DNA of 64,000 bases from Actinomycetota bacterium (lineage in GTDB: Bacteria > Actinomycetota > Actinomycetes > S36-B12 > UBA5976), in NCBI GenBank assembly GCA_009698575.1, contig WLPX01000001.1, positions 314,924-378,923 on the forward strand, in the 5' to 3' direction. Shown here one piece after another: positions 1 to 64,000 of this stretch. The translations under genes were made by a program, and so were the position numbers. The notes under the pieces were generated by a model. It made no database searches. It was not told the DNA's origin and saw only the letters and a program-made list of their open reading frames with translations. The stretch's first letter is position 1; each line of letters begins with the position of its first letter.

Positions 1-84
1 CAAAACATCCGATAATGCCCAGGCTTTTATACCCAATGCAATGTATCCAGAAATTAACCAAATTAACGAAACGGTAGCTTCCAC
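1..84 (-). CDS. Partial membrane protein, DUF2516-like (N-terminus only)
   Basis: A GTG at 84 (minus strand) opens 28 in-frame codons that run off the window edge. An AGGAAA purine stretch lies just upstream. The visible peptide is one hydrophobic helix (VSLIWLISGYIALGIKAWAL) followed by an AL-S-D-type end. This resembles the start of the small actinobacterial DUF2516 membrane family, which has a first helix ending in a K/W-A-L-x-D pattern. It lies just downstream of lhgO on the same strand, with 28 bases between them. The family call rests on a short stretch and is tentative. Confidence 0.4.
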   Translation of the reverse strand, partial: MEATVSLIWLISGYIALGIKAWALSDVL

Positions 85-112
85 GATTTTCCTATCTACA
101 ACTGTTTAAAGT

Positions 113-1306
113 CTAATCAAATTTTTGGCAGACATGATTCGCCATGGCCAAAGCGCTGGTCCAAGCAGGCGAAACTGCATTAAGTAAGTGTGTTGAGTTC
201 TCATCGCCGCGAACTACAAAATCCATTTCAAGTTTTTTGTTCTTGACGTCAAGGAGTTGAGCCCTAATGCCTGGACGCCCACGCTCGGTGAAGTCCTGGG
301 GATTTATACTCGGTACCAAGCTTTGTGCCTGCGACACTAGGTGTTTTTGTAAGTACTTAGGCATTTCAGCGCGAATCAATCCCAGAACATCATGATGTTT
401 ACTCGTCAAAAATTTGGGATAGATGCCAACTATGTTCATGATTTCTTTTGGGCTTAGGCCGCCAAATCCGGAATAACTCTCTCGAGAAAAAATCGGAATT
501 GCAGTTGGACCAATCTTGGCTCGGCCATCAACTGTGACAGTTATGTGAACTCCGAGGAATGGATTACGAACATCCGGCACTGGATATACATGACGCTGCA
601 ACGTACCAGGTGCCCAGTTGCCGTACCAATACAAACCTTTGAACGGCAGCATTTGATAGTCATCACAGAATCCAAATGGCTTTGCAATTTTGTCGGCGTA
701 TAGACCAGCCGTATTAACAATGTGACCGATTGAATAGTTACCAAGATTTGTAATGATGCGATTAGGTGCAGTCGAAGTAACACGTTGTCCTAGCTTTAAT
801 TGAGTTCCTTCTCTGACTACTTTGTCTGCTAGTGCTTGCGTGACTGCGAGTGGATTTGCAACTGCGGTATTTGGTGACCAAAGCGCAATCTGCTCAGTTC
901 GCGCTAGCGGCTCTAACTCTGCAAGCTGCTCGGTCGTAACAATTTCGGTAGTTACGCCGTTTGCATTTCCTCGACGATGCAATTCGTGCAAAGCCTGGAC
1001 TTCAGAGGCATTCTGGGCAACAACGACTTTGCCAGTTTCTTTGACTGCAATACCTTCACTGGCACAAAATTCACGTAGCAGTTGATTACCATCTCGCGTA
1101 AGCGCAGCCTTCAATGAATCTGGCGAGTAATAGAACCCGGCATGCAAAACTCCGCTGTTGCGACCACTTGCATGTTGCCCGACAGATGTTTCTTTATCAA
1201 AGACCGCAATCTTGGCATCAGGATGCAGCTCACGCAGGCGATTAGCCATTGCTAACCCAACAATGCCAGCTCCGATGACTCCGAAGTCAAAATTCTTAGC
1301 TGTCAT
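113..1306 (-). CDS. lhgO: L-2-hydroxyglutarate oxidase/dehydrogenase, FAD-dependent
   Basis: FAD enzyme of the DAO/glycine-oxidase fold that oxidises L-2-hydroxyglutarate to 2-oxoglutarate, a metabolite-repair or lysine/glutarate-catabolism step. The 397-residue product is the usual length. A Rossmann GAGIVG motif sits at residues 12-17, an acidic residue ends the second strand (VFDKE), and the family signature ASGRNSGVLHAG follows near residues 46-57. The C-terminal FAD-binding part (RGRPGIRAQL) is also present. It follows clpC with an 11 bp gap on the same strand, which suggests co-transcription. No electron-acceptor gene lies beside it. Other members of the same fold (glycerol-3-phosphate or malate:quinone-type enzymes) are less likely given the SGVLHAG signature. 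Confidence 0.85.
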   Translation of the reverse strand: MTAKNFDFGVIGAGIVGLAMANRLRELHPDAKIAVFDKETSVGQHASGRNSGVLHAGFYYSPDSLKAALTRDGNQLLREFCASEGIAVKETGKVVVAQNASEVQALHELHRRGNANGVTTEIVTTEQLAELEPLARTEQIALWSPNTAVANPLAVTQALADKVVREGTQLKLGQRVTSTAPNRIITNLGNYSIGHIVNTAGLYADKIAKPFGFCDDYQMLPFKGLYWYGNWAPGTLQRHVYPVPDVRNPFLGVHITVTVDGRAKIGPTAIPIFSRESYSGFGGLSPKEIMNIVGIYPKFLTSKHHDVLGLIRAEMPKYLQKHLVSQAQSLVPSINPQDFTERGRPGIRAQLLDVKNKKLEMDFVVRGDENSTHLLNAVSPAWTSALAMANHVCQKFD

Positions 1307-1317
1307 CAGCCAGTAAT

Positions 1318-3828
1318 CTACTCAGAAACTCCAGCAGTACCAGCTACTTCAATTTCGATATCAGATAGTTCACCTTTAAATTCACCACGCATGTTGAACT
1401 TGGCATCGTCGCCTTCGCCTTCAACATCCACAATGACGATTTCACCTGGCTTCAAATCACCAAAGAGCATCTTTTCGCTCATCGGATCTTCGATCTCGCG
1501 CTGAATAGTGCGACGAAGTGGACGGGCGCCAAGTACTGGATCGTAACCGCGCTTTGCCAGCAATGCCTTGGCAGCGGTAGTTAGCTCGATTGCCATGTCC
1601 TTGTCCTTGAGACGCGAATCCAATTTCGCAATCATCAGGTCGACGATCTCGACGATTTCGTCTTCACTTAACTGGTGGAACACGATGATGTCATCAATGC
1701 GGTTTAGGAATTCAGGTCGGAAGTGAGTCTTTAGCTCATCGTTGACCTTGGCCTTCATCCGATCGTAAGAAGTTGCCGTGTCATTACCATCAGCAAATCC
1801 CAGGCTTACACCCTTGGCAATGTCACGAGTACCCAGGTTAGTAGTCATGATGATTACGGTGTTTTTGAAGTCAACGACGCGACCCTGAGCATCTGTTAGG
1901 CGACCATCTTCCAAAATCTGTAACAATGAGTTAAAGATATCCGGATGCGCCTTTTCAACTTCGTCAAACAAGACAACGCTAAATGGCTTGCGTCTTACCT
2001 TCTCAGTAAGTTGGCCACCTTCTTCGTAACCAACAAATCCTGGAGGTGAACCAAATAGTCGTGAAACGGTGTGCTTCTCGGAGTACTCAGACATATCTAA
2101 CTGGATCAATGAATCTTCATCACCGAATAAGAACTCGGCAAGCGTCTTGGAAAGTTCAGTCTTACCAACACCGGATGGGCCAGCGAAAATAAATGAACCA
2201 CCTGGGCGCTTTGGATCCTTTAGGCCCGCTCGCGTACGACGAATAGCTTGTGACAATGCCTTGATCGCTTGCTCTTGGCCAATAACACGCTTATGAAGTT
2301 CACCTTCCATGTGAAGAAGTCGTTGCGACTCTTCTTCAGTCAGCTTGAATACTGGGATGCCGGTTGATGCAGCCAAAACTTCAGCGATTAATTCTTCATC
2401 GACTGTGGCAACCACATCCATATCGCCGTCTTTCCATTCCTTTTCGCGTGTTGCGCGCGCGGCGATCAAATTCTTTTCATCATCGCGAAGTGAAGCTGCC
2501 CGTTCAAAGTCTTGGCCATCAATAGCCGATTCCTTCTCGAGGCGTACGGCAGCAATCTTGTCGTCAATTTCGCGCAAGTCTGGTGGCGCAGTCATGCGGC
2601 GAATGCGCAAGCGCGCGCCGGCTTCATCGATCAAGTCGATGGCCTTGTCTGGCAGGAACCGGTCACTGATGTAACGGTCAGCCATAGTCGCGGCACCAAC
2701 CAATGCGGCATCGGTAATGGTGACGCGGTGATGGTTTTCGTATCGATCCCGCAGGCCTTTAAGAATTTCGATAGTCTGCGCGATTGTTGGTTCGTTTACC
2801 TGGATTGGCTGGAAACGACGCTCAAGTGCGGCATCCTTTTCGATGTACTTACGGTACTCGTCCAAAGTTGTCGCTCCGATAGTTTGCAGTTCGCCGCGTG
2901 CCAACATTGGCTTCAAAATACTGGCTGCATCAATTGCGCCTTCTGCGGCGCCAGCGCCAACCAAAGTGTGCATTTCATCAATGAAGATAATGATGTCGCC
3001 ACGAGTTTTGATTTCTTTCAAAACTTTCTTGAGGCGTTCTTCGAAATCACCACGGTAACGCGATCCAGCGACAAGCGCGCCAAGATCAAGCGAATAAATC
3101 TGCTTGTCTTTCAGAGTTTCTGGAACTTCACCCTTAACAACATTTTGTGCCAGACCTTCAACAACCGCAGTTTTACCTACGCCTGGTTCACCAATAAGAA
3201 CGGGATTGTTTTTGGTACGGCGCGAAAGTACTTGCATCACTCGTTCAATTTCTTTAACGCGACCAATAACTGGATCGAGCTGACCTTCGCGTGCTGCTTG
3301 CGTTAAGTTGCGACCAAATTGATCAAGCACCAACGAAGTAGATGGTGTTCCTTCGGCTGGACCGGAACCTTGTTGCTGTGGTTCTTTTCCTTGGTAACCG
3401 GAAAGCAATTGAATTACTTGCTGGCGCACTCGGTTTAAATCGGCTCCGAGCTTTACCAATACCTGCGCAGCTACGCCTTCGCCTTCGCGAATCAATCCAA
3501 GCAAGATGTGTTCAGTTCCGATGTAGTTGTGTCCTAGTTGCAAAGCTTCACGCAAAGAAAGTTCAAGAACTTTCTTTGCCCGTGGTGTGAATGGGATATG
3601 ACCGGATGGCGCTTGCTGACCTTGACCAATAATTTCTTCAACTTGAGCGCGAACTGCTTCAAGTGAGATGTCCATACTTTCTAGAGCCTTGGCAGCTACG
3701 CCTTCTCCTTCATGGATTAGGCCTAGGAGGATGTGTTCAGTTCCGATGTAGTTGTGATTAAGCATTCTTGCCTCTTCTTGGGCAAGCACCACAACGCGAC
3801 GAGCTCGGTCGGTGAATCTCTCGAACAT
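1318..3828 (-). CDS. clpC: ATP-dependent Clp protease ATPase subunit ClpC
   Basis: Hsp100 unfoldase that feeds substrates to ClpP in the cytoplasm. At 836 residues it is full length. Two Clp_N repeats fill about residues 1-145 ([12 protein letters not shown] appears twice). The first AAA+ domain has Walker A GEPGVGKT at 213-220. A UVR-like middle segment follows, and the second AAA+ domain has GPSGVGKTE and a C-terminal ClpB-type small domain. The ATG at 3828 is preferred over an in-frame TTG two codons upstream because GAGGAG lies 6-7 bases before it. A perfect 14 bp hairpin lies between this gene and bldC. A weak match to a ClgR-type box upstream was judged unconvincing. Confidence 0.97.
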
Positions 3829-3980
3829 ATGCAACTCCTCTGACTTTTAGGCCTTAGGTCAATGCTAGAGCCACCACGTGACACTGCATCCGCAAACATA
3901 TGAAACAGCGAATAATTTGCAGGTACGCGAGCAAACAAGGGCGAATTTTGTGGGTTTTTTAGTATCTGCCGGTAGCGAAC

Positions 3981-4012
3981 AATGACCCCTTGACGCATGT
4001 CAAGGGGTCATT
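3981..4012. other. Perfect 14-bp inverted repeat between bldC and clpC
   Basis: AATGACCCCTTGAC, a GCAT loop, then the exact reverse complement. It begins about 30 bases beyond the bldC stop and lies about 150 bases before the clpC start. No T-run follows on either strand, so it is not a textbook intrinsic terminator. It could be a factor-dependent terminator, an RNA-stability element or an operator. Confidence 0.6.
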
Positions 4013-4040
4013 GCCAAAGAGTGATACTTGGATCCAAATT

Positions 4041-4235
4041 TTAATTGTTTCGGACTGAAGTTAATTCTTCAAGCAACGTGAGTACTTCGGTTTCCTGGAA
4101 TCGACGATGGCCCCCAAGAGTGCGGATTACAGTTAGCTTTCCGCTTTCCGCCCACCTGATCACAGTCTTTGGATCAACGCGAAAGAGTTTTGCCACTTCC
4201 GAGGGACTCATAAGTACTTGATCGAAATAATCCAT
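4041..4235 (-). CDS. bldC: BldC-like MerR-type HTH DNA-binding protein
   Basis: Small DNA-binding protein of 64 residues, the length of BldC. It is essentially one winged MerR-type HTH: SPSEVAKLFRVDPKTVIRWAESGKL followed by the wing TLGGHRRF. BldC proteins bind AT-rich direct repeats head-to-tail and control developmental or stationary-phase genes in actinobacteria. Non-sporulating lineages keep the gene, with unknown targets. ATG 4235 is chosen over the in-frame GTG at 4247 because GGAAAG, about 6 bases upstream of the ATG, overlaps that GTG. The gene lies between argA and clpC. The lsr2 gene often found in this neighbourhood is absent here. Repeated GTAAAGA heptamers lie upstream. Confidence 0.85.
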   Translation of the reverse strand: MDYFDQVLMSPSEVAKLFRVDPKTVIRWAESGKLTVIRTLGGHRRFQETEVLTLLEELTSVRNN

Positions 4236-4390
4236 TGTGCTTTCCACTGCTTCCTAACTTCCTATTGAACGCCTGTTAAATACCTACGAGCGAACTAAGG
4301 CATTAAGTCGGCTAATCGGAGTAAAGCAGACAATGTGGGTGGAAATCGAGCGACAAAATAGACATAACGTTGCTTTATCCCAAAGATTTA

Positions 4391-4426
4391 GTAAAGAATA
4401 AAATGTTAGTAAAGAGACGGTAAAGA
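4391..4426. promoter_or_regulatory. Three GTAAAGA direct repeats upstream of bldC
   Basis: GTAAAGA occurs at 4391, 4409 and 4420 within the AT-rich 236 bp gap between argA and bldC, 155-190 bp upstream of the bldC start. BldC family members recognise AT-rich direct repeats, so an autoregulatory site is possible. The rest of the gap (4248-4483) holds an 8 bp inverted repeat TTGTTTAT/ATAAACAA (4451-4480) just after the argA stop, and no ORF I would support. Confidence 0.3.
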
Positions 4427-4483
4427 AAATTTTTGAGCAATTTACAATATTTGTTTATTTGTAACGTTTCTTATAAACAACGG

Positions 4484-4984
4484 TTAAAGCACCTTAATCA
4501 TTCGGGTATTTCCCAAAGTATTCGGCTTTACGTGCTCCAGATCAAGGAACTCAGCCACACCCTGATCGCCAGAGAGCAACATCTCGGCGTAAGTAGTCGC
4601 ATCAACTGGTGACTCTTGAATTGGTGCAAAACCATGACCAGTAAAAAACTTAGTTTCAAATGTAAGGCAAAACAATTTAGTTAGGCCTAGTACTTTTGCC
4701 CGATCAGTTAATGCGGCCAAAATCTGCGAGCCAATTCCTTGGCCTTTGCAGCTCGGATCAACTGCAACAGTTCGAATCTCTCCTAAGTCATGCCACATCA
4801 CATGTAATGCGCCACAACCAACAACTTTGCCGTCTTGTTCCGCGACATAAAATTCCTGGACATCTTCATAAAGCGTTACGGTGTTTTTACGAAGCAATCT
4901 CGGACCATCGCCAGCGTAGTTTTCAACTAAGTCGCGAACTGCTAATACATCAGACGTCCGAGCCGGACGCACTACAAGAGTCAT
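4484..4984 (-). CDS. argA: Short-form amino-acid N-acetyltransferase (GNAT, NAGS type)
   Basis: GNAT-fold acetyltransferase of 166 residues. It matches the stand-alone short N-acetylglutamate synthases of actinobacteria (Rv2747 type), which acetylate glutamate with acetyl-CoA to start arginine synthesis. The acetyl-CoA loop is visible as VDPSCKGQGIGSQI near residues 76-89, a Q/R-x-x-G-x-G/A variant. The C-terminal LTFETKFFTGHGFAP segment is typical of the NAGS subgroup. It lies 2 bases downstream of lysS, indicating one transcript. A generic GNAT of other specificity cannot be excluded from sequence alone. Confidence 0.75.
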   Translation of the reverse strand: MTLVVRPARTSDVLAVRDLVENYAGDGPRLLRKNTVTLYEDVQEFYVAEQDGKVVGCGALHVMWHDLGEIRTVAVDPSCKGQGIGSQILAALTDRAKVLGLTKLFCLTFETKFFTGHGFAPIQESPVDATTYAEMLLSGDQGVAEFLDLEHVKPNTLGNTRMIKVL

Positions 4985-4986
4985 TA

Positions 4987-6495
4987 CTACTCCGGCTTTA
5001 CAAGCGGGAACAGAATAGTTTCGCGAATATTTAAACCAGTTAATGTCATAAGTAGTCGATCGACACCCATGCCAACTCCACCACTTGGTGGCATGCCGTA
5101 CTCCAAAGCGCGTAGGAAGTCTTCGTCAAGTTGCATAGCTTCAGCATCGCCACCAGCTTTAAGTGAAGATTGCTCAATTAGGCGCTCACGTTGAATCACT
5201 GGATCAACTAGTTCGGAGTATCCGGTTCCAGCTTCGTAGCCATCTATATAAAGATCCCACTTCTCAGCAGTTCCCTTGAATGTTCGGTGTTCTCTAACAA
5301 GTGGCGAAGTGTCAACGGGATAGTCCATAACAAACGTTGGTCGCTTCAATGCATCTACTACGTAGTGTTCTAACAATTCTTCAACAAGTTTTCCGTGAAT
5401 TGCCTTTGGATCATGAGTGATGCCGGCATCAGCACATAGTTTTCGCAGCGTTTCAATCGGAGTTTCTGGCGTGATTTCCTGGCCGATCGCTTTACTCACC
5501 GAAGGGAAAACTGAAATCTGATCCCACTCGCCAGAAAGATCGCGCGTTCCACCCTCAACAAGTTCAAAATTCAATGTGCCATGCACCGAAAGCGCGGCTT
5601 CTTGAATCAACTCACGGGTCAAAGTAGCCATGTCGTTGTAATCTGCGTAAGCCTGGTAATACTCCAGCATTGCAAATTCAGGCGAATGTGTGGAATCTGC
5701 ACCTTCATTACGGAAGTTGCGATTTATTTCGAAAACACGTTCGATGCCACCGACTACACAGCGCTTCAAGAAAAGCTCTGGGGCAATGCGCAGGAACAAT
5801 TCCATATCAAAGGCATTCGATGACGTAACGAAAGGACGTGCTGCTGCTCCGCCATGCATGGTCTGCAACATAGGCGTTTCGACTTCGATGTAATCTCGCT
5901 TGGCAAAACTGGCTCGCAAACTTGCTAATGTTGCCGGACGCAGGCGGGCTACGGTTCGTGCTGTGTCGCGCATAATCAAATCTGCATAACGCTGGCGAAC
6001 TCGAGTCTCTTCGCTTAGTGGCTTATGTGGATTTGGAAGTGGCCGAAGCGCTTTTGCTGCCATATGCCAAGAATCTGTCATGACTGAGAGTTCGCCACGC
6101 TTGCTGCTAATGACTTCACCTACAACAGCCACCACATCACCAATGTCTACAAGCGCTTTCCAGGAATCTAGTTTTTCTTCGCCGAGGCGATCAAAAGAAA
6201 GCATCGCCTGGATAGTTTCGCCGGTTCCCGCTTGTAATTGTGCGAAGCAAAGTTTTCCAGTATTGCGCATGAACATAATGCGTCCCGCAATGCCTACGGT
6301 TTCGCCACTTTCTTGTTCTGCAACTAAGTGGGCGTACTTGTCACGTACCGCTGGAATCGTGGTGGTTACTGGGACACGGACTGGATAAGCCTCTGCGCCA
6401 CTAGCGAGAATTGCAGCTCGCTTTTCGTGCCGAACCTGCATTTGTTCAGGTAAGTCATCGACTTCCTCAGCTGCTGGATTCTGATCAGTGGTCAT
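4987..6495 (-). CDS. lysS: Lysyl-tRNA synthetase, class II
   Basis: Charges tRNA-Lys with lysine in the cytoplasm. The product is 502 residues, the normal class II length. An N-terminal OB-fold anticodon-binding domain spans about residues 55-150 (VGIAGRIMFMRNTGKLCFAQL). Class II motif 2 is FRNEGADSTHSPEF and motif 3 is GVGMGVDRLLMTL at the C-terminus. The ATG at 6495 gives the standard acidic N-terminus. It lies 18 bases downstream of coaX on the same strand, matching the panC-coaX-lysS order seen in many actinobacteria. Confidence 0.98.
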   Translation of the reverse strand: MTTDQNPAAEEVDDLPEQMQVRHEKRAAILASGAEAYPVRVPVTTTIPAVRDKYAHLVAEQESGETVGIAGRIMFMRNTGKLCFAQLQAGTGETIQAMLSFDRLGEEKLDSWKALVDIGDVVAVVGEVISSKRGELSVMTDSWHMAAKALRPLPNPHKPLSEETRVRQRYADLIMRDTARTVARLRPATLASLRASFAKRDYIEVETPMLQTMHGGAAARPFVTSSNAFDMELFLRIAPELFLKRCVVGGIERVFEINRNFRNEGADSTHSPEFAMLEYYQAYADYNDMATLTRELIQEAALSVHGTLNFELVEGGTRDLSGEWDQISVFPSVSKAIGQEITPETPIETLRKLCADAGITHDPKAIHGKLVEELLEHYVVDALKRPTFVMDYPVDTSPLVREHRTFKGTAEKWDLYIDGYEAGTGYSELVDPVIQRERLIEQSSLKAGGDAEAMQLDEDFLRALEYGMPPSGGVGMGVDRLLMTLTGLNIRETILFPLVKPE

Positions 6496-6513
6496 TTACC
6501 AAGATTATCGGTA

Positions 6514-7272
6514 CTAAGCGTTGCGCTCGTACATCAGTCGCAATCCGATCAATGTCAGATCTGGCTCGTGGTGTGTAATGGTTTCTGACTCGGGAACGAC
6601 AATGCCAGCCAATCCGCCAGTGGCAATTACTGCTTTAACGGAAGTGCCCAGTTCCTCAACAATTCGGTCAACTAGACCATCAACTTGACCCGCAAAGCCA
6701 TAGATCGCACCGGATTGCAGAGCCTCTACAGTGTTTTTGCCAATCACATTTCGTGGTGCCACCAATTCAACTTTTCGCAATTGAGCCGCTCGGTTGGCAA
6801 GTGCATCGATTGATATTTCAATTCCAGGTGCAAGTGCTCCACCAAGGAATTCACCTTTGTCCGAAATCACATCCAGATTCGTGGAAGTACCAAAATCCAC
6901 CACAATCGCAGGCCCGCCATACAGCGTGAAAGCTGCTAACGAATTTACGATTCGATCTGCGCCGACTTCCTTTGGGTTATCAGTTAATACGGGAACGCCA
7001 GTTTTGATTCCTGGCTCGACTATTACCTGCGGAACATCTTGGTAGTAGTTCTTTAACATAGTTCGCATTTCCCGAAGCACTGCAGGGACCGTTGAGCAAA
7101 GCGCAATTCCGGTAACTTCTGGAGCATCGCTAAGTATCGCTTTAAACTTCAACGCCAGTTCATCTGCGGTTTCTCGGCTGTCAGTCTTAGTTCGCCACGA
7201 AGAAATTAATTCTTCGCCTGAAAATAAACCTAAAACAGTATTGGTATTACCAACATCAATTGCTAATAACAT
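6514..7272 (-). CDS. coaX: Type III pantothenate kinase
   Basis: Phosphorylates pantothenate in the first step of CoA synthesis. The ASKHA-fold product is 252 residues. The N-terminal phosphate loop is LLAIDVGNTNTVLGLF, the conserved Asp segment is GADRIVNSLAAF, and the phosphate-2 loop is VVDFGTSTN. The family is ATP-dependent, is activated by monovalent cations and is not feedback-inhibited by CoA. It lies 7 bases downstream of panC, so pantothenate synthesis and use are adjacent. No panD is found between them. Confidence 0.95.
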   Translation of the reverse strand: MLLAIDVGNTNTVLGLFSGEELISSWRTKTDSRETADELALKFKAILSDAPEVTGIALCSTVPAVLREMRTMLKNYYQDVPQVIVEPGIKTGVPVLTDNPKEVGADRIVNSLAAFTLYGGPAIVVDFGTSTNLDVISDKGEFLGGALAPGIEISIDALANRAAQLRKVELVAPRNVIGKNTVEALQSGAIYGFAGQVDGLVDRIVEELGTSVKAVIATGGLAGIVVPESETITHHEPDLTLIGLRLMYERNA

Positions 7273-7279
7273 GACTCTC

Positions 7280-8131
7280 CTACTTTGCTATTTCTAAATT
7301 GTCGATTAGGCGAATGTCTTCAATGACTACCGCGATAAATATTCGAGCATTTGCTGGAACTGGTGGAGAAATTAAATCTGAAGCCCTGATTTCTAGATAC
7401 TCAATTGAAGCAATTCCTTGGCCAAGCAAATACTCTCGGCCAACTTGTTCGCATTCACGCGCACTTTCACCAGAAGTGAATGCTTGAGACATTAATTCCA
7501 TGACAACTGGAATATGTTGCGCTAATTCAAGACCCGAGCTACTTAACCTACGATTTCTACTCGACAACGCCAATCCTGATTCATCGCGAACCGTGGGTAC
7601 TCCGAATATTTCTATCGGCATTGCAAGTTCAGTCACCATTTCCTTGACAAGGGCTAACTGTTGAAAATCTTTCTCGCCAAAGAATGAATAGTCTGCATCG
7701 AGAATTTCAAAAAGTCGATGAACTACAGTAAGCATTCCGCGAAAGTGGCCAGGACGGGCGTTACCTTCCAAAATCTCACCGAGAGCGCCGGGCTCCATGG
7801 GTGGATTAACTTTTAATCCGGCTGGATAAATTTGCCCAACATCAGGAACAAAAACGGCATCAGCCCCAGCAGCTTTCAGTAAAGCTAAATCCGCATCCAA
7901 AGATCTTGGGTATTGATCTAGGTCAGATGCACTATTAAATTGCGTTGGGTTTACAAAAATTGTGGCAATAACTCGCGTACCAGGTGGGGTATTAGCTTTT
8001 GCATGAGTAATCAATTCAGCATGCCCGCGGTGTAAAGCTCCCATGGTTAATACGGCAGCAACTGGAGTGGCCTCGCTATTGTTCCAGCTCTGGACGTCAC
8101 CGACTGTAGTTAGCAATTTCAAGGAACTCAT
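7280..8131 (-). CDS. panC: Pantothenate synthetase
   Basis: Condenses pantoate and beta-alanine with ATP, through a pantoyl-adenylate intermediate, to make pantothenate. The 283-residue product has the HIGH-like MGALHRGH motif near residue 31, the pantoate-binding FVNPTQFN, FGEKDFQQL, and the KMSKS-equivalent ALSSRNRRL. The start ATG overlaps the stop of the upstream DUF2520 gene by 4 bases, indicating translational coupling. coaX follows directly. Confidence 0.97.
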   Translation of the reverse strand: MSSLKLLTTVGDVQSWNNSEATPVAAVLTMGALHRGHAELITHAKANTPPGTRVIATIFVNPTQFNSASDLDQYPRSLDADLALLKAAGADAVFVPDVGQIYPAGLKVNPPMEPGALGEILEGNARPGHFRGMLTVVHRLFEILDADYSFFGEKDFQQLALVKEMVTELAMPIEIFGVPTVRDESGLALSSRNRRLSSSGLELAQHIPVVMELMSQAFTSGESARECEQVGREYLLGQGIASIEYLEIRASDLISPPVPANARIFIAVVIEDIRLIDNLEIAK

Positions 8132-9030
8132 AATTCGCCGGCCAAAATCGCAAGTAGATCTTGAGCTGCATGCGGCGACAAAGTTCCTGCCGCTAGCGCT
8201 CGCACTGCCGTGAGCCGAGCCATACTGCGATACGCCTGACTTACTGCTGGATCGAAATCAGATAGCACTCGAAGGTGTTCTTTCACGGTGCCCGCATCGC
8301 CGCGAGCAACCGGTCCAGTCAAAGCTGCATCACCATTTCGTAAGGCGTTGTCTAACGATGCATTAAACAGTGGCGCGATTAAACTTTCCGGATTTTCAAT
8401 CCCAGCATTATTGAGTAATTCAGAAGTTTGATTCACCAAGGTCATGGTGTTATTTGCGCCAAAAGTTAGCGCTGCGTGATACAAGGCTCGACTGGCTTCG
8501 GGAATCCAAACTGGCTCGCCACCAATTTCAACCACTAAAGTTTCGGCAACTGGTCGCAAAGTTTCATGGGTCGTGATTCCGAACGGACACGCAGAAAGGC
8601 GATTCAAGTCAATACTGGTTCCAGTAAATGTCATTACTGGATGAAGAGCTAAGGGTAGACAGCCCTGTTCAGTTAATGGGCTCAACACTTCAATTCCATA
8701 TCGACCTGAAGCATGCATTACGAATGTTCCGGGACTTATGGCATTAGTTGCCGCCAAGCCAGTAACAACTTGGGAAAGAACATCATCAGGAACAGTAAGC
8801 AAAACTAGATCGCGATCTTTTACTGCAACATCGATAGTGGTGATGGGAACACCTGGCAATAGCGATTCAGCGCGCAATTTAGAAATATCACTGACTGCAG
8901 TACAAGCTAAAACGTTATGGCCAGCCCGTCTCAGGGCAGCACCTATCACGGAACCGGCTTTACCAGTTCCTACTACGCCAACGTCTAGGCGTGGAGGTTT
9001 TTCGGTCCAAGGCTTATCGCTCTCGGCCAT
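8128..9030 (-). CDS. Rossmann-like protein with DUF2520 domain
   Basis: An NAD(P)-type Rossmann domain with VGVVGTGKAGSVIGAAL lies near the N-terminus. A helical DUF2520 domain resembling the C-terminal half of ketopantoate reductase and 6-phosphogluconate dehydrogenase families follows. Coupling to panC (4 bp overlap) makes a pantoate-related dehydrogenase role plausible, but the true substrate is not known for this family. Start: ATG 9030 gives MAESDKPW; an in-frame GTG at 9042 is the alternative and neither has a strong ribosome site. It diverges from the NuoD-like gene across about 80 bases. Confidence 0.8.
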   Translation of the reverse strand: MAESDKPWTEKPPRLDVGVVGTGKAGSVIGAALRRAGHNVLACTAVSDISKLRAESLLPGVPITTIDVAVKDRDLVLLTVPDDVLSQVVTGLAATNAISPGTFVMHASGRYGIEVLSPLTEQGCLPLALHPVMTFTGTSIDLNRLSACPFGITTHETLRPVAETLVVEIGGEPVWIPEASRALYHAALTFGANNTMTLVNQTSELLNNAGIENPESLIAPLFNASLDNALRNGDAALTGPVARGDAGTVKEHLRVLSDFDPAVSQAYRSMARLTAVRALAAGTLSPHAAQDLLAILAGEL

Positions 9031-9113
9031 TGTGTTGACCACGTAACCAGCCTAGTAGGAATCCCGCAGACAAGCGATCGCTTTATTTTCGCGGGTATGA
9101 CACGATAAGTCCC

Positions 9114-10238
9114 GTGGTTGAGCGCAACATAATTGGCATGTCGCCGATTGATACTGCCCGAAGCGATCGGACTTCCGGGTTAGCGCTACATGCGCCAGCA
9201 ACTCATGGAATGTTGCGAATTTCCTGCCAGCTTGATGGTGACACAATCATTTCGGCTACACCGCTGCTTGGGTCAATGCACCGCGGTGCCGAAAAATTAT
9301 TTGAGTCCCGCGACTATCGTCAAGTCATTGCGCTAGCCAATCGACACGAATGGTTGAGTGCCTACTCCGGTGAAGTGGGAGTCGCGCAACTAATTGAAAC
9401 TGCACTGGGAATTGAAGTTCCAGAAGCTGCGCAATGGTTTCGTACTTTGCTTTTGGAATTTAATCGCATCACTTCTCACCTGGCTTTTTTGGCTGGTTTC
9501 CCTTGGGACGATAAGGAACTGACACAGAACTTACGCAACTCGCGCGAACTTTGGGTTAAGCACTATCGCTCGTACACCGGAAGTCGAATGCATCCGATGC
9601 TGACTCGAATCGGCGGACTTTCGCAAGCTCCAGACAGCGCATGGCTTGAAGAAGTTCAGCATCTGTCGCTTGACACCGCCCAAATTATTCTGGAATCAAA
9701 TTGGATTGAAATGCTTGCATCTTATGAAGGCATAGGTAAATTAACTCTTGCTGACGCGGAAGCACAGGCAATCAGTGGACCGGTCGCGCGCGCAAGTGGA
9801 TACGCCATTGATGCTCGCGAGCTTGCAACTGACGTTAAGTACCAGGAGTTAACAAGTTTTGCAGTAGCAATTCAAACTGGTGGCGATGTTAGCTCCCGAA
9901 TTTTGCAATTAGTTGATGAAGTTACGTTGTCACTTGCCATGATTTCGGAACTGATCGAAAAGTGTGCTGACTTAGTTTCCGAAGAAGTTAATGTCTTGCT
10001 GCCAAAGGTTGTTCGTGTTCCAGAAGGAACCTATGAACACAGCATTGAAACTCCACTGGGGATTACTTCTTGGTTCTTGGTTTCGCGTAATGACAAAATG
10101 CCGTATCGCTTGAAACTAAGACCTGCTAGTTTGCACACTGTGCTGGCACTTTCAACAGTGTTATCGGGAGCGCGCCGAGAAGATTTCGATGCAATTGTTG
10201 CAAGCATGCCGTTTATTGCCGGCGATGCAGATCGTTAG
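9114..10238 (+). CDS. Orphan NuoD-like (complex I 49-kDa family) protein
   Basis: Clearly related to the complex I quinone-site subunit NuoD/Nqo4: HAPATHGML near residue 26, GSMHRGAEKL near 52, FNRITSHL, and the GDADR C-terminal end. At 374 residues it is somewhat shorter than usual, mainly at the N-terminus. No other nuo gene is nearby. The quinone-binding His is kept (THG, residue 31), but the usual D-Y of the LDYxxA segment reads HEW, so the quinone Tyr is Trp at about residue 80. A second nuoD-like gene near panC is, to my recollection, also seen in Streptomyces. Function is unknown. The GTG start at 9114 is uncertain; ATG 9138 is an alternative. Confidence 0.75.
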   Translation: MVERNIIGMSPIDTARSDRTSGLALHAPATHGMLRISCQLDGDTIISATPLLGSMHRGAEKLFESRDYRQVIALANRHEWLSAYSGEVGVAQLIETALGIEVPEAAQWFRTLLLEFNRITSHLAFLAGFPWDDKELTQNLRNSRELWVKHYRSYTGSRMHPMLTRIGGLSQAPDSAWLEEVQHLSLDTAQIILESNWIEMLASYEGIGKLTLADAEAQAISGPVARASGYAIDARELATDVKYQELTSFAVAIQTGGDVSSRILQLVDEVTLSLAMISELIEKCADLVSEEVNVLLPKVVRVPEGTYEHSIETPLGITSWFLVSRNDKMPYRLKLRPASLHTVLALSTVLSGARREDFDAIVASMPFIAGDADR

Positions 10239-11233
10239 TCTCTGCGCTTGAGTGCAAGTTCAGCAAGATCAGCTAGCCGAACCATAAGATTCTCGATCAA
10301 CTTTTGCGATGAATCCAATCGATCTCGTAAATCTTTGATTTCATCACGCATAATCACTAATTCGAGTGAATGGGTTTGATCTGCTGCTTCATCAATAATT
10401 ACGGTCGGTGACGCTTGCTGAGTTGATTGCGTATAGACCCGAGACTCTTCGCGTACTTGAGTTCGGACTGTTTCAAACTCTGGTTCTGATGTAGGTGCTT
10501 CGAATTTTGATTCAGAAGTAATTTTGCTAATTGGTGCTTCAGTTTCAAATAAAGATTCAAATGTTGGTGAATCCACTGCTGGCTGTGCGGTTGGTGCCTT
10601 TGGTGTAACTGGCGGAACGTAAGGCGGCGCTTGCTGAACTGAAACTTCAACAGGTTCATCAAATATTGGGTGCTCAAAACTCTCCGAAACACGATTCAAA
10701 TTTGTTTGCAAGCTAGCTCGCATCTGGGCAATTCGACGGCGTGCTTCTTCGAGTGCCTCCGCTGGTGACACTACGAAATCTGGGTCTGGAACAAAATCAG
10801 TTGGGAAATAAAATGGTCGAACTTCAACTATCGGTTCACGCACGACATCAGCGCTGTCAGAAACCAAATCATTGGGTGCAACAAATTTTGATTCGTCAGT
10901 ACTCAGCACTTCGATTGGTGACCAAGCATCTGGATCAACATTTTCATGAATTGGTGAGATTGCATTTTCAAATTTTGCTTCGCGAGCTTTAGCGTCTTCT
11001 AAGCTTTCGCCCGATTTAATTAGCGGAACCCAGCCTGTGTATTCCCCGCGAATAATTTCGTCTGCATCAGGAGGTAATGGCGGACGGCGACGAATTATGG
11101 TGTCTTCATCAATTGGCATGAATTGCTCAAGTGGTGGTGCCAAAGTGGGTTCATCGACATCGCTCAAATCCCAAACCGGAGCTGTTAGTGGATCCCATTC
11201 GCGCGCATCATCAACTGAGTTGTCATCAGACAT
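10235..11233 (-). CDS. Unknown acidic protein with C-terminal coiled coil
   Basis: The 332-residue product matches no family I recognise. Residues 1-190 are acidic and Pro-rich with D/E-x-P motifs (WDPLTAPVWDLSDVDEP, FMPIDEDTIIRRRPPLPPDADEI). A low-complexity P/T/E linker follows, and a heptad-like coiled coil closes the protein (RDEIKDLRDRLDSSQKLIENLMVRLADLAELALKRRD). No signal peptide or membrane segment is visible. ATG 11233 is preferred because GGAGG precedes it by 7 bases. It ends 4 bases into the convergent NuoD-like gene. A scaffold or cell-envelope adaptor is possible, but this is a guess from composition. Confidence 0.7.
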   Translation of the reverse strand: MSDDNSVDDAREWDPLTAPVWDLSDVDEPTLAPPLEQFMPIDEDTIIRRRPPLPPDADEIIRGEYTGWVPLIKSGESLEDAKAREAKFENAISPIHENVDPDAWSPIEVLSTDESKFVAPNDLVSDSADVVREPIVEVRPFYFPTDFVPDPDFVVSPAEALEEARRRIAQMRASLQTNLNRVSESFEHPIFDEPVEVSVQQAPPYVPPVTPKAPTAQPAVDSPTFESLFETEAPISKITSESKFEAPTSEPEFETVRTQVREESRVYTQSTQQASPTVIIDEAADQTHSLELVIMRDEIKDLRDRLDSSQKLIENLMVRLADLAELALKRRD

Positions 11234-11332
11234 ATTGCGCACCTCCTGGAAAGTCTTTAAAGATTGAAGTACTCAAGCCTATGGGCATTTTGTGCACATG
11301 TGAAACCTCAATTCCGTGGAATGCTTGGAGAC

Positions 11333-12220
11333 ATGGGGTTTCTAGCAAATTCGTTGCTTTCATTTGGCGCAGCTGGCCTTGGAACCACGGCATACGGCCT
11401 TGTTGAAGCCCAAGCTTTCACTACCCGCCATCTCGAGCTCAAAGTTCTGCCACCTGGTAGCTCTGACTTGAGAGTCCTTCATTTATCCGATTTGCACCTA
11501 ACTCCAGCCCAAACTCGAAAAATAAACTGGATTAAATCCTTGGCGAAGTTGGAACCAGACTTTGTGGTTGGTACTGGAGATTTCCTAGCTCACCAGCTAG
11601 CAGTTCCTGCGGTCGTTGAGGCTATGGATGAACTTATGAATATTCCTGGGGCATTTGTTCTAGGCAGTAATGATTATTTTGCGCCACAAGTCAAAAATCC
11701 ATTTATGTACTTTGATAAGAATCGCAAAGTTCAGGCTGCGGGAGATCCGCTACCTACCAGTGACTTAGTAGAGCAACTAACAGATGCTGGTTGGTTAGAT
11801 CTAAATAACAAGCAAGGATCCATATCGATTAACGGTGTCAAGATTCATGCGCGTGGAACTGATGATCCTCATATTCGAAAAGATGACTACGCATCTGTTG
11901 CAGGTGCCTTCGATAACAATTCGTTCGCGCTTGGGGTTACGCATGCACCATACAAACGCGTACTTCAAAGTTTTGCAACAGATAGCGCGGACTTAGTTCT
12001 TGCTGGTCACACACACGGCGGACAAGTTTGCCTTCCGTTTTATGGCGCCTTAGTAACTAATTGTGATTTACCGCAAAACCAAGCAAAAGGATATTCCGAG
12101 TTTGGTGAAAGCAAAATGCCAATGCACGTATCTGCTGGAGTGGGCACTTCGCCTTACGCACCAATTCGAATTGCCTGTCGACCAGAAGCAACGCTACTTA
12201 CGCTAACCGCTAACCGCTAA
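11333..12220 (+). CDS. Metallophosphoesterase, calcineurin-like, membrane-anchored
   Basis: Two-metal phosphoesterase with the family blocks in order: [10 protein letters not shown] (D-x-H), VGTGDFL (GD-x), LGSNDYF (G-N-D/H variant), GVTHAP and [13 protein letters not shown] (GHTHGGQ). The N-terminus [21 protein letters not shown] looks like a single anchor or uncleaved signal. The reading frame opens with a TTG at 11264. ATG 11333 gives the N-terminus best matching homologues that begin just before the hydrophobic segment, so it is chosen with reserve. Substrate unknown. It diverges from the coiled-coil gene and converges on asd (4 bp overlap). Confidence 0.85.
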
Positions 12221-13266
12221 CTAAATTCTTTAGCTACTACTTCAGCAATCTGAGCAGTATTTAGTGCTGCGCCTTTTCGTAAGTTGTCGCCACAAACAAA
12301 GAAATCGATTTCATTTGGATATTCTTTTGAAACTCGAATTCGTCCGACAACTGTTGGATCAGTTCCCACTGCATCAATTGGTGTTGGAAAAATTTTGTTT
12401 GCTGGATCATCAGTTACGAGTACGCCAGCCGCGTCTGCAAGTAGCGCTCGCACTTCATCAGCGGTGACAGCGCGATCCAACACCGCATGGACTGCAAGTG
12501 AGTGAGTAGTGACGACAGGAACTCGAACACAAGTTGCATGAACCTTTAGTTCTGGCTTACCTAGAATTTTGCGAGACTCGTTGCGAACTTTGATCTCTTC
12601 GCTAGTGTAATCATTTTCCGAAAGTGATCCTGCCCATGGCACAACATTTAAAGCTAGCGGCGCTGGAAATACGTCGTTATTGGTGATGACATTGCGTACG
12701 TCTTTAGTTTCATTTCCCAAATTCTTTCCCGCAACTGCATCTATTTGTTCATGCAATGCATCAATGCCACCTTGGCCGGCGCCTGACGCTGCTTGATATG
12801 AAGCAACTACGAGTTCTTTGACTCCGAATGCTTTTTCTAATGCGCCAACAACAACAATCATGGAAAGTGTGGTGCAGTTTGGATTTGCAATAATGCCACG
12901 AGGACGATTCCGAGTTTGTTCCTCATTGACTTCAGGAACTACCAGCGGAACATCGGAATCCATGCGAAATGCACCACTGTTATCAACGGCAACTACGCCT
13001 TTAGCGGCGGCAATTGGCGCCCAAATAGCCGAGATTTCATCAGGCACATCAAACATTGCAACATCTACGCCGTCAAAGGCTGCTTCGGTTAATTCTTCAA
13101 CCACTACATCTTGACCGCGCACTTGCAGGACCTTGCCAGCTGAGCGAGCTGATGCAAGTAACTTAATGTCGCCCCAAACATTTGGGCGCGTGGAAAGTAA
13201 ATCAAGCATTACGGTGCCAACTGCACCGGTGGCTCCTACTACTGCAAGGGTTGGTTTTTTTGTCAT
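12217..13266 (-). CDS. asd: Aspartate-semialdehyde dehydrogenase
   Basis: Reduces aspartyl-phosphate to aspartate semialdehyde with NADPH, the shared step to lysine/diaminopimelate, threonine and methionine. The 349-residue product has the N-terminal [13 protein letters not shown] nucleotide motif. The active-site Cys is in [11 protein letters not shown], and [11 protein letters not shown] and the C-terminal HATCVRVPV follow. It starts 3 bases after the lysC stop, so lysC-asd form the classical actinobacterial pair. Confidence 0.97.
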
Positions 13267-13269
13267 GTG

Positions 13270-13788
13270 TTATCGGCCCGTTCCACCATAAACAACTGCT
13301 TCACCATCAGCATCAAGCCCGAATGCAGTGTGAATTGCTTTAACTGCTTTTTCGGCATCCTCAGCTCTAGTTACAACCGAAATGCGGATTTCCGAAGTTG
13401 AAATCATTTCAACATTTACTCCGGCGTCTGCAATTGCCTTGAAGAATGTTGCAGAAACACCAGGATGTGAACGCATGCCCGCGCCAACAAGTGAAATTTT
13501 TCCAATGTTGTCATCGGTATCGATATCTTTAAACTCAACTTCTTTTTCGATTCGACGCAGCGCTAACTCGGCTTTGGCCGAATCTCCACGCGGGCAAGTG
13601 AACGTAACATCAGTTGCACCTGACCCATGCACGCTTACGTTCTGCACAATCATGTCCATGTTGATGCCAGCATCGGCAACAGCCTGGAAAATCGCAGCAG
13701 CCATACCTGGTCGGTCTGGGACTCCAACGACTGTTATTTTCGCATCACCTAAATCGTGTGCGACACCAGCAATGATCGGTTGTTCCAT
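13270..13788 (-). CDS. Internal in-frame start: aspartate kinase beta subunit
   Basis: Within lysC an ATG at 13788 is preceded by CTAGGAG with a 5-base spacer, a near-ideal ribosome-binding site inside coding sequence. Translation from it gives [18 protein letters not shown] and the two ACT domains only, about 172 residues. Corynebacterium and Bacillus aspartate kinases are known to make such a beta regulatory subunit from an in-frame internal start, and the start falls at the same domain boundary here. Expression is inferred, not shown. Confidence 0.7.
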
Positions 13789-14568
13789 AATTGCTCCTAG
13801 TTTGGACAACTTTTTTAACTTGGATTGATCTGCCAAGTCAGCAATAACAAAAGTTCCTTCTTTTTCGGAGAAGGATGAACGGACATGGATCGGTAAGTCA
13901 AAGCGCTTGGCATATTCCACGCAACGCAAATGCAAAACTTTGGCGCCAGCTGCGGCCAGCTCCATCATTTCGTCATAAGTAATGCGCGGAACTTGTCGCG
14001 CGTTAGGCACAATTCGAGGATCAGCCGAAAAGATGCCATCAACATCGGTGTAAATTTCACAAACATCGGCGTAAAGTGCGGCCGCTAACGCAACTGCAGT
14101 TAAATCCGAACCGCCGCGACCAAGTGTCGTGATGTCCTTGGTGTCTTGCGATACACCTTGGAAGCCAGCAACGATTGGAATTGCATTATCCCGAAGTGCT
14201 TCTTGAATTCGACCTGGTGTCACATCAACAATTCGTGCCTTGCCATGTGTTGAGTCAGTAATCAATCCGGCTTGTGAGCCGGTGTAAGAACGAGCTTCAA
14301 ACCCTAAATCGTTAATTGCCATCGCCAGTACTGCCATAGAAATTCGTTCACCTGAGGTGAGCAACATATCTAACTCGCGACCTGGCGGGTTTGGTGAAAC
14401 TTGTTTTGCTAAATCAATCAGGTCGTCGGTGGTGTCACCCATGGCTGAAACAACTACAACAACTTCGTTTCCAGCTCGTTTGCTATCCACGATTCGCTTG
14501 GCGACACGCAAGACTCCAGCGGCATCTGCAACAGATGAACCGCCAAATTTAGCGACAATCAAGCCCAT
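13270..14568 (-). CDS. lysC: Aspartate kinase, alpha subunit
   Basis: Phosphorylates aspartate to open the aspartate-family pathway. The 432-residue product has the N-terminal kinase motif [12 protein letters not shown], the [23 protein letters not shown] block and two C-terminal ACT domains (about 265-430; [15 protein letters not shown] and [17 protein letters not shown]). ACT domains in this family bind lysine and threonine for feedback control. A second, internal start for the beta subunit is seen at 13788. It is co-transcribed with asd. Confidence 0.97.
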
Positions 14569-14636
14569 AGTACCTAAGTCTAAAGGGGATTTCGATTTCG
14601 AAAATCACAGGCCAAACTGTGAAATAACTAAATCTC

Positions 14637-15245
14637 TCAGGGACTTACTTGGCGCCGGCCTTCAAAAGCTCGGCCGAGAGTAACTTCGTCGGCATATTCC
14701 AAATCGCCACCGACTGGTAAACCTGATGCCAGTCGCGTGACTTTAATTCCTAGGGGTGAAATTAGCCGTGTTAAGTAAGTGGCTGTTGCTTCACCTTCGA
14801 GGTTGGGATCAGTTGCCAAGATGATTTCAGTGATAGCACCATCAGCCAATCGAGTCATCAATTCCGTGACTCGCAGGTCATCGGGACCAATTCCATCAAT
14901 TGGACTGATTGCTCCACCTAGGACGTGATAGCGCCCCCGAAATTCCCGAGTACGTTCAACGGCCAAAACATCCTTTGGTTCTTCAACTACACAAATCGCG
15001 GAACCGTCTCGACGGGTGTCGGCACAGATTCGACATAACTCATCTTGGGCAACGTTATAACAAACGCGGCAAAATCTAATTTTTTCTTTTACTTCCGCCA
15101 ACACTGTGGCCAATTTAGTTACATCGACGCTATCTGTAGCCAATAAATGAAAAGCGATACGCGTTGCACCTTTTGGTCCAACACCTGGAAGTTTGGCAAG
15201 TTCATCAATCAAATCTTGCACGATGCCTTCGTACATATTGCTCAT
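14637..15245 (-). CDS. recR: Recombination mediator RecR
   Basis: RecFOR-pathway protein that helps load RecA at gaps. Residues about 1-50 hold the helix-hairpin-helix segment ([24 protein letters not shown]). A four-cysteine zinc finger follows ([16 protein letters not shown]), then a Toprim domain ([16 protein letters not shown]) and the closing Walker-like segment. The length of about 200 is normal. Its ATG at 15245 overlaps the dnaX stop by 4 bases. An ATG three codons later (15236) gives the more usual [10 protein letters not shown] start and may be the real one. Confidence 0.95.
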
Positions 15246-17017
15246 GCTTCGCGAGAACTCTCACTAATAACTTGGCCGCCAAGTGAACTGGTAATTATAT
15301 CTATTGAGGAACGCGCTGGCAGATTTTCATCTTCGGGTGAAGCATCACCGGAATCTGTTGCGGCTGCTTTCTTTGGCTTGGCAGCAACAGCGCGATTCGG
15401 ATCGACGGTTGGATCAATAGTTACATCAGCGTGAAACAGTTTTGAAATAACAAGTCGCAGGCGATCATCATGTCCACTCTTAACGGCGTTGTTCATAGTG
15501 TTCACATTTGCAAATGCAACTGCCAAAACTTTGTCTTCACCATAAGAAAGTGGCGCAGTATCGGCCATAACAATTCCAGCAACACGACTTTGACTGCCCA
15601 TGGTCTGCAAAATAGTTGGCCAGGCATCACGGATTTGTTCGAAAGTTAACGGGCCAGTCAAAATTTTTGGCGATTCCGCTTCAGCGTCTGCTGCTTGTTG
15701 CGCGGCTACAGCGGTGACTTGTGATGGTTTCAAGGGTGCTGGAGTCGTTGAAACTTTTGGCCGTGGTGGTGGAGTTGCCTTTGCAGGCGCAGCAGGAGTT
15801 TCTTCGGAAGATGTTTGTGGCTGTTCGGCTACTATCCGTGGCCGAGCTGGTGCGGCGGCGGACGTTCGTGGCTCACCTTGTTCTAATTTTTCAACTCGAG
15901 TAATCAAGTCTTGGGTAACTTCATTGGTAACTAGACGAGCTGCAAGTAATTCCAGTTGTAAACGTGGTGAAGCTGCCCCGCGTAGTTCAGATAGCCCAGA
16001 ACTTACTAAGTCAGCGACTCGAACCAGTTGCGCTGGCGTAAACAGCTTGCCTTGCGCAACTAAATCATCAATTTGCTCGTTTGGAATTTCGAAGATGCCA
16101 GAACTTGCTGCATCGGGTACTTGAGTTACTACAACCAAATCGCGCAAGTGATCCAACAAGTCATTAGCAAATCGACGCGGTTCGTGGCCGGATGTAATAA
16201 TTTGTTCGATCAAAGTAAATAGTTCGGCGCCATTGCCTTGGGCAATCGCCACTACAACTTGGCTTAGCAAAGTTTCATCGGTGAAACCGAGTTGGGCCAC
16301 CGTATCCGCGTAGGTAACGCCTTCGGGTCCGGACCCGGCAATGACTTGGCCCAGCACAGATTGCGCATCGCGAACTGAACCAGCCCCCGCGCGTGCAACT
16401 AATGCAAGTGCGGCAGGGTCGGCAACTATGCCTTCACGTTCACACATCAATGCCATATGTTGCGCCAAAGTTTTTGCCGACACCAATCGGAATGGATAGT
16501 GATGTGTACGCGAGCGCAAAGTTGGAATGATCTTGTCCGGTTCAGTTGTTGCAAAAATAAATCGTAGATGCGGTGGTGGCTCTTCAACTAATTTCAATAA
16601 AACATTGAATGCATCACGGGTTAGCTGATGTGCCTCATCGATGATATAAACCTTGAATCGAGCACTAACCGGTGCATACACAGCACGCTCACGCAGCTCT
16701 TTGGCATCGTCAATACCGCGATAGGTTGCCGCATCAATTTCAATAACGTCCATTGAACCTGGGCCATTGGGTGCCAAATCAACACAGGATTGGCAGACAC
16801 CACAAGGATTTGAGGTTGGGCCTTGTTCGCAATTCATGGATCGAGCCATGATTCGAGCCGAAGAAGTCTTGCCACACCCACGTGGACCAGTGAATAGATA
16901 CGCGTGGTGAATTCGGTCAGTATCTAACGCTCTCGAAAGTGGAACTGTGACATGTTCTTGCCCGATTACGTCAGAAAACTGACCAGGTCGGTACTTTCGG
17001 TATAGGGCCAAGGACAT
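15242..17017 (-). CDS. dnaX: DNA polymerase III subunit gamma/tau
   Basis: Clamp-loader ATPase of 591 residues. The AAA+ core occupies about 1-360, with Walker [10 protein letters not shown], a four-Cys zinc module ([16 protein letters not shown]), DEAH as IIDEAHQLT and the SRC-like sensor region. A Pro/Ala-rich linker runs about 375-455. A C-terminal tail domain (about 458-538; [15 protein letters not shown] to HADVTIDP) resembles the polymerase-binding tau end. I see no slippery frameshift site, so a single product is likely. It is followed by recR with a 4 bp overlap. Confidence 0.96.
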
Positions 17018-17122
17018 ATGTATGAGAGTAGTGGGTGGGGCTGACGGCCACTCAAATCACTGCCAAGATTCCTTAATTCAGCAATTAGCGCTCATACCTG
17101 AATTGCAGGTAATCTCGACAAC

Positions 17123-17207
17123 GGAGGATTCGCCTAGTGGCCTATGGCGCTCGCTTGGAAAGCGAGTTGGGTGAAAGCCCTCAGGGGTTCAAATCCCCTA
17201 TCCTCCG
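17123..17207 (+). tRNA. tRNA-Ser (GGA)
   Basis: Class II cloverleaf: acceptor GGAGGAT/ATCCTCC, anticodon stem CTCGC/GCGAG with loop TTGGAAA (anticodon GGA, reads UCC/UCU), a long variable arm, T-arm GGGGTTCAAATCCCC, discriminator G. CCA is encoded at 17208-17210. A strong terminator begins 1 base later. Confidence 0.95.
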
Positions 17208-17211
17208 CCAT

Positions 17212-17245
17212 AAGAAAAGAACACCCTTCTGGGTGTTCTTTTCTT
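17212..17245 (+). terminator. Terminator of tRNA-Ser(GGA)
   Basis: Perfect 15 bp hairpin AAGAAAAGAACACCC, loop TTCT, GGGTGTTCTTTTCTT. The T-rich 3' arm itself supplies the U tract. A near-copy follows at 17305-17336. Confidence 0.85.
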
Positions 17246-17260
17246 ATATACGGGGTTTCC

Positions 17261-17336
17261 GGATTTGGGAGGAGCTTGCGACGGTTCCCCTATCCTCCGC
17301 TGTAAGAAAAGAACATCCTTATGGGTGTTCTTTTCT
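17261..17336 (+). repeat. Repeat unit plus duplicated tRNA-Ser 3' end and terminator
   Basis: Bases 17261-17280 (GGATTTGGGAGGAGCTTGCG) are identical to the reverse complement of part of 49377-49421, next to the other tRNA-Ser. From 17282, GGTTCCCCTATCCTCCGC repeats the T-arm/acceptor end of the tRNA at 17123 with the T-loop shortened. Then 17305-17336 repeats its terminator with one T-G wobble. No tRNA 5' half is present, so this is a fragment, not a gene. Confidence 0.7.
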
Positions 17337-17357
17337 GTTTATACGAGAGAATCAACT

Positions 17358-18143
17358 ATGAAAATTGGATTCTTGGGTGTCGGCGCAGTATCTAGTGCAG
17401 TAATTGAAGCCATGGCTTCTCGCGAAGGAAAGCAAGAAACTGTCTACCTTTCACCACGAGGCGAAAAGCGCTCCACCGATCTTGCAGCTAAGTACGATCA
17501 CTGCGTTCGATTAGATTCCAATCAAGCCGTTATTGATGCCAGCGACATGGTTGTAATCAGCATGCTGCCAAACCAAGTCGATGAAGCTTTAGCTGAGCTA
17601 ACTTTCCGAGAAGACCAGATCATCGCCAGCTTTATTGCGGGCACTCCCCCAAGTGGAATTGCAAAACTTACTGCTCCTGCTACAACCGTGAGTCAATTGA
17701 TTCCGTTGCCGGCAATTGTGCATCACAAGGGACCACTAGTGATTTGTCCATCACAACCAGACATCATGCGAGAGTTTGCTGGTCTCGGGGACATCATCAT
17801 TCTGGAGGACGAAACCAAGATTCGAATCTTGAGCGTAACGTCAGCAGTTATGTCGAGTTACTTTACGTGGCAAAACACGGTTATCAAATGGACTGAGGAC
17901 TCTGGCCTCGATCACGATACGTCATCTAAATATGTGCGTTCGCTGTTAGAAGGTCTGGCATTTGAAGGTCAGGCTGCAACAGATGCAGAACTGTTGCACT
18001 TACCAGTTGAGCACGAAACACCAGGTGGTCTGAATTACCGAAATCGCACTGGCTTAGAAAGCCAAGGTTGGTTTGACGCGTTCTATAACCGCTTACAAGA
18101 TACCTACTCCAACGCTGACTTGAAGGCGAAATCGACCGAGTAA
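17358..18143 (+). CDS. ProC-like NAD(P)-binding dehydrogenase
   Basis: The 261-residue product has an N-terminal Rossmann motif MKIGFLGVGAVSSAVIEAM and the pattern VVISMLPNQV typical of the pyrroline-5-carboxylate reductase/F420-reductase fold. A helical C-terminal dimer domain follows. It differs enough from a standard ProC (for example no clear proline-type C-terminal SPGGTT motif; it reads ETPGGLNYRN) that a related oxidoreductase of unknown substrate is safer. ATG 17358 is chosen because the Rossmann fold begins there; upstream in-frame codons lie in the repeat/terminator. The second terminator ends about 20 bases before it, so it needs its own promoter or readthrough. Confidence 0.75.
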   Translation: MKIGFLGVGAVSSAVIEAMASREGKQETVYLSPRGEKRSTDLAAKYDHCVRLDSNQAVIDASDMVVISMLPNQVDEALAELTFREDQIIASFIAGTPPSGIAKLTAPATTVSQLIPLPAIVHHKGPLVICPSQPDIMREFAGLGDIIILEDETKIRILSVTSAVMSSYFTWQNTVIKWTEDSGLDHDTSSKYVRSLLEGLAFEGQAATDAELLHLPVEHETPGGLNYRNRTGLESQGWFDAFYNRLQDTYSNADLKAKSTE

Positions 18144-18166
18144 TTATCTAACTAGAATTGGTGACA

Positions 18167-18251
18167 GCCCCTCGCGTGGCGTTAACCTGTGAACCTCCCC
18201 AGGGCCGGAAGGCAGCAAGGATAAGCGGGCTCTAACGGGTGCGCGAGGGGT
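18167..18251 (+). ncRNA. ffs: Signal recognition particle RNA, small (4.5S) type
   Basis: Long hairpin closed by CCCCTCGCG (18168-18176) and CGCGAGGGG (18242-18250). The conserved apical SRP motif CCAGGGCCGGAAGGCAGCA lies at the top of the stem, where Ffh binds. It is followed by TCTTTT, a terminator-like run. It serves co-translational targeting to the membrane. It sits between the ProC-like gene and convergent hpt. Confidence 0.92.
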
Positions 18252-18269
18252 CTTTTATATATTAAAGAG

Positions 18270-18830
18270 TTATCCGCCGTAGACGTGCGGAGCCAAAATT
18301 CCAACTTCACGCAAGTTGCGATACTTTTCGGCGTAGTCCAAACCAAATCCAACGACAAATTCATTTGGAATATCAAAGCCAATGTATTTTGCTGGAACTT
18401 CTACTTTGATGGCATCTGGTTTGCGCATCATGGTCATAACTTCAACTGACTTTGGATGACGAGACTTTAAGTTTTTGATTAACCAAGACAAGGTCAGACC
18501 TGAATCCAAAATATCTTCCACGATTAAAACATCGCGCCCAGCTAAATCAATATCTAGGTCTTTAATAATGCGAACTACTCCGCTGGATTTTGTGCCTGAG
18601 CCATAGGAAGAAACCGCCATGAAATCAAATTCGACCGAAATTGATACTGCGCGCGCAAGGTCAGCCATAACCATCACAGCGCCTTTAAGTACGCCAACTA
18701 ATAAAAGTGGTTTTTCTGAATTTGCATAATCAACATCAATCTCGGCAGCAATCTCACTAATTCGAGTATCGATTTGCTCTGTCGTTAAAACGATGCTGGA
18801 AAGGTCATTACCAATTTGTGATGCGTCCAC
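18270..18830 (-). CDS. hpt: Hypoxanthine phosphoribosyltransferase
   Basis: Purine-salvage enzyme that joins hypoxanthine or guanine to PRPP. The 186-residue product has the PRPP-binding loop VLIVEDILDSGLTL (about 96-109), the FMAVSSYGSGTKSSG flexible loop and the base-binding FVVGFGLDYAEKYRNL. It follows tilS with a 17-base gap. In most actinobacteria hpt is followed by ftsH; here ftsH is about 25 kb away. Confidence 0.96.
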   Translation of the reverse strand: MDASQIGNDLSSIVLTTEQIDTRISEIAAEIDVDYANSEKPLLLVGVLKGAVMVMADLARAVSISVEFDFMAVSSYGSGTKSSGVVRIIKDLDIDLAGRDVLIVEDILDSGLTLSWLIKNLKSRHPKSVEVMTMMRKPDAIKVEVPAKYIGFDIPNEFVVGFGLDYAEKYRNLREVGILAPHVYGG

Positions 18831-18847
18831 GCATTGCTCCTTGAAAA

Positions 18848-19795
18848 CTATTGTTGATAGAACGTAAGTCTGTCATGTCGTCTTTCGACATTCACAGCGC
18901 CTGGCAGATTTAGTGGACCCTGGCCATGCCAGTTGGTAACTAATGCATCAATTGCCAAAACGTGGTCTCGAGTCAGGTCATTGATCGCACAACCATTTGT
19001 AATGGCGAGTTGACGAATCACTCTGGTTCGAATGGCTCGAGGCAATGCGCCAATTAAATTAACGTCATCACCGACTCTGGTGATTTCAAACCTGGCCAGC
19101 GCATCAAGGGCATCTGCGTCGTCGCGCAAAAGATCTGCGCTGCGTACTAGAGCGTGCGTTACTCCAGGACCTAGTTCAGATTCCAAAATAGGTAGCACTG
19201 AATTACGAACTCGTACGCGCGCGAACTTGGTATCGCTGTTATGCGGATCTTCAAATGCCACTAAATCTTTGACTTCGCTTCGCACGGTCTCGCGATCAAT
19301 ATTTAGAAACGGCCTGCGATAAATTCCTTCAACGGCTCGCATCCCCGAAAGTGATCGAGCGCCAGATCCACGAGCAAGTCCCAACAAAACCGTTTCAGCT
19401 TGGTCCTGGAGTGTGTGTCCTAGCAAAATCGCCTTGGCATTGTGCTCGCCCGCCACACGGGTAAATGCCTGACGACGCGCATCTCGAGCTGCGGCTTCCA
19501 TGCCGCCACTGCCAGGACCGGTGGCGACGTTGACGTTAAAAATCAAAACTGGGTCGGCGCCTAAATCAGTGGCAAGTTGTGCAGCGGTCTGCGAAGTTTT
19601 TGCGGATTCAGCTTGGATTTGATGATCAATAATGATCGCACCGACATTAATGGATTGAATTTTCCCGACCATAACTGCGCATTTAAGCAATGAAAGGCTG
19701 TCGGCCCCGCCGCTAAGTCCAACTAATACTGTGTCGCCAGCTTCTAAATCAGCCAGGCTAGCGATCAGACCTTGTCGCAATTCCAGGTTGATCAT
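18848..19795 (-). CDS. tilS: tRNA(Ile)-lysidine synthase
   Basis: Converts C34 of tRNA-Ile(CAU) to lysidine so that it reads AUA. The 315-residue product has the N-type ATP-pyrophosphatase P-loop VGLSGGADSLSLLK near residue 25 and LLGHTLQDQAETVLLGLARGSG, the family signature. The C-terminal substrate domain is short, as in other actinobacteria. It is clustered with hpt downstream and dacB upstream, the usual actinobacterial order. Confidence 0.95.
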   Translation of the reverse strand: MINLELRQGLIASLADLEAGDTVLVGLSGGADSLSLLKCAVMVGKIQSINVGAIIIDHQIQAESAKTSQTAAQLATDLGADPVLIFNVNVATGPGSGGMEAAARDARRQAFTRVAGEHNAKAILLGHTLQDQAETVLLGLARGSGARSLSGMRAVEGIYRRPFLNIDRETVRSEVKDLVAFEDPHNSDTKFARVRVRNSVLPILESELGPGVTHALVRSADLLRDDADALDALARFEITRVGDDVNLIGALPRAIRTRVIRQLAITNGCAINDLTRDHVLAIDALVTNWHGQGPLNLPGAVNVERRHDRLTFYQQ

Positions 19796-19804
19796 GATCT
19801 GACT

Positions 19805-21139
19805 CTACGCAACTCGACAGCCGCACTGCACCAAAGCCTTCACAACTTCATCCATTGCTGCTTCGCCTTGTTTAGTTCCGCTTGGAATTTCATTTGCGAT
19901 TAATGTGTAGATCAAAAGATCTCCGTTGGCATCAACCAAAGTTCCGGACAACACAACGACCTTAGATAGTGTTCCAGTCTTGGCTCGCACGGTGCCTCGA
20001 CCAGGTTCACCGATGTCATACCTATCTATTAGGGTTCCTGAGATTCCAGCAACTGGCAGGCCACTTAAGTTCGCCCAGGCCGACCCACCGTTTGTATTTG
20101 CATACTGCAGCGCTGCAACTAATGCCTTTGCTGAAGTGCGATTAGACCGACTTAATCCCGAGCCATCCAAGATCTCAGTGCCAGCAATATCAATTCCTGC
20201 GTCAATTAGTGCTTGTCTAGTTACTTGCGCGCCCGCTGCGAATGTGTACTCGCCGATAGTTCCGCCCAAGTGATGTGACAGATACTCTGCCATGGTGTTG
20301 TTGCTCGTTGTGATCATTCGTTCCACAATGTCTGTCACAGTTGCGGATTCAACGCGCGCTAATTCGGATGTGCTTGAACTAGCAACGCGATCGCCAAGTG
20401 TCACAGACAATCCTCGCGCAACTAGTTCTGCAACATAAAACTCCGCTGCCGATTTCGCAGGATCGGGCATTACTGCTTCCGTGTCATTGATTCCAAAATC
20501 CATGGTTAAGCCCTGGACGGCAGACACTTCGCCAGTACGTAGATATTGATCGGGCCAAGATTCATGCGCTATTGGTTTTGCAAACAACGAATCATCAAAA
20601 TTCAGAATGTAATTTTCGGTGCTCGTTCCAAGCGCGACGGCAGTTAAGTCTGCAAGTTGTTCAAGTGAAGGTGGTTGTTCCGAACCTGGTGGCTTGCCAC
20701 GCCAATTAATTGGTGTGAGCGAAACTAAAGTTGGATCGCCGCCGCCAACTAACGTCAAAGTAGTTGCGTCCTGCATAACTCGGGTAGCAAATCGTGTTTC
20801 GGCGCCTAGAACATTCATTGCTGCTATTCCGGTGTAGAGCTTCAATGTCGAAGCAGGGATCATGGGCTGCGAACCTTTGATGTCTACGAGTACTTCGCCT
20901 GAGTTTGCATCCACGACGTAAGCAGTTACCCCGGCGCCTAATCTTGGGTCGGCTAGTTTTTCTGTAACTAATGCGGTTGCAGTTGCCGCGTCGATAGTGC
21001 CCATTGCTTCAACAGGATTGAAAATTCCAATCGAGCTTGGGGCAGGTGGTACTTCAACCGATTGCTCCGCGTTGGTAGGACTTGAAAAGCTGATGCATCC
21101 AAAGAGCAACGAAGTGATAAGCAGGATGCGACGAAAGAT
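19805..21139 (-). CDS. dacB: D-alanyl-D-alanine carboxypeptidase/endopeptidase, PBP4 (DacB) family
   Basis: Serine-type low-molecular-weight PBP (S13) acting on peptidoglycan outside the membrane. It shows the three motifs in order: SxxK (PASTLKLY), SxN (TTSNNTMAEYL) and KTG (VRAKTGTLSK). The start is unusual. The frame is open back to a GTG at 21241 that overlaps the divergent ppa start. A perfect AAGGAGG lies at 21146-21152, 6 bases before an ATC codon (21139), exactly where a lipoprotein-like signal would begin (F-RRILLITSLLFGC). No ATG, GTG or TTG is in frame at that point. I annotate from 21139 as a possible AUC start; the GTG at 21241 is the conventional alternative. Confidence 0.85.
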   Translation of the reverse strand: MFRRILLITSLLFGCISFSSPTNAEQSVEVPPAPSSIGIFNPVEAMGTIDAATATALVTEKLADPRLGAGVTAYVVDANSGEVLVDIKGSQPMIPASTLKLYTGIAAMNVLGAETRFATRVMQDATTLTLVGGGDPTLVSLTPINWRGKPPGSEQPPSLEQLADLTAVALGTSTENYILNFDDSLFAKPIAHESWPDQYLRTGEVSAVQGLTMDFGINDTEAVMPDPAKSAAEFYVAELVARGLSVTLGDRVASSSTSELARVESATVTDIVERMITTSNNTMAEYLSHHLGGTIGEYTFAAGAQVTRQALIDAGIDIAGTEILDGSGLSRSNRTSAKALVAALQYANTNGGSAWANLSGLPVAGISGTLIDRYDIGEPGRGTVRAKTGTLSKVVVLSGTLVDANGDLLIYTLIANEIPSGTKQGEAAMDEVVKALVQCGCRVA

Positions 21140-21234
21140 GTCTAGCCTCCTTAAATAGGGGGTTTCCTGATTTACATCTAAGATTGAGTAATCACTAACA
21201 AGAGTAAGTGGAAATCTAGAAATGGTGGGGCATC

Positions 21235-21726
21235 GTGGCACTTGAATTTGATGTACTGGTGGAGATCCCTGGCGGTAGCCGTAATAAGTATGAAGTGGAC
21301 CACGAGACTGGCCGCCTTCGGTTAGACCGCATGCTTTTCACTGCCACCCGATACCCACGTGATTATGGCTACATCGAAGGCACTCTGGGTCAAGATGGCG
21401 ATCCACTAGATGCGCTAGTCCTAATTGAAGAGCCGACATTCCCTGGTGTTTTGATTCGCTGCCGCGCAATCGCGATGTTCCGCATGAGTGATGAAGCGGG
21501 CGAAGATGACAAGATTATGTGCGTCCCAGCCCATGATCCCCGCAAACTTACTTTGCAAGACATTGGTGATATGCCTGAGTTTGAGCGTCTTGAAATTCAG
21601 CACTTCTTTGAAACTTACAAGGACCTAGAGCCAGGTAAATCTGTTGAAGGTGCTACTTGGGGAAACTGCGCTGAAGCTGAAGCCGAAATCCTAGCTTCGA
21701 TTGCACGCGCCAAGCAAGGTCACTAA
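21235..21726 (+). CDS. ppa: Inorganic pyrophosphatase, family I
   Basis: Hydrolyses pyrophosphate in the cytoplasm. The 163-residue hexameric-type enzyme has [13 protein letters not shown] (active-site Lys), the metal-binding [10 protein letters not shown] (Asp cluster), and the AHDPRK segment. The start is a GTG with GGTGGGG about 5 bases upstream. It is divergent from dacB, the usual actinobacterial arrangement, and convergent with the following gene (3-base gap). Confidence 0.97.
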
Positions 21727-21729
21727 AAC

Positions 21730-23160
21730 TTAAGCATTTGCTCCGGCAGGGATGCCTGACTTAAGTCTGTTAACTACATCAACAGCGCTCCAGCCATTTG
21801 GAAATTCTTTTAGCATGCCTTCGACGTCACTTGTTGTTGCACCCAAAGTTAATAGTGGAGCTTCCTTGTAACCGTCTGGTCGCTCCTGTCCCAAACCAAC
21901 TGCTGCAACCAATCCGTTGCATAAACAAATGCGACCTTCAAGATCTGGTTCGTCGCCACCCTTTTTCAGGAATGGACTATCAGGTTCCGCAGCACATCGG
22001 TAACTAACTTTTCCAGCTTCATCAATATGACTTGAGCGCAAGTAACCAAGATCGCACAATCTCGGACGTGCCTTATAAGTTTCTGGGTCACCAACAGTTC
22101 CTGGCAGTTGCACAACTTTGAATGGGAATCCGGTTGGCGATGCGCGATGGTCGGTACGCACCCGTAAATTACCGTCACGCGCTGCTTGCAACATTTGCTC
22201 GCGGTATTCCGGTAACAATCCAGATTCATTGCTTAAGGCAAACAGCGAGCCAACTTGAACGCCTTCGGCACCCGCATTGATTGCTTCGGTAACAGAGGCA
22301 GGTGTGGCGCGACCGCCCGCTAACCAAAACGGCAAACCAACATCGGCAACTTTTTCGATATTTGCTTCATCCTTTGGACCGTAACCAGTTTCAGTGTCTT
22401 GCAGTTTGCGAGGTGGTGCGTTGTGTCCACCAGCCATGAAGTGTTCAACAACAAAACCATCTGGTCGAGTTACTTCATCACGCGCCAAATAAGAAGCAAG
22501 AACTTCGGCAGTAACAATTGCCAAGAAAGCTGGGCGAGGCAATTCCGGTGCTTTACCAAATGACTCAAGTGGGTTGAATTCCAAAATTGGAGCAGCCATT
22601 CCAGCTGGGCGATCAGAATCAATACTTAAGTGTCCTGATTTTCCTTGTGCGAAATCTGTCATTAGTTGTGGAATCTCGCGCGGAATACCTGCGCCCATCA
22701 AAATTGCATCTACGCCTGCAAGCATCGCGCCGTAAAGTGCAGCTGGTGTTGCAGTTTGAAGTTTCTCTAAAAAGTTAATTCCAACTTTTCCGTTACCGGA
22801 TTGCTTTGCCAACCAAACTTCAACGAAGTTAGAGGCGACTGCTAGTTGATCGTGTTCGGTGTGAGCTTCTAAGCTCAAGCGACGCATTGGACGAAATGGT
22901 TTGCCCTGACGACCTTCGGGCTTAAAAAACTTAGCCAAAATTTCTTCAGCTACTTCTGGGTATGGAAAATGCGCCAAAGCTTCGCGCATGTGGCCGCCTT
23001 CGTCACCATTTTGTAAGCGACGAGTTACGACTGTTTCTAAGGCAGTACCTGAGACGACACCGAGTTGTCCCTCGTTTGCAACGGTGCGAGCTAAGTACCA
23101 AGAAGATACTGCTGCGCCCATGCCACCTTGAATAATCGGTGGCAGGCCCAGGTTGTTCAT
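21730..23160 (-). CDS. Nitronate monooxygenase-like FMN enzyme (2-nitropropane dioxygenase family)
   Basis: TIM-barrel FMN protein of 476 residues: PPIIQGGMGAAVSSW at the N-terminus, GINFLEK, GAGIPREIPQ, FVVEHFMAGGHNAPPR (flavin/active-site GGH) and LPFWLAGGRATPASVTEAINAGAEGVQVGSLFALSNES (phosphate-binding end). The C-terminal extension (about 370-476) carries cysteines (CDLGYLR, YRCAAEPDSPF, GRICLCNGLVAAVGLGQ) not found in short nitronate monooxygenases. This makes it closer to the PfaD/long-form branch. The nitroalkane role is therefore unproven. A phased operator array lies directly upstream. Confidence 0.8.
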   Translation of the reverse strand: MNNLGLPPIIQGGMGAAVSSWYLARTVANEGQLGVVSGTALETVVTRRLQNGDEGGHMREALAHFPYPEVAEEILAKFFKPEGRQGKPFRPMRRLSLEAHTEHDQLAVASNFVEVWLAKQSGNGKVGINFLEKLQTATPAALYGAMLAGVDAILMGAGIPREIPQLMTDFAQGKSGHLSIDSDRPAGMAAPILEFNPLESFGKAPELPRPAFLAIVTAEVLASYLARDEVTRPDGFVVEHFMAGGHNAPPRKLQDTETGYGPKDEANIEKVADVGLPFWLAGGRATPASVTEAINAGAEGVQVGSLFALSNESGLLPEYREQMLQAARDGNLRVRTDHRASPTGFPFKVVQLPGTVGDPETYKARPRLCDLGYLRSSHIDEAGKVSYRCAAEPDSPFLKKGGDEPDLEGRICLCNGLVAAVGLGQERPDGYKEAPLLTLGATTSDVEGMLKEFPNGWSAVDVVNRLKSGIPAGANA

Positions 23161-23184
23161 TAAGACTCCAAAACCTCTAGTTGG

Positions 23185-23234
23185 CTACGGTAACGTAACC
23201 TACGCTAGCGTAACCTACGCCACCGTAGGTTACG
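23185..23234. promoter_or_regulatory. Phased 11-bp operator array upstream of the nitronate-monooxygenase-like gene
   Basis: CGTAACCTACG occurs at 23194 and 23209 and its reverse complement CGTAGGTTACG at 23224. The three starts are exactly 15 bases apart. A degenerate fourth element CTACGGTAACG lies at 23185. The array ends 25 bp upstream of the start codon, so it most likely overlaps the promoter. TetR-family regulators of acyl-CoA/fatty-acid genes bind G/C-TAACCTACG-like palindromes; no such regulator gene is nearby. Confidence 0.7.
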
Positions 23235-23288
23235 AATTAAAGGCTATTTTTATGAATTTTTAGGCAATTTCTCGAGGATCTAATGGGT

Positions 23289-24527
23289 TTACTGACTAAG
23301 TTCGGCGTTTTGCCCTTGTAGGTGGCGAACTCCGGGCACAGCCAGCATGGCGGCCAAAACCACGACAAATAGAGCTGACATAGCAATCAGTGTGGTTTCC
23401 GAGCCAAATCTTTCCGTTATTGGGCCAGCGACAATCAAGCCAAACGGCGCTAAAGCTAATGAACCAAATGCGTCATAAGAAGTTACCCGCGATAACGATT
23501 CCCGCGGGATATTGCTCTGCATTGCGGTTTGCCAGAGCACCATAAAGAAATCCAGTGCAATGCCGGCAAAGAATGCACTCACCATAATCAATGGAATCCA
23601 GTTTGTTACACCCATTGTGAAAATCCAAACGACAACACCAATCTGTGCGACAAGACCGACCACTAATGGACGCCTTGGCCTAACTTTCATGGACACCAAA
23701 ACACCAGCCACCATTCCAGCAGATAGCGCTGCCAAGATCCACGACCAAGGTTTAGGGCCGCCAAGCACTTGTTCGGCATGTACTGGTCCAACAACTGCAA
23801 ACACGCTTTCAAAAATCATGGCAATCACGGAATAGCCAGCAACAACTGCTACCACCCAGCTACGACTTGAGAACTCTTTCCAACCATGCGCCAAATCCTG
23901 AAACACAGTTGGCGAATGCTCGTTCTGTTCTCGAGTCTTGCCAAAGCTGCGAAGGGTAAAGACCAAAATTCCAGCAATGAAAAACGAAATGCCATCTGCC
24001 ACTAAAGCCCAGCCGGCACCAATACCCGCCACGATAATTCCGCCGGCCACGGTCCCGGTGATGTTTGCTGTATTCGCACCAAGTCCGATAACAGAATTAG
24101 CAGACTGCAGATTCTCTTCTGGAACAATTTCGGGAATCATTCCAGCAAACGCTGGCCACCACAATGCATTTAAAGAACCGCTGATGAAGGCAATTACGGC
24201 AAGGCTCAGGACTGTTGCAGTTCCATTAATCAACATCACGCCATTGAGAATTACAAACGCACTCAAGAAAATATCTGAAAGGCCGACCACCATAGCGCGT
24301 GGGAAGCGATCGGCTAGAACTCCGCCAAATAACATGAACAAAACCATTGGCCCAAGTTGCGCGGCCATCACGATGCTCAATGTAGTTGGTGTAGCTCCAT
24401 CTAATCCGAGCACGCCGAAAGCAAGTGCGATCGGTGCTACACCATTACCCAAATTAGAAATAATTCGAGCAATTAGAAGTGTGCGAAATGCTGGCATCAA
24501 CCAGAGTCGCTTTAAGTCAGTTAGCAC
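23289..24527 (-). CDS. MFS transporter (efflux-like)
   Basis: The 412-residue product has about 12 hydrophobic segments. The MFS loop 2-3 motif G-x-x-x-D-R is present as FGGVLADRFPRAMVVG near residue 62. The overall pattern (LGNGVAPIALAFGVL, central hydrophilic linker KTREQNEHSP) fits the MFS_3/drug-efflux branch. Substrate cannot be read. The GTG start overlaps the end of the upstream hydrolase gene by one base, so the two are coupled. The intergenic stretch after its stop holds the operator array of the next gene. Confidence 0.88.
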   Translation of the reverse strand: MLTDLKRLWLMPAFRTLLIARIISNLGNGVAPIALAFGVLGLDGATPTTLSIVMAAQLGPMVLFMLFGGVLADRFPRAMVVGLSDIFLSAFVILNGVMLINGTATVLSLAVIAFISGSLNALWWPAFAGMIPEIVPEENLQSANSVIGLGANTANITGTVAGGIIVAGIGAGWALVADGISFFIAGILVFTLRSFGKTREQNEHSPTVFQDLAHGWKEFSSRSWVVAVVAGYSVIAMIFESVFAVVGPVHAEQVLGGPKPWSWILAALSAGMVAGVLVSMKVRPRRPLVVGLVAQIGVVVWIFTMGVTNWIPLIMVSAFFAGIALDFFMVLWQTAMQSNIPRESLSRVTSYDAFGSLALAPFGLIVAGPITERFGSETTLIAMSALFVVVLAAMLAVPGVRHLQGQNAELSQ

Positions 24528-25117
24528 TATCTCACCGATAAGTCAGTGTTTGGATCTGCAACCCAATTAATTACGCCGGCCCATGGCGTCCAACCTTCTT
24601 CGACGGCAAAGTGTCCGGCACCCATAACCAATTCGAATTTCAGTCCTAACGGTTTAGCAAAAGTTTCTTCCAGACCACGCGGTAACCAAGGATCAGAGTC
24701 ACTGCCAACTAACAGCGTTGCGGCGGCGGCTTTGTGAGCAGCGCTCTTAACTGATTCAGAATTTAGATCCAATTGAAACGATGGGACTTCGCCACATAAA
24801 TCGGGATCTGCCGGCGCAACTAACATCACGCGACTGGCTTGTTCTTGCAACATTCCACTTTGCGTAATGTGCAGCCAAGTTAAGCAGCCAAGTGAGTGCC
24901 CAAACACAATTAGTTCGCCGTCACCAGCTTCATGCAACATGTCTAGTTCAACTTTTAAAACTGCAAGCCACTTATCTAGGCTCGGTAATTCCGTATCTGG
25001 CAGTTGAGGATACGCAACTATGTGTCCCTGTTGCCTTAGCTCTTTTGCTAGTAGGCGATGCCAATGTCCAACTGGGCGTTCATTTCCCCAGCCATGAATA
25101 ATTAGCACTCGCTTCAT
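24527..25117 (-). CDS. Small alpha/beta hydrolase, RBBP9/YdeN family
   Basis: Serine hydrolase fold of about 196 residues: IIHGWGNERPVGHW at the N-terminus (oxyanion loop), nucleophile elbow VFGHSLGCLTWLH (Ser near 78), GSDSDPWLP with the acid, and GAGHFAVEEGW with the catalytic His near the C-terminus. All three catalytic residues are therefore visible. ATG 25117 is chosen because the first strand MKRVLIIHG starts there; the open frame extends upstream into the opposite gene's promoter. The family has no single assigned substrate. Confidence 0.85.
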   Translation of the reverse strand: MKRVLIIHGWGNERPVGHWHRLLAKELRQQGHIVAYPQLPDTELPSLDKWLAVLKVELDMLHEAGDGELIVFGHSLGCLTWLHITQSGMLQEQASRVMLVAPADPDLCGEVPSFQLDLNSESVKSAAHKAAAATLLVGSDSDPWLPRGLEETFAKPLGLKFELVMGAGHFAVEEGWTPWAGVINWVADPNTDLSVR

Positions 25118-25168
25118 GTAGGTAACTTTAGCGGTCGTGGAATGGCGAGATCGCAATAGAATAAGGAA

Positions 25169-25459
25169 ATGGCCGAATATCAAATCACCTATTGGCGCGA
25201 CTTTCCTTCAATGGTTGTGGCGCGAAATGGCGACGATACAGTCAAGATTTCTCTAGCTAATCGCTTTCAAGAAGCAATTGATGAAGCTGCCATGAGACTG
25301 GATGCAGCTGATGCTGACGCTTATCTCGATGGCTGGGTTCGTAGTGAATGGATTTCTGAAGCTGGTGAAGCGGCAGAAGTTGCCGAACGCATCAGTGCAG
25401 ATCTAGAAAACTCGCTAGATGACGCAGCACTACAAGCAATGCTCGACAAACTTTCCTAA
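25169..25459 (+). CDS. PF13769-type small protein (annotated 'virulence factor' in families)
   Basis: The 96-residue product begins YQITYWRDFPSMVVAR and continues LANRFQEAIDEAAMRL. This is the pattern of the small PF13769 family whose historical name is misleading. In alphaproteobacteria members sit with methylene-THF reductase and homocysteine/betaine methyltransferase genes. Here too the next gene is a homocysteine S-methyltransferase, 15 bases downstream. The conserved context suggests a one-carbon/folate-linked role; the biochemistry is unknown. Confidence 0.75.
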   Translation: MAEYQITYWRDFPSMVVARNGDDTVKISLANRFQEAIDEAAMRLDAADADAYLDGWVRSEWISEAGEAAEVAERISADLENSLDDAALQAMLDKLS

Positions 25460-25474
25460 ATTTAAGGAGTAATC

Positions 25475-26359
25475 ATGGCTAACGTTTACGAATGGCTCGA
25501 TGCCGGAAACACACTTGTTGGCGACGGTGCCATGGGAACTGCGCTGCAGGATCTTGGTCTAACCGATGGTGGCGCTCCTGAGCTTTGGAATGTTGAGCAG
25601 CCTGCAAAAGTTGCTTCAGTTTTAGAAGGCTATGCAGTAGCAGGCGCGAATGTTGTAACCACAAATACTTTTGGTGGAACCCGCGGGCGACTGGAAATGC
25701 ATGGCCTTGGTGATCGCGTGCACGAATTGAATAAGGCTGGATCTGAAGTGGCTCGTTCCGTTGCTGACAAATTTGAAAATGTTTTTGTCTTCGGTGACGT
25801 AGGTCCATCCGGAGAATTGATGGATCCAATGGGCACGCTAACTCCTGAATCAGGCAAAGCACTTTTTGCGGAACAGATTAAAGGTCTGGTCGACGGCGGC
25901 TGCGATGCAATATTGATTGAAACTATGAGTGATCTAGGTGAAGTAGCTGCTGCTGTGGCTGCTGCCCAAGAAGTAGCACCAGGTATGCCGATCGTGGCGA
26001 CTTTAAGTTTTGATACAAACTTGCGCACCATGATGGGTGTTAAACCCGCTCAAGCCATTACTGCAATTGCAGAAATGGGTGTGCGCTTAATTGGAGCTAA
26101 CTGTGGTCGTGGCACCGATGAAATGCGAATCATTGCCAGTGAACTAGCCGATGCAAAACCCGCAGGTGTCCATGTTTTTATTCAGTCCAATGCAGGATTG
26201 CCACAACTAGTTGGCGCTGACTTTATCTATACGGGTACCCCAGAAGAAATGGGTGAGTTCGCCACTGAAATGAAAGCACTTGGAATCAAAGCAATTGGTT
26301 CTTGCTGTGGCTCGACTAGCGTTCACACCGCCGCTATTGCCGGAGCGCTTAAGTCATAA
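25475..26359 (+). CDS. Homocysteine S-methyltransferase (Zn-dependent, BHMT/MmuM/MetH-N type)
   Basis: TIM-barrel methyltransferase of 294 residues. VGDGAMGTALQ at the N-terminus and TNTFGG are typical. The Zn ligands are visible as the Cys of IGANCGRG and the CC pair of IGSCCGSTSVH. It makes methionine from homocysteine; the methyl donor (betaine, S-methylmethionine or methyl-corrinoid/THF) is not determined by sequence. It has good ribosome-site spacing (AAGGAG, 8 bases). It sits between the PF13769 gene and a SpoU methyltransferase whose ATG directly abuts its stop. Relevant to the SAM-IV-controlled importer further along. Confidence 0.85.
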   Translation: MANVYEWLDAGNTLVGDGAMGTALQDLGLTDGGAPELWNVEQPAKVASVLEGYAVAGANVVTTNTFGGTRGRLEMHGLGDRVHELNKAGSEVARSVADKFENVFVFGDVGPSGELMDPMGTLTPESGKALFAEQIKGLVDGGCDAILIETMSDLGEVAAAVAAAQEVAPGMPIVATLSFDTNLRTMMGVKPAQAITAIAEMGVRLIGANCGRGTDEMRIIASELADAKPAGVHVFIQSNAGLPQLVGADFIYTGTPEEMGEFATEMKALGIKAIGSCCGSTSVHTAAIAGALKS

Positions 26360-27010
26360 ATGACTGAGGCACCCGATCGCGGCGACTTAGGTCCAGGCGA
26401 GTTCTATCCCGTAGTAGGTGTAGGACCGCATCCAAAGCCCTGGCCAACAGAGTCACAATTTGATCCTGAACTTCTTGAACTTGGTGACCGAAGAAATGTT
26501 GTCGATAAATATCGATACTGGTCCGTCGAAGCAATTGTTGCCGATCTAGACACCTCGCGCGCCAAACTACACATTGCAATTGAAAATTGGCAACATGATT
26601 TGAATATTGGATCTGTCGTGAGAACGGCTAATGCCTTTAATGTTTCTGCAGTTCATATTGTTGGTAAAAAGGGATGGAATCGCCGAGGTGCAATGGTTAC
26701 TGATCGTTACCTACATCTGTTACATCACCCTACGGTTGCCGATTTTGTCGCTTGGGCCATTGAAAATAAAGTACCAATAATTGGTATCGATAATGTTCCA
26801 GGCTGTGGCAACATAGAAAACTCAGAGTTACCAGAATCTTGTGTGCTTTACTTTGGACAAGAAGGTCCAGGACTTTCACCAGAGGGGATTGCTGCGTGTT
26901 CGCAAATCCTTGGTATCACTCAAAGTGGTTCTACTAGGTCTATGAATGCCTCAGCAGCTGGAGCAATTGCAATGTACGCCTGGGCTATGCAAAATGTGCA
27001 CAACAAATAA
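26360..27010 (+). CDS. SpoU/TrmH-family RNA 2'-O-methyltransferase
   Basis: SPOUT-class methyltransferase of 216 residues. Motif 1 is NWQHDLNIGSVVRTANAFNV, motif 2 is LYFGQEGPGLSPEG and motif 3 is TRSMNASAAGAIAMYAW, containing the trefoil-knot SAM site. It uses SAM to methylate a ribose in tRNA or rRNA; the target base is not predictable. The ATG immediately follows the methyltransferase stop (0-base gap), consistent with coupling. It converges on the M4 peptidase gene. Confidence 0.9.
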   Translation: MTEAPDRGDLGPGEFYPVVGVGPHPKPWPTESQFDPELLELGDRRNVVDKYRYWSVEAIVADLDTSRAKLHIAIENWQHDLNIGSVVRTANAFNVSAVHIVGKKGWNRRGAMVTDRYLHLLHHPTVADFVAWAIENKVPIIGIDNVPGCGNIENSELPESCVLYFGQEGPGLSPEGIAACSQILGITQSGSTRSMNASAAGAIAMYAWAMQNVHNK

Positions 27011-27019
27011 TCATTAAAA

Positions 27020-29041
27020 CTACCTAACTCTTACCCTTGCCGTTTTTCCGGTAGCCGAAAAAATTCCACCATTAGTTTTACTAATGACTCGATACGTAGT
27101 TGACCTTCCCCACTTAGCTCTGAACTTAACTACGCCGCTTCCGTCTGTAGACGCTGTTTTTACTGTGACCCATTTGTTGCCCCGATAAATCTGAAGTGAC
27201 ATTGCCTGACCGACAACTGGAGATCCAGTTGTTCCAGAAGCCTTCGCAGAAATCACGGTTTTTGATCCTCTAGAAACTGACCCAAGTTTGGTAGTTCTCG
27301 TAATCTTAAAACTAGTAAAACCTTGTGCCTTCAATGCTGAGGCTACATTCTTGCATGTAGCTTTGTTAAACCCATCAGTATTGTTGTTCGCAAAATCACT
27401 ACATGCAATGACCATTTGTTTTCCAAAATCAAAATAGTTTGCAGACGCTGTCAATTTGCTGGTTGTGGCAAAAACTAGCTGGGACATTCTGGATATCCCA
27501 GTGCATTCATCAGTTGAGTTGCACAACCCATCATTGGTAACAGTGCCAAGTGGATTGATATTTGTTTTGCCGACTTTGCCACCATTTGCCAATAGGTAGG
27601 CCAGCTTATTTACTGGCCCATTGTTGTCATGTCCGTCCCTAGCAATCCAATTTTTATCGATTCGCGCAATTTGCGGATTCTTTAGGCTTCTAATGCCACC
27701 TGCCTGCACGTCTTCACCCAAGATCCAATTCGGATCTGGCGCTTCGCCTTCCGTCACATTTAGCTGATCCATTGCCTCACCGAAGATATCGGAAACGGCT
27801 TCACTCAAGGCGTAGGTTTCTGATGTTTCAGACATAGCGGAATTAAACGCAATTGCGAACGAAACTCCGTGCGCCAACTCATGGGCAATCACGTCATCAG
27901 CAACGTCAAAGTCTTTTCCAAGGAAAATTCCACTGCACGCCTTTGACTGACAATCGGGTGAAACCCACGGTACCCAAAATGCATTCTCGTATGGGCATGC
28001 GTACGCACTACCATTTGTTGCACAAACATTTACAAATGCACTTATTCTCGGTACAGCCTCATTAGTTATCGATAAATCTGAAGTGATATTGCCTAAGTAC
28101 GCTTCGGCATTTATGTCTTGACCAAGTACGGAACTGAAATAATCCCAGGTTCGAATTATGTTCGCTTTCGCAATTTCCGTTTCAGGCGCACCAAGGCCAA
28201 TGTTGTCTTTCCTGCACAGTGGGTACCCTAGCTTTCCCGACGAAATGTTTACGTACCGGTTTCCATAGCGCTCTTCAATAAGTCCAAGTTGATGTACATA
28301 CCCCGGATTTCCGACATCGAACTGCATGTCACATACAAATGGATCTTCGGCGATGCCTCTCACATACGGAAGAGTTGAAAGTACGGTACTGCCATCTGCC
28401 GAAAGGTATGACAGAGATAGGGAAGTTAAGCTTCCCGAAATGGAGGTTGTTGCGCGCCATGCCAAATACTTACCGAATGGAACGTCATCAACCAAAGCAT
28501 CATCAACAATTACTAGCTCCATTTTTGAAATGGAAACTTGCTCTGGAGAAATTTTGTTTTCGTTGGCTAATAGTTTTACAAGCGATGACATCGCTTGCTC
28601 CTGGGTAATTGGAGCCTTCGTTTCCTGCGAGAAATCTGAGGTTGCTTTGGTATAGGACAACAAGGCCCCATTAGATGTGACAGTTATTGCAAGAAGTGAA
28701 TTAGCAACTTCTACACCATCGATAAATTGTGTAAATCTAACAGCTGAAATTCCACCGGCTAGAGATACCGCTTCTGCAGCCTGATATTCCAGTGGATTAA
28801 CTCCCCAGCCCGCCGCGTTTGCCACTAAGTGGGCACGAGCAGCCTTAACTTCATTACGTTCAATACGACCTAATGATTCAGGGGCTGAAAGTGATTCTGA
28901 GTTGAACAAGGAATCCGAGTTGGCCACAGGTGCATTAGGTCCTGGTACCGCTCTAGCGGGCGACACTCCGAGCAAGCTCGAGAGCAGCGCAAAACTAACC
29001 AAGGCAAGTCCAATTTGATTAGCGCGGGGGAAGAACTTCAC
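27020..29041 (-). CDS. Secreted M4 (thermolysin-like) metallopeptidase
   Basis: The 673-residue product has a signal peptide (LALVSFALLSSLLGVSPARA). An FTP-type inhibitory propeptide region covers about 55-230. The catalytic domain has HELAH at 387-391, third Zn ligand Glu414 in SEAVSDIFGE and catalytic His471 in GHDNNGPVNKLAYL. All align with thermolysin H142/E143/H146/E166/H231. A C-terminal beta-sandwich-like domain (about 580-673; GSVSRGSKTVISAKASG) follows and may be a wall- or substrate-binding module. The GTG start is close to its SD and uncertain. It is bounded by convergent SpoU and divergent Fe-S genes, so it is a single-gene unit. Confidence 0.9.
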   Translation of the reverse strand: MKFFPRANQIGLALVSFALLSSLLGVSPARAVPGPNAPVANSDSLFNSESLSAPESLGRIERNEVKAARAHLVANAAGWGVNPLEYQAAEAVSLAGGISAVRFTQFIDGVEVANSLLAITVTSNGALLSYTKATSDFSQETKAPITQEQAMSSLVKLLANENKISPEQVSISKMELVIVDDALVDDVPFGKYLAWRATTSISGSLTSLSLSYLSADGSTVLSTLPYVRGIAEDPFVCDMQFDVGNPGYVHQLGLIEERYGNRYVNISSGKLGYPLCRKDNIGLGAPETEIAKANIIRTWDYFSSVLGQDINAEAYLGNITSDLSITNEAVPRISAFVNVCATNGSAYACPYENAFWVPWVSPDCQSKACSGIFLGKDFDVADDVIAHELAHGVSFAIAFNSAMSETSETYALSEAVSDIFGEAMDQLNVTEGEAPDPNWILGEDVQAGGIRSLKNPQIARIDKNWIARDGHDNNGPVNKLAYLLANGGKVGKTNINPLGTVTNDGLCNSTDECTGISRMSQLVFATTSKLTASANYFDFGKQMVIACSDFANNNTDGFNKATCKNVASALKAQGFTSFKITRTTKLGSVSRGSKTVISAKASGTTGSPVVGQAMSLQIYRGNKWVTVKTASTDGSGVVKFRAKWGRSTTYRVISKTNGGIFSATGKTARVRVR

Positions 29042-29178
29042 TCCTCTAATCTACGTCAGACATGGACCAAAATTGGGTGGCGCAAATCCAAGAACCGCCC
29101 AAAAATGCTGGGTGCGATAGTCTGCCTTTACGGGCAAAGTGCGCGGCAAACCTCGAAACTGGTGAAGGTTAATTACTT

Positions 29179-31377
29179 ATGAGCGACTCGATGACCTTGC
29201 GACTTACTGTCGGACTTGCCATCACAGTGGTGCTTATGGCCTTGGCGTTCAAGCGCGTTTGGTTTCTCTATCAATTAGTTCGCAGCGGTGAACCCGCAGT
29301 TGATCGAACTGCCCAAAAACGAGTTCGGGTCCGCGCAGAAGTAACAGAAGTATTCGGTCAAAAGAAGTTGTTGGCCTGGACAGTTCCTGGAATCGCACAC
29401 GTTCTAGCATTTTGGGGATTCATTGTTCTTTCGCTAACCATCGTTGAAGCTTTCGGCGCGCTTTTCAATAGTCAGTTTGCCATTCCAGTAATTGGTAGGT
29501 CACCAATAGTTGGATTCCTCGAAGATTTATTCACTCTGTTTGTACTAATTGGTATTGCGATGTTCGCAGTTATTCGGTTATTCCGGAACCCAGTCAAGAT
29601 GGGCCGGGAATCTAGATTTTATGGATCACATACTGGTGCAGCTTGGTTTGTTTTATTCATGATTTTTAATGTGGTCTGGACGCTGTTGTTATATCGCGGT
29701 GCGCAAATCAATGTCAGCACTGAACTGGGAACTAATAATTTCCCATTCATGGCAGGCGGGGCTTTTGCTTCTGAATCTGTAGCTGGGTTAATCCAGCCAT
29801 TAGGACTGCAAGCAAATGAGTGGTTAGAAACGATTGGCCTTTGGCTAAACATTGGTGTGATTCTTGGATTCCTAGTTTTGGCACTTCATAGCAAGCATTT
29901 ACACATTGGTGCTGCTCCACTAAACGTGCTGTTTAGTCGCCGTCCAAATGCACTTGGTCCCTTACTACCAATTTATGCTGGAACAGAAGTTTTAGATTTT
30001 GAAGATCCAGCTGACGATGCAATTTTCGGTCGAGGAAAGATTGAAGACTTCACTTGGAAGGGCAATCTAGATTTACTAAGTTGCACCGAATGTGGTCGCT
30101 GCCAAGATCAATGCCCTGCTTGGAATACTGGTAAGCCACTAAGTCCAAAACTTATGGTGATGGATTTACGCGATCACTTGTTTGCCAAGGCGCCTTACAT
30201 TCTTGCGGGTAGTGATGACTCCAAGCTCGATAGTTTAAGCGCGCAGGTACAAGCTGAAGTTGCTCGACCTATGGTTGGTTCGCGATCCGATGATCCAAAT
30301 GCTTTAACTGATGGTTATGACGCAACGGGCCACCGCTCGAGCGAAGGTGCAGTTATTGACTACGACGCACTTTGGTCTTGCACATCATGTGGTGCGTGCG
30401 TACAGCAATGCCCCGTAGATATTGAGCACGTCGATCACTTTATGGATCTGCGTCGCCATCAAGTCTTGGTTGAATCAGAATTCCCAGCTGAATTAAATGG
30501 CCTATTTAAGAACCTTGAAACTAAGGGCAATCCATGGGGCATGAACACCAGCGGCCGAATGACTTGGATCGAAGAAGTTGAATTCCCGGTACGTGTCTTT
30601 GGGATGAACGGTGAAGACAAAATTCCTGCCGACGTTGAATACCTGTTCTGGGTTGGTTGTGCTGGTGCATATGACGATCGAGCTAAGCGAACCACTAAGG
30701 CGGTAGCTGAATTGATGCACACTGCTGGAATTGAATTCATGGTTCTCGGTGAAGGTGAAACTTGTACCGGAGATCCTGCACGTCGAGCAGGTAATGAATT
30801 CCTTTACCAAATGCAGGCAGCTCAAAACGTTGAAGTACTAAACGACGTGGGCGCTAGAAGAATTGTTGTGACCTGCCCGCACTGCTTAAACACGATTGGC
30901 CGGGAGTACCCACAACTAGGTGGAAATTACGAAGTAGTTCACCACACAGTTTTGTTAAACCAATTGGTTTCGGAGAATCGGTTAACGATGTTGACACCTG
31001 AAGATGAAACCGTTACTTATCACGATCCTTGCTACCTTGGTCGACATAACAAGATTTACATGCCACCGCGTGAATTGATTACCAACATGCCAGGTATCAA
31101 CCTAGTTGAAATGGATCGCAACAAGGAGAAGTCATTCTGTTGTGGAGCTGGTGGCGGTCGCATGTGGATGGAAGAAACTATCGGCACTCGCGTAAACCTA
31201 AATCGTGGCGATGAAGCACTAAGTACTGGCGCAACCAAGATTGCAGTTGCTTGTCCGTTCTGTTCGGTGATGCTAAATGATGCAGTTACGGTTCGCGGTC
31301 AAGAAGCTGGTGGCGATGCCGCGGCTGAAGTTGTCGACGTCGCGACGTTACTACTTGATCGCGTTAAAGCAAAGTAG
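29179..31377 (+). CDS. Membrane Fe-S oxidoreductase, heterodisulfide-reductase-like
   Basis: Fusion of a five-helix nitrate-reductase-gamma-like cytochrome b domain (about 1-270) with two ferredoxin 4Fe-4S sites (CTECGRCQDQCP near 300 and CTSCGACVQQCP near 400). Two CCG-type domains follow (GCAGAYDDRAKRT near 493 with CPHC; FCCGAGGGRMW near 654). The 732 residues are full length for the actinobacterial type that passes electrons between a membrane quinone pool and a soluble partner. The partner is not encoded nearby. The same layout occurs in HdrD/GlpC-like and EtfQO-linked proteins. Divergent from the M4 peptidase, convergent with dcd. Confidence 0.85.
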   Translation: MSDSMTLRLTVGLAITVVLMALAFKRVWFLYQLVRSGEPAVDRTAQKRVRVRAEVTEVFGQKKLLAWTVPGIAHVLAFWGFIVLSLTIVEAFGALFNSQFAIPVIGRSPIVGFLEDLFTLFVLIGIAMFAVIRLFRNPVKMGRESRFYGSHTGAAWFVLFMIFNVVWTLLLYRGAQINVSTELGTNNFPFMAGGAFASESVAGLIQPLGLQANEWLETIGLWLNIGVILGFLVLALHSKHLHIGAAPLNVLFSRRPNALGPLLPIYAGTEVLDFEDPADDAIFGRGKIEDFTWKGNLDLLSCTECGRCQDQCPAWNTGKPLSPKLMVMDLRDHLFAKAPYILAGSDDSKLDSLSAQVQAEVARPMVGSRSDDPNALTDGYDATGHRSSEGAVIDYDALWSCTSCGACVQQCPVDIEHVDHFMDLRRHQVLVESEFPAELNGLFKNLETKGNPWGMNTSGRMTWIEEVEFPVRVFGMNGEDKIPADVEYLFWVGCAGAYDDRAKRTTKAVAELMHTAGIEFMVLGEGETCTGDPARRAGNEFLYQMQAAQNVEVLNDVGARRIVVTCPHCLNTIGREYPQLGGNYEVVHHTVLLNQLVSENRLTMLTPEDETVTYHDPCYLGRHNKIYMPPRELITNMPGINLVEMDRNKEKSFCCGAGGGRMWMEETIGTRVNLNRGDEALSTGATKIAVACPFCSVMLNDAVTVRGQEAGGDAAAEVVDVATLLLDRVKAK

Positions 31378-31956
31378 TTAATTAATTTTTGTGCGATGAA
31401 AGTTTGCGTGTGATCGACTCGGTGTTGGTCCGCGCTGACCTTGGTAACGAGATCCGTAGATGCTCGAACCATAAGGATGTTCTGCTTCCGATGACATCTG
31501 GAAGAAACAAACTTGACCAATCTTCATGCCCGGATAAAGCAGAATCGGCAAAGTTGCCACATTTGCAAGTTCCAGAGTTACGTGCCCGGAGAATCCTGGG
31601 TCAATAAAACCTGCAGTTGAGTGAGTAAGTAACCCAAGGCGGCCCAAGCTTGATTTGCCTTCGAGGCGAGCAGCGACATTGTTTGGCAAGGTGACAACCT
31701 CGTAAGTACTACCCAAGACAAATTCACCTGGATGCAGAACAAATGGTTCATCGCCAATTGCTTCAACTTCACGAGTTAAATCAGGTTGTTCCGTAGATGG
31801 ATCGATATGCGGATACCGATGATTTTCAAAAACGCGGAAAAAGCGATCTAAGCGCACATCAATACTCGACGGCTGAACCATTGCCGGTTCATACGGATCA
31901 ATTCCTACGCGGCCAGATTCAATCTCAGCCTTAATGTCTTTGTCAGATAACAGCAC
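31378..31956 (-). CDS. dcd: dCTP deaminase
   Basis: Deaminates dCTP to dUTP; actinobacterial forms may be bifunctional and give dUMP directly. The 192-residue product begins at a GTG (31956) giving the classical [15 protein letters not shown] start. [49 protein letters not shown] and the Gln-rich C-terminus follow. An upstream in-frame extension to 32058 runs through the tRNA-Gly on the other strand and is rejected. It diverges from tRNA-Gly by 65 bases. Confidence 0.95.
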
Positions 31957-32021
31957 GCCTTCAAGATTACCGATTGTCCCGCTAGGCTGTGGCAACAGGT
32001 CAGAAATATTGAAAAACCAAC

Positions 32022-32092
32022 GCGGGTATGGCGTAATGGCAGCGCGTAACCTTCCCAAGGTTGAGGCGCGGGTTCGATTCCCGCTACCCGCT
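32022..32092 (+). tRNA. tRNA-Gly (CCC)
   Basis: Acceptor GCGGGTA/TACCCGC, anticodon stem TAACC/GGTTG with loop TTCCCAA (anticodon CCC, reads GGG), T-arm GCGGGTTCGATTCCCGC, discriminator T; CCA is not encoded. It begins 65 bases from the divergent dcd start and ends 16 bases before copC. Confidence 0.95.
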
Positions 32093-32108
32093 CGAGTAAT
32101 CTAAAGGT

Positions 32109-32699
32109 ATGAAAACACGCCTAATTTTCCGTCGCACACTGAGTTCGATTGCTGTCGCTGCACTAGCTTTACTCGCTCCAATCTCTTCAGCCTCGGCTCA
32201 TACTGAATTGACCAGCACTTCACCAACTGCGGATTCAGATATAAATACGGCTCAGGAATTGATTTCAATTACATTTAGCGAGCCACCTCTGGTTGATGGT
32301 GCGGCAATAGTAGTTATGAATGAAGCGGGCGACATCCTGGATTCGCCAGCTCCTGCTCTCGATGGCGCCAGTCTGACAATTCCATGGCCAGCTGATTTAA
32401 CTCCCGGCAAAGTGATCGTGCAGTGGCGCGCGTCTGCTGATGATGGCCACGTGCAAAGTGGCGAATTTACATTTAATTACACAGCAGCTGCCGAATCTGG
32501 TCCGGCTCCAACTGATACTGCGGTTCCATCTGCATCAGCAGAGCCATTGATGACTGCCTTAGCAACACCTGAAGTTATTGCGATGCCACTTGGCGCGCCA
32601 GCCGAAGAATCAGGTCCAAACACTTTGATCATGGGTGTTGCAATCTTGGCACTAGTTGGATTAGTTGCAGCTGGACTTTATATGCGCCGGAGCAAGTAA
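32109..32699 (+). CDS. copC: CopC-domain copper-binding protein, membrane-tethered
   Basis: The 196-residue product has a signal peptide ending ISSASA, so the mature protein begins with His (HTELTSTSP). That His is the first Cu(II) ligand of CopC. The second His lies in the conserved DDGHVQSGEF near residue 117. A Thr/Ala/Pro linker (about 130-170) leads to one C-terminal membrane helix (LIMGVAILALVGLVAAGLYM) and RRSK, so it stays on the outer membrane face. It is followed by the CopD-CtaG fusion, a copper uptake/oxidase-assembly pair. Confidence 0.9.
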   Translation: MKTRLIFRRTLSSIAVAALALLAPISSASAHTELTSTSPTADSDINTAQELISITFSEPPLVDGAAIVVMNEAGDILDSPAPALDGASLTIPWPADLTPGKVIVQWRASADDGHVQSGEFTFNYTAAAESGPAPTDTAVPSASAEPLMTALATPEVIAMPLGAPAEESGPNTLIMGVAILALVGLVAAGLYMRRSK

Positions 32700-32706
32700 C
32701 TTTTTC

Positions 32707-34647
32707 ATGCAAAGAATTGTTGCTCGCCTTGGGGTATTCCTGCTTGCAATGATTTCGTTCTCAATTACTCTGATTTATGGTGGCGCCGCATGGGCACCTC
32801 CTATCGAGGGGATCCCCGATACCGGACAAGCCACTAGCTGGGCATTGCAGTTTGCCATTTTTGCTCATGTGGTTTTTGGGTTGCGGGTTTTTGGATTACT
32901 CATCACTTGGACATTCTTAGCTCCTACTTTTGGAGAAACTATAACGCGCGATGGCAGGGCTGCCGTTTTACATGCAAGTGCTATCGCCGCTTTATGGTCT
33001 GGCGCTGCGGTCGTTGCAGCCTTAACCACAATGGCGAATGTTTTGGGCGTGCCATTTAGGTCTGTCTTTGGACAAGGTTTTATTGGAACTTACTTAATGG
33101 CATTGCCACCATCGCGCAGCTACATGATTACGGCAAGCGTTGCGCTGGGAATTTCAATTGCTGGAATATTTTTAGCCAGCTTGAACTCAATCGCAATCTT
33201 GGCAGCCCTAGCAGGGGCTGGTATCGCAGCCCCGTTACTAAACAGTCACGCTGCATCATTGGGTGATCACTCCCTAGCTTTGACTTCGTCGGTTGCACAC
33301 GGCTTGTCGATGAGTGCCTGGGTTGGTTGCTTATGGGCTATGACTTCGTTTGTTAAAGCTAAAGACCTAAAAGTTGTTGCTAGATTTTCAATGTTGGCTG
33401 GGACCAGTGTTGCAGTGCTTGCAATCTCGGGAGTTGCGGCAACTTACACTCGGATTGATTCAATCAGCGACTTGTGGCTAAGTCGCTACGGTCAACTCGT
33501 AGTGATAAAGATTTTCCTTTTCGCATTCTTAATGCTGATTGCAGTAAAGATTCGCGCAAAACTCACTTCCCAAGGAAATTTGGTTGGATTTCTAGCAACT
33601 GAAGCGAGCATCATGGCTATCGCAATTGGTGTGGGTGTTGCACTTCACTCCACTCCAATGAGTCGAGCATCTGCAACGCTAAATTCTGCGAGTGAAGAGA
33701 TTTTGGGTTACGCCTTTCCACCCACGCCAAGTTTTGGTTCCGTAGTTTTTGGCTGGCACCCAGAATGGTTCATGCTCAGTGCCAGTTTGGTTGCGGCAGC
33801 GCTTTATGCAATTGGCGTTATCCGTGTTAAGCGAAATCAAATTCGCTGGAGTACCCTACGAACCATTTCTTTCATGACTGGCATCGGCTTGGTGATATGG
33901 ACTACGTGCGCCGGCATTAGCAGGTATGCCCAAGTTTCATTTGAGTACCACATGATCCAACACATGGTTTTATCTATGGTTGCGCCAATCTTTGTTGCGC
34001 TCAGCACACCCGTAACTTTGGCGCTGCGTGCTTTGCCAGCTCAAAAGTCATCAGATCATCGCAGTGCTCGGGAATGGATCTTGGCTGTTTTACATAGTGG
34101 TTACTCACACTTGATAACCCATCCACTTGTGGTGCTGGGAGTGTTTACTTTTGGCTTGTATGGCCTTTATTTCACTCCACTATTTTCAACTTTGATGGCA
34201 AGTCATACTGGACACGTGTTCATGGAGATTCACTTCTTTTTATCTGGGTTGTTGCTTTCTTATGTAGTAATTGGCGCCGATCCAAGTCCACGCGAGGTTC
34301 CTTATTGGGCTCGCTTAATGATCGTTTTAGTCGGGCTTTCCCTTCATGCATTTTTTGCGATCGCAATTATGCAATCAAGTGAACCAATAGGTGTTGATTG
34401 GTATATCCAAGTACAGCCACCATGGATACCAAGCTTGTTAGCCGACACCACAGCAGGTGGCAGTGTTGCATGGGCTCTCGGAGAAGTGCCAACTTTGTTC
34501 TTGCTAATCATTGTTGCTGTGATGTGGTCTCAAAATGACACCCGGCTTGCCCGTCAATTAGATCGATCTGCTGATCGTGATCATGACGCTGATCTCAAGG
34601 CCTATAACGAACAATTACGCGCACTCAATGATCGTGACAAGAGCTAG
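32707..34647 (+). CDS. CopD-CtaG fusion: copper resistance/cytochrome oxidase assembly protein
   Basis: The polytopic product is about 646 residues. The first half (about 1-330) is CopD-like (copper import across the membrane), with HASAIAALWSGAAVV and a LNSHAASLGDH region. The second half (about 345-620) is caa3_CtaG-like, with YHMIQHMVLSMVAPIFVALSTPV and HFFLSGLLLSYVVIGADPSPR, and should deliver copper to cytochrome oxidase. ATG 32707 is chosen because the product then starts MQRIVARLGVFLL; the in-frame ATG at 32665 would extend into copC. The ribosome site is weak. It ends 4 bases into the convergent amidase gene. Confidence 0.88.
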   Translation: MQRIVARLGVFLLAMISFSITLIYGGAAWAPPIEGIPDTGQATSWALQFAIFAHVVFGLRVFGLLITWTFLAPTFGETITRDGRAAVLHASAIAALWSGAAVVAALTTMANVLGVPFRSVFGQGFIGTYLMALPPSRSYMITASVALGISIAGIFLASLNSIAILAALAGAGIAAPLLNSHAASLGDHSLALTSSVAHGLSMSAWVGCLWAMTSFVKAKDLKVVARFSMLAGTSVAVLAISGVAATYTRIDSISDLWLSRYGQLVVIKIFLFAFLMLIAVKIRAKLTSQGNLVGFLATEASIMAIAIGVGVALHSTPMSRASATLNSASEEILGYAFPPTPSFGSVVFGWHPEWFMLSASLVAAALYAIGVIRVKRNQIRWSTLRTISFMTGIGLVIWTTCAGISRYAQVSFEYHMIQHMVLSMVAPIFVALSTPVTLALRALPAQKSSDHRSAREWILAVLHSGYSHLITHPLVVLGVFTFGLYGLYFTPLFSTLMASHTGHVFMEIHFFLSGLLLSYVVIGADPSPREVPYWARLMIVLVGLSLHAFFAIAIMQSSEPIGVDWYIQVQPPWIPSLLADTTAGGSVAWALGEVPTLFLLIIVAVMWSQNDTRLARQLDRSADRDHDADLKAYNEQLRALNDRDKS

Positions 34648-35429
34648 CGAATAAAACGATCGAGTTGGAACGGGTGTTCAGTTCTGAACGACTCAACTTG
34701 TGTTAGATCTATGTCTGCGTAAAGCACTTCTTCTTCGGTACCTGCTTCAGCAACAATTTCACCGCGTGGACTAATCACCATGGAATGCCCACCAAGCATG
34801 ACCTTGCCATTGGGACCAACCTCATTACATGCAATTACCCATGCTTGATTTTCAATAGCTCGAGCTTGATTTAGCACCCGCCAATGATTGATGCGCGGTG
34901 TTGGCCAACCAGAAGATATCAAAATAGTTTCGACTCCTTGATCGCCCATGCCACGGAATAACTCCGGAAACCGTAAGTCATAACAAATTGCTAAGCCCAC
35001 ATTTCCAATTGGCGTATTAGGGACCGTGACAACTTCAGTTCCGCGCTCGAGCAGTACTGCCTCGCCGTGATCAAATCCATATAGATGAATCTTGCGATAA
35101 AAAGTAACAACTTCACCAGCGGAATTAATTAGTACCGCAGTGTTAGACATTCCACCATCAGGGTGTGCTTCAACAAATGAGCCACCATGTAACCAAAAGC
35201 CGCCGGCCTTTGCGGCCTGCTTCAGAGCTTTAACTAATTTGCCATCGCGTGGCTGTGGACTAGATTCTAAGTCACGATAGTTAAAGGCTCCGATGTTCCA
35301 AAGCTCTGGCAAGACTGCTAAATCGCATTTGCCCTTTTGTTCGCTTACTAGTTTTAATACGCGCGCTTCGCGATCAACTTGGGATTCGGAATCACTTACA
35401 TCGATTTGCAATAATGCGACGCGGGCCAT
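34644..35429 (-). CDS. Carbon-nitrogen hydrolase (omega-amidase / nitrilase family)
   Basis: The 261-residue nitrilase fold has the Glu-Lys-Cys triad visible: Glu in LAVLPELWNIGAF, Lys in FYRKIHLYGF and Cys in AICYDLRFPELFRGM. The length and the CYDLRFPELFR block fit the omega-amidase (Nit2/YafV) branch, which hydrolyses alpha-ketoglutaramate-type amides or repairs metabolites. Exact substrate not assignable. Convergent with the CopD-CtaG gene. Confidence 0.9.
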   Translation of the reverse strand: MARVALLQIDVSDSESQVDREARVLKLVSEQKGKCDLAVLPELWNIGAFNYRDLESSPQPRDGKLVKALKQAAKAGGFWLHGGSFVEAHPDGGMSNTAVLINSAGEVVTFYRKIHLYGFDHGEAVLLERGTEVVTVPNTPIGNVGLAICYDLRFPELFRGMGDQGVETILISSGWPTPRINHWRVLNQARAIENQAWVIACNEVGPNGKVMLGGHSMVISPRGEIVAEAGTEEEVLYADIDLTQVESFRTEHPFQLDRFIR

Positions 35430-35461
35430 GAGTAGATCTTAACGAGAAACAATCAAATCAA

Positions 35462-36982
35462 CTAGATGTCTAGCACCAGATCCTTACCAATTGAGCGCGA
35501 AATACATGGATACATCACGCCAATTGCATCCTTATCTTCATCACTCATTACTGAGTCCAGATGGACAGGGGTACCTTTGAGAACTCGAACTTCACAGGTT
35601 CCACAAACGCCCTCACCACACGAGGAAATTAAGGCGCCACCGTTCGCATTGATTGCATCAAGTAATGACTCATCTTTTCCAACAGTGACTGTCTTGTGTG
35701 AACGACTCAAGGTAACTTCAAATTGTTCGGCTTCACCGGCATCGCGATCTACTGCGCTGAATCTCTCGAAATGCAGTCGTTGTGCTGGAACGCGCTGAAT
35801 CATTGCGTTAAGTAGCGGTTCTGGACCACATACATATACGTGTCCATCAAACCCTGCTAGTAGTGCATCCAGATCAGGGTGTCCACCCTGTTCATCGTCC
35901 GCGTGCACTATAACTCGAGAACCATGCTCGGCAACCAATTCGTCCACGAATGCCATCGAACTACGGCTGCGTCCGGCATAAAGCAATCGCCAAGTTCTGC
36001 GTTGTGGCAACGAATCAATCATCGCCTTCATTGGCGTAATACCGATTCCGCCAGCAACAAATAGGTACTCCTGTGCTGCCTCAAGTTCAAAGTGATTATG
36101 TGGTCCCGAAACTTCTATGGTCATTCCCGATTTCAAATTTTCGTGAATCCAGCTACTGCCGCCTCGAGAATTTGGCGAATTAAGAACTGCTACCGAATAA
36201 TGCGTGCGATCCGCCGGGTCACTACACAGTGAATATTGTCGCTGCAAGCCATTTGGCAAATGTAAGGTTATGTGGGAGCCCGGCACCCACGCTGGCATAA
36301 CTTCTTGCATCGGAGTTATGAAGTCAATTCCCATAATTCCTGCAGCAGCGGAATAAGTCTTAGTGATTGCTAAGTTGTGCTTATTCGCGACATTTTGATT
36401 TGGGCGCCGTCCCTCAACTGTTGCCGCCAAAGTCTTCGCAGGCTTCGGAAACAAGATGCGAACAATAAGTGCAACCGTTGTGATGAAAATTAGTACTAAA
36501 GCGGTGATGCGGTATGCCCACGCGCGAACATCAGTACCTGACCAACCGGCATGAAACGACACCACCAGTACTAACACATAGCTTGAGTAGTGAATTGCTT
36601 TCCAATATTTTCTTGGCAGCTTCTTCATCATTAAAGACGTACCTTGGACGGCAATCATGATGTAGAAACACAAAACACCTAAGGCAACGGGCCAAGGGCC
36701 AAGAGATGCAACTTTGGCGTACTGCGAGTGAAATGGCACAAACAGATCTGGAATTGTAAAGTGCGCAAAGTTATCCATATAAAGAGAAAACATGTGAAGG
36801 CCAACAAAAACTACGGAAAGTCCAGACATCCACCTATGTAGATCAAGCAACCAGCCTGGGCTATCTTTTGGTTTCATTACACGAGTGGCCAATAAAATCC
36901 CCCACATGACGCTAATGACCATAAGGGCCCATGCAATGATTGCGCTTGATCTTGTTACGTACCACCAAATAGCTGGATCCAT
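35462..36982 (-). CDS. Membrane ferric-reductase-like flavocytochrome with 2Fe-2S ferredoxin domain
   Basis: Membrane part: about 5-6 helices with bis-His pairs (LDLHRWMSGLSVVFVGLHM and WKAIHYSSYVLVLVVSFHAG) for heme b. Soluble part: FAD-binding FR barrel (RQYSLCSDPAD, about 235-245), NAD(P) motif GGIGITPMKAMIDSL, then a plant-type 2Fe-2S domain SSCGEGVCGTCEVRVLKG with a last Cys in MYPCISR. All redox centres appear intact. ATG 36982 shares its A with the last base of the apbE stop (TAATG), so translation is coupled; an in-frame TTG at 37000 is the alternative. It likely moves electrons from NAD(P)H to an extracytoplasmic acceptor. Confidence 0.88.
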   Translation of the reverse strand: MDPAIWWYVTRSSAIIAWALMVISVMWGILLATRVMKPKDSPGWLLDLHRWMSGLSVVFVGLHMFSLYMDNFAHFTIPDLFVPFHSQYAKVASLGPWPVALGVLCFYIMIAVQGTSLMMKKLPRKYWKAIHYSSYVLVLVVSFHAGWSGTDVRAWAYRITALVLIFITTVALIVRILFPKPAKTLAATVEGRRPNQNVANKHNLAITKTYSAAAGIMGIDFITPMQEVMPAWVPGSHITLHLPNGLQRQYSLCSDPADRTHYSVAVLNSPNSRGGSSWIHENLKSGMTIEVSGPHNHFELEAAQEYLFVAGGIGITPMKAMIDSLPQRRTWRLLYAGRSRSSMAFVDELVAEHGSRVIVHADDEQGGHPDLDALLAGFDGHVYVCGPEPLLNAMIQRVPAQRLHFERFSAVDRDAGEAEQFEVTLSRSHKTVTVGKDESLLDAINANGGALISSCGEGVCGTCEVRVLKGTPVHLDSVMSDEDKDAIGVMYPCISRSIGKDLVLDI

Positions 36983-37884
36983 TATGTGTACTTCTTCCAA
37001 TCGGTCGTTTCGTAACGGTTAAATTCTCGATCAAAGAGTAGCGCCTGAGCGCCTGCCTCTTCGATTCGTAAAATTGCATCTTCGACTGGCAGTAGAAAAC
37101 TTACTTTTGTTAGCGCTTCGGCATGCACAGCTGCATGTGCCACAACCGTTGCCTGTAGTACTGATGATTGCGCACTTTTCATGGTACTGGGGTCGATAAT
37201 GTGAGATTGGCCTGACTTTGATAACCAACCATCTGAACCAGACGTAGCTAGGCCACCCATGCTTAGTCGCACTGTGTCTACAAATTTAGTTGGGTCCTTG
37301 GGGTCTTGAACTCCGACTTCCCAGCCTTCGCCAGTGTCGGAGATTCCGCGAACTGCTACATCACCACCAGCAAAGACTGCAATGCCCATCGCTCCCAGTT
37401 CTATTGCGCGAATGGCAATTAGATCGGCAGCAAGTCCTTTTCCAATTCCCCCAGCATCTAATCCGACACCATAGGGCAAAGTTACAGTTGAATTATTTTC
37501 GTCAATTTCAACATCTTCAACGGTGCATTCGCTTTCGCTGCGAGCGCTCCATACAGTGACGTCCGAAGGGTCGCCTTTGCTCGAAGCAAACCCTGCATCG
37601 AGCACTGCACCCAAAACATTTGGATCAAATAGCCCACCTGATATTTCATAAGCATTCTTCATTTCTTTAACTAATCGAATTGTTGCTGGGCTAACCAGAC
37701 GCGGCACTCCGGGTGAATTATTCAATTCCATTAGTTCGCTTGTTGGCTTGAACCTGGACCATTGTGCTTCCAAATCAACAGCAAGAGCATAAACATTATC
37801 AAATAGTCCTGGTTCAGGTTCGATAGCTACACAAAAGAATTCGGTACCCATGGCATTAAAGTCAATCCGTTGTATGTTACGCAT
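36982..37884 (-). CDS. apbE: FAD:protein FMN transferase
   Basis: ApbE attaches FMN covalently to Ser/Thr of an extracytoplasmic target, using FAD. The 300-residue product has the N-terminal FNAMGTEFF, the catalytic loop GVGLDAGGIGKGLAADLIA and LSMGGLATSGSDGWL with HIIDP. The usual lipoprotein or signal peptide is absent. ApbE substrates normally carry a D-x-x-[TS]-G-A-[TS]-type motif; I found none in the two secreted proteins upstream or in the reductase downstream. Coupled to the reductase by a 1-base overlap. Its start lies about 25 bases past the upstream small-protein gene. Confidence 0.9.
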   Translation of the reverse strand: MRNIQRIDFNAMGTEFFCVAIEPEPGLFDNVYALAVDLEAQWSRFKPTSELMELNNSPGVPRLVSPATIRLVKEMKNAYEISGGLFDPNVLGAVLDAGFASSKGDPSDVTVWSARSESECTVEDVEIDENNSTVTLPYGVGLDAGGIGKGLAADLIAIRAIELGAMGIAVFAGGDVAVRGISDTGEGWEVGVQDPKDPTKFVDTVRLSMGGLATSGSDGWLSKSGQSHIIDPSTMKSAQSSVLQATVVAHAAVHAEALTKVSFLLPVEDAILRIEEAGAQALLFDREFNRYETTDWKKYT

Positions 37885-37908
37885 GAAGTCATCACTCGTT
37901 AGAGCAAA

Positions 37909-38373
37909 TTATTTTTGGGTGAGCACATACCCAGAAGGACAAGTTTGACCCTTCGGCTTCTTATGGTATCCCGAAGTTGGTGAAATACATGTGTAAGCAA
38001 CTTTTGGTGCTGCAGGTGCTGCAGGTGCGGTTGTAGGTGTCGTCGCCGATGCCGTTTTTGGTGTAGCTGCCTTAGCCTTTTTCTTCTTTTTTGCCGACGC
38101 TTTTGTGGTTGTCGCAGCGGGCGTAGTTGAAACAGTAGTAACTGGTGCAGCCGAGGTCGCAGGAGCGACCGGTATTGCAGTATCTGTTGGTGCTACTACT
38201 GGTGCGGCTGGAACTTCTGGTGCAATTGGAGTCGAATTTGCAGCTAATTCAGCTGCCTGTGAGTTCAAAGCAAAACTAGATATGATCGCGAGAAATGCTG
38301 ATGATGAAATTGTCGCTGTAGCAATTCGGGCACGACGAGCAGGGTGTGGCTTGCGAGTAATTAATTTAGTCAT
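37909..38373 (-). CDS. Secreted low-complexity protein with Lys cluster and C-terminal two-Cys tail
   Basis: The 154-residue unknown starts at ATG 38373, where GAGGGAG precedes it and the codon overlaps the stop of the upstream gene by 8 bases. A signal-like N-terminus (ATATISSSAFLAIISSFALNSQA) leads to a Pro/Ala/Thr-rich region. An AKKKKKAKAATPK cluster and a compact end, YTCISPTSGYHKKPKGQTCP, follow; the end has Cys-x15-Cys, possibly a disulfide loop. No known domain. Co-transcribed with an acidic-tailed sister protein, apbE and the membrane reductase. Confidence 0.7.
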   Translation of the reverse strand: MTKLITRKPHPARRARIATATISSSAFLAIISSFALNSQAAELAANSTPIAPEVPAAPVVAPTDTAIPVAPATSAAPVTTVSTTPAATTTKASAKKKKKAKAATPKTASATTPTTAPAAPAAPKVAYTCISPTSGYHKKPKGQTCPSGYVLTQK

Positions 38374-38734
38374 CTTCCTCGTCATCTCCCTCATCTTCGC
38401 CATCTTCATTTTCGCTATTTGACGTGGCTTTGTGCTTCTTGGCTGTAGCTGCCTTGCTCGATTTAGCTTTTGGAGACGCAGATTTCGTAGTTGTTGGCTC
38501 AGTACTTATTTGATTATCCGTTGTCGGAGCAACACTTACATCAAGTTGGATCTGGTCAGTAGCTGTGCCGCCTACGGTAGTTGCGTCCGCGGTCGGGGTA
38601 ATCAAAGTTGTTGTGCCAGAACCGACAGTAGTTTCCACATTAGATTGAAGGGCCTGGGTGTTTACTGCAGCAGCGGCAGTTCCAGCGGTAAGCACTCCCA
38701 AGAGCGCCAAGGTCGTAGCAAATTTTGATTTCAT
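38366..38734 (-). CDS. Secreted small protein with acidic C-terminal tail
   Basis: The 122-residue unknown has a clear signal peptide (MKSKFATTLALLGVLTAGTAAAA). A Thr/Ser/Ala-rich middle carries a basic patch (SPKAKSSKAATAKKHK), and the last 18 residues are nearly all acidic (SNSENEDGEDEGDDEEDD). Such a tail could bind cations or pair with the neighbour's basic cluster. It is first in the operon and diverges from the two-component genes over about 110 bases that hold a phased direct repeat. No family recognised. Confidence 0.7.
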   Translation of the reverse strand: MKSKFATTLALLGVLTAGTAAAAVNTQALQSNVETTVGSGTTTLITPTADATTVGGTATDQIQLDVSVAPTTDNQISTEPTTTKSASPKAKSSKAATAKKHKATSNSENEDGEDEGDDEEDD

Positions 38735-38779
38735 GTCTTGAAATTACCCAATCCAAATACTCAATCCACCCCATAGAGA

Positions 38780-38798
38780 TCCAAGAAATGTCCAAGAA
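38780..38798. promoter_or_regulatory. Direct repeat TCCAAGAA x2, 11-bp phase: candidate OmpR-type operator
   Basis: TCCAAGAA at 38780-38787 and 38791-38798, one helical turn apart, in the gap between the secreted-protein operon and the response-regulator gene. OmpR/PhoB regulators bind as tandem dimers to such direct repeats with about 11 bp period. It is therefore a candidate site for the adjacent regulator acting on both units. Confidence 0.45.
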
Positions 38799-38844
38799 TT
38801 ACTTAGATTAGGTAAACCGCGCAGGTACAGGGGAATATGAATAC

Positions 38845-39522
38845 ATGGACATTCTTTTAGTCGAAGACGACCCATCCGTGGCAGCCAGTGTCATAGATGG
38901 ACTTGAGAATGCCAGCATGATCGTAACGCACGTTTCTAATGGAAAAGATGCAATCTCGGCAGCTGCAACGACTAATCCTGACTTGATCTTGTTAGACCTT
39001 GGGCTTCCGGACATGGACGGGCAAGATGTTTGTCGCATAATTCGCGAAACTTCTTCGATTCCAATTATTGTCTTGAGTGCTCGAAGCGAAGAAATTGATC
39101 GGGTATTAGCCCTTGAATTCGGGGCAGATGACTACATGGTGAAACCATTTGGAATGCGCGAGCTCGTTGCTCGAATTCGCGCAGTTGGACGGCGATCCAA
39201 TCAAGCAGAATCTACTGCAACCACTTCGGTTCAAGTAATCGGTCCGCTAAGTATTGATCGCCGCACTCAACGAGTTCGAGTTAATGGTGAAGATGTCTAT
39301 TTGACACCTAAGGAATTTGATTTACTCGCGCATCTGGCAACTGATCCGGGAGCCGTTTATCGACGCAATGACATCATGAGTGAAGTTTGGGATACGAATT
39401 GGTACGGCACCACGAAAACAGTTGATGCCCATGTTGCAGCCCTAAGAAAAAAGCTAGGTAACCAAGACTGGATCGAAGCAGTGCGTGGTGTTGGCTTTCG
39501 GCTAGGTATTACCGACTCGTGA
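38845..39522 (+). CDS. OmpR/PhoB-family response regulator
   Basis: The 225-residue product has a canonical receiver: acidic pocket E7/D8/D9, phospho-acceptor Asp51 in LILLDLGLP, Ser in IIVLSARS and Lys in YMVKPFG. A winged-helix DNA-binding domain (about 130-222; YLTPKEFDLLAHLATDPGAVYRR and TVDAHVAALRKKLG) follows. Its stop is overlapped by the kinase GTG (GTGA), so the two are coupled. It is divergent from the secreted-protein/apbE/reductase operon, which makes that operon its most likely target by position. Confidence 0.93.
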   Translation: MDILLVEDDPSVAASVIDGLENASMIVTHVSNGKDAISAAATTNPDLILLDLGLPDMDGQDVCRIIRETSSIPIIVLSARSEEIDRVLALEFGADDYMVKPFGMRELVARIRAVGRRSNQAESTATTSVQVIGPLSIDRRTQRVRVNGEDVYLTPKEFDLLAHLATDPGAVYRRNDIMSEVWDTNWYGTTKTVDAHVAALRKKLGNQDWIEAVRGVGFRLGITDS

Positions 39523-40901
39523 AATGGCGGCTTTTAGCTGCGCTACTTGGTTTAACTTTGGTGGTGCTCTTAGTTCACGACATTCCGCTTGTTAGCTACT
39601 TAAGAACTGTAGAAAACGATCGAATTATCACTGCGTTAGAACGCGATAGTTTCGTAATTGCTGGGCGCTCCGAAGAATTGCTTGAATCAGGTAATGCAAC
39701 TGGTTCGGCCTACATTAAAGAAGCCATTAAGTCCTACAGCGCAAAGAGTGGTGCTCGAGTTCTCGTTACAGACAGTGCCGGAATTGTTATCGCAACGTCT
39801 GACGTTAAGGACTCAGTAGGAACCTCATTTGCCAGTCGTGAAGAAATTGCCAGCGCGTTAAGTGGACAGGTTTCTTCAGGGCGTAGATTTTCCGCAACTT
39901 TGAACTACGAAATTCTTTATGTATCCGTGCCAGTTTTAAATGGCGATCGAATAATAGGTGCAGTTCGACTTACTTTTCCTGCATCCGTGGTTGATGATGC
40001 AGTGTCAGCTCGACTACGAGGAATCTCAACTGTCGCAGGTATTACTCTTTTTGTTGCAGCTTTAGTTGCGTTATTGCTTGCCGTCGGAATTACCCGTCGG
40101 CTGACCAAGCTGCGAAATGTTACCGAAGAATTCAGTAATGGAAATTTTGCAGTACGAGCAGAGATCGAAGGCGGCGCGCCAGAAATACAATCTTTAGCTC
40201 GTAGTTTTAATAAGATGGCCAACCAGCTGGAGAGATTAATCTTCCAGCAAAGAGCTTTTGCCGGAGACGCTTCGCACCAATTGCGTACTCCGCTGACTGC
40301 ACTAACGCTTCGACTTGAACGGGTTTCTGAATTATTGGAAACAGATCCGTTGGCAGCTGCTGAACGGCTGGATGCCGCATTAATTGAAACAGATCGCCTG
40401 CAGCGACTAGTCGAAGGACTTTTAGTCTTAAGCCGATCTGAAGAAAAAGACGTGGCAGTTGTACGAGAAGATGCCAGCGCGATAGTTCGAGAAAGAGCTG
40501 CAAACTGGGATGCCCTAGCCGCCGAACAAAATGTCGAGATTGTGATTTCAATCCCGGATAGTGCGTACGTGCTCGCAGCGCCGGGTTCTTTGGAGCAGGT
40601 GATAGATAACTATGTTGATAACGCCCTAGAAGTGGTACCTGCGGGATCGACCATAACTATTTTAGTTAAAGCTAGTTCCGATCTGACTAAAATTTCAGTA
40701 TTAGATGAGGGGCCTGGCTTATCTGAAGCGGATTTAGCAAAAGCCTTCAATAGATTTTGGCGGGCTCGAAGCGATACCCATGGCTCTGGTCTTGGGTTAG
40801 CAATTGTTGAACGGTTAGCCGAAGCCAGTGGCGGTCACGCAGAATTGCGCAATCGTGAACCAAACGGCTTGGAAGCAAGCGCGTATTTTCCTACTTTTTA
40901 A
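39519..40901 (+). CDS. Sensor histidine kinase
   Basis: The 460-residue product has TM1 near 4-25 and an extracytoplasmic sensor domain of about 135 residues (about 28-162; SAKSGARVLVTDSAGIVIATSDVKDSVGTSF looks PAS/Cache-like). TM2 (AGITLFVAALVALLLAVGI) leads to a HAMP linker (about 190-240) and the H-box GDASHQLRTPLTALTL. The ATPase has N-box QVIDNYVDNALE, G1 DEGPG and G2 GSGLGLAIV. All catalytic motifs are intact. GTG start coupled to the regulator stop. It ends 4 bases into the convergent DUF3180 gene. Signal unknown. Confidence 0.93.
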   Translation: MKWRLLAALLGLTLVVLLVHDIPLVSYLRTVENDRIITALERDSFVIAGRSEELLESGNATGSAYIKEAIKSYSAKSGARVLVTDSAGIVIATSDVKDSVGTSFASREEIASALSGQVSSGRRFSATLNYEILYVSVPVLNGDRIIGAVRLTFPASVVDDAVSARLRGISTVAGITLFVAALVALLLAVGITRRLTKLRNVTEEFSNGNFAVRAEIEGGAPEIQSLARSFNKMANQLERLIFQQRAFAGDASHQLRTPLTALTLRLERVSELLETDPLAAAERLDAALIETDRLQRLVEGLLVLSRSEEKDVAVVREDASAIVRERAANWDALAAEQNVEIVISIPDSAYVLAAPGSLEQVIDNYVDNALEVVPAGSTITILVKASSDLTKISVLDEGPGLSEADLAKAFNRFWRARSDTHGSGLGLAIVERLAEASGGHAELRNREPNGLEASAYFPTF

Positions 40902-41380
40902 GCCGGACTGCTGTTTCGCACATCTGTTTCAGATGGTGGTTCCTTAATCCGACAGATTCGTTCCAGCCATAGTGCGATCAAGATCGTGATGAAACTTGCA
41001 ACGGCTGTCACCGCAGCAGACTTGATTCGGTCATTGCCGGCAACAGATTCAATTGCAACTATGTTTGACAGCAATACCCCTATATAGAAACCTAGGGCCA
41101 GCGCACCAACGCGAGAAGCAGACATCGCAAGCGCTGCAGTTCGCGCTGCAACCAACGGATGCAAGCGCTTAACGCCCGACTCAGGGTTTAGGCGAGCACG
41201 TGTCATGAATGTCCAAACCAGAAGTGAAATTGCAACCAAAATCATGGCAATTGCTGATCCAGTTGACACCGGAAATCCTTGGGCGAACCAAGTTGGCCAG
41301 AGCTGAGCAAGCGACCAACCAACCGACGCAGAAAGAATCGCAAGGATTATGAGCACACTTATTTTTGTCTGTTGCACCAT
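40898..41380 (-). CDS. DUF3180 membrane protein
   Basis: The 160-residue product has four hydrophobic helices (VLIILAILSASVGWSLAQL; AIAMILVAISLLVWTFM; GALALGFYIGVLLSNIV; AVTAVASFITILIALWL). The pattern TRARLNPESGVKRLHPLVAARTAALAMSASRVGALALGFYIG is the DUF3180 hallmark. The family is found downstream of folK in actinobacteria; role unknown. Start and folK stop overlap by one base (TAATG). Confidence 0.9.
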   Translation of the reverse strand: MVQQTKISVLIILAILSASVGWSLAQLWPTWFAQGFPVSTGSAIAMILVAISLLVWTFMTRARLNPESGVKRLHPLVAARTAALAMSASRVGALALGFYIGVLLSNIVAIESVAGNDRIKSAAVTAVASFITILIALWLERICRIKEPPSETDVRNSSPA

Positions 41381-41877
41381 TAGTGAGCCACCAGTGCTAA
41401 ATCATTTCTAAAGCGAATACCTTTAACTTCTAAGCCCTCAAGTATTTCGGCAACTGACGCCTTCCCTGGAATTATATAATCTGGGTCAAGTAGCGACCAA
41501 GGCAGCAGCACAAAAACTCGCTCATGCGCCCTTGGGTGCGGCAGTTCTAACTCAGGCGTGGATCGAACTTCACTATCCATTGCCAACAGGTCGATGTCTA
41601 GAGTTCTTGGTCCCCATCGTTCGTTTCGTTCCCGGTTTTGCTCAAGTTCAATTTGTTGCGTCGCTGCTAAGAACTGTTCTGGCGACAAAATGGTTTTGAC
41701 TACGGCAACCGCATTTAAATACTGTCCCTGCTCTGGTCCGCCAACTGGATCAGTCTCAAAAATTGGTGACACTGAGTGAACTTGCGTACCTGTTACGGCA
41801 TTAATTGAATCAAGGGCATTTTGCAGATATTGAAACCGGTCACCAAGGTTTGACCCCAGACTAATTGTGGCTTTCAT
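41380..41877 (-). CDS. folK: 2-amino-4-hydroxy-6-hydroxymethyldihydropteridine pyrophosphokinase
   Basis: Transfers pyrophosphate from ATP to the hydroxymethylpterin, just before dihydropteroate synthesis. The 165-residue product has ISLGSNLGDRF, the Arg-rich RNERWGPRTLDIDLLAMD signature and PHPRAHERVFVLLPW. It overlaps folB upstream and DUF3180 downstream by one base each, so the whole folate cluster is translationally coupled. Confidence 0.97.
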   Translation of the reverse strand: MKATISLGSNLGDRFQYLQNALDSINAVTGTQVHSVSPIFETDPVGGPEQGQYLNAVAVVKTILSPEQFLAATQQIELEQNRERNERWGPRTLDIDLLAMDSEVRSTPELELPHPRAHERVFVLLPWSLLDPDYIIPGKASVAEILEGLEVKGIRFRNDLALVAH

Positions 41878-42233
41878 TATGGCAAAGTCCTAGTTACTGA
41901 AACATTTCCAAATGGCACATCAATAGGTGCTTGTGGTTTGTGAACCGTAACGCTTACCGAAACGATGCCAGAAATATCAAGACATTCCCGGGCAATTTGA
42001 TCTGCTAATTTTTCAATTAAGTTAACAGGTTTTCCGGTTATTGCAACATGAGCGATTCCAGCTAACTCGGCATAGTTTACTGTGTCACGGACATCATCAG
42101 ATTTAATTGCAGAATCGAAGTTAGTCGTAACTTCAATATCAACTAGAAAAGTTTGGCCATCACGTTTTTCAGAATCGAATACTCCGTGATATCCAAATCC
42201 AGATATACCAGTAAGGCTTATTTTGTCGGTCAT
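41877..42233 (-). CDS. folB: Dihydroneopterin aldolase
   Basis: Splits dihydroneopterin to hydroxymethyldihydropterin and glycolaldehyde. The 118-residue T-fold protein has the conserved GYHGVFDSEKRDGQTFLVDIE block and VNLIEKLADQIA (catalytic Lys region), then VTVHKPQAPI. A 4 bp overlap with folP upstream and a 1 bp overlap with folK downstream. Confidence 0.97.
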   Translation of the reverse strand: MTDKISLTGISGFGYHGVFDSEKRDGQTFLVDIEVTTNFDSAIKSDDVRDTVNYAELAGIAHVAITGKPVNLIEKLADQIARECLDISGIVSVSVTVHKPQAPIDVPFGNVSVTRTLP

Positions 42234-43081
42234 GGTGTGTTTGCCATTCGACTCACTACTTCGATTACATCTCGAGAGTCGCGCACATCATGTACTCGCA
42301 CGCACCATGTTTTGCGTTGCGCCATAAGAACAGATATTGCGGTAGTAGCGGCTTCCCGATCATCCATGTGTCGGGCTTCACCATTTTTAGAAAGTAATTC
42401 CCCAAGGAATTTCTTTCGGGATGCGCCCATAAGAATAGGTAGACCCAGATCTTCTAGTACATCTAGATGCTTCAAAATCGGCCAGTTCTGATCAACGGTT
42501 TTTGCAAAGCCAATACCTGGATCAACCACGATGCGGTCCCGGGCTACACCAGCTGAAACTGCAACATCTACTTGCTCGCTGATTTCCTTTGTCACATCTA
42601 CCACGACATCTTTGTAGTCAGTCAGTGAGTTCATAATGTTTGATGGTCCACGCCAGTGCATCAAAATAAATGGCACATCTAAAGTTGCCACATAAGAAAG
42701 CATTTCAGGATCTGCTTTCCCACCACTGACATCGTTAATCATGCCAGCGCCAGCTGCAATAGCTGCTTGGGCAACTTCCGGGCGCATCGTGTCAATGCTC
42801 AACACTGCTTCGGTTTCAGCCAGCGCTGAAATTATTGGGAGTACGCGACCCATTTCTTCCTGGATAGAAATTCGTTCCGAGCCAGGACGAGTTGATTCGC
42901 CACCAATATCAATAATGTCTGCGCCATCACTGATCATTTGTTTAGCGTGAGCAATTGCAACGCTGGAATCAAAGAACCGGCCACCATCACTAAATGAATC
43001 GGGAGTTACATTCAAAACTCCCATGACGAGTGTGCGATCGAGGGAACTTAAGTTTTTTGGCAAACCGCTTGGATGCAACAT
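42230..43081 (-). CDS. folP: Dihydropteroate synthase
   Basis: Joins p-aminobenzoate to the pterin pyrophosphate, the sulfonamide target. The 283-residue TIM barrel has VMGVLNVTPDSFSDGG (pterin loop), DIIDIGGESTRPGSERI, INDVSGGKADPE, DPGIGFAKT and GASRKKFLGEL. All family motifs are intact. It begins 5 bases after folE and overlaps folB by 4 bases. Confidence 0.98.
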   Translation of the reverse strand: MLHPSGLPKNLSSLDRTLVMGVLNVTPDSFSDGGRFFDSSVAIAHAKQMISDGADIIDIGGESTRPGSERISIQEEMGRVLPIISALAETEAVLSIDTMRPEVAQAAIAAGAGMINDVSGGKADPEMLSYVATLDVPFILMHWRGPSNIMNSLTDYKDVVVDVTKEISEQVDVAVSAGVARDRIVVDPGIGFAKTVDQNWPILKHLDVLEDLGLPILMGASRKKFLGELLSKNGEARHMDDREAATTAISVLMAQRKTWCVRVHDVRDSRDVIEVVSRMANTP

Positions 43082-43086
43082 GGAAA

Positions 43087-43698
43087 TTACTTTCCGTTAA
43101 TTAGCGACATTGCTTCGATGCGTGTTGCTGGATCACGCAATTGGCCGCGCACAACCGAAGTCAAAGTAGTAGAACCGGGTTTGCGAATACCTCGCATAGA
43201 CATGCATAAGTGCTCGCACTCAATGACCACGATGACTCCCCGAGCTCCCAAAATGTCTGTCATGGCATCGGCAATTTGAGTTGTTAATCTTTCCTGTACT
43301 TGCGGGCGACGGGAAAACATGTCGACCACGCGAGCAATCTTTGACAAACCGGTGATTTTGCCATCTTCGCCAGGAATGTAACCAACGTGTCCAACACCAT
43401 GGAATGGTAATAAGTGATGTTCGCAAGTTGAATAAATCGGAATATCGCGAACTACAACTAACTCATCATGTCCCAGAGAAAATGTAGTTGTAAGTACGTC
43501 TTTAGCGGTTTGATGCAACCCACCAAATATTTCAGCGTAAGACTTAGCTACGCGAGCCGGAGTTTGTGCCAAACCCTCGCGGTCAGGGTTTTCCCCGATG
43601 CCAATCAGCAACTCACGAATGGCGGCCTCAACACGCTCCGCATCAAAGGGTTGCTGCGCAGGTGGTTCGCTTAGTTGCTCGATTGGATCGATGCTCAC
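43087..43698 (-). CDS. folE: GTP cyclohydrolase I
   Basis: Makes dihydroneopterin triphosphate from GTP, the first folate step. The 203-residue product has the Zn ligands in [11 protein letters not shown] and [15 protein letters not shown], plus the catalytic block. Its ATG overlaps the ftsH stop by 4 bases, so protease and folate genes share a transcript, a widespread actinobacterial arrangement. Confidence 0.98.
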
Positions 43699-45677
43699 GC
43701 TTCGGCCTGAGGCGTTTCTGTGGCTTCTACTTCAACTTCGTCAGCTGGTGGCTTTGGACCAAAAGCATTCGTCAAAGCCAGTGGTGGCACATCTACCGGT
43801 GGTCGATCACTTGGGGAACGACGAGCGGAACCAGTCCATGCGGGGCGGCCAGGGCGACGATTTAGTGGCTTGAAGATGCGTTCAACCTCTTCGCGATTTA
43901 ACGTTTCTTTCTCTAGCAACTCAACCACAAGTGCATCTAGCACATCGCGGTTTTCAGCCAAGATTTCATACGCCTCATGATGAGCCACATCTATAAATGC
44001 ACGTACTTCTTCATCGATTGCAGAAGCAACTTCTTCCGAATACTCTCGGCCATGACCCATATCGCGACCCATGAAAACTTCACCAGATTCAGCGCCGTAT
44101 TTAATTGCGCCAAGACGCTCGGTCATACCAAACTGCATAACCATCTTGCGGGCTACCGATGTTGCCTTTTCAATGTCATTGCTTGCGCCTGTTGTTGGAT
44201 CATGGAAAACCATTTCTTCAGCAGCGCGGCCACCAAGCATGTATGCGAGTTGATCTTGCATTTCACTACGGGTGGTTGAGTACTTATCGTTTTCTGGCAA
44301 AACCATGGTGTAACCAAGCGCGCGACCACGCGGCAAAATGGTCACCTTGTGAACTGGATCCGTGTTTGGCAGAGCGGCGGCAACTAATGCGTGACCACCT
44401 TCGTGATATGCAGTGATCAAGCGTTCATGCTCACCCATCACGCGTGTACGTTTCTGTGGGCCGCCAATTACGCGATCAATTGCTTCATCAAGAGTGGCAT
44501 TGGTGATTAGCTTTTGATCAGTACGAGCCGTAAGTAATGCAGCTTCGTTCAACACGTTAGCTAAATCTGCACCCGAGAATCCTGGAGTGCGACGAGCCAC
44601 AGCGGTCAAGTCAACATCTTCAGCAATCGGCTTACCCTTTGCATGAACTGTCAATACATCGCGTCGTCCCAATAGATCAGGTACGTCAATTGAGATTTGA
44701 CGATCAAAGCGGCCTGGACGAAGTAATGCCGGATCCAAAATATCTGGACGGTTAGTAGCGGCAATTAGAATTACGCCAGTGTTGCCGTCGAAGCCATCCA
44801 TCTCGACCAACATTTGGTTAAGTGTCTGTTCACGTTCATCGTGGCCACCACCCATGCCAGCACCACGGTGACGACCAACAGCATCAATTTCATCGATAAA
44901 GATAATTGCTGGAGCATTTGCTTTTGCTTGCTCGAAAAGATCACGGACGCGACTAGCGCCGACACCAACAAACATTTCAACGAAGTCAGAACCAGAAATC
45001 GAATAGAACGGAACTCCGGCTTCGCCTGCGACAGCTCGAGCTAACAATGTTTTACCAGTTCCCGGCGCACCATAAAGTAAAACACCCTTTGGAATCTTTG
45101 CGCCGAGTGCTTGGAACTTAGCTGGCTCTTGCAAGAACTCTTTGATTTCTTCGAGTTCTTGAACTGCTTCGTCAGCACCAGCGACATCAGCGAAAGTGGT
45201 TTGTGGCATATCTTTCGTAATCATTTTCGCGCGCGACTTACCAAACTGCATGACTTTGCCGCCACCTTGCATTTGTCCCATGAAATAGAACAGCAAGCCA
45301 AGAATCAATATGATTGGCAGAACTGAGGCGAGCAGGCTAACAATGAATGATTGCTTTGGAACTACGACGTTATATCCGTCTGGCAGATTTCCTTTGGCTT
45401 TTTCTGACTTTAATAAGTCAATTAGATCAGTGCCTTGGCCTGCAATGTAGTTAGCAGTTTCCTTTGTGTCATCAGTTAACGTGATGTTTATTAGCTGATC
45501 ATTATCGACCAAAGTTACTGATTTAGCGCGGCCTTGCTGGATGTCGTCAACAATCTTCCAGGTGTCTACTTTCGAGGCGGCGCTACTTCCGCTAATCGTG
45601 TTGGTGCCAATTAGCAACGCCATTACGGCAAGTACGATCCACGTTAGTGGTGATCGGAAAAGTGACTTAATTTTCAT
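43695..45677 (-). CDS. ftsH: ATP-dependent zinc metalloprotease FtsH
   Basis: Membrane AAA+ protease that degrades unassembled or damaged membrane proteins. The 660-residue product has TM1 ([18 protein letters not shown]) and TM2 ([23 protein letters not shown]) flanking an extracytoplasmic domain. Walker A GAPGTGKT is at 203-210, Walker [13 protein letters not shown], and the SRH and Zn site HEGGH at 425-429 follow. A proline/acidic C-tail (about 620-660) carries no known domain. In the usual actinobacterial order hpt lies directly upstream; here it is at 18.3 kb. Confidence 0.98.
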
Positions 45678-45850
45678 ACTCTGGAGACCAACGCCCTTTA
45701 AAATCGCGTAATTGTTTGAATCTTTACGGTACTACCCAATGGCCCTGACCGCTAAACTCATGGACCAATCCGCAGGTGCTGTTCGCTAGAAGCGACATAC
45801 CTAATTCGCTAAATACCCAGTCTTGGCGGGGTTTTCCCTATTGTTTAAGT

Positions 45851-46150
45851 GTGATCTTTAAGTCGGTGTTAAATGAACGGCCGTATCCGGAACTGACCAT
45901 TGCCAGCGAGGAATGGGGTGCTTTGGCGCCTCGGCAAATCAAGCTATCTGAACTGTCCACAATTAGAAGCACTCTGGAGCTCACTGCCTTACTTGCGACC
46001 GACTCCACATTCTTTGGTGACCTTTTCGCCCACGTTGTTCGCTGGAATGGGCAACTGTATTTAGAGGACGGTTTGCACCGAGCAGTGCGAGCTGCGCTAC
46101 AAGGTCGCACTTCACTACATGCGCGCGTGATTGATCACCCAGGTTCTTAA
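45851..46150 (+). CDS. Conserved ParB-like/actinobacterial unknown, about 99 residues
   Basis: A GTG at 45851 gives a compact product starting VIFKSVLNERPYPELTIASEEW and ending LEDGLHRAVRAALQGRTSLHARVIDHPGS. The D-G-x-H-R-A-x-R-A-A-L pattern resembles the catalytic/recognition helix of the ParB N-domain. Small proteins with this segment are, to my recollection, widespread unknowns in actinobacteria. The longer frame from 45776 adds unconserved sequence and is not used. No SD is obvious. It ends 4 bases into the convergent ABC ATPase gene. Confidence 0.6.
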   Translation: MIFKSVLNERPYPELTIASEEWGALAPRQIKLSELSTIRSTLELTALLATDSTFFGDLFAHVVRWNGQLYLEDGLHRAVRAALQGRTSLHARVIDHPGS

Positions 46151-46890
46151 AGTCGCCCAGCTTCGTGAACTCGGCGAAGGAAATCTTTAGTTTCAGGTTG
46201 CTGTGGTGCAGAGATAACTTGCGACGCGGGTCCACGCTCAACGATATTTCCATCTTTCAAGAAGCAAACTTCATCGGCTACTTGCGTGGCAAATCCCATT
46301 TCATGAGTTGCTAGCACCATTGCCATGCCATCGGCCTTCAAGTCCCGCACGATCGACAAAACTTCATTAACTAAAACTGGGTCAAGCGCAGATGTAACTT
46401 CATCTAGTAATAACAAACGCGGCTTAACTGCGATAGAACGAATGATCGCGACACGTTGTTGCTGTCCGCCACTTAAGCGATCAGGATACTGATCAGCTTT
46501 ATCAGCTAAATCAAATCGACGTAACAAAGTCATAGCTTCTTCACGCGCTTGTTCTTTAGACATTTTATGCACCCGAACTGGCGCCAACATGATGTTGTCC
46601 AAAACACTCATATGAGGAAATAAATTAAATGATTGAAAAACCATTCCTAAGTTTTTCCGAACTTCGTCGACATCAATTCCGGGATCCGAAATTTCTTTGC
46701 CATCTAAAAATATTGAGCCGTCATCAATTGTGTCTAATAAATTTATGCATCGAAGCAAAGTAGATTTGCCTGAACCTGAGGCACCAATCAAAACCGTTGC
46801 AGTGTGATCTGGAACTGTTAGCGATAAATCATCAAGTACTAAGTTCTCTTCGAAGCTCTTTCGTAGATTTTTAACTTCTAATACGTTCAT
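46147..46890 (-). CDS. Polar amino-acid-type ABC transporter, ATPase
   Basis: The 247-residue ATPase has Walker A GASGSGKSTL, Q-loop MVFQSFNLFPHM, signature LSGGQQQRVAI, Walker B LLLLDEVTSALDP and the H-loop ATHEMGF. It closely follows the GlnQ/ArtP pattern of PAAT importers. Third gene of the riboswitch-led operon; its ATG overlaps the permease stop by 4 bases. Confidence 0.95.
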   Translation of the reverse strand: MNVLEVKNLRKSFEENLVLDDLSLTVPDHTATVLIGASGSGKSTLLRCINLLDTIDDGSIFLDGKEISDPGIDVDEVRKNLGMVFQSFNLFPHMSVLDNIMLAPVRVHKMSKEQAREEAMTLLRRFDLADKADQYPDRLSGGQQQRVAIIRSIAVKPRLLLLDEVTSALDPVLVNEVLSIVRDLKADGMAMVLATHEMGFATQVADEVCFLKDGNIVERGPASQVISAPQQPETKDFLRRVHEAGRL

Positions 46891-47777
46891 GCTGCGCCCT
46901 GCGCATTCTGTCGCTTAATTGAACGTGCTAGCACACGATCGGTGTATCGAGTCAACGGAATTGTGATGAGTAAAAATAAAATTGCGGCAGTGACATACGG
47001 CGTGTAGTTAAATGTGCGAGAGCTGGCAATTTGCGCAGCACGCACGGCGTCGGTCACTCCCAAAATCGAAACTAAACCAGTGTCTTTGATTAGCGCAACC
47101 AGATCATTAAGCAGTGGTGGCACAACGCGCTTTACCGCTTGTGGCAAAACAACATGACGCATAGTTTGCGATGAAGTCAGGCCTAATGATCGAGCCGCAG
47201 CGCGCTGACTTGGATGGATCGACAAGATGCCACTGCGCAATACCTCAGCCACGTAAGCCGAATAAGTCAGTACAACTGCTGTCGTGCCAAGGATCAAAAC
47301 GCTATTAGTTAGGCCATCAATTCGCAGCGCTGGCACGCCAAAGCCCACGAGCAAAATAACGAGCAATAGCGGAACTCCGCGAAAGACATCTACATAAGCA
47401 GTGGCCAGGATTCGAAACGGGGTAAGCGCGGCCGAGCGCGAAGTGCGAAGCAATGCCAACGTCATGGCAAAAATGCTGATCAGGATTGAGGCAATAATTG
47501 TCAGCTTTATGTTTACGACTAAGCCTTTAGCGACGGCGCCTAAGACTTCACCGCCATAGGACCAATCAAAGAAAGTTTCTTTTACTACTTGCCAGCCTGG
47601 CGAAGTTACGATCAACGCGATTAGCGCGCCGATTACTAATACCGAGGAAATAGTTGCGACTAAGGCTTTCTTGCGACCAATTGCCTTACGCGAAGCTTGT
47701 CTTTGTAGTTCTCGATCACTTGGAGACCACGACAAAGCCCGGCCCGAGTTACCTCGGACCGGGCTGTCGTTACTCAT
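46887..47777 (-). CDS. Polar amino-acid-type ABC transporter, permease
   Basis: The 296-residue product has a long cytoplasmic N-tail (about 1-38) and then about 5-6 helices. The PAAT permease EAA loop is AEVLRSGILSIHPSQRAAARSLGLTSSQTMRHVVLPQAVKRVVPPL. The region LLVILLVGFGVPAL is the usual FRGxPLL segment. Coupled to the ATPase (4 bp overlap) and 18 bases behind the binding protein gene. Substrate follows from regulation, not from this sequence. Confidence 0.95.
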   Translation of the reverse strand: MSNDSPVRGNSGRALSWSPSDRELQRQASRKAIGRKKALVATISSVLVIGALIALIVTSPGWQVVKETFFDWSYGGEVLGAVAKGLVVNIKLTIIASILISIFAMTLALLRTSRSAALTPFRILATAYVDVFRGVPLLLVILLVGFGVPALRIDGLTNSVLILGTTAVVLTYSAYVAEVLRSGILSIHPSQRAAARSLGLTSSQTMRHVVLPQAVKRVVPPLLNDLVALIKDTGLVSILGVTDAVRAAQIASSRTFNYTPYVTAAILFLLITIPLTRYTDRVLARSIKRQNAQGAA

Positions 47778-47795
47778 GATCTAACTAAACCAGAA

Positions 47796-48671
47796 CTATT
47801 TAAGAACTGGTGCTCCCGCTTCAGTTGAAAGCCACTTTGCAGTGATTTCATCAAGTTCGCCACTGGTGCGGATAGCATCCACTGCCTGTGAAACACAGAA
47901 TGTGATTGGGCTGTCCTTAGTAAGTAGTAAACCGAAGTTGTCGCCGTCACCTGTTGATGGCAACTGGCCAACAATGATTCCGCCATCAACTTCAACACCG
48001 GATAAGTAGAAGGCTGTTGGAAGGTCAACGACGATACCGTCGATCTGACCATTCTTAAGCGCAGCTACTGCAGCAGCGTTGTCATTGAATGCCTGTGGTT
48101 CGGAACCGAACACAGTTGAAATTGCATCTAGTGATGTTGTTCCAACACCAGCGCCTAGCTTTGCACCCTTAAGTTCCTCGATGGTTGTTTTACCTTCGAT
48201 TGGGCTGCCAGCGTAGGAAACGATTGCCTGCGGTGCTGAGTAGTAAGGACTAGAGAAATCAACAGCTGCTTTGCGTTCTTCAGTGATCGAGAACTGCTGC
48301 AAGTTGAAATCGAATTCCTTTGCACCTGGTGTGATCGCGCCATCAAATGTGGTGCGAACCCAAGATACGTCTTCAGCTGCGTAACCAAGTTGAGTAGCAA
48401 CTGCGTATGCAACTGCTGCTTCAAAGCCTGCGCCTGATTCTGGGGCATCATCGATAACCCATGGGTAGTAAGCAGGTTCGCCAGTTGCAATAACAAGCTT
48501 TCCTGTTGTTAGTGTTGCCAAGCTATCTGGTGCACATGCACTGGCAGCTGTTTCGGCTGCAGTTGGTGCTGCGGATGCTGCGGTGTCTGATGACGATGAG
48601 CAAGCAGTTAGTAGCAGCGCTGATGCTGCAACTAATGCAATGCCAAATCGACGTGTTGATGCGTTATTCAC
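47796..48671 (-). CDS. Amino-acid-type ABC transporter, lipoprotein substrate-binding protein
   Basis: Family 3 solute-binding protein of 291 residues. A lipobox LTAC puts Cys24 at the N-terminus after cleavage. A low-complexity Ser/Ala/Thr linker leads to two lobes (GKLVIATGEPAYYPWVID and GIVVDLPTAFYLSGVEV). GTG 48671 is chosen because AAGGAG lies 6 bases upstream (48678-48683); the ATG at 48722 falls inside the leader hairpin and is rejected. A SAM-IV aptamer occupies the leader, so the substrate is probably methionine or a related sulfur amino acid; that link is inferred. Confidence 0.92.
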   Translation of the reverse strand: MNNASTRRFGIALVAASALLLTACSSSSDTAASAAPTAAETAASACAPDSLATLTTGKLVIATGEPAYYPWVIDDAPESGAGFEAAVAYAVATQLGYAAEDVSWVRTTFDGAITPGAKEFDFNLQQFSITEERKAAVDFSSPYYSAPQAIVSYAGSPIEGKTTIEELKGAKLGAGVGTTSLDAISTVFGSEPQAFNDNAAAVAALKNGQIDGIVVDLPTAFYLSGVEVDGGIIVGQLPSTGDGDNFGLLLTKDSPITFCVSQAVDAIRTSGELDEITAKWLSTEAGAPVLK

Positions 48672-48724
48672 GCTTGTCTCCTTGATACTTCGGGTGTCAT
48701 GGGTCAACGGTTGTTCACCCATGT

Positions 48725-48848
48725 TGGGCCCTGTTATGGACCCGCGCTTGCCGTTTGCACGGCCAGGTCCTCATCCGGGGGCACCCCATCGCGGTCTGCA
48801 AGGGTTGTCGGATAGCTAGCCGGGACTTAGTGCTATCACTCTTGACCT
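48725..48848 (-). promoter_or_regulatory. SAM-IV riboswitch (S-adenosylmethionine)
   Basis: On the minus strand: P1 AGGTC (48848-48844) with GACCT (48769-48765); P2 GATAGC (48837-48832) with GCTATC (48816-48811). The P3 core CCGACAACCC pairs with GGGGTGCCCCCGG, then ATGAGGACC. A GCCG/CGGC hairpin at 48750-48763 gives the SAM-IV 3' extension, with a possible pseudoknot beyond. The A-C-A-A-C-C and G-G-G-G-T-G-C blocks are the SAM-clan signature and the order matches SAM-IV as I recall it. A CATGGGT/ACCCATG hairpin (48698-48723) lies between aptamer and SD with no T-run, so control is probably translational or anti-SD-like. SAM binding is inferred. Confidence 0.88.
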
Positions 48849-48912
48849 AGTTAAAGAATAGCAACGATTTCTGGGTATGAAAACTTCAGGCTAAACGTGA
48901 AACAATCATGGC

Positions 48913-49371
48913 ATGTCAAACCCCGTGTTTATTGAAGCAATGCGAAATGCACTAGAACTCGCTGCAAAGGCTTCGCAACAGGGTGACGTTCCAGTTGGTG
49001 CTGTTGTGTTGAGTCCCGCTGGGGAGATTGTCGGTCAGGGTTATAACAATCGCGAACTTGATCACGATCCAATGAGTCATGCGGAGATTGTCGCAATGCG
49101 CGAAGCTGCGATTGCTAACAACTCATGGCGACTAGATGATCACACTTTGGTTGTGACACTGGAGCCGTGCACGATGTGTGCCGGAGCTGCAGTTCAAGCC
49201 AGAGTTGCTCGAATTGTTTTTGGTGCTTTCGACGAGAAAGCTGGCGCAGTCGGATCGCTATGGGATGTGGTTCGGGATCGCCGATTACCACATCGTCCTG
49301 AGGTAGTTTCCGGAGTTTTAGCCGATGAGTGTGGCGCAATTTTGAGCGAGTTTTTTAAGAACCATCGATAA
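48913..49371 (+). CDS. tadA: tRNA adenosine(34) deaminase
   Basis: Makes inosine at the wobble position of tRNA-Arg(ACG). The 152-residue product has the zinc deaminase motifs HAE (56-58) and PCTMC (85-89), plus DKAGAVGSL-like loop AGAVGSLWD. ATG 48913 is chosen because it gives the usual start; a nearby ATG at 48908 is out of frame. It is divergent from the riboswitch-led operon. The stop is followed after 5 bases by a tRNA-linked repeat. Confidence 0.95.
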   Translation: MSNPVFIEAMRNALELAAKASQQGDVPVGAVVLSPAGEIVGQGYNNRELDHDPMSHAEIVAMREAAIANNSWRLDDHTLVVTLEPCTMCAGAAVQARVARIVFGAFDEKAGAVGSLWDVVRDRRLPHRPEVVSGVLADECGAILSEFFKNHR

Positions 49372-49376
49372 CTTTC

Positions 49377-49421
49377 GGTGGGAGCCGTCGCTTGCTGCGC
49401 AAGCTCCTCCCAAATCCCGCC
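49377..49421 (-). repeat. Hairpin-forming repeat linked to tRNA-Ser genes
   Basis: On the minus strand this 45-base element contains GGATTTGGGAGGAGCTTGCG, identical over 20 bases to 17261-17280, then CAGCAAGCGACGGCTCCC. It can fold as GGGAG/CTCCC with an inner GCTTGC/GCAAGC hairpin. Both copies lie downstream of a tRNA-Ser terminator. The 17.3 kb copy has lost an internal 9 bases. Confidence 0.7.
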
Positions 49422-49436
49422 AGCTGATTTACCCTT

Positions 49437-49475
49437 CACGCAAAAAACTGCCCGAACATGGGCAGTTTTTGCGTG
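49437..49475 (-). terminator. Terminator of tRNA-Ser(CGA)
   Basis: CACGCAAAAAACTGCCC / GGGCAGTTTTTGCGTG, about 16 bp with one bulged A. Transcribed from the minus strand it ends in a T-rich arm right behind the encoded CCA. The symmetrical arms could also stop tadA transcripts on the plus strand. Confidence 0.8.
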
Positions 49476-49476
49476 G

Positions 49477-49563
49477 CGGTATCGGTGGGATTTGAACCCA
49501 CGGTGCGTTTGCACGCACACAACTTTTCGAGAGTTGCACCTTCGGCCGCTCGGACACGATACC
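49477..49563 (-). tRNA. tRNA-Ser (CGA)
   Basis: Acceptor GGTATCG/CGATACC, anticodon stem CAACT/AGTTG with loop CTCGAAA (anticodon CGA, reads UCG), long class II variable arm GTGCGTGCAAACGCAC, T-arm GGGTTCAAATCCC, discriminator G. CCA is encoded at 49476-49474. Confidence 0.95.
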
Positions 49564-49697
49564 GAGATCAAGATTACTGGTTAAATAAAGCCACAAGAAA
49601 TCGAGAATTGCTCGCCGATGTCAGATTCATGTATTTCAAGAAGGTATCGGAGATGTTTTCTTCTACTTCGAAGGCATTAATTAGTCACTTGTCGCAC

Positions 49698-50372
49698 TTA
49701 TTGGTTCAGTAGCTCTTGATATTCCAACTTATCCGATTGCAGTCCAACCACACTTATGTATTTGGCAACTGCCCTTGTGCGGGTATTTCCTTCGGCTGAT
49801 CCGTCAATTCCAATTGCTGCACACGCGCGACGAATGGCATCTTCCGTCGCTTTTAGTGAAGTCCCGCGTGCCGTTGCAATTTGTGCGTTTGACTTACCTT
49901 GGGACATAAGCCGCAGTACTTCGATTTGCTTAGTAGTTAATTTTGCAAATGGTCGCTCAGCATCTTGGTCATGACGGTGATGTTTTGTCACCTGGCCACG
50001 CATTGAGACATCCAGCGCGTCGTATAACACGTTCAAATCTGCTAATGCAGATTTTCTAAGGTAAGCGATGCCTGTTGGCATTTTATTCTCATCAGTTGGA
50101 GCAAACCGTGAATCTGGTAGCTGAGTTAGAAATACAATTCCGGCAGCCGGATTTTCTTTTCTTACCATTTGTGCGAAGTCGATACCCGATTGACCCGGCC
50201 CTAGGTCGATTTCAAGAATCACACCATCTGGATCAACGCTACGATAGATTCGCTTGGCTTCGGTTATATCTCCCGCAGTCTGTGCGGTATACCCACGGAT
50301 TTCAAGGGCAGTGGCAATAAGCTCGCGCAGCAATGCGTCACCTTCAACAACCAAAACAATTCTTGCGGACAT
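49698..50372 (-). CDS. Orphan response regulator-like protein, LuxR-type, atypical receiver
   Basis: The 224-residue product has an N-terminal receiver fold (VLVVEGDALLRELI), but key residues differ. The position usually D-I-D-L is EIDLGPGQSG, so the acceptor Asp looks like Glu54, and the acidic pair at 10-11 is E-G. A Thr (FLTQLPD) and Lys (YLRKSAL) are kept. The C-terminal HTH (about 145-205; KLTTKQIEVLRLMSQGKSNAQIATARGTSLKATEDAIRRACAAIG) fits LuxR/GerE. No kinase gene is beside it. It may work without phosphorylation. The gap before pntB (50373-50510) holds nothing clear. Confidence 0.8.
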   Translation of the reverse strand: MSARIVLVVEGDALLRELIATALEIRGYTAQTAGDITEAKRIYRSVDPDGVILEIDLGPGQSGIDFAQMVRKENPAAGIVFLTQLPDSRFAPTDENKMPTGIAYLRKSALADLNVLYDALDVSMRGQVTKHHRHDQDAERPFAKLTTKQIEVLRLMSQGKSNAQIATARGTSLKATEDAIRRACAAIGIDGSAEGNTRTRAVAKYISVVGLQSDKLEYQELLNQ

Positions 50373-50510
50373 GAAAATACACCGTAACCCCGTGGTGAGA
50401 TCATCCCCCGATGATCGATCACTGGTCTAAGACTGCCGTAAGTAATTGAGTTACTCCAGATAAAACTGGGTATTCCCCGCATTTTTTACGATGCAAGTAA
50501 ATGGCACTAG

Positions 50511-51899
50511 CTACAGGGTTTTCAGAGAACTAACGACCTTGGTCAACGAATCCTTGGCATCCCCGAATAGTAAGGAAGTCTTTGGGTCAAAGAGCACTTC
50601 GTTCTCGATGCCAGCAAAACCTGGACGCATCGAACGCTTTAGGAATACCACTTGTTGGGCCTGATCTACGTTCAAAATTGGCATGCCATAGATAGGCGCA
50701 CTCTTGTCATCGCGGGCAGCTGGGTTAACCACGTCATTGGCGCCGACTACTAAGGCGACATCGGTAGCCGGGAACTCTGGATTGATTTCGTCCATTTCCT
50801 TGAGTTGATCGTAAGGAACATTTGCCTCTGCAAGCAACACATTCATATGTCCTGGCATGCGACCGGCAACTGGGTGAATTGCGTAATCCACTTCGATCCC
50901 CTTTGCCACCAGCAATTCAACAAGCTCGCGAATTGTGTTTTGGGCTTGGGCAACGGCCAGACCGTAACCGGGAACAATAATCACCTTGCGTGCGTAAGCC
51001 AGCATGATCGCAACATCTTCTGGTGATGCGGATTTAACCGGACGATCTTCGGCCGAGGCAGTCGTAGTTACTGCTTTTGCCTTAAAGGCGCCGAACAAAG
51101 TATTTGTAAGTGGTCGTCCCATTGCTTGAGCCATCATGCGGGTTAGCAAAGTTCCGGATGCACCAACAAGTGTGCCAGCAACGATCAGGAGCACGTTGCC
51201 AAGTACGTAACCCGAAGCGGCAACTGATAAACCAGTGAATGCATTGAGCAGCGAAATAACGATTGGTACGTCAGCGCCTCCTACCGGAAGCACTAGCAAA
51301 ATTCCTAGAAGTAACGACAGTCCAAGTAGTAACCAAAGTAATGAGTTGACTGGACTTAAAATCAGCGCAATCGCTGTTACTACCGTTCCAACGGCAACAC
51401 CAATTGTGATGAAGCGACCAAGTGGAATCACAACTGGACGCGAAGTCATTAACTCCTGAAGCTTTGCGAAAGTTAATAGTGAGCCAGTGAAAGACACCGA
51501 ACCAACGACAACTGTGAAAATTGTTGCCGTCAGCATTGCAACACTTTCCTCGTGCACCGACAAGAACTCAATAACGGAAATCACAGCAGCGGCGCCGCCG
51601 CCAACGCCATTGAATAACGCAACCATTTGAGGCATCTGAGTCATTTGGACGCGACGTGCAGCAATCCAACCAATAATTGAACCGATTGCAATTGCAGTCA
51701 AAATTTCAGGTAAGTGTTGGACTGGTCCGCCATAAAACTCTTGACCATAAAAGAATGCAACTGCAGTTGCAATGGCTGCGCCGGCTGCGCCAAGTAAATT
51801 TCCGCGACGGGCTGTCTTCGGTGAAGACAATCCCTTAAGCGCAAGGATGAATAAAATTGCAGCTGCTAATTCAGCAAGGCGCACCCAAGTCGGTGTCAT
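50511..51899 (-). CDS. pntB: NAD(P) transhydrogenase subunit beta
   Basis: Transmembrane beta subunit of the proton-translocating transhydrogenase, which makes NADPH from NADH at the expense of proton motive force. The 462-residue product has about 9 helices (LAAAILFILALKGL onward) and a C-terminal NADP(H) domain (about 285-462; IIVPGYGLAVAQAQ and ALVVGANDVVNPAA). The ATG overlaps the pntAB stop by 4 bases. Last gene of the pnt unit. Confidence 0.97.
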   Translation of the reverse strand: MTPTWVRLAELAAAILFILALKGLSSPKTARRGNLLGAAGAAIATAVAFFYGQEFYGGPVQHLPEILTAIAIGSIIGWIAARRVQMTQMPQMVALFNGVGGGAAAVISVIEFLSVHEESVAMLTATIFTVVVGSVSFTGSLLTFAKLQELMTSRPVVIPLGRFITIGVAVGTVVTAIALILSPVNSLLWLLLGLSLLLGILLVLPVGGADVPIVISLLNAFTGLSVAASGYVLGNVLLIVAGTLVGASGTLLTRMMAQAMGRPLTNTLFGAFKAKAVTTTASAEDRPVKSASPEDVAIMLAYARKVIIVPGYGLAVAQAQNTIRELVELLVAKGIEVDYAIHPVAGRMPGHMNVLLAEANVPYDQLKEMDEINPEFPATDVALVVGANDVVNPAARDDKSAPIYGMPILNVDQAQQVVFLKRSMRPGFAGIENEVLFDPKTSLLFGDAKDSLTKVVSSLKTL

Positions 51900-52198
51900 T
51901 TGGACACCTCTTCCTTTTCAACCTTTTTGGGTTTAAACATTTCCAACATTCGGTCGGTAACCACAAAGCCGCCAACCATGTTGATTGCCGCTAAAACTAT
52001 GGCAGTTAGGCCTAAATAAAGCTGTATGTTGTCTTCGGCTTTGCCGGTAACCAAGATTGCACCAACCAAGACCACACCGTGGATAGCGTTTGCACCGGAC
52101 ATTAACGGCGTATGCAGAATCGCTGAAACCTTTGAAACGACTTCGATGCCAACAAAGATGCTGAGTACAAAGATCGTTAGTAGTGAAATTGCATCCAT
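51896..52198 (-). CDS. pntAB: NAD(P) transhydrogenase subunit alpha, membrane part
   Basis: The 100-residue product has three helices (ISLLTIFVLSIFVGIEVV, AIHGVVLVGAILVTG, YLGLTAIVLAAINMVGGFVVTDRML), equivalent to the C-terminal end of E. coli PntA. Actinobacteria often encode it separately. It ends in a Lys/Glu-rich tail (FKPKKVEKEEVSK). It lies 2 bases after pntAA and overlaps pntB by 4. Confidence 0.95.
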   Translation of the reverse strand: MDAISLLTIFVLSIFVGIEVVSKVSAILHTPLMSGANAIHGVVLVGAILVTGKAEDNIQLYLGLTAIVLAAINMVGGFVVTDRMLEMFKPKKVEKEEVSK

Positions 52199-52200
52199 GA

Positions 52201-53364
52201 CTATTCACTCTCTCCGGTTGCTAGTGCAGGTAAATTTAAAGCCTCGCGAGACATTGCGTTCTTAACTTCGCCGTTAAATACCACGGCAGAACCTTGCACA
52301 ACTTCATCAGAATAATCAGGTGTTACAACACCTTCGGCTGTCATTAATGTCAGCAATGACACCACGTTTTGCGCGTAAAGCTTGCTGGCGTGAACGGCTA
52401 ACTGACTTGCTAAATCTTTGCAGCCAATTAGTGTGATCGATCCACCTGGAACATTAAGTTTCACATCCTGGCCAGCAACACTGCCTTCGACGTTGCCACC
52501 AGATTCAGCAGCTAAGTCAACAATGATTGCGCCAGGCTTCATGGCGTTCATCATGTCGCTGGTGATTAGTGTTGGTGCTTTTCGACCAGGTACAGCTGCA
52601 GTTGTAATCACAACATCGGATTCAGAAATAAATTTCTTCAGCGCATCTTGTTGAGCCTTCGCACGCTCTGGTGTCATTTCGCGTGCGTAACCACCAGCGC
52701 CTTCAACTTCGTCAAGTCCTAAGTCCAAGAAAGTTGCGCCCATTGATTTAACTTCGTCCGCGCTCGAGGCCCGAACATCGTATGCGCTAACAATCGCGCC
52801 AAGACGCTTTGCGGTTGCCATTGCTTGCAATCCAGCAACACCAGCGCCAAGAACTAACACTTTTGCAGGTGGAATGGTGCCGGCAGCAGTCATTAACATT
52901 GGGAAAAATTTTGGTGCGCGTTCAGCTGCAATAAGTACTGTGCGATATCCCGCACACAGCGCTTGTGAAGTTAGTGCATCCATTGATTGCGCCCGAGAAA
53001 TTCTAGGTAATACATCGAATGAAAGCGCAGTGACTTTTTGGTCAGCTAACGCCTTAATTGTTTGGGCATCATTGGCGGGTGACAAAAATGAAATTGTGAT
53101 TGCGCTGGACTTCAATTGCGAAATTTGTTCGTTAGCAAGTGGTCTCACGGTTGCCACTACATCTGCTGAACTTAAGGTTCCTGAGCCGGCGGCAACATCT
53201 GCGCCCACGGCCTTGTACTCGTCATTGTGATAACCAGATGCTTCGCCAGCACCTTCTTGCACAGTTACTGAAAGCCCAAGTTTGATGAGCTTTTGGGCGC
53301 CTTCAGGGGTCAAGCCAACACGAAGTTCGCCCGCCCTGGTTTCGGCTGGGATAAATACCAACAT
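52201..53364 (-). CDS. pntAA: NAD(P) transhydrogenase subunit alpha, soluble NAD-binding part
   Basis: The 387-residue product binds NAD(H) in domain I. ETRAGELRVGLTPEGAQKLIKLG is the alanine-dehydrogenase-like N-terminal block, and VLVLGAGVAGLQAMATAKRLGA the dinucleotide fold. ATG 53364 is preferred over the TTG at 53370 because AAGGCGGA lies 7 bases before it. First gene of the pnt operon, 46 bases after the TauE gene stop. Confidence 0.97.
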   Translation of the reverse strand: MLVFIPAETRAGELRVGLTPEGAQKLIKLGLSVTVQEGAGEASGYHNDEYKAVGADVAAGSGTLSSADVVATVRPLANEQISQLKSSAITISFLSPANDAQTIKALADQKVTALSFDVLPRISRAQSMDALTSQALCAGYRTVLIAAERAPKFFPMLMTAAGTIPPAKVLVLGAGVAGLQAMATAKRLGAIVSAYDVRASSADEVKSMGATFLDLGLDEVEGAGGYAREMTPERAKAQQDALKKFISESDVVITTAAVPGRKAPTLITSDMMNAMKPGAIIVDLAAESGGNVEGSVAGQDVKLNVPGGSITLIGCKDLASQLAVHASKLYAQNVVSLLTLMTAEGVVTPDYSDEVVQGSAVVFNGEVKNAMSREALNLPALATGESE

Positions 53365-53410
53365 CAGCAATTCCGCCTTAAATCTGTTAGGTATGAGCCT
53401 AGAGGCAGTG

Positions 53411-54190
53411 CTAATGTTCTGCAGACCCGCGCCTTACTTTCTGGACCTGCTGGGTGGCTATCGCGACCAATATAAAGGAGAACAGAATTACGGTGATTCG
53501 TTGCGGAATTTGATGGCTGAGCCAGACCCCAAAAAAGGTGAATGGCACACCCGCTAACCCCGAAAGCACGGCATAAGGGACCTCGACATTGCCCTTACGC
53601 AAATTAGCCCAAGTCCCAGAGATCGCCGATCCAATAATTACGGCCAGGCTGGTGCCGCGAGCCGCGATCGAATCCAGGCCGGCCGCAATGATCAAGGCTG
53701 GCACCATAACGATGCCGCCGCCTACGCCAAAAAGCCCTGACATTACGCCAGCGAAAAATCCAACGGCTACCAGCAAAATTATGCTGGGCCAGCCTTCAAG
53801 GAGTAGATGTGGATTTGAGGACCAGATCAATCGCATCGCTGATAAATACAGCAAGGTCGCAAAACCAATTTGTAAGAACTTAAGGGATACCTGGCCCAAG
53901 AGTTTGACGCCGTAGAGCGCGCCAAATACTGAACCAAGTAGCAACGCAAAAGCGGCATCCCAAGCAACATTTCCACTTGTGGCATATCCGATGGCACCTG
54001 CGATCGCAATAGGCACAACTGCAGCTAGCGATGTGGCATGAGATTTACGTTGATCTAATCCGATCCACAATACATATAGCGGGACCATTAGGAATCCGCC
54101 GCCAACGCCAAACATGCCAGCTAATACTCCAGCGAGTAAACCGACAATTAAGGCTTGCGTGATCTGGCGTCGTGACAAAGCAGTCAACAT
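53411..54190 (-). CDS. TauE/SafE-family membrane permease
   Basis: The 259-residue product has about 8 hydrophobic segments and two internally similar halves. Each starts with a glycine-rich loop: AGMFGVGGGFLMVPLYVL and SGLFGVGGGIVMVPALII, the family repeat. Members export or import organosulfur or other small anions; no substrate can be named from this sequence. It lies 46 bases upstream of pntAA on the same strand, so it may share that transcript. Confidence 0.9.
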   Translation of the reverse strand: MLTALSRRQITQALIVGLLAGVLAGMFGVGGGFLMVPLYVLWIGLDQRKSHATSLAAVVPIAIAGAIGYATSGNVAWDAAFALLLGSVFGALYGVKLLGQVSLKFLQIGFATLLYLSAMRLIWSSNPHLLLEGWPSIILLVAVGFFAGVMSGLFGVGGGIVMVPALIIAAGLDSIAARGTSLAVIIGSAISGTWANLRKGNVEVPYAVLSGLAGVPFTFFGVWLSHQIPQRITVILFSFILVAIATQQVQKVRRGSAEH

Positions 54191-54233
54191 AATTCCAGAC
54201 TAACTGAGCAAGTTACTGAAACGCGTCCAGTAA

Positions 54234-55418
54234 TTAGTTATCGTCAGAATTCTCGCCAGTTATGCTTTCCGCCGGGAATTCAGTCACGGTGCCATAAATG
54301 GTTGCGCGACTATCTGCCATACGAGTCATTAAGTCACTAACTGCTTCTTCTGAATCTTTTAGATGTAAATGTGCTTGGTCGAACCAAAGTGTGCGCAAGT
54401 CTGCAATTCGCTTCTTAATGTCGTCAAAAATTGCACGGTTTACATCTAATGAGGCCAGTACATTATCGCGGTACACAATTGCTGCGTCGCGAAGTGCTGC
54501 GGCGTCTGCCTTTGATTTAGCAGCAGCTGCCTTCGATTTCGCCGCAGTAGCTCGACCGATTTCATCAGCCTTAGCCTGTGCTTGCGAAATTATCTGCTCA
54601 GCTTGCTTTTCAGCTTGCTGCAATTTGGCTTGCGCGTCAGAAATCGTTGCGTTGTGATTCTTGCTAGCATCCTCGCCAAGTGCGCGAGCGTCTCCCGTTG
54701 CTTTTTCGAGCATTGATTGCACAGCATTTGTAGCTTCGGTTTGCAAGCGCTTGGCTTCATTTTGCGCCGCTGTTATCTGATCATTGGAAGCTTTGGTGGC
54801 AGAGGCATTAAGTTTTGAAATTTCATTTTCGGTTGTTGCACGCAATGCATCAGTTTCTTTTTCAACACGGGCTTTTAGTTGTTCCGCTTCTACGGCAACT
54901 TCACTTGCGCGCTTGGTTGCATCATCAAGTAACTTGGCAATCACTTTTTGATTTTCGGCTGCTTGCGAATCGGCATCATTCTGAGTGGCTTCAAGTAGTT
55001 GAGATGCTTGATCTCGGGCTGTTTCTAATGTGGCCGTCGCTTCTGCACGAAGTTTGCGAGCATCAACATTTGCAGCTTCGCGTGTTTGCCGCGCATCAAG
55101 TTCACAGCTGGCGCGGATTTGTTCCCGCTCAGACTCGGCTTGTTGCAAAGTTTCGGTGGCTTGCTCGATTAGTTTGCCAGCACGCATGCGAGCTGCACGA
55201 ATAATTACTGCAGCATCTTCTGCTGCGATTTGAGTTAGTGCGTCTTCATCCATGTCAATGAAACTCGGACGACCAGCTGCGCCTTCCAATTCAGCAATAC
55301 GACTCTGCAATGCACCAATTGTCTTTTCGGCATCCGCGAAGTCGCGCGCACTAGCGGAACCGATATCACCGGATTCGTCGCCCTTAAAAAATCTGCCTAG
55401 GCCTTTGCTGTCACTCAT
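54234..55418 (-). CDS. Long coiled-coil protein, DivIVA/scaffold-like
   Basis: The 394-residue product has an acidic, flexible head (MSDSKGLGRFFKGDESG). An Ala/Glu/Gln-rich coiled coil of about 250 residues (about 70-330) is built from repeated KAxxEAExL-like and AKSKAAAAKSKADAA runs. A distinct C-terminal helix bundle with LASLDVNRAIFDDIKKRIADLRTLWFDQAHLH ends it. Neither a membrane helix nor a known catalytic motif is present. It may act as a cytoskeletal or polar scaffold, as similar proteins do in Streptomyces and Mycobacterium; that is a guess. Confidence 0.7.
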   Translation of the reverse strand: MSDSKGLGRFFKGDESGDIGSASARDFADAEKTIGALQSRIAELEGAAGRPSFIDMDEDALTQIAAEDAAVIIRAARMRAGKLIEQATETLQQAESEREQIRASCELDARQTREAANVDARKLRAEATATLETARDQASQLLEATQNDADSQAAENQKVIAKLLDDATKRASEVAVEAEQLKARVEKETDALRATTENEISKLNASATKASNDQITAAQNEAKRLQTEATNAVQSMLEKATGDARALGEDASKNHNATISDAQAKLQQAEKQAEQIISQAQAKADEIGRATAAKSKAAAAKSKADAAALRDAAIVYRDNVLASLDVNRAIFDDIKKRIADLRTLWFDQAHLHLKDSEEAVSDLMTRMADSRATIYGTVTEFPAESITGENSDDN

Positions 55419-55500
55419 TTACATTCCTCATTTCCCCGTAGGTAAAGAATAGGGGCCAAACCGCTTAGTTGAAAACCCGATTTGTCGGAAAATGCGGGGT

Positions 55501-57570
55501 TTAGCGGGATCGACTGCCACCACGGGATCCACCGGAGCGACTTTGTGGCCGGCCACCACCAGATCGACTTGGTCCACCTGGACGTCGACCTCGAGCTGGC
55601 GCTTCTGCTGGTGGTTTCCAAGCAATGCCTGTTGGTTCTTTTGCTCCAGTTATTGTCACCAATTCCTTAGACATTGGCTTAACCTTTACAACTTCAGGGT
55701 CTACCCCGGCCCGACTTGTCATTGCAGTTACAGCTTTTTGTTGACGTGGTCCGATCATAGTTACAACTTTGCCGGTTTCCCCTGCACGGGCAGTTCGTCC
55801 GGCGCGGTGCAAATAATCCTTGTGATCATTAGGTGGATCGATGTGAACCACCAAGCTGACACCGTCGACGTGAATACCGCGAGCGGCAACGTCAGTTGCT
55901 ACTAGAACATTTGTCAGGCCTTCTTTGAAGGCATTCAAAGTACGGGTTCTGACTGCTTGAGTTTTGCCACCATGCAATGCGCCAGCGGGCACACCCTTGT
56001 TCGCCAAATCCTTAGCGATGCGATCTACGCCTGCTTGGGTTCGCGCAAAGAACATGGTCTTACCTTTTCGCGAACCAATCTCGGCCAAGATGGTCGGCTT
56101 GTCTTCGCTATAAGTAATGAATAAGTAGTGAGTCATAGTCTTGACTGATGCTTTACCTGAGTTCGTTGCGTGCTCAACTGGATCGTGCAAATACTTACGA
56201 ACGATCTTGTCTACGTCTTTGTCCAACGTCGCACTGAACAAAAGTCGCTGGGAGTTTGGCTTGGTCATGTCCAGCACTTCGACGATTTGTGGCATGAAGC
56301 CCATGTCACACATTTGGTCGGCTTCATCCAGGATTGTAATTTCGATCTTGCTTAAGTTGATGTGTCCTTGCTCAACTAAATCGTTTAGTCGACCAGGTGT
56401 TGCAACTACGATCGGTACGCCGCGCTTTAATGCATCGATTTGTTTTGCGTAAGGCATGCCACCGGCAATTAACCGAATGTCTAGTTCAACGGCTTGGGCG
56501 TAAGGCATCAATGCATCAGTCACCTGCATCGCAAGTTCACGAGTCGGGACTAGAACAATTCCAAGTGGATGCTTTGCAGTTGCTTTGCGATGTGCCAAGC
56601 GAGTAACCATTGCAAGACCAAATGCCAAAGTTTTTCCTGAACCAGTTTGACCGCGACCTAAAACGTCTCGACCGCTAATTGCATCAGGCAATGTTTTGGC
56701 TTGGATTGGAAACGGCGTTTCAATTCCTTGACGCTTCAAAGTGCTTAACAATTCAGTAGATACACCAAGTTCAGCCCAGCTGCTAGACGCAGTGTCTAAA
56801 GCAACTTCCGCGGTGTCATCTGACATTGCACTCTTACTGGAAACTTTTTCAGTTGAAGCTTTTTCACGCGGCAAGCGAGATTTTGGTGCATAAATTTCTT
56901 CGCGCTTTGTGCGAGGAGCACGCGCTGGTGCTTCGTCACGATATGTGCGAGGTGCACGGGTTGGTGCTGAGTCATCGCGTCGAGCGCGTGGTGCGCGAAC
57001 CGGAGCGTCGTCGTTGTATTTGCGAGGTGCGCGAACTGGTGCATCATCGTTGTACTTACGTGGAGCACGTGCTGGTGCTACATCATCACGGCGTGCGCGG
57101 CTTGGTGCTGCATCTTTATAAGTGCGTGGTGCGCGGCTTGGTGCTGTGTCATCGCGACGTGCGCGCGGTGGGCGTGCTGGTGCATCATCGTTGTACTTAC
57201 GTGGAGCACGGGTTGGACGATCTTCTTCATACCTATCGCGGGATCCACGAGTGCCTGATGGCTTTTCGCCACCCTTACGTTGGGGTTTGCCGGATGGGTT
57301 CCACACATCATTACTTCGCTTGCTGCCACGGGCTTGGCCGCGAGGTGATTCAGCCTTACTTCGGGCATCTGGGTCACGAGGTTCGCGCGGCGCGCGGGAT
57401 TCAGCCTTTGCCACCTTGGACTTTGGCTTGGCACGCTTCTTGGCGGCAGTTTCTTTTGCCGCAGCATGGCGAGGTGAACCGGCTTTTGGCTTGGATTCAG
57501 TCTCGCGAGCGCGATCTCGTTCGAGCTTTCGGGCGCGCGGCTTTTTCTTAGGACTTGATGGAGTGGACAT
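55501..57570 (-). CDS. DEAD-box RNA helicase with Arg-rich tandem-repeat N-terminus
   Basis: The 689-residue product is in three parts. Residues 1-120 are Lys/Arg/Ser-rich and disordered-looking. Residues about 121-225 hold about 9 copies of a 12-residue unit, R-A-P-R-x-Y-x-D-D-A-P-x, alternating with R-A-R-R-D-D. The helicase core follows (about 255-640): Q-like PFPIQAKTLP, GRGQTGSGKT, VPTRELAMQ, TPGRL, DEAD as LDEADQMCDMGF, SAT, and HRAGRTARAG. The tail is Gly/Arg-rich and ends GGSRGGSRSR. Such tails often drive RNA-binding condensates. Cold-adaptation or ribosome-assembly roles are typical for the family. Confidence 0.9.
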   Translation of the reverse strand: MSTPSSPKKKPRARKLERDRARETESKPKAGSPRHAAAKETAAKKRAKPKSKVAKAESRAPREPRDPDARSKAESPRGQARGSKRSNDVWNPSGKPQRKGGEKPSGTRGSRDRYEEDRPTRAPRKYNDDAPARPPRARRDDTAPSRAPRTYKDAAPSRARRDDVAPARAPRKYNDDAPVRAPRKYNDDAPVRAPRARRDDSAPTRAPRTYRDEAPARAPRTKREEIYAPKSRLPREKASTEKVSSKSAMSDDTAEVALDTASSSWAELGVSTELLSTLKRQGIETPFPIQAKTLPDAISGRDVLGRGQTGSGKTLAFGLAMVTRLAHRKATAKHPLGIVLVPTRELAMQVTDALMPYAQAVELDIRLIAGGMPYAKQIDALKRGVPIVVATPGRLNDLVEQGHINLSKIEITILDEADQMCDMGFMPQIVEVLDMTKPNSQRLLFSATLDKDVDKIVRKYLHDPVEHATNSGKASVKTMTHYLFITYSEDKPTILAEIGSRKGKTMFFARTQAGVDRIAKDLANKGVPAGALHGGKTQAVRTRTLNAFKEGLTNVLVATDVAARGIHVDGVSLVVHIDPPNDHKDYLHRAGRTARAGETGKVVTMIGPRQQKAVTAMTSRAGVDPEVVKVKPMSKELVTITGAKEPTGIAWKPPAEAPARGRRPGGPSRSGGGRPQSRSGGSRGGSRSR
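56896..57210 (-). repeat. 12-codon tandem repeats in the helicase gene
   Basis: About nine units of roughly 36 bases encode RAPRKYNDDAPV-like peptides with blocks such as RAPRTYxDxAP and RARRDDxAP. Several long open frames on the opposite strand here are repeat artefacts. Confidence 0.8.
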
Positions 57571-57678
57571 TAAAACCTTCTTTGGGGAATGTTCTAACGG
57601 TAGGCGAGAAATGGCTTAAAACCTAATCGTCACGGCGGTTTTCAACGTTTTGTCACTGCCCAATGGGAGACTTACTCC

Positions 57679-58899
57679 ATGGACGTAACTTCATTAATTG
57701 TCATTGTGTTACTAACTGCGCTTACTACCGCAGGCATCGTTGGGCTCGTAGTTAGTCGAGCCATGAAAAACCAAGGCGGCTTGTCTAGTCAAGACATTCG
57801 TCAACAGGTTGCTGATGCAGCGCGCGAACAATATATGTCTGCTGCGCAGATGTTAGAAACTTCGACAGAGCAACGTTTGCAAACTACCAATGCTTCGATT
57901 GCCGAGCAAACTCGCGCGGCTTCGGCTTCGATTCAAGAAATTATCAAACCGCTTGGCGAAAGTTTGAAGGCTTTAGATGCAAAAGTTGGCGACCTAGAAA
58001 CTAAGCGCGCTGATGCATACGCTCGCCTTGATCAACAAGTAACTAACACCACTGGCTTATTAGATTCACTCCGAACTGAAACGACAAATCTTTCAAGTGC
58101 ACTGCGACGCAATGATGCGCGTGGTCGATGGGGCGAACTTCAGTTACGACGCATTATTGAAATGATCGGAATGTCCGAACATGTTTCCTTTGATGAACAG
58201 CGCCAACAAGTTGGCGAAGGTTCTGGTCGCCCAGACGTAACAATTCACTTGCCAAACAACCGTGTGCTTTATGTTGATAGTAAAGCGCCAATGAATTCCT
58301 ATCTTGATGCAATCAACGAAGTTGATCCGGATCGTCGCAAAACTTTATTCGAAGCGCACGCTACTGCGCTCAAGGGTCACATTAAATCTTTAGCAAGTCG
58401 AAACTATGTGGATGATAAGGAATCTCTTAACTACGTCATCATGTTCATTCCGACGGAATCATCACTGGCAGCTGCGTTTGAGGTTTACCCAAACTTGATC
58501 GAAGATGCCGCTGCTGCAAAAGTTGTGTTGACTTCGCCAACTTCCTTGGTGATCGCTTTGAACACAATTGCAATGTTGTGGCAAGAAGATACCCAAGTGC
58601 GCAATGCACAGGAAATGATTAAGGAATCTGGTGATCTTTACGGCCGGTTGATTACTTTTATAAATCACTTCAGCAAAGTCGGCGATAACTTAAAGCGTTC
58701 GATGGACACTTATAACAATGCCGTTGGATCATTTGATCGCTCGGTAATGCCAAAAGCTAAAGCAGTTGAGGAGCTAGGTAAGTTCAGCGATGAATTACCG
58801 GTAACTGAAAAACTTGAAGTCGATGTTCGTGAATCCAAATACGCAACGCATGAAACGCAATTGGGATTGGTTTCTGGATCTGATGAAGAAACTGCTTAG
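57679..58899 (+). CDS. rmuC: RmuC family DNA-recombination protein
   Basis: The 406-residue product has one N-terminal membrane helix (LIVIVLLTALTTAGIVGLVVS). A long coiled coil covers about 35-140. The RmuC core (GRWGELQLRRIIEMIGM and GSGRPDVTIHLPNNRVLYVDSKAPMNSYLDA) follows, with PD-(D/E)XK-like residues. The family limits inversion or rearrangement at short repeats in E. coli. ATG has GGGAGA about 8 bases upstream. Divergent from the helicase. Confidence 0.92.
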   Translation: MDVTSLIVIVLLTALTTAGIVGLVVSRAMKNQGGLSSQDIRQQVADAAREQYMSAAQMLETSTEQRLQTTNASIAEQTRAASASIQEIIKPLGESLKALDAKVGDLETKRADAYARLDQQVTNTTGLLDSLRTETTNLSSALRRNDARGRWGELQLRRIIEMIGMSEHVSFDEQRQQVGEGSGRPDVTIHLPNNRVLYVDSKAPMNSYLDAINEVDPDRRKTLFEAHATALKGHIKSLASRNYVDDKESLNYVIMFIPTESSLAAAFEVYPNLIEDAAAAKVVLTSPTSLVIALNTIAMLWQEDTQVRNAQEMIKESGDLYGRLITFINHFSKVGDNLKRSMDTYNNAVGSFDRSVMPKAKAVEELGKFSDELPVTEKLEVDVRESKYATHETQLGLVSGSDEETA

Positions 58900-58996
58900 T
58901 TGCTATAGCTCCTTAAATACAGGGTTACTACAGGTCTAAATAACCAATCCTTGGGTTACTGCGTTACCTAAACTTCGCACCCGTTAAGTTTTTCCT

Positions 58997-60592
58997 ATGG
59001 GAAATGAAGATTTTGAAAATAGTTCAAGCGCGCCGGTTCAACCAACAAAGCAAATGGCAAATCCACTTGACTTAACTGCTGATTACAGCATCGAGAAGTC
59101 TGCGTTGCGCAAAAGTTTTGGTCGCAAGGAGGTCTTGTTCTTTTCGGCATGTTCCGTAATTGGGCTAGACACTATTGGCGTAGTAGCTGCAGGTGGCCCT
59201 GAGGCAATTTCATGGATGGCCGTACTTGCCATCGTTTTCCTAATTCCGGCAGCTATGGTGATCGCGGAATTGAGTTCAACATTCACCTACCAGGGCGGTC
59301 CTTATATGTGGACGAGATTGGCATTTGGCAGGTTTGCCGGTTCGATCAGTGCCGCAATAAGTTGGTTTAAAAGCCCGATTTGGTTTGGCGGCGTCCTTAC
59401 CTTAGTTGCAGTGGCAACCTCTGAAACGTTCTTTATGTCTGGTTCGCGTATGTCGGAGTTTTCGTTTTACCGATTTGCATTGGCATTTATCTGGATTGGG
59501 ATTATCGCTGCGAATCTTTCGTTTCGAGTAGGTAAGTGGGTGCCCACCCTTGGAGCCCTAGCTCGGCTAATTGTAATTCCGTTCTTTACTGTCACAGTTG
59601 TTGTTTTTGGGATTGCAAATGGTTTACGCGGTGTCGCGTTTTCAGACTTTGGTTTGAGTTTTGAAGGCTTTCTTGCATCAATAGGCATAATCATGTTTGC
59701 CTTTTTAGGTTTAGAAAACGTCAGCGCAGCAAGTGACGAGATGACTCATGCCAAGCGCGATCTCCCTTACGCAGCATTTCGAACGTCAGCGCTAGCAATA
59801 CTTCTCTATGGCTTTCCTATTATGGCTGTGTTACTTGTCCTACCTATCAATCAAGTAACTGGTTTGACTGGATTCGTAGATGCATTGAAGTCAGCATTTA
59901 CCGTGTATGGCGGAAGTATCGCCGAAGACGGCACGGTAACCCTTAGTGGCGCGGGTGTTTATCTCGGATCATTTGCTGCTGTACTTATCATCTTGGCAGT
60001 TTTTGCATCCGGGGCTTCATGGCTGATGTCTACGAATCGCACACTAGCGATGAGTTGTTTTGATGGCGCTGGTCCTCGCTGGCTTGGTCACACGAATCCT
60101 AGATATGGAACGCCAGTTCGCATTAACAACATCACAGGATTTATCGCCACCATTATTTTGATCGTTGGCTACCGTTTTGTTGATGGCGATACTGCCAAAT
60201 ATTTTGGTCTCATGATTTCATTCGCAATTGCGATGTCCCTAGTTACTTACTTATTCCTTTTCCCAGCATTCTGGTTGCTACGAAACAAATTCCCAGATGC
60301 CCATCGTCCATACCAAGTGCCAGCACATCGCACAGTTTCTATTTGGTTGACGGTGGTAGTGGCAGTTGCGCTAATCCAAATTCTTGCTCCTGGATTTGGT
60401 GATATTTGGTTTAGTGATGAATATCGTCCAGCTGGTTGGGTTGGCGACCAAGGTCGCCCTTACTATCTAGTGCAGTTGGCGATTTTGGCAGTCATAATCT
60501 TGAAGGCAACTGCCTTTTGGGCCATTGGGCGACGCAATCGCCGCAAAGTTGCAATCAATGAACCAGAGGCCATGCAAGCCGACGTTAACTAG
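58997..60592 (+). CDS. APC-superfamily amino-acid permease
   Basis: The 531-residue product has about 12 helices: IEKSALRKSFGRKEVLFFSACSVIGLDTIGVVAAGGPEAISW is the TM1 GxG-like region. It looks like the branch with glutamate/GABA-type antiporters and other APC members, but no substrate can be chosen. The 97-base gap upstream has two GGGTTACT repeats 31 bases apart. It ends about 25 bases before the next gene, likely the same transcript. Confidence 0.88.
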   Translation: MGNEDFENSSSAPVQPTKQMANPLDLTADYSIEKSALRKSFGRKEVLFFSACSVIGLDTIGVVAAGGPEAISWMAVLAIVFLIPAAMVIAELSSTFTYQGGPYMWTRLAFGRFAGSISAAISWFKSPIWFGGVLTLVAVATSETFFMSGSRMSEFSFYRFALAFIWIGIIAANLSFRVGKWVPTLGALARLIVIPFFTVTVVVFGIANGLRGVAFSDFGLSFEGFLASIGIIMFAFLGLENVSAASDEMTHAKRDLPYAAFRTSALAILLYGFPIMAVLLVLPINQVTGLTGFVDALKSAFTVYGGSIAEDGTVTLSGAGVYLGSFAAVLIILAVFASGASWLMSTNRTLAMSCFDGAGPRWLGHTNPRYGTPVRINNITGFIATIILIVGYRFVDGDTAKYFGLMISFAIAMSLVTYLFLFPAFWLLRNKFPDAHRPYQVPAHRTVSIWLTVVVAVALIQILAPGFGDIWFSDEYRPAGWVGDQGRPYYLVQLAILAVIILKATAFWAIGRRNRRKVAINEPEAMQADVN

Positions 60593-60617
60593 CGCGTTAA
60601 TAGCGTACGGTTACAAC

Positions 60618-61316
60618 ATGATCACCTCACTGACCGAAGTTGCCGACGCCGAAGCCTTAGTGGCCAAATTTGTAAGTGGCCTAAGCAGTGACGAAGTTGC
60701 TGCTGAATCATTACTTCCTGATTGGTCTCGGGGTCACGTGCTATCACATTTGGCAAATAATGCGCGCGGGCTAAACAACTTGGTCGAGTGGGCACTAACT
60801 GGCGTGCAAAAAGATATGTATGTTTCAGTTGAACAGCGCGCAATTGACATTGAAAATGATGCTGCGCGTGATGGCCAGGCAATCGTGGCTGACTTCTTGG
60901 AGCAAACGAAAGTCTTGGCTGCCAATTTAGAAAAAATGGTGGCTGGGCCGTTATTGGCCGAAGAAGTTGTCTTGGGTAACGGATCTCACGTCCATCCTCA
61001 TGAGATTACGACACTGCGGGAACGTGAGCTGTTAGTTCACTTAGTGGACTTAGGCCTTGATTACACATCAGAAGATTGGACCTTCCCCTTTTCCATCAAA
61101 ACACTCAAAAGTGTGAGTAATGGCAAGCGCAAGGAACCTGTTAGCTTCCGTCTTTTAATTGCTGGTGACCACACCTGGACTGGCGATCAAAACGCAATGA
61201 TGGACATCTTTGGATCTCCGCAAGATTTAGCTGCTTGGCTGATGGGACGAGAACCGGTTGGAAAATTGACTACCTCTGACGGTACCGCGCTAGGCAAACC
61301 ACCCAAGTGGCTTTAA
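60618..61316 (+). CDS. Mycothiol-dependent maleylpyruvate isomerase-family protein (DinB-fold)
   Basis: The 232-residue product has LLPDWSRGHVLSHLANNARGLNNLVEWALTG, the four-helix metal-binding block. His in HVLSHL and the later GSHVHPHEITTLRERELLVHLVDLGL fit the three His/Asp ligands of the family. These enzymes use mycothiol to transfer or isomerise small molecules, so the gene points to mycothiol metabolism. ATG 60618 is chosen because MITSLTEVADAEAL matches the family start; an in-frame extension overlaps the APC gene. Confidence 0.85.
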   Translation: MITSLTEVADAEALVAKFVSGLSSDEVAAESLLPDWSRGHVLSHLANNARGLNNLVEWALTGVQKDMYVSVEQRAIDIENDAARDGQAIVADFLEQTKVLAANLEKMVAGPLLAEEVVLGNGSHVHPHEITTLRERELLVHLVDLGLDYTSEDWTFPFSIKTLKSVSNGKRKEPVSFRLLIAGDHTWTGDQNAMMDIFGSPQDLAAWLMGREPVGKLTTSDGTALGKPPKWL

Positions 61317-61349
61317 AGTCATTACTAAGTAGAGGGAAAGAAGAATCCA

Positions 61350-61562
61350 ATGTCTGAAGAAACTCCTAGTATCACAATCCGACCAAATGGTTCGTTGCGA
61401 GTTAAGGGCGCAACTCTTATCGGCGCAGATGGCAACGTCATTACCGACAAAGACACATACTCACTTTGTCGATGTGGGCACTCAAAAGACAAACCATTTT
61501 GTGATGGCTCACATCGAGAATGTGGTTTTGAAGATTTGGGCGAACACGCCCCAGTTGAGTAA
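61350..61562 (+). CDS. CDGSH iron-sulfur protein
   Basis: The 70-residue product binds one 2Fe-2S cluster by Cys40, Cys42, Cys51 and His55 (CRCGHSKDKPFCDGSH), the signature of mitoNEET-like small proteins. The first 35 residues are a short beta start (PSITIRPNGSLRVKGATLIG). Its stop overlaps the start of the next gene by one base (TAATG), so the two are coupled. Role in electron transfer or cluster delivery is inferred from family. Confidence 0.93.
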   Translation: MSEETPSITIRPNGSLRVKGATLIGADGNVITDKDTYSLCRCGHSKDKPFCDGSHRECGFEDLGEHAPVE

Positions 61563-61822
61563 TGGAACTACTTGAGTTAAAAGGTGTCTGGAATGATGTT
61601 CTAGATGAACTCGAAGCAACAAATCGAATTGCTTGGCTGGCATTTTTTGATGCGCGATTAGCGAAACTGGAAAATCAAGTTTTAACTTTAGATTTCTCTG
61701 ATGCTTCCAAGTTCCAAGATGGCCATGATTTGAAAAGCACAGTCTCAAGTAGCACTTACGAGGCGTTGCTCATTGCCATTAAAAAGGTGACCGGACTGAG
61801 TCTGACTCTGGAATTTTGTTAG
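61562..61822 (+). CDS. Small protein resembling the DnaX (tau) C-terminal domain
   Basis: The 86-residue product has no signal peptide. By eye it aligns with residues about 458-538 of DnaX in this window: W-x3-L, then R-[IV]-A 12 residues after the Trp in both. After a one-residue gap come VL-x-[LV]-x-F and a closing amphipathic helix and strand (LLIAIKKVTGLSLTLEF versus [17 protein letters not shown]). It lacks the ATPase. Function unknown; coupling to the CDGSH gene is the only context. Similarity may be fold-level only. Confidence 0.6.
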   Translation: MELLELKGVWNDVLDELEATNRIAWLAFFDARLAKLENQVLTLDFSDASKFQDGHDLKSTVSSSTYEALLIAIKKVTGLSLTLEFC

Positions 61823-62032
61823 CCCACTTTTAAGCAGTTGCTTTTGAGTCGCTGGGAATTTTCCGAACCATAGGTATTACTTTGGTTCCATACAGCAAAA
61901 GTAATTTCATAAATTTACGATTCCTCCAATAGGTAAATGAGATGCTTTACTCAGCTGAAAAGATTGGCTTGTTAAACCACTTCCTCAATTACTAAATAGT
62001 AATCCGAAACTTGAATGGTGTGGTTCAAAAAC

Positions 62033-63697
62033 CTACTTAATGTCCATAACTAAAAAGGTGTGTTTGTAAGACTTTGATTTAGGAAGCTTCCCTTTTTTCT
62101 TTGGTTCTTGGATTTTTATTGTAACTTTACAGCTTCCAGATTTTAGCGTCTTGAGTTTTCCTTTTGAAACCTTGCAAATCTTTTTAGAACTTGAGGCAAC
62201 TTTTAAAGACACTTTTGCTTTTGATGTACGTGTGACACTTACTGCAGTTGCGATTGACTTTGCGGCATATGACGTACGAACGTAGATAGTATGTGCGACT
62301 CTGTCCGCGGTTATTTTCTGGTCTTCAAATTCGCGTGCAACCGTGAAGCCATTCCACTTGTCATCCGTCAAAGTAAATCCAGTCGCAGTGAATGAGACGT
62401 GAGCGGCTGGGCTTGCGCCGATGTTTGCGAAAGCTCGAGTTTCTACTGTTGGGGCATTTCCTAAGAAGGTAACATTTGTCAAGCTCCCCGCCCATTCAAA
62501 TGCAGCGATGCCAATACTAGTAACTCCGTATGGAATTTCTATGCTGGCAAGACTGTAGGTGCTATTGAAAGCACTGGCCAAAATAGTTGTGAGTTTACTG
62601 CCTGATTCAAAAGTTACCGATACCAAATTGAGACAATCACTAAATCCGCGAACATCTACAGACGTGACACTATTTGGAATTGTGACTGAGGTTATCAGAA
62701 CATTGCTATAAAAAGCGTTGACTCCGATAGAAGTGACTCCGGATGGAATAACTGCTTCACCTGCGCAAGTTGAATTTAATTCTGCTACTACATTTCCTGT
62801 GATCAAGAAGTACCCATCAGTGCTACAACTAATGCCGCCCGATCCTGTGCCTTCTGAATATGATGCAATCCACTTGGCATAAAGGGTGAGGTCACTTGCG
62901 GTACTTGGCGTAAACGGGAAAGTGATTGGCGTTCCCCCGTCAGAATCTGACCATCCAGCAAATGTATATCCAGATAGCGTTGGTCGACTTGGTGCTGCGG
63001 TGATTGCACCGCCCGAGATAAATGAATTGGGTGTTACAGCCGAACCGCTTTTGGAGTCGTAAGTCGCTGTATAAACGCCAACTTCCGTTGTAAGGCCGTT
63101 CCAATCACCGCCAACGACTCCAAAACCAGTTGCGGTTCTCTTTATATATGCCTTCGCGCCGGCAGCCACCCCATAGAATCCAACGGAACCAAGAACCGTT
63201 GGTGCAGCGTCGCTAAAGAAGTAAACGCTGTCTAGTGAACTCGTCCCATAAAACGCACCATCTAGGAGGGTGACCGGAGTGCTTGTACCAGCAAATGTCA
63301 CAGTTTTCAGGGAAGTTGCTCGATTAAAAGCGCTTACGCCAATGGTCGTTACACCTGCAGGGATGGTGATTGCAACAAGTGAGGTTGCTCCATAGAACGC
63401 ACCATTGTCAATGATTTGAAGAGAGCTCGTGCCAGCAAATGTCACAGTTTGAAGCGAAGTTGCTGCATTAAACGCACTGTTGCGGATCGAGGTTACTCCG
63501 GATGGAATAACTGCGTCTCCAGTACAACTTGTATTACCAGTTACAACGTTTGACGCGATTGTGAAGTAACCAGTAGTACATTCAACGGTTCCACTACCTG
63601 TGCCCGCGTCGTAGGTACCAACTGCATTTGCTGGACTTAACCCAATGCCTGACAGAACTAAAGCGATTGTTGTTATGAGTATTGAAATCCGGCGCAT
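62033..63697 (-). CDS. Secreted BspA-like leucine-rich-repeat protein with InlB-type repeat
   Basis: The 554-residue product has a signal peptide (ITTIALVLSGIGLSPANA). LRR_5 repeats (AFNAATSLQTVTFAGTSSL and AFYGATSLVAITIPAGVTTIG) cover two blocks (about 45-190 and 315-430). A Listeria-Bacteroides/InlB B-repeat sits between them (YDSKSGSAVTPNSF to GYTFAGWSDSDGGTPITFPF to LYAKW). The C-terminal region (about 455-554) is Lys-rich with an Ig-like look (KAKVSLKVASSSKKICKVSKGKLKTLKSGSCKVTI). Probably a surface adhesin or peptide-binding protein. The gap on its 3' side (61823-62032) holds a small palindrome and no gene I would support. Confidence 0.85.
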   Translation of the reverse strand: MRRISILITTIALVLSGIGLSPANAVGTYDAGTGSGTVECTTGYFTIASNVVTGNTSCTGDAVIPSGVTSIRNSAFNAATSLQTVTFAGTSSLQIIDNGAFYGATSLVAITIPAGVTTIGVSAFNRATSLKTVTFAGTSTPVTLLDGAFYGTSSLDSVYFFSDAAPTVLGSVGFYGVAAGAKAYIKRTATGFGVVGGDWNGLTTEVGVYTATYDSKSGSAVTPNSFISGGAITAAPSRPTLSGYTFAGWSDSDGGTPITFPFTPSTASDLTLYAKWIASYSEGTGSGGISCSTDGYFLITGNVVAELNSTCAGEAVIPSGVTSIGVNAFYSNVLITSVTIPNSVTSVDVRGFSDCLNLVSVTFESGSKLTTILASAFNSTYSLASIEIPYGVTSIGIAAFEWAGSLTNVTFLGNAPTVETRAFANIGASPAAHVSFTATGFTLTDDKWNGFTVAREFEDQKITADRVAHTIYVRTSYAAKSIATAVSVTRTSKAKVSLKVASSSKKICKVSKGKLKTLKSGSCKVTIKIQEPKKKGKLPKSKSYKHTFLVMDIK

Positions 63698-63860
63698 TTG
63701 AAACCTTACCTAGTAGGTATAGCTAGCCAAGGAAAAACATGACCGCATAACTCTCCAAAATAGGTAAAGAGGCTTGCTAATCCAAGGGATAATTGCGACA
63801 ATTTTTTAGAATTATTTAAACGTTGCCTACGGGTGTACTTCGAGCTGTCGAAGGAATATG

Positions 63861-63892
63861 AGCCCAAAAATCCCTAGGGTTTCTGGGCTTTT
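63861..63892 (+). terminator. Terminator-like hairpin upstream of the last gene
   Basis: AGCCCA-AAAATCCC-TA-GGGTTTC-TGGGCT with one mismatch, followed by TTTT on the plus strand. No ORF ends into it from the left, so it may close a small transcript or act as a leader attenuator. The gap 63698-63860 otherwise shows only a TTCGA/TCGAA hairpin near 63840. Confidence 0.45.
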
Positions 63893-63920
63893 ATGAAGCA
63901 AATTTCATAAGCCTTATACT
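63891..63920 (+). promoter_or_regulatory. Candidate promoter with inverted-repeat operator
   Basis: A TATACT -10-like box lies at 63915-63920. A 7 bp inverted repeat TTATGAA/TTCATAA (63891-63910, 6-base spacer) overlaps the expected -35 position. It would serve the gene starting at 63965. Both are read from sequence pattern only. Confidence 0.35.
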
Positions 63921-63964
63921 AAATTTTCGACAGTTGTGAATGGCGCTGTTTCAAACGGGTAAAT

Positions 63965-64000
63965 ATGAAGAATAGTTTTGCGAAAGCAATTTTGGGACTG
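63965..64000 (+). CDS. Partial CDS, first 12 codons, signal-peptide-like
   Basis: ATG at 63965 opens MKNSFAKAILGL before the window ends. The Lys/Asn start then hydrophobic residues look like a signal peptide. No family can be named and the ribosome site (GGGTAA) is modest. Confidence 0.45.
   Translation, partial: MKNSFAKAILGL

Follow-up and report, generated by a model that had tools for sequence, protein, structure and literature searches.

Within the window, by which we mean the whole 64,000-nucleotide (nt) stretch of DNA analyzed here, an open reading frame (ORF) at positions 61562 to 61822 on the plus strand encodes an 86-residue protein (9.65 kDa; computed pI 4.5) that is almost certainly a free-standing paralog of the C-terminal domain of DnaX, the tau subunit of DNA polymerase III. 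It directly follows a gene for a 70-residue CDGSH iron-sulfur protein (61350 to 61562, plus strand; zf-CDGSH, E = 1.9e-16), and upstream of this pair lies a gene for a mycothiol-dependent maleylpyruvate isomerase family protein (60618 to 61316, plus strand). The two reading frames meet in the sequence TAATG at 61560 to 61564, where the stop codon of the CDGSH gene and the start codon of the paralog have one base in common. The window also contains an intact dnaX gene (15242 to 17017, minus strand). Its 591-residue product has a C-terminal globular domain (15386 to 15652, minus strand) that is homologous to the 86-residue protein, with 21% identity in the alignment, and a distal tail (15245 to 15319, minus strand) with an L/F/M-G-A/G motif near its end.

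A preliminary description of this locus had claimed that the 86-residue product matches the C-terminal region of DnaX in the spacing of its motifs. The protein reads W10-N-D-V-L14, R22-I-A, and V40-L-T-L-D-F45, after which a helix and then a strand close the chain in our second AlphaFold model. DnaX from the same window has W-P-T-I-L, R-V-A 12 residues past the Trp, and VLAVAF after one extra residue. The motifs are thus found in both proteins, and the profile homology described below exceeds that of shuffled alignments, which bears out the claim. The ORF itself is a real gene under purifying selection. Among 55 pairs drawn from 11 orthologs, the median dN/dS was 0.094, calculated from the 32 pairs with usable dS (the other 23 were left out, with dS saturated or out of range). 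Six residues (W10, L14, W25, D30, R32, and D47) are invariant across an alignment of 44 free-standing members. When frame length is counted from the first start codon, 28 of 40 paralogs have 85 to 95 residues, nine have 99 to 130, and three have 329 to 371, the last group likely reflecting an early start in a GC-rich frame.

To compare the two protein groups, we aligned profiles with hhalign. The 44 free-standing members matched 26 DnaX C termini with a probability of 97.6%, an E value of 2.6e-12, and a score of 65.0 over 80 columns; the highest score among 100 column-shuffled controls was 15.8. These 26 C termini came from full-length proteins found with the window DnaX, which were aligned whole before the domain column range was cut out, and the set was chosen regardless of resemblance to the free-standing protein. 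An earlier comparison had given an E value of 2.4e-23, which was biased in that the DnaX alignment had been picked with the free-standing profile, and 2.6e-12 is the unbiased figure. The match to DnaX of family f27 alone was weaker (probability, 86.9; E = 4.2e-6; score, 34.9). The NCBIfam DnaX model NF005848 matched the window protein at an E value of 8.8e-5 and 43 of the 44 family members at E values up to 0.1 (best, 4e-7). The Pfam DnaX_C model fell below its gathering cutoff on the window protein (13.8 versus 26.2 bits; E = 0.057) and reached 29 of the 44 members at E values up to 0.1 (best, 0.0012). A search with the family profile returned two classes of matches, small frames with E values below about 1e-19 and others between 1e-12 and 1e-3, mostly in frames of 560 to 940 residues; all 20 of the weaker matches that we fetched were DnaX when compared with the window DnaX (E = 8.8e-39 or better). 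By these profile comparisons, the free-standing protein and the DnaX (tau) C-terminal globular domain are homologous, well beyond what chance would produce.

The free-standing proteins also have features of their own. Nine positions (F29, D30, R32, L33, D44, F45, D47, K50, and H55) are at least 89% conserved among the 44 members and are different or variable in the 26 DnaX proteins. For K50 and H55, the distinction hinges on how the sequences are aligned, as K and H also occur nearby in some DnaX proteins of the same order (e.g., NKINNARASGHD). The residues with which E. coli tau contacts the polymerase fingers map near positions 17 to 22 and about 51 to 55, a correspondence that was counted by hand from an hhalign alignment of 2% probability and offers a hint at most. 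A second Trp, at position 25, is kept in 44 of 44 aligned free-standing proteins and in 16 of 20 other full-length DnaX proteins. It is lost (to G, H, or A) in six of the seven DnaX tails from the genus of the window (window positions 15386 to 15652 and L182 to L187); L123 keeps the Trp.

We next asked whether DnaX remains whole in genomes with the paralog. Searching with the window DnaX, we recovered the full-length protein from 26 of 30 genomes; the four dropped were G422 (truncated), G383 (partial), and G024 and G452 (not recovered whole). All 26 proteins keep the C-terminal globular domain (E = 1.9e-15 or better), and 24 of the 26 genomes also carry the free-standing gene, G008 and G019 being without it. 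On the strength of these 26 proteins, we rejected a splitting of DnaX. By pattern, all 26 DnaX proteins also have a tail with the L/F/M-G-A/G motif, mostly of the type S/T-G-x-x-L-L-x-x-E-L-G-A. This distal motif was found in none of 40 free-standing proteins. Most of these end at the last strand, and the median extension beyond the end of the profile is 0 residues, with two proteins extending by 10 and 26 residues (n = 40).

Phylogenetic analysis of 44 free-standing sequences together with 61 DnaX domains supports a single origin of the paralog. All free-standing sequences lie on one side of a branch with support values of 93/93, which recurred in 94% of 200 bootstrap trees. In the tree as drawn, with an arbitrary root and built from only 96 columns, the free-standing rows fall among the DnaX proteins of their own order, and deeper forks are weak; at least two genomes are represented twice among the 61 DnaX rows (L208/L122 and L110/L165), and one row is an unconfirmed frame (L177). 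Most probably, the DnaX tail domain was duplicated once, within this order or close to it. Two DnaX domains from genus g6 of the same family, f1 (L117 and L118), join the free-standing clade (96/90), and none of the five g6 genomes in the order search has a free-standing copy. Genus g6 could be either the donor lineage or one in which the domain was put back into DnaX, or its placement could be a long-branch effect.

Taking a match below 1e-19 to define a carrier, we found the paralog in 60 of 393 genomes in a search across the class and in 31 of 118 genomes in a search across the order. All of these carriers belong to families f1, f6, f7, and f27, which span two orders, and the f6 carriers in these samples are confined to genera g27 and g135. 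Within the genus of the window, 13 of 23 genomes carry the paralog. It is absent from the near-complete genomes G002, G008, and G019 of that genus and is thus not essential there. In family f27, whose genomes are small and which looks to us like the acI freshwater lineage (Nanopelagicaceae), 136 of 151 genomes gave a match; in one of these, the match is just a fragment located at the end of a contig. Among the f27 genomes of good quality, 89 of 95 matched. The copy in one f27 genome, G879, contains an internal TAA, and G383 and G895 have two paralog copies each. Near relatives of the window protein also occur in three named records, metagenome-assembled genomes titled Actinobacteria bacterium, Actinomycetales bacterium (from a pond sample), and Bifidobacterium breve. 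The paralog in the last of these (L021; CAMBGF010000006.1) is 87% identical to that of the window, and the species label may be wrong.

In a wider search of 396 genomes from the phylum, 17 matched besides the window's genome, 16 of them in DnaX frames of 430 to 1,043 residues; this sample yielded no carrier from f7 or f27 either and so says little about distribution. The 17th match, L177 in genome G561, is a 183-residue frame that was not recognized as DnaX and yet is nearly identical to DnaX of the same genus, where L173 has the stretch inside a 643-residue DnaX. L177 could represent a disrupted dnaX, an artifact of the contig, or a further case of a detached tail. No match at an E value of 1e-9 or less was found in 66 and 199 genomes of two other classes, searches run without a positive control. 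The window protein had no match among 50,697 phage records, and two scans of viral contigs found none. PADLOC and PHROGs gave only single-member matches (three families, best E = 0.0024, and four families, best 0.039, respectively). On these results, we rejected a phage or defense origin.

The preliminary description had also pointed to the TAATG coupling with an Fe-S protein gene. The coupling is present in the window, and a CDGSH gene lies next to the paralog in 11 of the 13 carriers of this genus, eight with the one-base overlap and three with a 16-nt gap. In the other two, the paralog follows what appears by eye to be a kynureninase-like gene. Outside the genus, CDGSH genes were found in 0 of 38 loci; among the 40 loci that we drew, two have one, both from this genus. 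Three g2 genomes have both genes on different contigs, with the CDGSH gene overlapping an ilvC-like gene (read by eye). Among five genomes of the genus with a CDGSH gene and no paralog, a menD-like gene (read by eye) precedes the CDGSH gene in four (G004, G008, G011, and G019) but not in G002. In the carrier G020, the CDGSH gene also follows a menD-like gene, apart from the paralog. The coupling is therefore a feature of one genus, and we rejected a functional link to an Fe-S protein as a general rule. In eight of the 11 loci of the CDGSH type, the next gene downstream is CapA-like (by Pfam on one member). At the place where those eight loci have the CapA-like gene, the window has a gene for a BspA-type leucine-rich-repeat protein with a List_Bact_rpt domain (62033 to 63697, minus strand).

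Other lineages have other neighbors. In f27, a gene for a secreted GH25 muramidase-like protein lies directly downstream in 18 of 20 drawn loci, 16 of them with a 4-nt overlap, and a LuxR-type response regulator gene lies upstream in 10 of the 20; both assignments come from Pfam on one member each, with gene starts taken as first start codons. The GH25 coupling (L066 to L085; e.g., L081, 6035 to 7599) is more regular than the CDGSH coupling. In f6, the paralog sits between genes for a phosphopantetheinyl transferase and an xthA-like nuclease. The neighbors that could be named across lineages include GH25, CDGSH, CapA-like, xthA-like nuclease, UbiA-type, NhaA, and der genes. None is common to all lineages, and no clamp-loader, polymerase, or helicase gene was recognized among the identified neighbors in the 40 drawn loci, so gene context gives no clue to function. 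That the paralog is translationally coupled to different partners is consistent with genome compactness.

To look for structural relatives, we predicted the fold with AlphaFold. Model 1, built from four close sequences without a DnaX row, had a pLDDT of 69.5 and no strands, and fold searches with it gave no useful match. Model 2, in which the window DnaX domain was added as a fifth row, had a mean pLDDT of 84.5, a pTM of 0.74, and an alpha-alpha-beta-beta-alpha-beta topology. The first seven Foldseek matches to model 2 comprised two chains of 4tps (probabilities, 0.99 and 0.97), E. coli tau (5fku, 0.97; 2aya, 0.93; 5fkv, 0.89), and PaaK1 and NusA2; no E value was below 0.05 for model 2, and none was 0.001 or less for either model. 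The 4tps structure is SirA with DnaA domain I, and we take chain B, judging from its length, to be the DnaA part. With VIA-align, model 2 matched 4tps_B best (Z = 9.1, 2.5 Å, 78 residues) and also matched DciA (7ykm, Z = 5.8, 2.7 Å, 69 residues; 8a3v, Z = 5.7, 2.8 Å, 72 residues) and E. coli tau (5fku_E, Z = 5.4, and 2aya, Z = 5.1; 2.9 Å and 70 residues each). Ribosomal, Der, NusA2, and RbfA chains scored 5 to 6.3, equal to or above tau and DciA, and a Z score below 8 may mean only a common arrangement. From this model with its one DnaX row, we infer a pseudo-KH fold like that of DnaA domain I, tau domain V, and DciA. In the structural comparison with the tau domain that had been proposed as a check on the initial claim, the tau-like topology was seen with the DnaX row (5fku_E, Z = 5.4) and not without it (no strands). 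A search of PDB sequences with the protein or its profile found nothing related, and hhalign against the single E. coli tau sequence gave a probability of 0.9%, at the level of controls. The pseudo-KH fold is common to several families, so that the fold alone cannot name the nearest relative; the sequence points to DnaX.

What might such a protein do? The explanation that we favor, and to which we give roughly an even chance, is that of an adaptor acting in trans at the replisome, a tau domain without its tail that docks through a new conserved face. In this view, a single detachment of the globular C-terminal domain of DnaX gave rise to a separate, mostly acidic protein of some 86 residues. 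The protein retains the hydrophobic core of the domain (W10, V13, L14, R22, W25, L69, and G78) but has lost its connection to the clamp-loader ATPase as well as the distal peptide, which in E. coli is tau's anchor to polymerase alpha. It has acquired a nearly invariant face of its own, placed in the beta-hairpin and the following loop (F29, D30, R32, L33, D44, F45, D47, K50, and H55). This globular face could dock on a replication protein, candidates being the fingers region of alpha, DnaX itself, and the helicase, and docking might modulate assembly or release, although the polymerase would not be tethered in the way that tau tethers it. Its fold matches include adaptors of replication (DnaA domain I, DciA, and tau). 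Our data show the homology, the conservation, the missing tail, and the new conserved positions, and the tree supports one origin; the fold, for which one DnaX row was needed, the location at the replisome, the partner, and the effect are inferred.

The main rival is that this tau-derived pseudo-KH domain works outside replication, for example in the cell envelope or in signaling, with its partner on the new face. The 18 of 20 f27 loci with a GH25 gene directly after the paralog, the 10 of 20 in which it follows a LuxR-type regulator, and the CapA-like gene of 8 of 11 CDGSH-type loci would suit such a role, as would the strong turnover of residues relative to DnaX on one face and the lack of recognized replication neighbors in the drawn loci. 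These neighbors, however, vary by lineage (xthA-like, nhaA, UbiA-type, and der genes elsewhere), with no one process shared, and the relatives by sequence ancestry, namely, DnaX, work in replication. We consider a function outside replication somewhat unlikely.

Less probable is the proposal of the preliminary description that the protein is a detached polymerase-binding module, possibly a regulator or competitor of the clamp loader. In favor of competition with tau for binding to alpha are the homology to the tau C-terminal domain and the contacts that the globular part of E. coli tau makes with the polymerase fingers, through residues 530 to 535 and 562 to 566, as described at 8 Å (PMC4703070). 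The same paper places the polymerase-binding portion of E. coli tau in its last 23 residues, and another reports that E. coli tau lacking its last 25 residues has negligible alpha binding (PMC11470591). Since the distal tail present in 26 of 26 DnaX proteins is missing from the free-standing protein, a simple competitor of tau for alpha is, by analogy with E. coli, unlikely, and competition of this kind seems to us improbable. What stands of the proposal is a free-standing homolog of the DnaX domain, and a regulatory role is possible; a detached polymerase-binding module that competes with the clamp loader is not supported, with DnaX intact in 26 of 26 full-length proteins and the tail motif in 0 of 40 free-standing ones. 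If actinobacterial DnaX works like that of E. coli, the main anchor is out and contact through the globular part could still occur. Carrying E. coli findings to actinobacteria is risky, as the E. coli and Taq tau C-terminal domains are described as having no homology and binding the polymerase differently (PMC4703070).

Weaker still is a role like that of DnaA domain I or the DciA N-terminal domain, which would make the protein a helicase-loading or initiation adaptor docking on DnaB. The best fold match, 4tps_B, which we have taken as DnaA domain I (Z = 9.1, 2.5 Å, 78 residues), and the DciA matches (Z = 5.8 and 5.7) speak for it. Against it, hhalign with sequences from relatives gave only 0.7% for DnaA domain I (8 sequences; score, 13.5, no better than controls) and 0.5% for DciA (25 sequences), so that neither ancestry is supported by sequence. 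Moreover, 37 of 40 relatives have DciA, so that this role is already filled. We regard this alternative as very improbable. Finally, although the ORF is short and overlaps another gene, and one paralog copy in one f27 genome has an internal TAA, a spurious ORF or a decaying DnaX fragment is ruled out with near certainty by conservation over 44 aligned members, a dN/dS of about 0.09, and a single clade spanning two orders.

A bolder version of the replisome adaptor, which we advance only tentatively and think rather unlikely in its full form, is a small diffusible tau domain without a tail that engages the replicative polymerase or clamp loader solely by globular contact and thereby controls how polymerase is released or exchanged at the fork. 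If this were true, and if f27 is the acI lineage as we presume, it would be a previously unknown replisome component of some of the most abundant freshwater bacteria. Retention in 136 of 151 genomes of a small-genome family suggests that a separate soluble factor is needed in nature. The paralog would also offer a small, expressible handle on the role of the globular part of tau apart from the alpha-binding tail. Domains like tau domain V had been described within DnaX and, reportedly, within PolC; we found no account of a free-standing DnaX tail domain or paralog in the open-access literature.

Among known systems, the closest by sequence is the C-terminal domain of actinobacterial DnaX (PF20964; NCBIfam PRK07764 models), with which common ancestry is detectable over about 80 columns. 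The shared core consists of W10, V/I13, L/I14, R22, and L69, and W25 and G78 are shared with only part of DnaX. In contrast to DnaX, the 86-residue protein is free-standing, has no clamp-loader ATPase domains and no distal tail, and is longer in the stretch that follows strand 2. Domain V of E. coli tau (2AYA and 5FKU) resembles the predicted pseudo-KH fold of model 2 (Z = 5.1 to 5.4, 2.9 Å, 70 residues) but differs in having no sequence similarity by hhalign to its single sequence (0.9%) and in that alpha is bound mainly by the tail after the domain. The N-terminal domains of PolC are reportedly related to tau domain V (said to be the work of Timinskas and Venclovas in 2011); by that report, they are another example of a tau-V-like domain outside DnaX, but one that is part of a polymerase. 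The PolC N terminus has been described as a proposed clamp-loader contact (PMC3919608).

The closest match to model 2 by fold is DnaA domain I, which differs from our protein in having no sequence link to it (0.7%) and in being part of a larger protein. DnaA domain I is an adaptor that docks partners, and HdaB of Caulobacter is a stand-alone protein related to it. HdaB thus represents the same evolutionary step, in which an adaptor domain of replication is made free-standing, but in another phylum and with DnaA, not DnaX, as its source.
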